This document shows, in pieces, positions 1 to 36,661 of a stretch of DNA of 36,661 nucleotides. The stretch spans positions 1 to 36,661 of the forward strand of contig PLDO01000395.1 in NCBI GenBank assembly GCA_003136215.1, read 5' to 3'. Under the pieces are notes generated by a model. It was not told where the DNA came from, did no database searches, and saw only the letters and a program-made list of their open reading frames with translations. Position 1 is the first letter of the stretch; each line of letters starts with the position of its first letter. The stretch is from Bryobacterales bacterium. GTDB lineage: Bacteria; Acidobacteriota; Terriglobia; Bryobacterales; Bryobacteraceae. Both the position numbers and the translations under genes were made by a program.

Positions 1-1395
1 CAGAAGGAGCACGAGCAGATCTATCCCCAGCCCGGCTGGGTGGAGCACGACGCCAATGAAATCTGGCGGCGCACGCGCGAGGTCATCTCTCTCGCCCTGG
101 AGGAGCGCGCCCTCGTAGCCAGTGACCTTGCCGCCATCGGCATCACCAACCAGCGCGAAACCACCGTCGTGTGGGACCGCCACAGCGGCGCCCCCGTATA
201 TAACGCCCTGGTCTGGCAGGATACCCGCACCGCCGGCGCGGTGGCGGAGCTGGCGCGCGACGGCGGTCCCGGCCGCTTCCGCGCCAAGACCGGCCTGCCC
301 CTGGCCACCTATTTCAGCGCCCTCAAAATCCGCTGGATTCTGGACAACGTCCCCGGCGCCCGTGCCCGCGCCGAAGGCGGCGACCTGCTGTTCGGCAACA
401 TCGATACCTTCGTCCTGTGGAATCTCACCGGTGGGCTGCATCTCACCGATTGCACCAATGCCAGCCGCACCCAGTTGATGAACCTGGAGACCCTGGACTG
501 GGACGACGAGCTGCTCGCCGCCTTCCGCATTCCGCGCTCAATCCTGCCGCGCATCGCATCGAGCAGCGAGGTTTATGGCCAGGCATCCCTCGACTGCGTG
601 AAGGGCGTCCCCGTCGCCGGCATCCTGGGCGATCAGCAGGCGGCGCTGGTGGGCCAGACCTGCTTCCATCCGGGCGAGGCCAAGAATACCTACGGCACCG
701 GCTGTTTCCTGCTCATGAACACCGGAACCAAACCGGTGCCCTCGCAGCACGGCATGTTGACCACTGTGGCGTACCGCTTCGACGGGCAGCCCGCGGTGTA
801 TGCGCTGGAAGGCAGCGTGGCCATTACCGGAGCCCTGGTACAGTGGATCCGCGACAACTTCGGGCTGATCGAAAAGAGCAGCGATATCGAGGTGCTGGCG
901 CGCACCGTGAAGGATAACGGCGGGGTCTATTTCGTGCCCGCCTTCAGCGGCCTCTACGCGCCTTATTGGAAGGACAACGCGCGCGGCGTCATCGCCGGCC
1001 TCACGCGCTACACCAACAAAGGCCACCTGGCCCGCGCCGTCCTCGAAGCGACCGCCTTTCAGACGCGCGAGGTGGTGGACGCCATGGAGAAGGATTCCGG
1101 TATCCCGCTCGATGTTCTGCGCACCGATGGCGGCATGGTGTCCAACGATCTGCTCATGCAGTTCCAGGCGGACATCCTGGACCGTCCCGTAGTGCGGCCC
1201 GCCGTGCAGGAAACCACCGCGCTCGGCGCCGCCTACGCCGCCGGACTCGCTGTCGGATTCTTCGCGGGATTCGACGATCTGCGCGCCCGCTGGAGCGTGG
1301 ATCATACCTGGAAGCCGCAAATGGAATCGGCCCGGCGCCAGGAATTGTACGCGTTCTGGAAGAAAGCGGTCACCCGGTCGTTCGACTGGCTGTAA
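1..1395 (+). CDS. glpK: Glycerol kinase, 5' truncated by window edge
   Basis: Frame open from base 1 ([22 protein letters not shown]); FGGY kinase motifs ([66 protein letters not shown]). Confidence 0.97.
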
Positions 1396-1410
1396 ACACA
1401 CGAGGAGCCA

Positions 1411-2133
1411 ATGGCATCGAGATTCTTCGGGGAGTTCATGGGGACGATGATCCTCATTCTGATGGGCAACGGCGTGGTGGCCAATGTGTTGCTGAAGCGC
1501 AGCAAGGCCGAAGGCGCCGGCTGGCTGGCCATCACCGCGGGATGGGCCTTCGCGGTGATGACGGGCGTCTTCACCGCCATCGCTTGCGGCAGTCCGGACG
1601 CGCACCTCAACCCCGCCGTCACGCTGGGGTTAGCCGTCAAGACCGGCGATTTCTCGCTTCTCGCGCCCTTCGTGGTGGCGCAAATGCTTGGCGCCATGGC
1701 CGGCGCCGTCCTGGTCTGGCTGAATTTCCTGCCGCATTGGGCGGTCACGCCCGATACCGACGCCAAGTTCGCGTGCTTCGGCACCGCCCCCGCCATCGAT
1801 AGCCGCGGTCCCAACCTGTTCTCCGAAGCGCTCGGCGCCTTCGTCCTGATTCTGGTGGTGTCGGCGATCGGCTCCAAAGCCACCGGCACGGTGCCGCCCG
1901 GTCTCGGACCCTATCTGGTGGGCATGCTGGTGTGGGCCATCGGTCTCTCGCTCGGCGGCACCACCGGGTATGCCATCAATCCCGCGCGCGATCTGGGCCC
2001 GCGCATCATGCACGCCGTCCTGCCGATTGCCACCAAAGGCGCCACTAACTGGAGCTACGCTCCGGTCCCCGTCATCGGCCCCCTGGTCGGCGGAGCCGTG
2101 GCGGGTCTGCTTTCCAGAGTGGTGGGGTTGTAG
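1411..2133 (+). CDS. glpF: MIP-family glycerol uptake facilitator / aquaglyceroporin
   Basis: 15 nt after glpK; NPA boxes HLNPAVT and INPARDLGPR; multiple TM segments. Confidence 0.93.
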   Translation: MASRFFGEFMGTMILILMGNGVVANVLLKRSKAEGAGWLAITAGWAFAVMTGVFTAIACGSPDAHLNPAVTLGLAVKTGDFSLLAPFVVAQMLGAMAGAVLVWLNFLPHWAVTPDTDAKFACFGTAPAIDSRGPNLFSEALGAFVLILVVSAIGSKATGTVPPGLGPYLVGMLVWAIGLSLGGTTGYAINPARDLGPRIMHAVLPIATKGATNWSYAPVPVIGPLVGGAVAGLLSRVVGL

Positions 2134-2140
2134 GAATGCT

Positions 2141-2485
2141 TTATGCCGCGATCCGGTTGGCCGGCGCCAGCGACGAGTTCAGCGCCCAACGTACCTGGCG
2201 GGCTTCGAACGGGGTGCCGCAATAATCCGCCGCTCCCTGTTCCAACGCATGCAGCCAGGCGCTGACCTCCGGCACACGGCTGACGACGATCACGGGCACC
2301 CCGGGGTGGCTCCGCTGGGCGCCAATCAGGTCTGTCTCGGGCGCGAAGATGAGTTGGATTTCGGCGGAGTCGTCCGCGACGGTGCCCTGGTCGGCACACT
2401 TCACGCTTTGTCCCAGTTGAAGCAAAACCCTGCTGAGTTCGTCGGCCATGGTAGTGTCCAGGCCGGCAAGGAGAATGGTCGCCAT
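2141..2485 (-). CDS. Stand-alone receiver-like (degenerate response regulator) protein
   Basis: 114 aa, receiver-like layout (ILLAGLD...VPVIVVSR...LEQGAADYCGTPF) but no output domain and altered active-site residues. Confidence 0.6.
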   Translation of the reverse strand: MATILLAGLDTTMADELSRVLLQLGQSVKCADQGTVADDSAEIQLIFAPETDLIGAQRSHPGVPVIVVSRVPEVSAWLHALEQGAADYCGTPFEARQVRWALNSSLAPANRIAA

Positions 2486-2618
2486 AGTGCACCTCTTTGC
2501 GGGGGAATTCGAAAGGGCAACAAGGCCAATCTGGTCCTAATAGTACTGTATTCTGGCCGATTATTCCAATCAGTATTTTTGATGGCGCGTATTATCGAAC
2601 ACGGTTTCGCCTCCCGGC

Positions 2619-3311
2619 CTACCACTCCACCGGCTTGCCGGGTTCCAGCGGCCACACCGCCGTTTCCAGGCCGAGGATGCGCTCCCGCAGGTCGTCGGGC
2701 CGTCCGGTGAGCGGCGGAAACGTGCCGAAGTGCATGGGAATTACCTTCTTCGGGCGCAGCAACCGGCACGCCAGCGCCGCCTCGCGCGGACCCATCGTGA
2801 AGAGGTCTCCGATCGGCAGGAAGACCAGTTCCGGGTGGTAAAGCTGCTCGATCAGCGCCATATCGGAAAAAACGTTCGTGTCGCCCGCGAAATAAAGCGC
2901 GCGATTGTCGGGCAGGCGCAGCACGTAGCCCGCCGCCTCCCCGCCGTACACGATCTTGCCTTCGTCCAGGATGCCGCAACTGTGGATGGCGTGCGTCATG
3001 GTCACCGTGACCTCGCCCACTTTCTGCGACCCGCCCTTGTTCATGGCGCGGGTATTCTTGACGCCCTTCGATTCCAGCCAGGCGGCGGTTTCATAAATCG
3101 CCACCACCTCGGGCGCGAATCGCGCAGCCAGCGGCACGGCGTCGTGGATGTGGTCGAAGTGCCCGTGCGAGATGCAAATCGTATCCACCCGCGGGATCTT
3201 GTGTCCCTTCGGGTATGCCGGGTTCCCCTCGATCCAGGGATCCATGACGATGACTTGTCCGGAGGGCAGCCGGAACTGAAAAGTACCATGACCGAGCCAG
3301 GTGATTTCCAT
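2619..3311 (-). CDS. Metal-dependent hydrolase, UPF0173 / metallo-beta-lactamase fold
   Basis: MEITWLGHGTFQF start; SHGHFDHIHD metal motif; FAGDTNVFSDM; MHFGTFPPLTG. Confidence 0.92.
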   Translation of the reverse strand: MEITWLGHGTFQFRLPSGQVIVMDPWIEGNPAYPKGHKIPRVDTICISHGHFDHIHDAVPLAARFAPEVVAIYETAAWLESKGVKNTRAMNKGGSQKVGEVTVTMTHAIHSCGILDEGKIVYGGEAAGYVLRLPDNRALYFAGDTNVFSDMALIEQLYHPELVFLPIGDLFTMGPREAALACRLLRPKKVIPMHFGTFPPLTGRPDDLRERILGLETAVWPLEPGKPVEW

Positions 3312-3357
3312 ATCTGAATTATGCCGTGATTTCCGGTGCGCTGGAGGTGTGCCCGCG

Positions 3358-3798
3358 CTATGCAACGTCGCTGGGCTGAATCGCCGTGATACCCTGGTAA
3401 CGGCGGAAGTCATTGGGGTTGTAGGTGAGGATGCGATCGATCCCGTGAACTCTCATCGCGGCGACAAGTCTGGCGTCGTGAACCTGTACTCCCTTCACGT
3501 CGTGCTGCACGACCAGCTGTCGCCATTCAGAATAGACATCTGGCGTATCGTGCAAGAGGGTGAGGATGGCTTCGAGGCCGCTCAATCGCCGGGCTGTCTC
3601 CTCGACTCGAAGCCCCAGGCCATTCCTATCCGCGGGGCGCGTGCAAACATTCCAAAACTCCGCGATATTTTGAAGAAATATGCACACCGGCTCTTCCGCG
3701 GCCAGGAAGAACTCCAGTGCCCTGATGGATTCCTCATGCCCAGGATGGCTCTGCTGAACGCTGAAGATCAGTACGTTGCTGTCGACGAGAACGGACAC
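3358..3798 (-). CDS. PIN-domain ribonuclease (VapC-like toxin)
   Basis: MSVLVDSNVLIF, NIAEFWNV, VHDARLVAAM, ILTYNPNDFRRY match PIN acidic residues; follows a small antitoxin-like ORF. Confidence 0.85.
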   Translation of the reverse strand: MSVLVDSNVLIFSVQQSHPGHEESIRALEFFLAAEEPVCIFLQNIAEFWNVCTRPADRNGLGLRVEETARRLSGLEAILTLLHDTPDVYSEWRQLVVQHDVKGVQVHDARLVAAMRVHGIDRILTYNPNDFRRYQGITAIQPSDVA

Positions 3799-3801
3799 GC
3801 G

Positions 3802-4056
3802 TCAGTCTCGCCGATACAGGTTCTCACGGCTCACGTCCTGAAGAGTGAGGACCGGCAAGTCAGCCGGAAAGCTGCTTGCCCAATTACGAAAAGCCTTCGC
3901 TTTTTCGCTGCCCGTTAATGGGTGAGGAGCATTCGTCGTGGCAGAGCGGGCCTCGCGTTCCAGAACATCCTCGATGAAGCGCTGTACTGGCACGCCGATA
4001 GCGCGCGCGTGAGCGGCCAGTTTCGCTTCAAGTTCGGGCCTGATGTCCATGTTCAT
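3802..4056 (-). CDS. Putative cognate antitoxin of the PIN toxin
   Basis: 84-aa ORF ending 3 nt before the toxin start codon, same strand; ribbon-helix-helix-like N-terminus (MDIRPELEAKLAAHARAIGVPVQRFIEDVLERE). Confidence 0.75.
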   Translation of the reverse strand: MNMDIRPELEAKLAAHARAIGVPVQRFIEDVLEREARSATTNAPHPLTGSEKAKAFRNWASSFPADLPVLTLQDVSRENLYRRD

Positions 4057-4112
4057 ACCGGCAACGCCCCTACGTGATCCATGATAACAGGGTCAGGGTA
4101 GAGCGAAGCGGG

Positions 4113-5171
4113 TCACCTGTGCTTCCCGGACTTGTAGATGTCCCTGGCCGCCTTGTGCATCTGTTTCCATTTCCGTTTGCGCTCCAGCGCCAGCAAAGGA
4201 TTGGCCAGCGCCTCGTGGCGTTGCGCTTCGCCACGCAGTTTGCGGTAGCTCTCCCACCGCTCGGGTGCCAGCGTCCCGTCACTCAGCGCGCTCTCCACCG
4301 CGCACCCCGGCTCGCCGGTGTGCGAACAATCGCGGTAACGGCACTCTTCAGCCAGACTGGCGACCTCATCGAAAGCTTGGTCCACGGCACTCTCGCTCGC
4401 CCAAAGCTGCAATTCGCGCATTCCCGGAGTGTCGATCAGCGCTCCTCCCGCGGGCAGCGGGATGAGTTCCCGGTGCGTAGTAGTATGGCGTCCGCGGCTG
4501 TCCGTTTCACGCACCTCCGCGGTGCGCAGGCGTTCCTCGCCCGTCAGGCAGTTCACCAGCGACGATTTGCCCACGCCGCTCGATCCCACAAGCGCCACGG
4601 TGCGGCCGTCGGCCAGATACGGGAGCAGCGCGCTCAGGCCCTCGGCGTTTCGCGTGTGTGCCGCCACCACGGGCGTGGCGCCGGCCACCGCCGCGGTTTC
4701 GGCCAGCCGCCCGGCCACGTCGGCGCAGAGGTCGCTCTTATTCAGCACCACGACGGATTCGGCGCCGCTTTCCACGGCCAGCGTCAGGTAGCGCTCCAGC
4801 CTTCGCAGGTTGAAATCGCCATCCAGCCCGCATACCAGAAAAAGCAGATCGATGTTGGCGGCGATGGGTTGCTGGTCTTCGCGCCGCCCCGGCGCGCGCC
4901 GGGCGAACAGGGTGCGCCGCGGCAGGACGGCTTCGACCGTCGCCTGCTGCGCGTCGATCACCCGCGCGGCCACCCAATCGCCCACTACCGGCATGGCGGC
5001 GCGGGTGGCCGCGTGGTACCAGAGCGAGCCGCTCGGTTCGGCGTCGAGGTCGCCCGCTTCCACGATCAGGCGGTATTGATCGCGATGTGAAAAAGTGACG
5101 CGCGCCAGCGTGAGGCCGGGCGCGAGAGAGGCGCGCAGTTCCGCGGTCGCGCCGAGACGTTCGAGATTCAT
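4113..5171 (-). CDS. rsgA: Ribosome small-subunit-dependent GTPase A (circularly permuted GTPase)
   Basis: G motifs in permuted order NKSD ... GSSGVGKSSLVN ... DTPGMRE; C-terminal Zn site CRYRDCSHTGEPGC. Confidence 0.95.
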   Translation of the reverse strand: MNLERLGATAELRASLAPGLTLARVTFSHRDQYRLIVEAGDLDAEPSGSLWYHAATRAAMPVVGDWVAARVIDAQQATVEAVLPRRTLFARRAPGRREDQQPIAANIDLLFLVCGLDGDFNLRRLERYLTLAVESGAESVVVLNKSDLCADVAGRLAETAAVAGATPVVAAHTRNAEGLSALLPYLADGRTVALVGSSGVGKSSLVNCLTGEERLRTAEVRETDSRGRHTTTHRELIPLPAGGALIDTPGMRELQLWASESAVDQAFDEVASLAEECRYRDCSHTGEPGCAVESALSDGTLAPERWESYRKLRGEAQRHEALANPLLALERKRKWKQMHKAARDIYKSGKHR

Positions 5172-5332
5172 GACTGTGACTCCAGGAGTTGCGGTGGACG
5201 GTGGGACGCCGCATCCGGAGAACGCACTACTCCCGCGAATCGCGCTGCGCGCAGCGGCGGGTCACGGCACGTTCACCCGGAACTGGATTATCGGACAGTC
5301 ATAGGCAGTGGAATCAAGATAGCATAGAACTC

Positions 5333-6106
5333 ATGCGCATCAATACGACCAGGGAACGGCTCGCCAAAGGCGAGGTAGTGTACGGCTGCGGGCTGCAAGT
5401 GTACCGGGCGCCCGAGATTCCCCGCGCCTTCGCGGCGGCGGGCTTCGACTACGTGTTCATCGATATGGAGCACGGCTCATTCAACCTGGAAACCGCCCAC
5501 GACATGATCACTGCCTGCAAGCTGGCCGGCATCACGCCCATCGTGCGCGTCGGCGAGGTGCAGTATACGCTCTGCGCCCGCCTGCTCGACCAGGGCGCGC
5601 AGGGCATTATTCTACCGCGCGTGGAAGATCCCCAGGCGCTCGAAGAGGCTCTCAGCTGGCTGCGCTTTCCGCCGCTCGGAATCCGAGGCTTCGGGATCAA
5701 TCCCACCATGGTGGATTACGAAGCGCGCAGCATGCCCGAGATCATCGAGCATCAGAACCGCGAGACCCTTTCCGTGGTGCAGTTTGAAACTGTGCGCGCC
5801 GTGGAACGCGCCGACGAGTTGCTCTCGTTGAAGGGCCTGGACGTGGTCATGATCGGCCCGGCCGATCTCTCCATCTCTCTCGGAATTCCCGGCCAGTTCG
5901 ATAACCCGCTGCTCATCCGGACGGTGGACAAGGTGATCGAACGCTGCAACGCGCACGGCGTGGTGCCGGGCATCCAGACGCGCGGCATCGCCATGGCGAA
6001 AATGTGGGTGGAGCGTGGCATGCGCTTTGTAGGCGTGGCGGCGGAGCACGTGTTCCTGCTGGAGAAGTGCAAGGAAGCCATCGCGACACTGCGGGGTGGC
6101 AAGTAA
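5333..6106 (+). CDS. HpcH/HpaI-type aldolase (2,4-dihydroxyhept-2-ene-1,7-dioate / 2-keto-3-deoxy acid aldolase family)
   Basis: FDYVFIDMEHGSFN, GAQGIILPRVEDP, VMIGPADLSISLG motifs; start at MRINTTRERL rather than the longer tracked ORF. Confidence 0.9.
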   Translation: MRINTTRERLAKGEVVYGCGLQVYRAPEIPRAFAAAGFDYVFIDMEHGSFNLETAHDMITACKLAGITPIVRVGEVQYTLCARLLDQGAQGIILPRVEDPQALEEALSWLRFPPLGIRGFGINPTMVDYEARSMPEIIEHQNRETLSVVQFETVRAVERADELLSLKGLDVVMIGPADLSISLGIPGQFDNPLLIRTVDKVIERCNAHGVVPGIQTRGIAMAKMWVERGMRFVGVAAEHVFLLEKCKEAIATLRGGK

Positions 6107-6114
6107 GGAGGGTT

Positions 6115-7125
6115 ATGGACCGGTTTCCGCTGGGCTACAACACGTATTCCATTCGCGCGCTGCGCTGGAACGACCTGCAGTTGATCGAGTATGCCGGCAC
6201 CCTGAAACTGGACGCGATTTTCCTGCAGGACTCCATCGACCCGGGTAGCGAAGATCCGGCCCACTGGAAGGCTGTGAAGGACGCGGCGGCGCGCGCCGGA
6301 CTGTGGCTGGGCACCGGCGGCGGCGCCGTGCTGCCGAAGGATACCAGCGAATTCTCCCGCTCCGTGAAACTGCTGAGCGGCTCCGTGAAGCGCGCCGCCG
6401 GCATGGGGTCGCCCGTAGTGCGCATGCTGCTGGCCGGCGATCGCGAGCATTTGCCGCCTGGTCCGCCGGCGCAGCACATCGAGACGATGATCAAGGTCCT
6501 GCGCGCGGTGCGTAGCCAAGCCGTGGACGCCGGCGTCAGGTTCGCCATCGAGAATCACAAGGATCTGCTGTGCTGGGAGACGCGCCAAGTCATCGACGGG
6601 GCGGGGAAGGAGTTCGTCGGCTCGTACCTCGATACCGGGAACCCGGTTTTCGTCATGGAAGACCCCATGCAAACCGTGGAGACGCTCGGTCCGGTGGCGG
6701 TGATGCTGCATTTGCGGGATTCGGTGGTCTACGAATCACGCGGCGGGATTGCCGTGCAGTGGGTGCCGCTTGGCGAAGGCGTAGTCGATTTCAAGGCGAT
6801 CCTTGCCAAGGCGCGCGAGATCTGCCCGCCGCTCGCCGTCTTCAACAAACCGATTACCGGCCGTCCCCCGGCAATTCTGCCGGTGTGGGACCCCGAGTTC
6901 ATGAAGAAGTATACCGACGTGCGCGCGGCGGACTTCGCGCGCTTCCTGGCGCTGGCCAAAAAGGGCGGCCCCTACGAGCGCCACATGGTCATCGAGGATG
7001 TGCCCGGCAAAGCCGCCGAACCATTGACCGCCGCCCTTATCTACCAGCAGCGCGAGCACATGGAAAGGGGCGTCGAGTACTGCAGGAAAGTCCTCGACCT
7101 CGGCATCCGCTGGCGCGCGGCATAA
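6115..7125 (+). CDS. Sugar phosphate isomerase/epimerase (xylose isomerase-like TIM barrel)
   Basis: 8 nt after the aldolase; FAIENHKDLLCWE, SYLDTGNPVF typical of the AP endonuclease 2-like family. Confidence 0.85.
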   Translation: MDRFPLGYNTYSIRALRWNDLQLIEYAGTLKLDAIFLQDSIDPGSEDPAHWKAVKDAAARAGLWLGTGGGAVLPKDTSEFSRSVKLLSGSVKRAAGMGSPVVRMLLAGDREHLPPGPPAQHIETMIKVLRAVRSQAVDAGVRFAIENHKDLLCWETRQVIDGAGKEFVGSYLDTGNPVFVMEDPMQTVETLGPVAVMLHLRDSVVYESRGGIAVQWVPLGEGVVDFKAILAKAREICPPLAVFNKPITGRPPAILPVWDPEFMKKYTDVRAADFARFLALAKKGGPYERHMVIEDVPGKAAEPLTAALIYQQREHMERGVEYCRKVLDLGIRWRAA

Positions 7126-7156
7126 CCCGGCGGCGCGTTATCTGCGCCCTGCCAGG

Positions 7157-7450
7157 CTAGTGCCAGTGTCCTTCCACTAAGACCCAGCCTTGCCTTTGGT
7201 GTACATAGTGATGCGATACCCAGTGGGCATGTTCGCGCGGAGGCTGTTCCCACCGTCCTTGATTCCAGTTGTAAGCGTGCCCGTCCCAACGGTGGTACCC
7301 GGATTGCCACACATACCCGCGGTTGGGCGGCGGTCCCCGCCTCTCGTATACCGCATGCGGTGGCCCGACGCGGATATATACCGCGGCCGCCGAGGCGCTG
7401 AACGCCAGCGCGCCTGCAAAAACCAATCCTAACAACCGCTTCATCAGCAT
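7157..7450 (-). CDS. Small secreted YXWGXW-repeat-like protein
   Basis: Signal peptide MLMKRLLGLVFAGALAFSASAA, Trp/Tyr/His/Gly-rich body (GYVWQSGYHRWDGHAYNWNQGRW). Confidence 0.75.
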   Translation of the reverse strand: MLMKRLLGLVFAGALAFSASAAAVYIRVGPPHAVYERRGPPPNRGYVWQSGYHRWDGHAYNWNQGRWEQPPREHAHWVSHHYVHQRQGWVLVEGHWH

Positions 7451-7486
7451 AATAAGTTCTCCTTTACCGAAAATAAGACAAGCGTA

Positions 7487-7744
7487 TTAGAACGCTCTTC
7501 TCCGTCTTAGGGCGTGATAGAGCACAAGTAGAATTACCGAGCCGGTCACCGCCACGAAGAGACTGTAGATGTTGAGTCCCCTTACGCCGGGGGCGCCGAA
7601 GATGTGGAACAGCCATCCGCCGGCAAAGGCTCCCACTACACCCAGCAGGATGTCCATCAGGAAGCCTTCACCTCTGCGGTTTACCAGCTTGCTGGCAATG
7701 AACCCGGCCACCAGGCCTAGGACAATCCAAGCCAAAAATGACAT
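7487..7744 (-). CDS. GlsB/YeaQ/YmgE family stress-response membrane protein
   Basis: MSFLAWIVLGLVAGFIASKLVNRRGEGFLMDILLGVVGAFAGGWLF; SD-like GAGGGAG upstream of this start. Confidence 0.88.
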   Translation of the reverse strand: MSFLAWIVLGLVAGFIASKLVNRRGEGFLMDILLGVVGAFAGGWLFHIFGAPGVRGLNIYSLFVAVTGSVILLVLYHALRRRRAF

Positions 7745-8020
7745 GGTGTCTCCCTCTTTTCCCGTCAACGAACGAAATGAAGAAGAGGTGCGGCCGTAGG
7801 CGTCGCTTGCCCATGCGGAACAGAGCGCAAGCGCAAGGAAGGTGCGAAGTTTTCCTGTTTGGTTCATATGGTTGTCCACTCTCGGGAATTGTATGTGCAC
7901 GTGCGTGGCCGTAGGCAAAACGCTGCCAATCCTCCGGCCGCGTAGGGGAGCCATCAGTTTGTATACGGTAAAACTTGCCGTTCAGCGAGTGCCGGCACGC
8001 TTGTGTATCATGCCGTCCAC

Positions 8021-9571
8021 TTACTTGCCCTTCAGCACGGTGAGCAGCGCCTGGCCGCTCGGACTGCCCAAACCCGTGCACGCGTCCCATCCAGGCCCGG
8101 CTTGATAGGCGCCGTTGTTTCCCGTCGTGATATCGTGCAAGCCGCTCGCCCCTTTCGCATAGAGCGTGGTGTTCAGGAAGCCCACGGGCTTTCCGAGTTG
8201 CTCGTTGAGCAACGCAATCAGCGCCGCCCACAAGGGCGCCACCGCGCTCGTGCCTCCAAAAACGGCGTCCTGGCCGTCCACGTGAATCTGGTATCCGGTG
8301 GCGGGGTCGGCGTCGCCCGCGATATCCGGCACCCCGCGCCCTTTGAAGTGGGCAGGATTGACGGATACCGGCACATTCTCAGTGGCCTGATAGACAGGCA
8401 GCGGAAAGTGATCGCTGACTCCGCCTCCACCGGCGCCGTTGCCGGCGCCCTGGTTCCACACCACCTCGCGCGAAATCTTCCCGCCCGACGACTCCAGCCG
8501 TGTGCCGCCGCACGCCAGCACATTGGGGCTCGACGCCGGAAAATCGACGTGAGCCGCGCCATCGGTGACATTGTCCGTGGAGCCATCGTCGCCGGAAGCG
8601 CAGCACACCGTGACGCCCAGCAGGCCCGCATCCTGGAACGCCTGGTCGTAAGCGGTCAAAGACTGCGCCGTCCAGGTGGATTCGGCGCCGCCCCAACTGA
8701 TCGACACGACCGATGGATTCCGCAAATTGTCGTGCACCGCGGTGGTGATGGCATCCAGGAAGCCCTGGTCGGTATTGGGCGCAAAGTAGACCGCGATATT
8801 CGCCAGGGGCGCGATGGCGCCGACCACCTCGATGTCGAGCAGCACCTCGCCGTCGGCACTGTTGGGATCGCCCACCGGAAGGTTGCCGGCGCCATCCACG
8901 GAGACCGCGGTCACGCCCGGCGCCGGACTGATTTTCAGCCCGCTGAAATAAGTGCTCAGGTCCGAGGCGCTGTATCCTCCTCCCAGTTCGACGATGGCGA
9001 CCGTCTGCCCGGATCCGCTACCGGCCGTCGGGAAACCGTACAGCTTGGCGACCGCGGGGGGCGTGTAGGAAGTGTCGCCGGCCGCCTTCGGTCCGATGCC
9101 TTCGAGGTGCCGCCGGAATCGTACGTTGGCCTGCGGGCGCGCGTCCAGGCCGAACACGCCCACCACAATGTCCACCAGGTGGCTCGGCAGGAACAACTCG
9201 CCGGTGCGGCCGCGGTAGGTGCCGTCGGGAGACTGGAAAATGCGCAATTGAGTCCCGAACGCCTCGTTCATGCGGGCAGCCGTTCCCAAGACCGCGATAC
9301 TGCGCCGTGACAGGTCCACCTGGCCGACAGTCAGATCGTACTGCGCGGCGAACCGCTCGATCTGCGCCACATCGGCCGGGTCGGCGCCATAAAGCTCGGC
9401 GAACTTTTGGCGGGCGACCGGGTGCCGCCCCGGAGGCGGCAACTCTTCGGTCTTCCGGCGCACCACAATCGTCACGTTGATTTCTTCATTTGGATCCGCC
9501 ATGCCGATCACGGTGGAATCCTTCGGCAATTGGCGATCACTGCCGCGAACGGCTGCTCTTTCAGTCGGCAT
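8021..9571 (-). CDS. S53 family (sedolisin/kumamolisin) serine-carboxyl peptidase
   Basis: Pro-kumamolisin N-terminal region; DGEVLLDIEV (E/D), ASGDDGSTD and GGTSAVAPLWAAL catalytic motifs. Confidence 0.92.
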   Translation of the reverse strand: MPTERAAVRGSDRQLPKDSTVIGMADPNEEINVTIVVRRKTEELPPPGRHPVARQKFAELYGADPADVAQIERFAAQYDLTVGQVDLSRRSIAVLGTAARMNEAFGTQLRIFQSPDGTYRGRTGELFLPSHLVDIVVGVFGLDARPQANVRFRRHLEGIGPKAAGDTSYTPPAVAKLYGFPTAGSGSGQTVAIVELGGGYSASDLSTYFSGLKISPAPGVTAVSVDGAGNLPVGDPNSADGEVLLDIEVVGAIAPLANIAVYFAPNTDQGFLDAITTAVHDNLRNPSVVSISWGGAESTWTAQSLTAYDQAFQDAGLLGVTVCCASGDDGSTDNVTDGAAHVDFPASSPNVLACGGTRLESSGGKISREVVWNQGAGNGAGGGGVSDHFPLPVYQATENVPVSVNPAHFKGRGVPDIAGDADPATGYQIHVDGQDAVFGGTSAVAPLWAALIALLNEQLGKPVGFLNTTLYAKGASGLHDITTGNNGAYQAGPGWDACTGLGSPSGQALLTVLKGK

Positions 9572-9682
9572 ACACCCTCCGTTGGTTCACGCGAACCAAG
9601 TTACCACGCGCACGGCGCGGGAATCGTCCCCTCCCGCGAGGCCGAGCTGCCGGGAATGTGCGCTAACACACGGCGGCGCGCC

Positions 9683-11182
9683 CTACTCGAAGTTCACGTT
9701 AATGATGCAGTCCTCGCCCGCCTTCACCATCACCCTGGCGTGAACGTTTCTCTGCCTGGCATCGTAGAACCACGTGCGGTCCGTCAAGTCGCCCGATTGC
9801 CCCACTTCCCGGTACTTGCGATCCTCAAACTCCACGCTCGACGGGCGCTCCACATGGTGCACCACCCACTGGTAATCGCGATCCTTCTTCGACTCGATTT
9901 CCAGGCGCATGAAGTCCAGCGCCGGCGAGGCGTGCACCTGCGAGTATTCGGCGATGTCGCCCTCCAGCAGGAAAAACTCGCCGCCCAGTTTCGGGAAGTA
10001 GTGCAGCGCCATGCCCGCCGCGCCGTCCAGCGGCACAATCGCTCCGTTGCGCGCGAAGACGGGCAGGCTCTTGGTTTCCACCGTGATGGTGCGCGGTCCC
10101 GGGGTGGCTTCGTTGGTTTCGAGGTTGGTCCACGTGCCGCGCGGAAGATAGACGCTGCGCTTGTCGCCGGGTTCGTAGAACGGCGCCACCAGCATCTCGT
10201 CGCCCAACAGGAATTCGTCCGTGTGCAACGCGCCCTCGCGGTCGTCGGGTATCTGGAAGGGCAGCGGATGCCACACTGGAAAGCCCCTGTCCTGCAACTC
10301 GGCGATGTAACTGCCGAAAAACGTGTCGAGTTGATTGCGCAAGCCGCTCAGCCCCACCGTCCCGGGTTGTACGCGCGCCACCAGCGACCCGAGTTGCCGC
10401 GCCCGCGTCTGTAGTTCGGGGGGCGCCGTGTTGTAGGCCGCCAGGTTGAACATGGGCGCGACGGCGGCCGACATGGAGCCGTGGACGATGCGCAGCAGCG
10501 ACGCCTTCAGCGTGGCCCAACTGCCGAACCGCTCGCTCGCCACGCTCCACGGCTCCAGGCGGTTGCCTTGCAGGTTGTGTTCTTCGAATATTTCCTTCGG
10601 GGTGGGACCGTAATAGAAGTAGTAATCGATCTCCGGACCCTGTATCCGGTAGCGTTTTTCGTCCGTGAAGTCGAAGTGGTACGTGCCCGCGCCGGGGTGA
10701 TATTCGCCGTAGCCGGCGGTGGAGACCAGAAACGGCACTTCGGCGCGGACGCTCTTGCCGCGCAGGTCGAAACCCGCATCCGTGCGCGGGCCGAGGCCGT
10801 AGAAAGCCGCGCCCGGCGGCGCTTCGCGCTCCCACACCACGCCGCCGGCTTCGGAGCGCGCTTCGCTGAGATCGAGCATCAGCGGCGTGCCATCCAGCCG
10901 GTGGACAGTGAGCTTGAGACCCAGCTTCTCGATGGCGACCTCAATCAGCCGCGAGCGCAGGCGCACCGCGCCGCCGGAATCCCCGGTGGTCACGACGACC
11001 GGTTCGTGCGCCGCCTCCGCGCTGGGATGCAGCGGACCGTTGAGCACCCTGCGGAAATGAAACGTGCTCGGCGTGATCCAGATCAGCTCGGCGTTGCCGC
11101 GGTCGAGCTGCAGCTCGATCCGGTTGCCGTGCGGCAAAATGGCCAGCAGCGTCGCTGCCGCGGCCAGCGCCTGCGGGGGCAT
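9683..11182 (-). CDS. GH31-like protein lacking most of the catalytic (beta/alpha)8 barrel
   Basis: N-terminal GH31 region (FYGLGPRTDAGFDLRGK, YFYYGPTPKEIFEEH) and C-terminal GH31 region (PDDREGALHTDEFLLGDEMLVAPFYEPGDKRSVYLPRGTWTN). Start chosen at MPPQALAAAA, overlapping the preceding stop (TAATG). Confidence 0.78.
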   Translation of the reverse strand: MPPQALAAAATLLAILPHGNRIELQLDRGNAELIWITPSTFHFRRVLNGPLHPSAEAAHEPVVVTTGDSGGAVRLRSRLIEVAIEKLGLKLTVHRLDGTPLMLDLSEARSEAGGVVWEREAPPGAAFYGLGPRTDAGFDLRGKSVRAEVPFLVSTAGYGEYHPGAGTYHFDFTDEKRYRIQGPEIDYYFYYGPTPKEIFEEHNLQGNRLEPWSVASERFGSWATLKASLLRIVHGSMSAAVAPMFNLAAYNTAPPELQTRARQLGSLVARVQPGTVGLSGLRNQLDTFFGSYIAELQDRGFPVWHPLPFQIPDDREGALHTDEFLLGDEMLVAPFYEPGDKRSVYLPRGTWTNLETNEATPGPRTITVETKSLPVFARNGAIVPLDGAAGMALHYFPKLGGEFFLLEGDIAEYSQVHASPALDFMRLEIESKKDRDYQWVVHHVERPSSVEFEDRKYREVGQSGDLTDRTWFYDARQRNVHARVMVKAGEDCIINVNFE

Positions 11183-12348
11183 TACAGCAGGACCATTTCG
11201 CGCTGCATCTCGCCCGTCACCCGCGCCTCGGTGTCTCCGATGAACATGTTGATTTCCGAGCGCACCCCGAAGCTCGGCAGATAGATCCCGGGCTCCACTG
11301 AGAAGCAGCTCCACGGCATCACGCGCCGCTCGTCGTGCGTCTCGAAATTGTCCATGTTGGCGCCGTTGCCGTGCACTTCCACGCCGATCGAGTGCCCCGT
11401 GCGATGCGTGAAGTACTCCGCGTAGCCGGCCTTGACGATCACCGCGCGGCAGGCGTCGTCTACCTCGAACCCGCGCAGCGTCTCGCCCTTCGAAATGGCG
11501 CTCTTTACCCGGTCGATGGCCGCATCGCGCGCATCGCGCACCGTGGTGAACACGCGGCGCATCTCTTCGCTCGGGTGGTCGCCGCAGAAGGCAGTCCACG
11601 TAATGTCGTAGTAGACCGCGCCCGGCTGATCCAGCTTGGCCCACATATCGAGCAGCACCCAATCGCCGGTTTTAATCGGCGACGTCGCCTCGGCGCTGGG
11701 CTCGTAGTGCGGATTGCTGGCGTTGGCGTTGCAGCCCACGATGGGGCCGCTGTCGGTCACCAGGCCGGCGCGGGCAAAGCCCTCGCGCACGAAGTCTTTC
11801 ACCTCCACTTCTTGCAGCGGCGCGCCGTTGCGCGTGCGCTCGCGGATCAGTTCGAAGGCGGCGGCGCGCACTTTGTCCACCCGCCGGCCGGCCTCGAGAT
11901 GGGTTTCCAGCGCAGCCGGAGTCCAGCGCGCCTCGAAAATCTGGATCAATTCCGCGGCGGTCACTACCTCTACGCCCAGGCTGCGCACCAGTTCCACCGT
12001 GCCGGCGTCCACAATGGCGACGTAAGGCACGGCGCACATCGGCGAATAGGCCATGGCCACACGCTTCATCCCTGCGGTGAGCTTGCCGAGCGCCGCGACC
12101 TGCTCGGTCCAGCTGGAATAGGCGATCTTTTCGCCCGGCAGGCCGGCAAGGGTGTTGCGCTCGATGCGGTGTTCCATGCCCTTGGGATTGCCCTCGGCGG
12201 GGATCATGTAATACCAGCGGCGCGTGACCTTGGCGGCAGGCAGTCCCAGAATCCGGTAGGCCAGCGGATCGCGCATGTGGTGATCGAAGAACAGCCACCC
12301 GTCCAGTTTCTGCTTGCGAAGTTCCTGTTGAATGTCAGCGAGGTTCAT
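11182..12348 (-). CDS. M24 family metallopeptidase (Xaa-Pro aminopeptidase/creatinase-like)
   Basis: LLDMWAKL...YYDITWTAF, HRTGHSIGVEVHG, SVEPGIY, GVRSEIN metal-ligand motifs. Confidence 0.92.
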   Translation of the reverse strand: MNLADIQQELRKQKLDGWLFFDHHMRDPLAYRILGLPAAKVTRRWYYMIPAEGNPKGMEHRIERNTLAGLPGEKIAYSSWTEQVAALGKLTAGMKRVAMAYSPMCAVPYVAIVDAGTVELVRSLGVEVVTAAELIQIFEARWTPAALETHLEAGRRVDKVRAAAFELIRERTRNGAPLQEVEVKDFVREGFARAGLVTDSGPIVGCNANASNPHYEPSAEATSPIKTGDWVLLDMWAKLDQPGAVYYDITWTAFCGDHPSEEMRRVFTTVRDARDAAIDRVKSAISKGETLRGFEVDDACRAVIVKAGYAEYFTHRTGHSIGVEVHGNGANMDNFETHDERRVMPWSCFSVEPGIYLPSFGVRSEINMFIGDTEARVTGEMQREMVLL

Positions 12349-12611
12349 AGTGTATCGCTCAAACGCCTTTCCAGATCTTCCTGAGGGACTCCCTCAATCT
12401 CTACGACCTTGAGGCGGCTTGTCAAGCCCACGACGATGCGCACCCGCGAACGCGGGACTCCGGCGAACTCCGCGAAGAACCGCACGCACTCGTCATTGGC
12501 CTTGCCGTCCACCGGCGGGGCGGCCAGCGCCAGCTTCCAGGCGTCGCCCAGGCGGCCTGCCAGGGCGGAGCGCCGGGCGCGCGGATGCACCTTTACCGTG
12601 AGACGCGCCAT
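12345..12611 (-). CDS. DUF167 (YggU-like) family protein
   Basis: 88 aa; VKVHPRARRS...APPVDGKANDECVRFFAEFAGV...SRLKVVEIEG. Confidence 0.9.
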   Translation of the reverse strand: MARLTVKVHPRARRSALAGRLGDAWKLALAAPPVDGKANDECVRFFAEFAGVPRSRVRIVVGLTSRLKVVEIEGVPQEDLERRLSDTL

Positions 12612-13789
12612 GCCACTTTGGCCCTCAGGTTCGCCACCCCCGCCGCCACGCGGGTGTCCACTACGTCGAAAGCAATGGTGTCGTCCAGCCAGTCGTGGCT
12701 CGAACCATCGGCATTCTGCGTGGCCACGGTCAGCGTATATTGCTGCGGCGTCAACCAGCAGGCCAGCTGGAAATCCACTTCCAGTTCGTCCCCCGCCTGC
12801 AAATCGCCCAGCGGCATCTTCTCGATCCGCGTGTTGGTGCCGTAGACGTCCATGCCGATGCGCGTGCGCAGCAGGATGCCCACCATCGGGTCGTGCGTGG
12901 CCGCATGGAAACGCGAACGCACGCGGATGGTGATGGGCTCGCCGCTCGCCAGGGAAGTGACCGGCTCGCCCCGCGCATTGAGGATCTCCGCGCTCAGAAT
13001 TTCGCTGGTGCCATCGCCGTGCCGGAAGCTGCCGCGGACGCGGTCTTCCTTCTTGTTGCGCGCCTGCTGCCGCTCCAGCACCAGCCCGATGTAGCGGTTG
13101 ATCACGTCGTTGGGCGTGCCTTGCGCTTCAATGCGGCCGTGGAGCAGCAGGATGGCGCGGTCGCTGAGCGCTTTCACCAGCCCCAGATCGTGGGATACGA
13201 ACAGCACCGTAATCTTGCGGGCGCGCAGTTCCTCGAACTTGCGCACGCAGCGATTGGCGAACACGGCATCGCCCACTGCCAGGGCTTCATCCACAATCAG
13301 AATTTCGGGATCGACGTGAATCGCCGTGGAGAACGCCAGGCGCACGTACATGCCGCTGGAGTATTCCTTGACCGGGCGCTCGATGAACTCGCCGATTTCG
13401 GCAAAGGCTTCGATGGAAGGCATCGCCTTGTCGATCTCGCCGCGGCTCAGCCCCATGATTTCGCCGTTGAGGTAGACGTTCTCCCGGCCCGAGAATTCCG
13501 GATTGAAGCCGGCGCCGAGCTCCAGCAGCGCGGCGATGCGCCCGCGCGTCACCACCCGCCCCGTGGTGGGCTGCAGGATCCCGCTGACGATTTGCAGCAG
13601 CGTGCTCTTGCCGCATCCGTTGGGGCCCACCAGGCTCAGCACCTCGCCCTTTTCCACCTCGAAGCCGATATCCTTAAGCGCCCAGAAATCGCTGTGGCGG
13701 GCGCCGGCGCCGGGCAGCATTTCGCGCAAGCGGTCGCTGGGACGGCGGTATAAACGGTACAGCTTGGAGACGTTCTGAACCAGGACCAA
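12593..13789 (-). CDS. ABC transporter ATP-binding protein of polysaccharide export type with C-terminal Wzt-like domain
   Basis: Walker A GPNGCGKST, signature KEYSSGMYVRLAF, Walker B EILIVDEALAVGD, then about 170 aa of beta-rich C-terminal domain. Start codon TTG; exact start uncertain. Confidence 0.9.
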   Translation of the reverse strand: MVLVQNVSKLYRLYRRPSDRLREMLPGAGARHSDFWALKDIGFEVEKGEVLSLVGPNGCGKSTLLQIVSGILQPTTGRVVTRGRIAALLELGAGFNPEFSGRENVYLNGEIMGLSRGEIDKAMPSIEAFAEIGEFIERPVKEYSSGMYVRLAFSTAIHVDPEILIVDEALAVGDAVFANRCVRKFEELRARKITVLFVSHDLGLVKALSDRAILLLHGRIEAQGTPNDVINRYIGLVLERQQARNKKEDRVRGSFRHGDGTSEILSAEILNARGEPVTSLASGEPITIRVRSRFHAATHDPMVGILLRTRIGMDVYGTNTRIEKMPLGDLQAGDELEVDFQLACWLTPQQYTLTVATQNADGSSHDWLDDTIAFDVVDTRVAAGVANLRAKVAWRVSR

Positions 13790-13796
13790 CCTTCAG

Positions 13797-13847
13797 TGTA
13801 GCCCGTGGCATAAGGCTCCGCCTTGTGCATCCGAGCGAAGCTCGGAC
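13797..13847 (+). repeat. Two-hairpin dispersed palindromic repeat, copy 1
   Basis: Core GGCATAAGGCTCCGCCTTGTGCATCCGAGCG (31 nt) identical to the reverse complement of 34445-34475; hairpins GCATAAGGC/GCCTTGTGC and CCGAGC-GAA-GCTCGG. Confidence 0.85.
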
Positions 13848-13856
13848 ATTTTTCGC

Positions 13857-13888
13857 TTGACAAATTCTATAGTTCAATTATTATTGAA
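13857..13888 (+). promoter_or_regulatory. Promoter and putative ArsR operator of the ars operon
   Basis: TTGACA (13857-13862), 16 nt, TATTAT (13879-13884); perfect inverted repeat TTCAAT-TATT-ATTGAA (13873-13888) over the -10. Confidence 0.75.
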
Positions 13889-13890
13889 AT

Positions 13891-14043
13891 ATGGAACAAG
13901 CGCGACAGTGGAGCCTGCTCGATGAATTCGAAGAGGACGCGCCCATCTCTGAAGAAGCGGCCCAAAGGGTGCGCGCCCACGCCCCTGCCGGCTGCCTCAT
14001 CTGTGCCTTCGAAGAGGCGGAAGGCGAGTGGGACGACGAATGA
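13891..14043 (+). CDS. 50-aa acidic CxxC micro-protein heading the ars operon
   Basis: MEQARQWSLLDEFEEDAPISEEAAQRVRAHAPAGCLICAFEEAEGEWDDE; stop overlaps the arsR start as ATGA; placed directly downstream of the -10 box. Below the length cutoff of the supplied ORF track. Confidence 0.65.
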   Translation: MEQARQWSLLDEFEEDAPISEEAAQRVRAHAPAGCLICAFEEAEGEWDDE

Positions 14044-14399
14044 AGAAAGACCCGGAGCAGATTACGCGCTACGCCGACATGTTCGCCGCCATGGGAACGG
14101 AGTCGCGCCTGCGCATCATGCAACTTCTGCTTTCCGCCCATCCCGACGGCATGGTGGTGGGGGAGATCCAGGAAGAACTGGGAGTTTCGGCCTCTAACCT
14201 GTCGCACCATCTGGACAAACTCAAGAACGAGGAACTGATCGCCGTGGAGCGCCAGGGCACCTTTCTGCGCTGCACGGCAAACACCCGGACGTTGCAGGAG
14301 TTGCTCGGCTTCCTCTATGCCGAATGTTGCACGCGGAATCAGGCAGTCAAACCGGAAACCATCGTGACCGTCAAGCAATCATCGAAGAATAAGGAGTAA
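14040..14399 (+). CDS. arsR: ArsR-family metalloregulator
   Basis: MKKDPEQITRYADMFAAMGTESRLRIMQLLL...SASNLSHHLDKLKNEELI winged helix; C-terminal Cys pair AECCTRN; adjacent to arsM. Confidence 0.9.
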   Translation: MKKDPEQITRYADMFAAMGTESRLRIMQLLLSAHPDGMVVGEIQEELGVSASNLSHHLDKLKNEELIAVERQGTFLRCTANTRTLQELLGFLYAECCTRNQAVKPETIVTVKQSSKNKE

Positions 14400-14405
14400 G
14401 TCATC

Positions 14406-15230
14406 ATGCCAACCGAAAGCATCACCGACGTTGTAAAAGAAAAGTACGGACAGGCCGCGTTGCGCGTCGTCGCCGGAGGCTCCAGTTCCTGTTGCGGAGG
14501 CGCTCCCGCCGACGCCCACTGCGCCGACCCGATCACCGGTAACCTGTACGGCGCGGAACTCGGCGAGCTGCCCGACACCGCGGTCCTCGCCAGCCTGGGC
14601 TGCGGCAACCCGACCGCCCTGGCCCAATTGAATCCCGGCGAAACGGTTCTCGATCTCGGTTCCGGCGGTGGCATCGACGTGCTGCTGTCGGCGCGCCGCG
14701 TCGGCCCCACCGGCATGGCCTACGGCCTCGACATGACCGACGAGATGCTGGCCCTCGCCAATTCCAACAAAGCCAAGGCCGGCGTGGAAAACGTGCAGTT
14801 CCTGAAGGGACAGATCGAGAGCATTCCGCTGCCCGACGCCTCCGTCGATGTCATCATCTCCAACTGCGTCATTAACCTCTCGGCCGATAAGGACCGCGTC
14901 CTGGCCGAAGCCTTCCGCGTGCTCAAGCCCGGCGGGCGCTTCGCCGTCTCGGACGTAGTGACCCGCGGCGAAATTCCCGCCGAGATCCGCCAGCATGTGC
15001 TTCTCTGGGTGGGCTGTCTGGCCGGCGCCCTCGACGAAGCCGACTACCGCGCCAAATTGTCCGCGGCCGGCTTTGAAGGCGTCGATGTCGAGCCGACCCG
15101 CATCTATCGCGTCGCCGATGCGCGCGCCTTCCTGTCCGGCAAAGGGCTGGACGTGGACGCGATTGCGCCGCTGGTGGACGAGAAGTTCTTCAGTGCCTTT
15201 ATCCGCGCCCGCAAACCCGCCACGGCTTGA
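14406..15230 (+). CDS. arsM: Arsenite S-adenosylmethionine methyltransferase
   Basis: SCCGG N-terminus, LGCGNPTALAQLNPGETVLDLGSGGGIDVLLSARRVGPTG, IISNCVINLSADKDRVLAEAFRVLKPGGRFAVSDVV. Confidence 0.95.
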   Translation: MPTESITDVVKEKYGQAALRVVAGGSSSCCGGAPADAHCADPITGNLYGAELGELPDTAVLASLGCGNPTALAQLNPGETVLDLGSGGGIDVLLSARRVGPTGMAYGLDMTDEMLALANSNKAKAGVENVQFLKGQIESIPLPDASVDVIISNCVINLSADKDRVLAEAFRVLKPGGRFAVSDVVTRGEIPAEIRQHVLLWVGCLAGALDEADYRAKLSAAGFEGVDVEPTRIYRVADARAFLSGKGLDVDAIAPLVDEKFFSAFIRARKPATA

Positions 15231-15243
15231 GGCTCACCAGGAC

Positions 15244-16200
15244 CTATTCAAGCGGTGGGCGTGGCTGGTACTGCCTGCGCCGCGCTCCCCGCGGCGCTTG
15301 CTTGGCAATTTGGAGCCCCGCGAATACCACATAGCGGTGAGAGCACCGGTGGCAGCGGCAGAGGGGCAAACCCCACCTCTCCACCATCGCTTCGAACCGC
15401 GAGCGGGCGCGCGAAGCGTAAATCGCGGTGCTATCGCACTTCGGGCACTTGCCGCCGGCGGGCTGCGCTTCGGCCCTTGGCTTAGGCTCGGGATGGCCGA
15501 AGCTGTCCGGCCCCAGCGGGATTACCGGCGCCGCGCCGCTCTCACCGGCTGGAAGGCTTTCCTCGATGCCTGCTTCCGCCGGCTCGTTCGGGAGACCGGC
15601 ATCGGGAGTCTCGGGAGGCGAGTCCTGGGAATCTGCCATCGGCGCCGCCGCTACCGGCGGCGGCGTCTGTACCAGGAAGGGCGTACGCGGCCCGGCAGCC
15701 TTCTGCCCGGACGGAGGGTTCGCTTGATACTGCCGCAGCAGCAAGCCGAGCAGGCGGATCTCCGTTGCTACCTGCTGCATGGTTAGCGCGGTTCCCTCCG
15801 CGCGGCAGTGGAGTGCCAGCTTGATGGCTGCCGGCCGCAGGCGCGGAGGCCCGGTGAGCGCTCCGCATAGCCGGTTATCCGCCGCCCCCGGCGACGCGGG
15901 CGGCGCCTCCAGCATTAACATCTCGTAAAACATGGCGCCGAAGGCCCGCGTGTCGGCCTCTGGCGCGGCATCGTCCCGGTTCTGCAACGGCGCCAGGTGA
16001 GCGCCCGATTCCGTCATGAGGACGCTGCCGGCGGTCAGTTTTCCGTAGGCGAGGTTTTGCTGATGGAGATCCCACAGTTCCGTTGCAACTTCGTTTGCGC
16101 AACGCAGCACTTCCGGCAGCGAAAGAGGTCCAGAAGCCAACAAGTCGGCCAGCGTTCCCGGCTGGCCACCGTCTCCGGATCGTGGGGCTCTCTCTGTCAA
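15244..16200 (-). CDS. Kinase-like (predicted inactive) protein with C-terminal zinc ribbon
   Basis: Similar layout to the neighbouring kinase-like gene (TLADLLASGPLSLPEVLRCANEVATELWDLHQQNLAYGKLTAGSVLM...FGAMFYEML); CPKC...CRCHRC near the C-terminus. Confidence 0.7.
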   Translation of the reverse strand: MTERAPRSGDGGQPGTLADLLASGPLSLPEVLRCANEVATELWDLHQQNLAYGKLTAGSVLMTESGAHLAPLQNRDDAAPEADTRAFGAMFYEMLMLEAPPASPGAADNRLCGALTGPPRLRPAAIKLALHCRAEGTALTMQQVATEIRLLGLLLRQYQANPPSGQKAAGPRTPFLVQTPPPVAAAPMADSQDSPPETPDAGLPNEPAEAGIEESLPAGESGAAPVIPLGPDSFGHPEPKPRAEAQPAGGKCPKCDSTAIYASRARSRFEAMVERWGLPLCRCHRCSHRYVVFAGLQIAKQAPRGARRRQYQPRPPLE

Positions 16201-16261
16201 TCGTTACGCCACCTTCCTGGTGGGCGCTGGCATTACTTGCTTCCCCGCGCCGGCGTCCGCC

Positions 16262-17566
16262 TTAGTTGACCGCAAGACTCGAGCGGTCGCCGGCTTCGGC
16301 CTGATCGAGCACTGCCGTTTGCAGCGATTCCAACGCTTCCACCACCCGCTCTACCAGATCGTCCGTCTGCGACATCGCCGTCCTCGCCGATTCGATCGAC
16401 GTGCCTTGCGTCTTGACGTTCTGTTCCAGATCCACCAGGTCCGCGGCGATGTTGTTCTCGAACTGCGCGCTGTGCCGGCGGATCTCTTCCACCGTCCGCT
16501 CGATCCCCGCGATCCGCGCGTTCAGCACTTCGAAGCCTCGGTCCACCCGCGCGAATATCGCCTCGGTGGCAGCTTCGTCGAGCGCGCCCCCCGTGCGTTC
16601 CATGGCCTGCTGGTGATTCGCCGCCAGTTCGCTCTGCATGGCCGCTACCAGCAGCTTCAGGGAACTCAACCCTTCGTTTGCCAAGCGGTTGATTTCAGAT
16701 GTACTCGTCTCCTGGCTTCGCTGCCGCGCCTCCATCCGTGCCTCCATCTGCTGCATTTCCGCCCGCACCGCCCCATCCGCCGCGCTCGCCGAGCGGAGCA
16801 TTTCCGTAACGCTCGTCTCCTGGTCGCGCAGCCGCGCCCCCATCCGTGCCTCAATCTGCTGCATTTCCGCCTGCACAGCCGCCGCATCCGCCGCGTTTGC
16901 CGAGCGGTGCATTTCCGCAACGCTTGTCTCCTGGTCGCGCAGGCGTGCCTCCATCCGTGCCTCAATCTGCTGCAGTTCCGCCCGGATGGCCGCCGTATCC
17001 GCCGCTGCGTCGCGCCGTGGCGCCACCGGCGCACCCGCGTCGGAGCGCCGCATCGCCACGCTCAGCAGCTTCAACTCCATCATGATTTTTTGCATGCGCT
17101 GGCTGCGCGCTTCCGGGTTCTTGTTCAGGCACGGACCCACCAGCCGGTCCACCGTCGGGCTCCCCGACGCGGGCGCCGGCGTCTCCTGGAGGTTGGCCGC
17201 CAGCGTGATGCGGCTGTCGCCCTCGAAGGCCCTACGTCCGGTGATCATCTCAAACAGTATGGCGCCGAAGCCAAAGACGTCGCTCCTGGCGTCGGCCGCG
17301 CGCCCCTGCACCACTTCCGGAGCCGTGTACGGCGTAATGGCACCGCTCGATCCCTCGGGAGCGGGCAGCAACTCCACGCCTCCCGCCACCAACACGAGGT
17401 TTGACGGAGTGACCGCCCCATGCGCCTTTCCCGCATCGTGCAGTTTGCCCAGGCATTCCGCTAACTGCATCGCATACCGCAATGCCTCCGCTATCGGCAG
17501 CCGCCCTTCGGCCAGTCGCTGGGCCAGCGTCTGTTTATCGCTCGCTATCATGGTTTCGTCGCTCAT
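16262..17566 (-). CDS. Kinase-like (predicted inactive) protein with repetitive coiled-coil region
   Basis: LHDAGKAHGAVTPSNLVLV, YTAPEVVQGRAADARSDVFGFGAILFEMITGRRAFEG resemble Ser/Thr kinase C-lobe; no Gly loop/Lys N-lobe, no DFG; long helical repeats follow. Confidence 0.78.
   Translation of the reverse strand: MSDETMIASDKQTLAQRLAEGRLPIAEALRYAMQLAECLGKLHDAGKAHGAVTPSNLVLVAGGVELLPAPEGSSGAITPYTAPEVVQGRAADARSDVFGFGAILFEMITGRRAFEGDSRITLAANLQETPAPASGSPTVDRLVGPCLNKNPEARSQRMQKIMMELKLLSVAMRRSDAGAPVAPRRDAAADTAAIRAELQQIEARMEARLRDQETSVAEMHRSANAADAAAVQAEMQQIEARMGARLRDQETSVTEMLRSASAADGAVRAEMQQMEARMEARQRSQETSTSEINRLANEGLSSLKLLVAAMQSELAANHQQAMERTGGALDEAATEAIFARVDRGFEVLNARIAGIERTVEEIRRHSAQFENNIAADLVDLEQNVKTQGTSIESARTAMSQTDDLVERVVEALESLQTAVLDQAEAGDRSSLAVN
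16674..17006 (-). repeat. Three coding tandem repeats of 36-37 codons
   Basis: Anchor (t/c)ccatccgtgcct at 16731, 16839 and 16950 (spacings 108 and 111 bp); protein unit AxxxAEMQQIEARMxARxRxQETSxxEMxRxA. Confidence 0.85.
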
Positions 17567-17681
17567 CAGGCAGTCCTCTCGAACTGATTCGAGTAGATCA
17601 ACTCCCTACTCCCTGGAGCAAGTACACTGTAGACAACCGGGTTCCATACCAGTACGGGGCGTACTTTGGATCTATCCAAGG

Positions 17682-18806
17682 TTACTGCCCCGTCACTTCC
17701 CGGAAGAACTCCAGCGATTTGGCCGCGCACGCTTCCCAACGGAATCCCCCCGCCCGCTCCCGCCCGGCAAGGCCCAGCGCCTTCCGCAGGTCCGGCGTTC
17801 CCAAGAGCCGCAGCAACGCCGCCCGCAGTTCGCTCTGGCTCCGTGGGTCCACCAATAGTGCCGCGGTTCCAGTCACTTCCGGCAGCGATGAGAGGTTCGA
17901 GGTGATCACCGCAACACCTGCCGCCATGGCCTGTGCCACGGGAAAACCAAAGCCCTCGTACAACGACGGGTACACGAATACATCGGCCGCGGCGGTCAAC
18001 GGTGCCAGATCCGGCTCCGGGATATACCCTAGATACCGCACATTTCCTAAATCGCGCGCGTTCCGAAGCCGTGCCATGGTGGTCTCCGCCGCCCAGCCCT
18101 CCGGGCCTGCCACCACCAGGTCCCAGTGGTCCCGCATGGCCAGAGGCAACGATTCGAACGCATCCAGCAGCAGATCGACGTTCTTCCGCGGCTCAATCGT
18201 GCCCACGAAAAGGACAAACGGCCGCTGCAATCCGTAGCGCAACCGGACCAGATTCACCAGCGCCGCCGGAACATCGAAAAACGCGTCGTCCACCCCGGAG
18301 TGAATCGTGCAGATCTTCTCCGGCGCAATCCCCAGCGTGCGCACCGCGTCCTGCCGCGTGCACTCTGACACCGCGATCAGCCGGTCCGCCCGCCGCGCCA
18401 GCTGTGCGAAACTCTGCTCCGCCACCAGGTTGGACCACGGATGCAGTTCCGGCATCAGAAAACCCGTCAAATCGTGCACCGTCGCCGTCAGGCGCACCTT
18501 CGAGGGCGGGTGCCGCACCAGCACGCTGGCGTGGAAGACGTCCGCGCCCCGCGTCAACCAATCCAGTAACGGCATCCCGGAGTAGTTGGAGATGGCCAGC
18601 GCCCCCAGGCCGCAGATTGTGCGCAGCGGGTCCGCCACCGATGCCTCGTGGGTCAGCGCCCGAACCCGCTCCAGCCGCGGGAAAGTGCTCACCGTCGCCC
18701 CGCCGGCCAACCGTCGCAGGTGCCGGATCCAGTAATAAAGGTAGTTCTTAACGCCCGCGCTGCGCACCAGCAGCGGTGTGGCGTCAATCACAACGCGCAT
18801 TCCCAT
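17682..18806 (-). CDS. GT4-family glycosyltransferase
   Basis: MRVVIDATPLLVRSAGVKNY, HDLTGFLMPELHP, FVGTIEPRKNVDLLLDAF, YPSLYEGFGFPVAQAMAAGVAVITSNLSSLPEV. Confidence 0.93.
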   Translation of the reverse strand: MGMRVVIDATPLLVRSAGVKNYLYYWIRHLRRLAGGATVSTFPRLERVRALTHEASVADPLRTICGLGALAISNYSGMPLLDWLTRGADVFHASVLVRHPPSKVRLTATVHDLTGFLMPELHPWSNLVAEQSFAQLARRADRLIAVSECTRQDAVRTLGIAPEKICTIHSGVDDAFFDVPAALVNLVRLRYGLQRPFVLFVGTIEPRKNVDLLLDAFESLPLAMRDHWDLVVAGPEGWAAETTMARLRNARDLGNVRYLGYIPEPDLAPLTAAADVFVYPSLYEGFGFPVAQAMAAGVAVITSNLSSLPEVTGTAALLVDPRSQSELRAALLRLLGTPDLRKALGLAGRERAGGFRWEACAAKSLEFFREVTGQ

Positions 18807-18886
18807 TCAGTCTGACATGAATAGTAGAACACGCCATCGCCATCTGCAGGCTGTCTTGCCGCGACATCCGCTATCATGCTAGTGCC

Positions 18887-20452
18887 ATGCGCGCCACCCG
18901 CTGGATTCTCGCCATTTGGTTCTGCTTCCTCGTCCGCGCATTTTTTTATTGCGCCGCGCTCCCTCTCTGGGAAGGCTACGACGAGTGGTCCCACTTCGCC
19001 GTCGTGCAGCGCATGGCTTTTCGCGGCGAACCCCTCGTTTCCCGCTTCAGCCAGATTCCCCGCGACGTCGCCGCCTCCCTCGAACTCGCGCCCGTGTCCT
19101 GGGAGTGCCGCTACCTCCCGCCCCCCTCCGCCACCTACGACCAGTTCTGGCGTCTCCCGCCGGCCGAACGCGCCCGCCGCGAATCCGCGTTCCGCGCCAT
19201 TCCCTCCGCCTGGGCGCTTCAGGACTCCACCGGCAACCTCAAAACCTACGAGGGGTTGCAGGCTCCGCTCGCCGCGTGGATGATGACGCCCGTCCTCCTC
19301 GCCGCCCGCCATACCGATCTTGCCACCCAGGTCCTCCTTCTGCGTTGCTTCGGGATGGCGATTCTCTCCCTGGTCATCCCGTTGACTTTCCTCACCGCCC
19401 GCTCCGTCTTCCGCCACGACGCCACCGCATGCGCCTGCGCCGCCATCGTCGCCGCCATGCCCGGTTTTCTGATCGGCATCGCGCGCGTCTCCAACGAGTG
19501 GCTCGCCGTGCTGCTCTTCACCCTCCTCCTCTGGCTTTCCGTGGGACCACTCACCCGTCTGCGCCTCATCGCGCTCGGCGCGGCGCTCGGCCTTGGCCTA
19601 CTCGCCAAAGCCTACTTCCTCGCCGCCATCCCACCCCTTGCCCTGCTGCTCGTTCTCCAATGCCGCCAGGCGCGGGCCCTGCTCGTGCCGGCCGTCACCC
19701 TCGCCGTCGCCGGATGGTGGTACGTGCGCAATCTACTCACCACCGGCACTCTTTCGGGCATGTGGGAATCCGCCGTCCAGCCTGCCGCGACGCTGGCCGA
19801 CCAGATCCACCAGGCCACCCGTGTCCCCTGGCTCGCCACCATCGATTCCATCCTGTTTTCCCACCTCTGGCTGGGCGCGTGGAGCACCCTCACGGTGCGC
19901 AGTTGGATGTACCACGTCTTTTACGTGCTGATCTTTCTCGCCATGCTCGGGCTGGCTTTGCGCCTCTCCACCCGGGCGATTCAGATCCTGGCCGTTTTCG
20001 TCCTCACCTTCTGGCTGGGCCAGCTTTACCACGCCAACCTGCTTTCCATGGTCTGGGGGATCGCGACTTCTTTGGGCTGCTACCTTAACGCCGTGGCCGC
20101 CGCCGAAGTCACCCTCTGCGTAGCCGGTCTGCGTGCCCTTTCGCCGCGGGCCGCGCGCCGCTTCGTGGCTCCGGCCGGTGTCGCCCTCTTCGCCTTGTTC
20201 GACCTGTACACCATCCACATGGTGGCCCTGCCTTATTACGCCGGGCTCATCGCGCACCGCCCCGGCGGCCCCGTGACGAACTTCCACCCCGCCTCCGCCA
20301 ACTTTGCGGAATTCTTCACGCGTCTCGCCGCTTTCAAGTCGCCCGTTCTCTCCCCGCCCTGGTTCGCCCTTCTATGGGCCTTTTACGCCGCCGCCACCCT
20401 CGCGCTGGTAGCCCTCGCGTTCGCCGCCGCTCGCCGGGAATCTTCCTCATGA
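18887..20452 (+). CDS. Polytopic membrane protein, DUF2142/PMT-like glycosyltransferase (GT-C) candidate
   Basis: Many hydrophobic segments, acidic motif LWEGYDEWSHF in the first loop. Confidence 0.7.
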   Translation: MRATRWILAIWFCFLVRAFFYCAALPLWEGYDEWSHFAVVQRMAFRGEPLVSRFSQIPRDVAASLELAPVSWECRYLPPPSATYDQFWRLPPAERARRESAFRAIPSAWALQDSTGNLKTYEGLQAPLAAWMMTPVLLAARHTDLATQVLLLRCFGMAILSLVIPLTFLTARSVFRHDATACACAAIVAAMPGFLIGIARVSNEWLAVLLFTLLLWLSVGPLTRLRLIALGAALGLGLLAKAYFLAAIPPLALLLVLQCRQARALLVPAVTLAVAGWWYVRNLLTTGTLSGMWESAVQPAATLADQIHQATRVPWLATIDSILFSHLWLGAWSTLTVRSWMYHVFYVLIFLAMLGLALRLSTRAIQILAVFVLTFWLGQLYHANLLSMVWGIATSLGCYLNAVAAAEVTLCVAGLRALSPRAARRFVAPAGVALFALFDLYTIHMVALPYYAGLIAHRPGGPVTNFHPASANFAEFFTRLAAFKSPVLSPPWFALLWAFYAAATLALVALAFAAARRESSS

Positions 20453-20485
20453 CACATCGCATTGCGGACCGGGTAGACTGAAACT

Positions 20486-20743
20486 ATGTCCGATCTTCCA
20501 ACTCAATTCAGGCAGGCCCAGCAGGATGTCAACGGCCTTGCCGAACGGCCGGACAACGCTACGTTGCTCCGCCTGTATGGGCTCTACAAACAAGCTACCG
20601 CGGGCGACGCCGCCGGCGAGCTGCCTGGCGGCCTGGACTTCGTGCGCCGCGCCAAGTACGAAGCCTGGGACGAACTTAGCGGCATGAGCGCGGACGATGC
20701 CATGCGGCAATACATCGACCTCGTGGCGACTTTGACGCATTAG
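20486..20743 (+). CDS. Acyl-CoA-binding protein
   Basis: FRQAQQDVNGL...LYGLYKQATAGDA...KYEAWDELSGMSADDAMRQYIDLV matches ACBP. Confidence 0.88.
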   Translation: MSDLPTQFRQAQQDVNGLAERPDNATLLRLYGLYKQATAGDAAGELPGGLDFVRRAKYEAWDELSGMSADDAMRQYIDLVATLTH

Positions 20744-20798
20744 CCCGGCGCGGCCCGCTATAATGGCCGTTCGCATTTGCTCCGGGGGAGTCGCATCC

Positions 20799-23700
20799 AT
20801 GAATCTACGTAAGGCCGCAGCCTGCTGCTGGCTGATCGCGCTGGCCGGCGCCGTGACCGCCGCCGCACAGGACCGGGTCGTCCAGCCCGTGGATCGCACC
20901 CGGATGACGGCCCTGAAGGGGCACGTCAATCCCAACGCGCTGCCTCAAAACGACTTGGGTCCGGTGGACCCCGCCATGCCCATCCGCCAGGCCACCCTGC
21001 TCTTCAAGCCTGCCGCTTCCATCGACGCCTTCCTTGCCGAACAGCAGCTTCCCGGATCTCCCAACTACCACAAGTGGCTGACTCCCGAGCAGTTCGGCGA
21101 CCGCTTCGGCCTCACCGCCAATGACATTGCCCAGGTTACCGCCTGGCTCGAATCGCAAGGCCTGAAGGTGGACAACGTCGCCCGCGGCCGCCACTGGATC
21201 CATTTCAGCGGCACCGCCGAGCAGGCAGCCCGCACCTTCCGCACCGCCTTCCATCGCTACCGCGTCAATGGGGAAACCCACTTCGCCATGGCCGGCGAAC
21301 CCTCCGTTCCCGCCGCCCTCCAGGACGTGATCGGCGGATTCCTTGGCCTCGACGATTTCAAACTCCGCTCCAACGTCGTCCGTTCGCAATACACCTCCAG
21401 CAAGGGCACCCACACCCTCGTGCCCGACGACCTCGCCACCATCTACAACATCGCTCCTCTTTATGCCGCCGGCATCGATGGCGACGGACAGAGGATCGCC
21501 ATCATCGGCGATTCCTCGCTCGACCTATCCGACATCCGCGCCTTCCGCAAGCAGTTCAACCTGCCGTACAACGATCCCATACAGATCCTGGTGGGCGACG
21601 ACCCGGGGTACAACAGCGACGTCGTGGAATCCAACCTCGATATCGAATGGTCCAACGCCGTGGCGCGCGGCGCCCAGATTGTCTATGTGTACGGACAAAG
21701 TGCTTACAATGCCACGCAGTTCGCGGTGGACGAGAACCTCGCCCCGGTTCTCAGTCTGAGCTTCGGCGGCTGCGAAGCTTACAACCAGGCGTCGTTCCGC
21801 GCCGTGGCCCAGCAAGCCAACGCCCAGGGCATCACCTGGCTGGCTTCTTCCGGCGACACCGGCGCTGCCGAGTGCGATCAATCCGCCCCCATCCCACAGG
21901 CAGCCAAGGGCTTCGCCGTCGGTTTCCCGGCCAGCATTCCGGAAATCACCGCCGTCGGCGGCACGCAGTTCGACGATGCCAAAGGCAACTACTGGGCCAC
22001 CACCAACGGCCCCAGCGGTGGGTCCGCCCTCGGTTACATCCCGGAGACGGTCTGGAACGATACCCCGCTGGTCAACGGATTCCACGCCGGCGGCGGCGGC
22101 GCCAGTATCCTTTTCCCCAAGCCCTACTGGCAGACGGGACCCGGTGTGCCCAACGATAACGCCCGCGACATTCCCGATATTTCCCTCACCGCCTCCGCCA
22201 ACCATGTGGGCTACCAGATCTATCTCTACGGCGCCATCTATACGGTGGGCGGTACTTCGGCGGGCGCGCCGGCGCTGGCCGGCGTCGTGGCGCTGCTCAA
22301 TCACTACCTCACCTCCAAATCCATCCTGGCAAAGCCCGGATTGGGCAACATCAACCCAGCCCTCTACCGCATGGCCCAATCCACCAACAACGTTTTCCAC
22401 GACATCACCACTGGGAATAACGCCGTCAGCTGCGCCCTCGGCACGCCGGACTGCGTGGAAGGCCTGGTTGGCTACCCGGCCGGTCCGGGATACGATCTGG
22501 CCACCGGCCTGGGATCCATCGACGCTTATAACCTGGTCACCCAGTGGAGCGCCGGCACGCCCAGCACCACCACCGTCGCCGCCGATCCAGCCAAAGCCGG
22601 GTTGAACGATACCGTGCGCCTCACCGCCACCGTCCGCGGCGGTGCCTCGGGCCCCGCTCCCACTGGAACCGTTTCCTTCCTGATGCAGAACCCGACCTTG
22701 CTGGACGCTGTCATCGGCGCCGGCGATTTGACGTCGAATGGCCTCACGGCCACCGCTACGGTCACCGTGCCCGCCACTTCCGTACTCGGCATCGACACGT
22801 CCGTCACCGCCATCTATAGCGGTGACAAGGTGTACAACGCCTCCTCCGCCACCGTCACCATCGGCGCCGTCCGTCCCTCCGCCGGATCCATGGTAGTCCC
22901 CTTGATCTCGCCTAACCCCGTGTACAAGCAGACACCCTACGGCACGTGGCCCTACACCGTGGTGCTCTCCGAGATGGCCGGCGTGCAGACCAGGCTCACC
23001 ACATTCACGGTCGACGGCATCAACAACCTGCCGGCCTTCGGCGCCAGCCCCGTCGTTATCCCCGCCAAGGGCACTCTGGCAGCGGGGCTCGCCGGCCACA
23101 ATCTCACGGTGCCGCTCAACCGCGTTTTCCATTTCGCAGGCAAAGATCTGGACGGCACCGCGTGGTCGCAGGATGTCACCGTCCCGTTCCTCGATGCCAT
23201 CTATCCGGGAGCCTCCACCGGCATGGCGCTAAGCAGTGCGCCCGCCACCGTGCGGCAGAACCCCAACGCCGCCCCGGCCTGCCAGTTCGCCCACCGCCTC
23301 ATCCTCCAGGAAACCGGCGGATTCCTCATGCAGATCACCTCCATGAAGCAGGGCACGACCGATATAAGCGCTTCGCTCCAGCAGCTCTTCGGCACCGCCC
23401 ATCTGGCCCCCTATGGAACGCTCCAGGGCGATATCTGCCTGAATGGCTCCACCACCCTGGGCACCATGACCTACACGGTCAGCGGGATCAGCGAAATTGG
23501 CAATACCGTGACCGCCTCCCTCGGCGTGACCCTGGCGGCAGCCTCCTCCGCACCGGCTGCCATGGCGGCGGCGCCTCAGACCGTCACCCTCGGCGTCGCC
23601 GATGCCTTCCGCAGCGCGGCTACCGACGTGGCGCTCACCTTCACCAGCGGAGCGCCGCAGTGGACCGCGTCCGTGGTGCCCGGCGCCAACTGGCTCACCG

Positions 23701-24524
23701 TCAGCCCGCTTTCCGGAACCGGTTCCGCTTCTGTCAGAGTCACGGTGAACGCCGCCGGACTCTCCCGGGGCGCCTACACGGGTTTCTTCACCGTGCAGTC
23801 CGGCGACGCCCTTCCGCAAGCCATCACCATCCCCGTCACCTTCGTGGTGGGAACCTCGCAGTCCACCGTGATCCAGGCGGTCGCCAACGGAGCGTCCTAC
23901 GCCCAGGCATTCGCGCCGGGCATGTTGATGACCGTGTTCGGCACACAGTTATCCCCCGCCACGCTTTCCGCCGCCACTCTGCCGCTGCCGCTGGTGCTCG
24001 CCGGAGTTTCCGCCACCGTCAACGGCGTTAGCGCCCCGCTCTACTACATATCGCCGGGACAGCTCAACGTGCAGGTTCCGTATGAAACCGGAGTTGGCCA
24101 GGCGGTCTTAGGCGTCAACAACAACGGACAAGTGGCCAGCTTCCCCTTCACGGTGGCGCCCTCCGCCCCCGGCCTCTACACCGCGGCGGATGGTGCGGTG
24201 CTCCCCTCGCCCACCGTCCGGCAAGGGCAGGCCGCCGTCGCCTATATCACCGGCGACGGGGATACCACCACGTTCCTGATCACCGGCGCGAGCCCTCCCA
24301 GCGGTACCGCGACCAGCCGGCTGCCGCGCACCAAGTTGCCCGTCACCGTCACCGTCGGCGGCATAGCGGCCCCCGTTTCCTTCGCCGGAACTCCGGTAGG
24401 CCTGGCCGGCGTTTCGCAAGTCAATTTCACGGTCGCCGCCGCCACGCCGCTGGGTGTGCAGCCCGTGGTAGTCTCTGTCGGTGGCGTCAAGACGCAGACC
24501 GGCCATCTCACCGTCACGCAGTAG
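20799..24524 (+). CDS. Secreted multidomain S53 (pro-kumamolisin) peptidase with Ig-like, BACON-like and Solibacter-type C-terminal domain
   Basis: Signal peptide MNLRKAAACCWLIALAGAVTAAAQ; ESNLDIEWS, SSGDTGAAECD, GGTSAGAPALAG; Ig-like about STTTVAADPAKAG...; WTASVVPGANWLTVSPLSGTGSASVRVTVN; VANGASYAQAFAPGMLMTVFGTQLS (TIGR03437-type). Confidence 0.9.
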   Translation: MNLRKAAACCWLIALAGAVTAAAQDRVVQPVDRTRMTALKGHVNPNALPQNDLGPVDPAMPIRQATLLFKPAASIDAFLAEQQLPGSPNYHKWLTPEQFGDRFGLTANDIAQVTAWLESQGLKVDNVARGRHWIHFSGTAEQAARTFRTAFHRYRVNGETHFAMAGEPSVPAALQDVIGGFLGLDDFKLRSNVVRSQYTSSKGTHTLVPDDLATIYNIAPLYAAGIDGDGQRIAIIGDSSLDLSDIRAFRKQFNLPYNDPIQILVGDDPGYNSDVVESNLDIEWSNAVARGAQIVYVYGQSAYNATQFAVDENLAPVLSLSFGGCEAYNQASFRAVAQQANAQGITWLASSGDTGAAECDQSAPIPQAAKGFAVGFPASIPEITAVGGTQFDDAKGNYWATTNGPSGGSALGYIPETVWNDTPLVNGFHAGGGGASILFPKPYWQTGPGVPNDNARDIPDISLTASANHVGYQIYLYGAIYTVGGTSAGAPALAGVVALLNHYLTSKSILAKPGLGNINPALYRMAQSTNNVFHDITTGNNAVSCALGTPDCVEGLVGYPAGPGYDLATGLGSIDAYNLVTQWSAGTPSTTTVAADPAKAGLNDTVRLTATVRGGASGPAPTGTVSFLMQNPTLLDAVIGAGDLTSNGLTATATVTVPATSVLGIDTSVTAIYSGDKVYNASSATVTIGAVRPSAGSMVVPLISPNPVYKQTPYGTWPYTVVLSEMAGVQTRLTTFTVDGINNLPAFGASPVVIPAKGTLAAGLAGHNLTVPLNRVFHFAGKDLDGTAWSQDVTVPFLDAIYPGASTGMALSSAPATVRQNPNAAPACQFAHRLILQETGGFLMQITSMKQGTTDISASLQQLFGTAHLAPYGTLQGDICLNGSTTLGTMTYTVSGISEIGNTVTASLGVTLAAASSAPAAMAAAPQTVTLGVADAFRSAATDVALTFTSGAPQWTASVVPGANWLTVSPLSGTGSASVRVTVNAAGLSRGAYTGFFTVQSGDALPQAITIPVTFVVGTSQSTVIQAVANGASYAQAFAPGMLMTVFGTQLSPATLSAATLPLPLVLAGVSATVNGVSAPLYYISPGQLNVQVPYETGVGQAVLGVNNNGQVASFPFTVAPSAPGLYTAADGAVLPSPTVRQGQAAVAYITGDGDTTTFLITGASPPSGTATSRLPRTKLPVTVTVGGIAAPVSFAGTPVGLAGVSQVNFTVAAATPLGVQPVVVSVGGVKTQTGHLTVTQ

Positions 24525-24553
24525 GTGGCGTAAGGCTTCGCCTTGCGCATCCG
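24525..24553 (+). repeat. Two-hairpin dispersed palindromic repeat, partial diverged copy 3
   Basis: GTGGCGTAAGGCTTCGCCTTGCGCATCCG, same layout as copies 1 and 2 with GCG/CGC replacing GCA/TGC in the stem. Confidence 0.7.
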
Positions 24554-24559
24554 TTACGA

Positions 24560-26407
24560 TTATTGCCGGCGCAGGCTGATGGGGGGAAAATAAGCGTCTG
24601 GCGAATCGCGCTTCCACCAGTTTGCGGTCTGGCGCCGCTCATCGAAGCTTGTAAAACGATATCGGTAGACCATCGCGCGGATGTATTTGGGTGGCTGGCC
24701 CGGGAACGGGTTCTGCTGGATCAGTTGCAGCACGGCAGGCGACCCTTCGAGAAGCCGCGCCATAAAGCGCAGCAGCCACGGGTTTTCACGGTAGGTTCCC
24801 AGCGCGGCGAACCACATCTGCCAGTCAAGCCGCGGTTGGAACGGCGCGACCCATCCCGGGGCCCGGTTGAGCGGGCCAGGCTTGTAGGGGAAGATGTAAG
24901 GCTGCCATTCGATGGTGTCGTTAGAGCCTTCGATGGCGATCTCGGGACGCGCGATCGTCATTGTGGCAAAGAGGCCATAACTGTTGACGACGCCGAATGG
25001 CGACGCCCACGCCAGTGCGCTTCGAACTGAAACGGGAGTGTCGATTCCGAACATCCCGCCGAGCTGTGGCAGCGACAGTACCATCACCAGGGCGAACAGA
25101 AGGGCGGAAACATGGCGATTCGAACGGTCCGGTTGGATAGCGCCTGGATGCCGCGGCTTTCGCTGAAGAAGTTTGTTCCCGACGATGCGAGACAGGGACC
25201 TGTCGTCAAGCAGGAACAGGCAGAGAGCGATGGTCAGCAGATTGAAGAACGTGTAATTTCCGGTCAGCAGAATGAGTATCTGGAAAAGAATGGTTCCGAA
25301 CGCCGCGATCTGCTTGCAACGGCGCGGGCCGAACATGAGAAACGGCAATATCAGCTCAACGGAAAAGACCGACGCAGTGGATACTTTCTGCAACCACAAC
25401 GGCGCTTGCATCATGTACCAGGCGATTGGCGTCGGTAGGGGCTGTGTTTCATAATGCACCGCAAGGGCGGTGAGATTGCGCCACGAAATGTCGCCACTCA
25501 AGAGCTTGACCGCGCCCGATTCAAGTATGAGGCGGAAGAGAAGCCAGCGAAACAGCCACACGCGAGTGTATGCGGGCGTGAGGAAGATGGCCAGGAACCC
25601 GGCTTCGAGGAGCAGATAATCCCACTGGTAGCCCATGAAGATCTGGCCGCCGGTCACGATAGACAGGTAGAGCACGAACAGGCAGGCGAAGGCGGCCTTC
25701 TGGCCGGATGAGTGCGGGCGGATAAAGGCCGCGACACACGCCAGAACTGCTCCGCCCCAGACGATGGCTTCGAGTGCGGATTCGCTGTTGGCCCACCAGC
25801 ACAGCGTCGGCACCTGCCAGAAACGGGAAGCTCCGAGTTGTTGTGCCGCTTCGGCGAGGAATTCCGTGACGGGGAGTATTCCCTGTCCGCCGATCAAACC
25901 CCGGATCTGACGCCCGAAGGAAACGAAGGCGATGCAGTAAATCAGTGCCAGGGCGCGAGCAAATAGCGACGAAGCGATGCGATAAGAAGGTTTTTCAACA
26001 CTCTTGCCCCATAAGGCGCGGGTGATTGTGTAGCCCGCGTTCCGATGGCCGGCGATCAATGCGTACAGCCATTCCGTGAGCGCCGCAAGGCCGGGGATGT
26101 GCCGATAGAGCCAAAGAGTCCAGCGCCAGGCGGGAAGCGATGCCATGAGACGAAAAACGGCTTCCGCCCCGCTGTAGCGCCTGCCATGCTCGAAATACTG
26201 CACGGCCATTTGGAAATCGGACCTCGGCACATCGGGGAACCGGCCAGCGGCGGACTGCCACGAGGCGTATTCCACCCGGTCGCCCGTGAGGCCATTCCAG
26301 TAACCGACCCACATCCGGCAAAAGGCGCAATCGCCATCGAAGACAAGGAGTGGGCGGTCTGGCACTTTTTGATTACACCACTTGATTGGGCATCCTGATT
26401 GGGGCAT
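24560..26407 (-). CDS. Lipase maturation factor family protein fused to N-terminal DCC/DUF393 thiol-disulfide oxidoreductase-like domain
   Basis: N-terminus LLVFDGDCAFCRMWVGYW (DxxCxxC); C-terminal LMF-like membrane region (IYCIAFVSFGRQIRGLIGGQGILPV, YQWDYLLLEAGFLAIF) and WQPYIFPYKPGPLNRAPGWVAPFQPRLDWQMWFAAL. Confidence 0.88.
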   Translation of the reverse strand: MPQSGCPIKWCNQKVPDRPLLVFDGDCAFCRMWVGYWNGLTGDRVEYASWQSAAGRFPDVPRSDFQMAVQYFEHGRRYSGAEAVFRLMASLPAWRWTLWLYRHIPGLAALTEWLYALIAGHRNAGYTITRALWGKSVEKPSYRIASSLFARALALIYCIAFVSFGRQIRGLIGGQGILPVTEFLAEAAQQLGASRFWQVPTLCWWANSESALEAIVWGGAVLACVAAFIRPHSSGQKAAFACLFVLYLSIVTGGQIFMGYQWDYLLLEAGFLAIFLTPAYTRVWLFRWLLFRLILESGAVKLLSGDISWRNLTALAVHYETQPLPTPIAWYMMQAPLWLQKVSTASVFSVELILPFLMFGPRRCKQIAAFGTILFQILILLTGNYTFFNLLTIALCLFLLDDRSLSRIVGNKLLQRKPRHPGAIQPDRSNRHVSALLFALVMVLSLPQLGGMFGIDTPVSVRSALAWASPFGVVNSYGLFATMTIARPEIAIEGSNDTIEWQPYIFPYKPGPLNRAPGWVAPFQPRLDWQMWFAALGTYRENPWLLRFMARLLEGSPAVLQLIQQNPFPGQPPKYIRAMVYRYRFTSFDERRQTANWWKRDSPDAYFPPISLRRQ

Positions 26408-26485
26408 CTGGGCCTCGGGCACGCGGAGCCATCCGAGCGGCGCGCGGACGAGGTTCGCTACAATTCGACGAGGGTAACGAATCGG

Positions 26486-28762
<2,277 letters not shown>

Positions 28763-28763
28763 G

Positions 28764-28881
28764 GTGGCCGCGGCGAGCTGCGCTCGCCGGGCAAGCTAAA
28801 GCATGCCCCACCAACGACTTGGTGGCGCAGGCGGTTCCGCCTGCGAAATGGTCCTCGTACCTGGCGGCCTGAAAGGCCACG
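28764..28881. repeat. Cluster of strong hairpins between convergent genes
   Basis: CGGCGAGC-TGC-GCTCGCCG (28771-28789), CCACCAA-CGAC-TTGGTGG (28808-28825), CGCAGGCGG-TT-CCGCCTGCG (28826-28845), GGCCT-GAA-AGGCC (28866-28878). Confidence 0.75.
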
Positions 28882-31653
28882 CTACCGAAGACCTGTGACC
28901 AGGTATACCTGGGATAGCACGTTCAACGGGGAAAACGCGTACGAGCGGCAGTCACGGCTGACGCGGATCGGCGTGAGGTCGAGCAAACCCACCAGATCCG
29001 GCGGTGTCACCTGCTTCCAGGGCGCCAGGGCGCCCGTCTGGACATCCACCTTCCAAAGCTGTGGCGGCGGCTGGTCGTAGCGGTGCAGTACCAGACGGTT
29101 GTCCGGGCACCATTGCAGCGGCGTAAAACCTGGCTCCAGGTTGGGCACCGCACCGGACCGCGCGAGCGCCCCTGGTTCCGTTGGATACAACAGCACGCGC
29201 CCGTCGCTCCCCGCGGCCGCCACCATCCGTCCGTCGGGCGACACCACGATGGGACTGCGCCGCTGGTAGAGGATATCCGGGCCGCTGATCGGCTGAGGCT
29301 TCCCGCCCTGAAGCGCTTGTACGTAGTAACGCAGGTTCTCCTCCGGGGCTATGCCGGCGAAGACGAAACCCTTTCCATCCGGCAGCCACGCCGCGCCGAC
29401 GTGATGAATATTGTCCGTGGCCAGCGGCCGGGGATCTCCCGGACCTGCCGGCAGCAAGGTGAGCGGCGCGGGCGATCCGGCCGGATTGGCAATCACCCAG
29501 CGCCCGTCCGGCGAGAGCGCGAGCGGCAGTCCGTCTCCTAAATGGACCGCGGGCGACGAGAGGTCTGCCTTCCGAAGGTACGCAGCGTAGTCCTGCCGGG
29601 TGGCGTCGCCGCTCTCCGAGAACAAGATGCTCCCGCCGTCCTGGGAGATGTCCCGCACCTGCGATTGGTCGTGCCAGTACAGGTCTTTCGGGTCGCCAGA
29701 GCGTGGGACGTGGCGCATGGATTCGGAGAGCGTATGGAGCGAGATCAACACGCGCCGGTCCGGCGAGATGTCCTCCACGCTGATGTACGCCGGGAAGTGA
29801 GCCACCAGCCGCTCCCGCCCGGAAGGGCTCACGGCCCACACTGCCATGTTCATGCCTTGCTTCGCCGCCGCGAACCACACTTCGGCGCCATCGGGCGCCC
29901 AGGCTAGACCGCGCATGGAGTTGAAGCGGCTGGAGATGGTCCGGTAGTGACCCGCCAGGTCGACGGTCGCCACCCAGCCGGCGGAATCTTCGTGCACCGG
30001 ATGGTCGAGGAATGCGACGGCATTGCCGCGCGGCGAAACGCGCAGGGCTTCCATGTAGCCACTGGAAAGACGCGACCGGTAAAGCACCCGCCCGATGGGG
30101 TACTCGATCTGCGCGCGCTCATTCTCCACCCGCACCACGGCCAGTTTGGAGCCGTCGGGCGACCAGTCGGCCGCCGAAACGCCTTCGGCGCGGTCCAGTA
30201 CTCCGCCGCCGGAGAGCGGCACCTGGGCCAGGTTACCGGTCATGCCATGCTGGGTCCGGCCGGTCGGCACGCAGAGCGCCAGGACGCTCTTGGATGAGAC
30301 AGCGAACAGCATGCCATTCGACTGTTCCAGCGGGCGGGACTCGGGGCCTCCGCCGGGGCGCGCGGTATAGAGGCGGAAATCGCCGCCATCCCAGGCCGCG
30401 GAGTACACAATGGTGTTGCCGTCGGCGGTGAACCGCGCGGCGGAGACGATGCCGCGGCGAAAGGTGAGCCGCTGGAAAGCGGTCGAAGGGGCGGCGCGAA
30501 AGCTGTACGCGGCAAGCAACGTGCCGATGGCGAGGACCGCCGCGGCCACGGTTCCAAGAAGCGCCCGCCGGCCGGGGTTCCGCTTCGGCTTCGGGCCTGC
30601 TTGCGCCAGCGTCGACTCGAGCGCGAAAGCCAGATCGCGGGCGGACTCGAAGCGGTCATCGGCTTGCTTCGCCAGGCAGCGCCGGAGAATTCGGTTGAGG
30701 GATGCCGGGTCTGCGATGCCGGCCATGCCGGGTGGCAGGTCCGGCGTAGCCTGCCGCAGGACGGCATTGCTTTCATCCACCCAGGTGGCCCCGGCGAAAG
30801 GCCGTTTGCCGGTCAACATCTCGTAGAGGATCACGCCCAAACTGAAGATGTCGGAACGTGGGTCGGCGGGTTCGGCCCGGATTTGTTCCGGCGACATATA
30901 ACCGAAGGTTCCGAGAACCATACCCGGCTCGGTGAGGCATCTGGCGGCGCCCTCGGGCATGGCCGATGGCGGGAGAGGCAATTTGGCCAGGCCGAAGTCC
31001 AGGATCTTGAGGGGGCCGCCCCGAACCAGGAAGACGTTTTCGGGCTTGAGGTCGCGGTGTACGATCCCGATGGCGTGCGCCGCGCCCAGGCCACGCGCGA
31101 TTTGCGCCGCGTACCCCACCGCCTCGGCCGCCGCGATGGGGGATTGCTCCAGACGCTCGCGCAGCGTGGCGCCGCGGAGCAGTTCCGACACCAGATACGG
31201 CACCGCGTTCTCGCGTCCAAAATCGTGGACGGTGAGGATATTGGGGTGGTTCAGCGAACCGGCGGCGCGCGCCTCGCGCTCAAATCGCGCCAGGTGCGAA
31301 GGGTCGTCGGCGAAGGCGGCGGGCATCAGCTTGATGGCGACTTCGCGGGGGAACCGCGGATCGCGCGCGCGGTAAACTTCTCCCATTCCGCCGGCGCCGA
31401 TGGCTTCGACGATCTCAAATGGACCAAGATGGCTGCCCGGCTTCAACCGGGCGATAGCCGCCCCCGTCGCCAACGGAGGCGTCTCGAGAAATCCCGCCGC
31501 CTTCCCGTCGTGGTCCAGCAGAGACTTCACCTCCGCCTTCAGTTCCGGATCGTCGCGGCAGGCAGTTTCGAGGAATGCGGCTTGCCGGGTTGGGTCGAGC
31601 TCCAGCGCGGCTTGAACAATCGACTTGATCTGCCGGTAGCGTTCAGGACTCAT
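28882..31653 (-). CDS. Serine/threonine protein kinase with C-terminal WD40/TolB-like beta-propeller
   Basis: IGAGGMGEVYRARD, VAIKLM, HRDLKPENVFLV, DFGLAKL; repeated SPDGxxV blades. Confidence 0.95.
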   Translation of the reverse strand: MSPERYRQIKSIVQAALELDPTRQAAFLETACRDDPELKAEVKSLLDHDGKAAGFLETPPLATGAAIARLKPGSHLGPFEIVEAIGAGGMGEVYRARDPRFPREVAIKLMPAAFADDPSHLARFEREARAAGSLNHPNILTVHDFGRENAVPYLVSELLRGATLRERLEQSPIAAAEAVGYAAQIARGLGAAHAIGIVHRDLKPENVFLVRGGPLKILDFGLAKLPLPPSAMPEGAARCLTEPGMVLGTFGYMSPEQIRAEPADPRSDIFSLGVILYEMLTGKRPFAGATWVDESNAVLRQATPDLPPGMAGIADPASLNRILRRCLAKQADDRFESARDLAFALESTLAQAGPKPKRNPGRRALLGTVAAAVLAIGTLLAAYSFRAAPSTAFQRLTFRRGIVSAARFTADGNTIVYSAAWDGGDFRLYTARPGGGPESRPLEQSNGMLFAVSSKSVLALCVPTGRTQHGMTGNLAQVPLSGGGVLDRAEGVSAADWSPDGSKLAVVRVENERAQIEYPIGRVLYRSRLSSGYMEALRVSPRGNAVAFLDHPVHEDSAGWVATVDLAGHYRTISSRFNSMRGLAWAPDGAEVWFAAAKQGMNMAVWAVSPSGRERLVAHFPAYISVEDISPDRRVLISLHTLSESMRHVPRSGDPKDLYWHDQSQVRDISQDGGSILFSESGDATRQDYAAYLRKADLSSPAVHLGDGLPLALSPDGRWVIANPAGSPAPLTLLPAGPGDPRPLATDNIHHVGAAWLPDGKGFVFAGIAPEENLRYYVQALQGGKPQPISGPDILYQRRSPIVVSPDGRMVAAAGSDGRVLLYPTEPGALARSGAVPNLEPGFTPLQWCPDNRLVLHRYDQPPPQLWKVDVQTGALAPWKQVTPPDLVGLLDLTPIRVSRDCRSYAFSPLNVLSQVYLVTGLR

Positions 31654-32206
31654 GTGCCATCGGGGAACTCAGCTCGCGGTGCAGCCAGGCCCTGGCCATT
31701 CGCCAGTCGCGCTTGACCGTAGCCGGCGAGACCCCCAACACCTGGGCTGTCTCCTCAATGTTGAGACCGCCGAAATAGCGCAGTTCGACGATCTGCCGCT
31801 GCTGGGTGTCGACCTGCTCCAGCACGTTGAGCGCGTCATCCAGCGCAACCAGGTCCACCTCATGGACGGCGGCCAGTTCCCCGGCGTCTTCCACGCGGAT
31901 GGGCGTCAACCCGCCGCCGCGCTTGGCCCGGTTGCGGGTGCGCGCATAGTCGATGAGGATCTCGCGCATCAGGTGGGAGGCGACGGCCAGAAACTGAACC
32001 TTGCCGTGCCAGCCGGGCTGGCTCTGGGCGGCCATGCGGAGCCAGGCCTCGTTGACGAGCGCGGTCGGTTGGAGGGTGTGGTTTGGCCGCTCGCGGCGCA
32101 GACAGCCCGCGGCGAGCCTGCGGAGTTCCTGGTAGAGGAGGGTAACCAGGACCTCGGGTGTCTCTCGCTGTTCCGGAAGCCGGGGGTCCTTGGGCGATGA
32201 ATTCGT
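31643..32206 (-). CDS. ECF-type RNA polymerase sigma factor (apparent ACG start)
   Basis: Continuous frame TNSSPKDPRLPEQRETPEVLVTLLYQELRRLAAGCLRRERPNHTLQPTALVNEAWLRMAAQ...QRQIVELRYFGGLNIEETAQVLGVSPATVKRDWRMARAWL; overlaps kinase start by 11 nt. Tracked ORF 31643-32035 covers only the C-terminal part. Confidence 0.82.
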   Translation of the reverse strand, partial: TNSSPKDPRLPEQRETPEVLVTLLYQELRRLAAGCLRRERPNHTLQPTALVNEAWLRMAAQSQPGWHGKVQFLAVASHLMREILIDYARTRNRAKRGGGLTPIRVEDAGELAAVHEVDLVALDDALNVLEQVDTQQRQIVELRYFGGLNIEETAQVLGVSPATVKRDWRMARAWLHRELSSPMAHES

Positions 32207-32386
32207 ATAAAATCCCCTGAAACACCGCTATTTCCACAGTCAGAATACCACGCCCCCGCGCGGCCAGAGATTTTTTTGCCGCGGTGAGCCACTTCAGAGC
32301 CCGTTGTCGCAATTCCAGGTGAGAGCGGAAGATACGACCTCCGCCGCCCCTGACGGCTGACTCACTGCAGGAAAAGGAGCACGAAA

Positions 32387-32935
32387 ATGCGGAACGTAAC
32401 AGACTCAATGCGACGGGTGCGGATGCTGGCCCTGGCGGGAGCGATTCTGGCGCTCCTTCCCCTGGCGGCGGAAGCAAGAGATGTGATGCATGTCCAATGG
32501 AGGGAGTTGTCGATGGTGACCGGCCATACGGTAAGGATCTTCCTGCAGGGAGGCAGCATCACCGGCAAGGCAGGCGCGGTGGAAGCCGATGCGCTGGTGG
32601 TGGACGTCCGGAAAACCGGCGATGGGCACCAGTATCCCAAAGGCGAGCTACGAGTGCCTCGCGAGAGACTGCACAGAATCGAAATCGAGACCAAAGGCAA
32701 GTTTTTCCGGGTAAGCGGGACCATCGGCGCTGGAATTGTGGCAGTCCCGGTGGGCATCGCCACCTCAATATACGGAATCGACCATTGCGATTTCTGGAGC
32801 GGCTATTGCTCCCATGGCCATTCCATCGGCGGCATCGCCGCGGCGGTCGGGATCTCCGCCGCGGGCATTGCCGCTGGCTACTTTGCCGGCAATGCGCTGG
32901 ACAAGCGTTGGACTGTCATCGAAATCGTGCCATAG
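32387..32935 (+). CDS. Exported protein with possible LSm-like segment and glycine-rich hydrophobic C-terminus
   Basis: SD AAGGAG; signal peptide MLALAGAILALLPLAAEA; GTIGAGIVAVPVGIATSIYG and GGIAAAVGISAAGIAAGYFAGNALDK. Confidence 0.65.
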   Translation: MRNVTDSMRRVRMLALAGAILALLPLAAEARDVMHVQWRELSMVTGHTVRIFLQGGSITGKAGAVEADALVVDVRKTGDGHQYPKGELRVPRERLHRIEIETKGKFFRVSGTIGAGIVAVPVGIATSIYGIDHCDFWSGYCSHGHSIGGIAAAVGISAAGIAAGYFAGNALDKRWTVIEIVP

Positions 32936-33011
32936 CCGCCGCGAGCCACCCCTTCCGAGATTCCCAAGCCGCCACTGGCGGCAGTCCAAACCGAACCAAT
33001 AGGAGGTTCAT

Positions 33012-34118
33012 ATGTCTCACATCGTTCGTGTGTCCAAGGCAGCCGCCGTGCGCCTTGGCATAACCGCTTTGCTGCTCTCCGGCTGGTGTTTCACCGGCTT
33101 CGGGGCGGATAGCTCAACTGCAACCGTAACCGTCATGACTCGCAATGTGGATGCCGGAACCGATCTCGGCTACCTCTTTGCGGGCACCGACGAAAACTCC
33201 TTCGTTCAAGGCATGGCCGCCACCCTGGCCGAAGTCCAGGCCAGCAATTTCCAGCAGCGCGCGGCACGCCTGGCGGCCGAGATTGGCTCCGCGATGCCCG
33301 ATCTGATCGCGCTCCAGGAAGTCACGTTGTGGCGGACGGGCCTCATCATGAGTCCGCCGGCGACGACTATCCTGTACGATCAGCTGGACATGATCCTCGC
33401 CGAGTTGGGCAAGCGCAACCTGCACTACGGCGTCATCGCCGTTCAATCGGAGCTGGATGCCGAAGCGCCGGTGCCTACCGCCGGCATCGATCTGCGCATG
33501 ACCGACCGCGACGTCATCCTGGCGCGCCTCGATCTGCCGCAATCGCAGTTCGATCTTTTCAACGCACAGACCCACCGCTACAAATCCGCCTTCACTTTTG
33601 GCAATCCGATCCTCGGGCAACTGGCGGTGCCGAGCGGGTGGATGGCGGTCGATGTGGTAGCCACCGGCTCGAAATTCCGCTTCGTCAACACGCATTTGCA
33701 GTCGCCGATTGCCGGCATCTCGCAGGCAGACGAGGTGCAGCGGGCGCAAGCGGAGGAACTGCTGGCCAATCTCCGTCTGACCGGCATGCCGATCGTGCTG
33801 GCCGGCGATTTCAACGCCAACGCCGAGCCTGGGCCGGAAGATACCGGCACGGCGCGGCGGATCGTGAACGCGGGGTTTCTGGATACCTGGACATCCGCCC
33901 ACCCCGGCGATCCGGGCTACACCTGGCCGCTGTTCGGCGAGGATCAGAACGGAGGGTCGGCCACGCCGAACGAGCGAATCGATCTCATTTTCGCCGGCGG
34001 CACGCTGCAACTCTCTTTCGGCGACACTCCCGCCGTAGTTACGGCTGAGCGGACGGGCACATCGGCGCCGTTCTCTAGCGACCACGCCGGGTTAGTAGTG
34101 AAGCTGCGGCTGAAATAA
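33012..34118 (+). CDS. Secreted endonuclease/exonuclease/phosphatase (EEP) family protein
   Basis: Signal peptide; TRNVDAGTDLGYL, DLIALQEVTLW, FVNTHLQSP, LAGDFNANAEPG, SSDHAGLVVKL. Confidence 0.9.
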   Translation: MSHIVRVSKAAAVRLGITALLLSGWCFTGFGADSSTATVTVMTRNVDAGTDLGYLFAGTDENSFVQGMAATLAEVQASNFQQRAARLAAEIGSAMPDLIALQEVTLWRTGLIMSPPATTILYDQLDMILAELGKRNLHYGVIAVQSELDAEAPVPTAGIDLRMTDRDVILARLDLPQSQFDLFNAQTHRYKSAFTFGNPILGQLAVPSGWMAVDVVATGSKFRFVNTHLQSPIAGISQADEVQRAQAEELLANLRLTGMPIVLAGDFNANAEPGPEDTGTARRIVNAGFLDTWTSAHPGDPGYTWPLFGEDQNGGSATPNERIDLIFAGGTLQLSFGDTPAVVTAERTGTSAPFSSDHAGLVVKLRLK

Positions 34119-34153
34119 AGGCAGGTGCGTTCCGCGCCGCCCACCAGGCGGTA

Positions 34154-34384
34154 TCAGCGCCGGCGCGCGTTCTGCAGGTGCTGATTCAAATGCCCCAGGC
34201 TGGCGAACTGCCCGGCGAACCGGGCAGTCCGCGGCGGCCGGGGCGGGCGGCGCGCGCTGAAATCGCGGCGCCGGAAGAGATCGCTCTTGGAAATCACGGC
34301 GGCGCCCATCGGGCGGTATTCGTAAGTGCCCTGCGCCCAGGCTAATTGCTCGTCCACCCAGAGATAGAAACCCATCGGCTTCAT
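34154..34384 (-). CDS. Hypothetical small basic protein
   Basis: 76 aa MKPMGFYLWVDEQLAWAQGTYEYRPMGAAVISKSDLFRRRDFSARR...; only ORF without a better alternative in this interval. Confidence 0.4.
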   Translation of the reverse strand: MKPMGFYLWVDEQLAWAQGTYEYRPMGAAVISKSDLFRRRDFSARRPPRPPRTARFAGQFASLGHLNQHLQNARRR

Positions 34385-34434
34385 CTTACCCCGGCGGTGG
34401 TGGCCGGATGCGGGCGGCCATGCCGGCGCCCGCG

Positions 34435-34482
34435 TCCGAGCTGACGCTCGGATGCACAAGGCGGAGCCTTATGCCACACGGG
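34435..34482 (-). repeat. Two-hairpin dispersed palindromic repeat, copy 2 (inverted relative to copy 1)
   Basis: Core 34445-34475 is the exact reverse complement of 13807-13837; hairpin TCCGAGC-TGAC-GCTCGGA. Confidence 0.85.
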
Positions 34483-34496
34483 TTACAATTTGAGGC

Positions 34497-35225
34497 ATGG
34501 CTGTGAAACTGACGAATCAGGTGGTACTTGTCATCGGCGCCTCCAGCGGCATCGGGCGCGAGACGGCGATTCTGTTTGCCCGTGAAGGGGCGCGCGTGAT
34601 GGCGGCGGCGCGGCGCAAGGACCGCCTGCGCGCCCTGCAACAGGAGCTGGCGGCGGAAAACGCCGCCCTCGAGATCGCCGTGGCGGATGCCTCCAGCGTG
34701 GAAGATATGGAAGGGCTGGTGAAGCACACGCGCGAGCGGCTGGGCGAAATCGACATTCTGGTGTACAACACCGGGACCAATGTCAAGGATCGCGCCCTTA
34801 CGCGCCTGACACCCGCCATATGGGACATGATGATTTCGGTCAACCTCAGCGGCGCGTTTTACGCGACGCAGGCGGCTCTTCCCGCCATGCGGCAGCGCGG
34901 CGCGGGGCACCTGATTTATGTGGCCTCGATATCGGGCATCGTGCCGGATGTTTCGGGCGCCGCCTACCAGGCGTCGAAGCGCGGCCTGCTGGGGCTGGCG
35001 CACGCCGTCCGCGTGGAGGAGAAAGAGAACGGCATCCGCACCTGCGTGATCTGTCCGGGGCTGGTGGATACCGAGATTCTGGAGAACCGGCCGGTGAAGC
35101 CTCCGGCGGAGATGCTCGCCAAGGCGTTACAGCCCGGCGACGTGGCCGAAGCTATCCTGGCGGTGGCGAAACTGCCGGTGCGCGCCGTGGTGCCGGAGTT
35201 GCAGTTGATGCCCACCTATCTATAG
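34497..35225 (+). CDS. Short-chain dehydrogenase/reductase (SDR)
   Basis: VLVIGASSGIGRETA, YNTGTN, YQASKRGLLGLAHAVRVE (YxxxK). Confidence 0.92.
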   Translation: MAVKLTNQVVLVIGASSGIGRETAILFAREGARVMAAARRKDRLRALQQELAAENAALEIAVADASSVEDMEGLVKHTRERLGEIDILVYNTGTNVKDRALTRLTPAIWDMMISVNLSGAFYATQAALPAMRQRGAGHLIYVASISGIVPDVSGAAYQASKRGLLGLAHAVRVEEKENGIRTCVICPGLVDTEILENRPVKPPAEMLAKALQPGDVAEAILAVAKLPVRAVVPELQLMPTYL

Positions 35226-35250
35226 GACTCGCTGTGTTCCTGCCGGCGCC

Positions 35251-36661
35251 CTACCCCAGCGGATTTTCCGGCCACGCGTGCTTGGGGTAGCGGCGCGAGA
35301 GTTCCTTGCGCACCTGCGGGTACAAGCGCTGCCAGAAGCCGGCGAGGTCGCTGGTCATCTGCACCGGGCGCTGGTTGGGCGCCAGTAATCGCACCACGAC
35401 CGGGACCGCGCCGCGACCCACCGCGGGCGTTTCGCGCATGCCGAAAAAATCCTGCATGCGGGAGGCGATCCAGGGCGGCTGGTCCGGCTCGTAGTGAACC
35501 GGCACCTGGCGTCCGCGCGGCAGGCGGATGGACGCCGGCGCGATCTCTTCCAGCAGCCGGCGGGCGGAAGGCGGCATCTGCCGCTCGATGGCGCGCAGCA
35601 GTCCGGCGCCGCGGGTGGCGGATTCCAGCTCGGCGAAGCTCTTGAGTCCGGTGGCGAGCGATTCCAGCGCGGCCTCGATGGCGGCGGCATCGAGCGGCTC
35701 CACGACGCCCTGCCGCGCCGCAAAATTCACGCGCGATTGGAAGGCGGCGATTTCGTCCATGTCGGCGAAGCGCGCCAACCCCGCCTCCACCGCCTTGTGC
35801 GCCAGGAAAATGCCGGTCTGCTCCGCATCCGGCGGCGTGCGGCGCGTTTCGATGGCGATCTGGTCGTACATCAGCGACGTGACCGCTTCCACCCGCTCGC
35901 CGGCGCGATTCCATTGGAGCGTGGAGACTTCGCGCAGACGTTCCGGGAACAGGTCGAGCAGCCACTCGGGCTCGATGGCGCTCGCCAGACGCACCAGCGG
36001 CGCTTTTCGATCCTTGCGGTCTTCGGCTTCCACGGCCACGAAGAGGTCCGCGCCGGTCACCGTGCTGTTGGGCGCCTGCTGCGCGGCGGCGCCGCTCGCC
36101 AGTTGCAGTTCCGCGCCCTGACGGCGCCGCGCCACGCGGTCGGGAAAGGCGGTCAGGATGCTCAGCAAGAGGGCATCTTCGCGTTCCGCAGCCTCACCGG
36201 CGGCGTGCGCGGCGTGGTCAAAAGCCCCGCCCAACTGGCGAAACAGGCGCGCGGCGTAAGGCGACCACTCCGCTTCCAGCAGCACCAACAGGTCCGAGCG
36301 CGAGGCGTGCGGCGCCGCGGCCGGCAGACGCTCCCCGGCGCTGAGCAGCGCGGCCACCGCGCAGCCGTCTCGAGCCACGCCGCGGCGGCGCGCTTCCACC
36401 AGCAGGCGGCTCAATCGCGGATGCAGTGGATAGCGCGCCATTTCCCGCGCCGTGCCGCCGGTGGCGCCGAGCTGGCGCAGCAACTCGTTCGCCTGAGCGA
36501 TGGCGGCGGCGGGCGGCGCGTCCAGCCAATCGAGCGACGCCAGGTCCAGGTTCATGGCCTGCAAGAGCAGCGCGGTGGGCGCCAGATCTTCGCGCAGAAT
36601 CTGCGGCACGTCCTGCGCGGGCCGCCGCACGAAATCTTCCAGCGGGTATAGCCGGATGGCG
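35251..36661 (-). CDS. hrpB: ATP-dependent helicase HrpB, C-terminal part, 5' truncated by window edge
   Basis: AIRLYPLEDFVRRPAQDVPQILREDLAPTALLLQAMNL, MARYPLHPRLSRLL; C-terminal GRQVPVHYEPDQPPWIASRMQDFFGMRETP, RPVQMTSDLAGFWQRLYPQVRKELSRRYPKHAWPENP. Confidence 0.93.
   Translation of the reverse strand, partial: AIRLYPLEDFVRRPAQDVPQILREDLAPTALLLQAMNLDLASLDWLDAPPAAAIAQANELLRQLGATGGTAREMARYPLHPRLSRLLVEARRRGVARDGCAVAALLSAGERLPAAAPHASRSDLLVLLEAEWSPYAARLFRQLGGAFDHAAHAAGEAAEREDALLLSILTAFPDRVARRRQGAELQLASGAAAQQAPNSTVTGADLFVAVEAEDRKDRKAPLVRLASAIEPEWLLDLFPERLREVSTLQWNRAGERVEAVTSLMYDQIAIETRRTPPDAEQTGIFLAHKAVEAGLARFADMDEIAAFQSRVNFAARQGVVEPLDAAAIEAALESLATGLKSFAELESATRGAGLLRAIERQMPPSARRLLEEIAPASIRLPRGRQVPVHYEPDQPPWIASRMQDFFGMRETPAVGRGAVPVVVRLLAPNQRPVQMTSDLAGFWQRLYPQVRKELSRRYPKHAWPENPLG

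Follow-up and report, generated by a model that had tools for sequence, protein, structure and literature searches.

How does translation begin on an arsR-arsM operon whose first reading frame opens 6 nt behind the -10 box, and what is the purpose of the small CxxC protein that this frame encodes? The locus lies in a stretch of 36,661 nucleotides from a Bryobacterales bacterium (contig PLDO01000395.1), which is referred to here as the window. The comparison with related genomes suggests that this is probably a combined promoter and operator, in which the operator carries a leaderless start codon that is coupled to arsR in an arsR-arsM operon.

Layout of the locus

The features of the locus are the following:

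13857 to 13862, forward strand: -35 hexamer TTGACA (consensus scan, 11 of 12 matches together with the -10 hexamer; kept in relatives)
13865 to 13896, no strand assigned: probable ArsR operator, a 32-bp inverted repeat, TTCTATAGTTC-N10-GAAATATGGAA, overlapping the promoter and the start codon; ArsR would bind here
13879 to 13884, forward strand: -10 hexamer TATTAT, 6 nt ahead of the ATG at 13891, with a spacer of 16 to the -35 hexamer
13891, forward strand: predicted transcription start, the A of the ATG (from the -10 spacing; the geometry of acuR, mapped by 5′ RACE, is alike, PMC3017554)
13891 to 14043, forward strand: micro-ORF of 50 aa, acidic, with a CLIC motif, first gene of the operon (homologues and purifying selection)
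14040 to 14043, forward strand: ATGA overlap of the micro-ORF stop and the arsR start (read from the sequence; junctions compared among relatives)
14040 to 14399, forward strand: arsR, 119 aa, ArsR/SmtB repressor with an ECC pair (Pfam HTH_20/HTH_5, NCBIfam HTH_metalloreg; nearest solved structure 6j05, ArsR)
14391 to 14396, forward strand: Shine-Dalgarno-like AAGGAG ahead of arsM (read off the sequence)
14406 to 15230, forward strand: arsM, 274 aa, arsenite methyltransferase (NCBIfam NF008823, 351.6 bits against a cut-off of 263)

The preliminary description of this DNA had proposed most of these elements, and its outline stands. The coordinates and the consensus scan agree with a TTGACA-16-TATTAT promoter ending 6 nt before the ATG; the 50-aa frame is acidic as claimed (computed pI of 4.05, charge of -12); the ATGA overlap is where it was placed; and Pfam and NCBIfam both identify the downstream genes as arsR and arsM.

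The promoter is the sole promoter-like site found by the consensus scan on both strands of 13000-16500, where shuffled sequences give 0.4. The operon must have its own promoter, since its upstream neighbour is a divergent gene for an ABC-transporter ATPase. The first T of TATTAT lies 12 nt before the ATG, which is the spacing of a leaderless gene, and the 6 nt between the -10 hexamer and the ATG (TGAAAT) neither contain a Shine-Dalgarno sequence nor leave room for one. A strong Shine-Dalgarno sequence is also absent before arsR, as read from the window. Immediately 5′ of the -35 hexamer, at 13830-13846, there is a terminator-like hairpin, TCCGAGCGAAGCTCGGA, which is a dispersed palindrome with 75 exact matches in the assembly versus 0 for the reversed control; it is also found upstream of arsR in another genome (G008, locus L006). 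Downstream of the operon, two genes occupy the minus strand at 15244-17566. The product of the farther one (16262-17566) has a protein-kinase-like domain by Pfam and coiled-coil-like repeats, and for the nearer one (15244-16200) no Pfam match above the cut-off was found.

An operator that carries the start codon

The preliminary description had not remarked on the 32-bp inverted repeat at 13865-13896, which encloses both the -10 box and the ATG at 13891. The upstream regions of arsR were compared at 110 loci from the family Bryobacteraceae, to which a few genomes from its order and class were added. The repeat, in the form TTCNATANTTC-N10-GAANTATNGAA and counted as present at a minimum of 14 of 18 matching positions, was found at 95 of these loci versus 1 of 550 shuffles. 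The copy in the window is the only one in its own genome, even when up to 3 mismatches are allowed. The variable base of the outer arm covaries between the two arms (complementary in 46 of 94 cases versus 27.7 ± 4.1 expected), as would be expected for the operator of a dimer. These patterns make it very probable that the repeat is the ArsR operator. With G as the variable base, the right arm reads TATGGAA and contains ATG GAA, that is, Met-Glu; an ATG occupies this position in 41 of the 95 repeats. An operator-encoded Met-Glu fits the ME start of many first ORFs and of the ArsR proteins predicted to be leaderless.

Leaderless starts across the family

Among the 80 loci with good promoters, an ATG stands exactly 6 nt after the -10 hexamer in 35, and each of the remaining offsets between 2 and 14 occurs in at most 7 loci; these counts come from related loci and overstate their independence. 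In 21 of the 35 cases the ATG is in frame with arsR, which would itself be leaderless, and in 14 it opens another ORF. Most of the relatives bearing the ATG thus start arsR itself at the operator, a point that had also gone unremarked. Of the 88 loci where the promoter is fair, 39 lack any start codon at a distance of 4-9 nt downstream of the -10 hexamer, and the family as a whole is therefore not uniformly leaderless. The leaderless initiation that had been proposed for the micro-protein is well supported by comparison, but it belongs to the shared promoter-operator and not to the micro-protein, since arsR itself begins there in most ATG-bearing relatives.

A transcription start farther upstream, giving a message with a leader in which the distance between the -10 box and the ATG is a by-product of the operator position, is unlikely. 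Such a message would suit the many relatives that have no start codon just after the -10 hexamer, and the start site in the window is a prediction from the -10 spacing; against it stand the lack of a second promoter-like site in 13000-16500, the recurrence of the exact spacing in 35 loci, and the TGAAAT linker, which offers a ribosome no Shine-Dalgarno sequence.

Coupling of the first ORF to arsR

The first ORFs other than arsR are 5-66 codons long. Twelve of 15 (the 14 above and that of G438) have their stop -4, -1, or 0 nucleotides from where arsR starts, compared with 4.6 expected when the intervening bases are shuffled. Because this null accepts the reading frame as it stands, a choice that favours short ORFs, and because the loci are related to one another, the excess is indicative. 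In two close relatives of the window, the congeners G003 and G008, the ORF is reduced to 21 and 7 codons, respectively, and has lost the CxxC; even so, its stop continues to overlap the start of arsR or to lie directly beside it. As judged from these sequences, the junction outlasts the peptide. The translational coupling suggested in the preliminary description is well supported by these comparisons and by the ATGA retained in G002, a genome of the same genus; its association with the CxxC protein is looser, as the junction is kept without the motif in two relatives. In G020 (L022), a different ORF of 61 codons without CxxC (MKRRPSAEGDEIVQ...) fills the leaderless first slot and ends 7 nt before arsR. 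The arsR tree is built from few columns, and many of its forks are unresolved; on it, the CxxC form occurs in the genus of the window, in a group formed by G016, G248, and G438, and, as an analogue, in G493. At loci with enough sequence, the next gene after arsR is almost always arsM.

With no more than about 50 codons and a TGA that overlaps the next start, the micro-ORF corresponds by its sequence to the RTGA type described in mycobacteria, where attenuation has been proposed for cysteine-rich leaderless upstream ORFs (PMC4633059). An attenuator responsive to cysteine or arsenic, in which the progress of the ribosome over the Cys codons would set downstream expression, could be built from a leaderless first ORF with Cys codons and an RTGA junction. 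Nonetheless, it is very unlikely here: the Cys codons number only two, the fold of the RNA is not unusual, and no terminator-like site, which an attenuator would need, was found between the micro-ORF and arsM.

The micro-ORF as a gene

The closest homologue of the micro-protein, of 46 aa and 76% identical, is found in G002 with the same promoter, spacing, frame, and ATGA junction. Over 46 codons, the two sequences differ at 8, 4, and 23 sites in codon positions 1, 2, and 3, respectively (Fisher p = 6e-6). The resulting pN is 0.12 and pS is 0.78, an estimate from this one pair, and the other two frames have pN above pS. The preliminary description had named a dN/dS near 1 as the outcome that would speak against it, and the reading frame is conserved instead; four more genomes of the family also have a homologue just ahead of arsR, where it had proposed to check synteny. 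Judged by its pattern of substitution, the micro-ORF is a real gene under purifying selection.

Further members, each immediately 5′ of arsR, occur in G016 and G248 (both CLLC) and in G438 and G443 (both CFLC). Two of them are recovered independently of position: the G248 member by a profile built without it (E = 5e-10) and the G443 member likewise (1e-14). A tblastn search with the window protein also backs the G248 record (L053). The CxxC and the acidic tail are retained across genera; the G438 member, with five Cys and a pI of 6.2, is not acidic overall, and its tail is. In G443 the arsR gene may be broken, as its frame meets a stop as early as about 55 residues beyond the anchor.

The family is sparse. 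Homologues were found in few of the 237 genomes of the family search and in none of 395 other genomes sampled across the phylum. A search of 61 genomes with the single sequence gave a clear match in G002 only, and the wider family was reached through arsR synteny and profiles. Neither the 50-aa protein nor its profile matched anything in Pfam, NCBIfam, PHROGs, or PDB, and the AlphaFold2 model has two helices at low confidence (pLDDT of 63.5). No link was seen between the micro-ORF and an efflux gene: an ORF that by eye resembles ACR3 lies downstream of arsM in G016, which has the micro-ORF, and in G006, which does not.

Several candidates were set aside. The CLYC ORF at the same place in G493 is not significantly similar (profile E = 6) and may be of independent origin. 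A relative of this ORF in G448 (L077) reads ATC at the usual site of the ATG and CLYW where G493 has CLYC, and lacks both the start codon and the second Cys. The weak profile matches elsewhere in the class (L038-L051) were, where inspected, unlike family members, and L054 and L055 were rejected because of their unrelated genomic contexts. An acidic 42-aa CVLC ORF at 1486-1614 of L037 (G036:C14) is family-like, although it has a leader and lies outside an ars context; it is an unconfirmed candidate.

That the micro-ORF is a chance open frame behind an operator-borne ATG is highly improbable. It is short, absent from most relatives, and unmatched in the libraries, as a chance frame would be, but neither the bias among codon positions nor the homologues found by profile in other genera would be expected of one. 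A more credible alternative, which may apply although we do not favour it, is that the micro-ORF only delivers ribosomes to arsR in cis, the peptide being inactive and its acidic tail a consequence of Shine-Dalgarno-like GAGGAG codons. This agrees with the persistence of the junction in the shrunken ORFs of G003 and G008, with coupled ORFs of 5-10 codons at other loci, and with the GAGGAGG ahead of arsR in G016 and G248. What it does not account for is the selection on the protein between the window and G002, the retention of CxxC and tail across genera, and the presence of the tail in the window and G002, where a strong Shine-Dalgarno sequence is absent. Taken at the level of sequence, the function that seems constant is a leaderless entry for ribosomes with coupling to arsR, and the CxxC protein appears as an optional, selected extra.

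The regulator and its possible inducer

The window ArsR has the winged helix-turn-helix of its family (PF01022 and NF033788, both above cut-off). It shares the ArsR/SmtB family with AfArsR (PDB 6j05), and its C-terminal Cys pair aligns with the CC of that protein. In contrast, the position of the third AfArsR cysteine (Cys102) is Gln in the window, so that the three-Cys As(III) sensor is incomplete. The CC is present in the ArsR of 108 of 109 relatives; 2 carry a Cys among the 7 residues that follow it, and most have an additional Cys closer to the C-terminus. SpArsR, another ArsR/SmtB protein in which the third Cys is likewise absent, has been described as responsive to MAs(III) but not to As(III), and MAs(III) requires two thiol ligands (PMC11868830).

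Proposed mechanism

In the preferred reading, ArsR would repress its own promoter by binding to the inverted repeat. Once a trivalent arsenical induces the operon, RNA polymerase would begin the transcript on the A of the ATG or on a neighbouring base, and ribosomes would load straight onto the operator-borne AUG. The acidic CxxC protein would be made first; ribosomes would stop at the TGA of the ATGA overlap and then re-initiate on arsR, and arsM would be translated from its own Shine-Dalgarno-like sequence. What stays constant in this design would be a promoter that is at once operator and leaderless AUG. At some loci arsR would be fused to that AUG, and at others a first ORF would couple the two. 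As an optional occupant of the first slot, the CxxC protein would be held by selection in some lineages, most visibly on the CxxC. Being missing from most relatives, it is not a core part of arsenic resistance.

The protein would most likely work in trans, with trivalent or methylated arsenicals as its target or, alternatively, the thiol state of ArsR or ArsM. Our best guess, a tentative one drawn from the operon context and the two Cys, is that it binds trivalent (methyl)arsenicals. The preliminary description had offered As(III) binding or a redox or adaptor role, each of which is likewise conjectural. MAs(III) is a plausible ligand since it takes two thiols and is a product or intermediate of ArsM, and a two-thiol protein precedes arsR-arsM here. 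It is equally speculative that proteins of about 45-66 aa form a new CxxC family in Bryobacteraceae, translated first from leaderless arsR-arsM messages, that binds the trivalent methylarsenical produced by ArsM or tunes ArsR. If binding of trivalent arsenicals were true, the protein would be a new part of arsenic resistance or detoxification.

Comparison with known systems

Each ingredient of this locus has precedents. The acuR-acuI-dddL operon of Rhodobacter sphaeroides likewise has an autorepressor, a TATTAT -10 box, and an operator that overlaps the promoter, and 5′ RACE places the start of the acuR transcript exactly on the AUG (PMC3017554). It differs in that its repressor is of the TetR family and is itself the first gene, and the part of that paper drawn on here reports no small coupled protein. 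Other leaderless autorepressors already known are TetR of Tn1721 and lambda cI (cited in PMC3017554), and CvkR (PMC9938897). The RTGA-coupled leaderless small proteins of mycobacteria are alike in that a first ORF of 5-50 codons ends in a TGA overlapping the next start, some are Cys-rich and conserved, and the coupling outlives the sequence; on the other hand, they belong to Actinobacteria, and the portion of that study used here describes neither an ArsR operator with a start codon nor an ars operon (PMC4633059). Within the same phylum, a survey of three acidobacterial genomes predicted 13.3% of genes to be leaderless on average, with a -10-like TA signal about 12 bp ahead of the start codon; it is a genome-wide prediction, and an ars operon or a small protein is not discussed in the part consulted (PMC3160421). 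Neither an operator-borne leaderless start nor a CxxC family in the first slot was found in titles and abstracts of the open-access literature. As far as searched, two elements are thus new: the placement of the leaderless start codon within an arm of the ArsR operator, seen in many family members, and a conserved CxxC family in the first slot. If this reading is true, a single stretch of DNA serves as promoter, repressor operator, and translation start, and the palindrome dictates the first codons. Within the family, arsR may itself begin at the leaderless start, be coupled to it by a short ORF, or be coupled to it by a small protein under selection, and this set of loci makes the origin of a gene from a first-position ORF directly testable.
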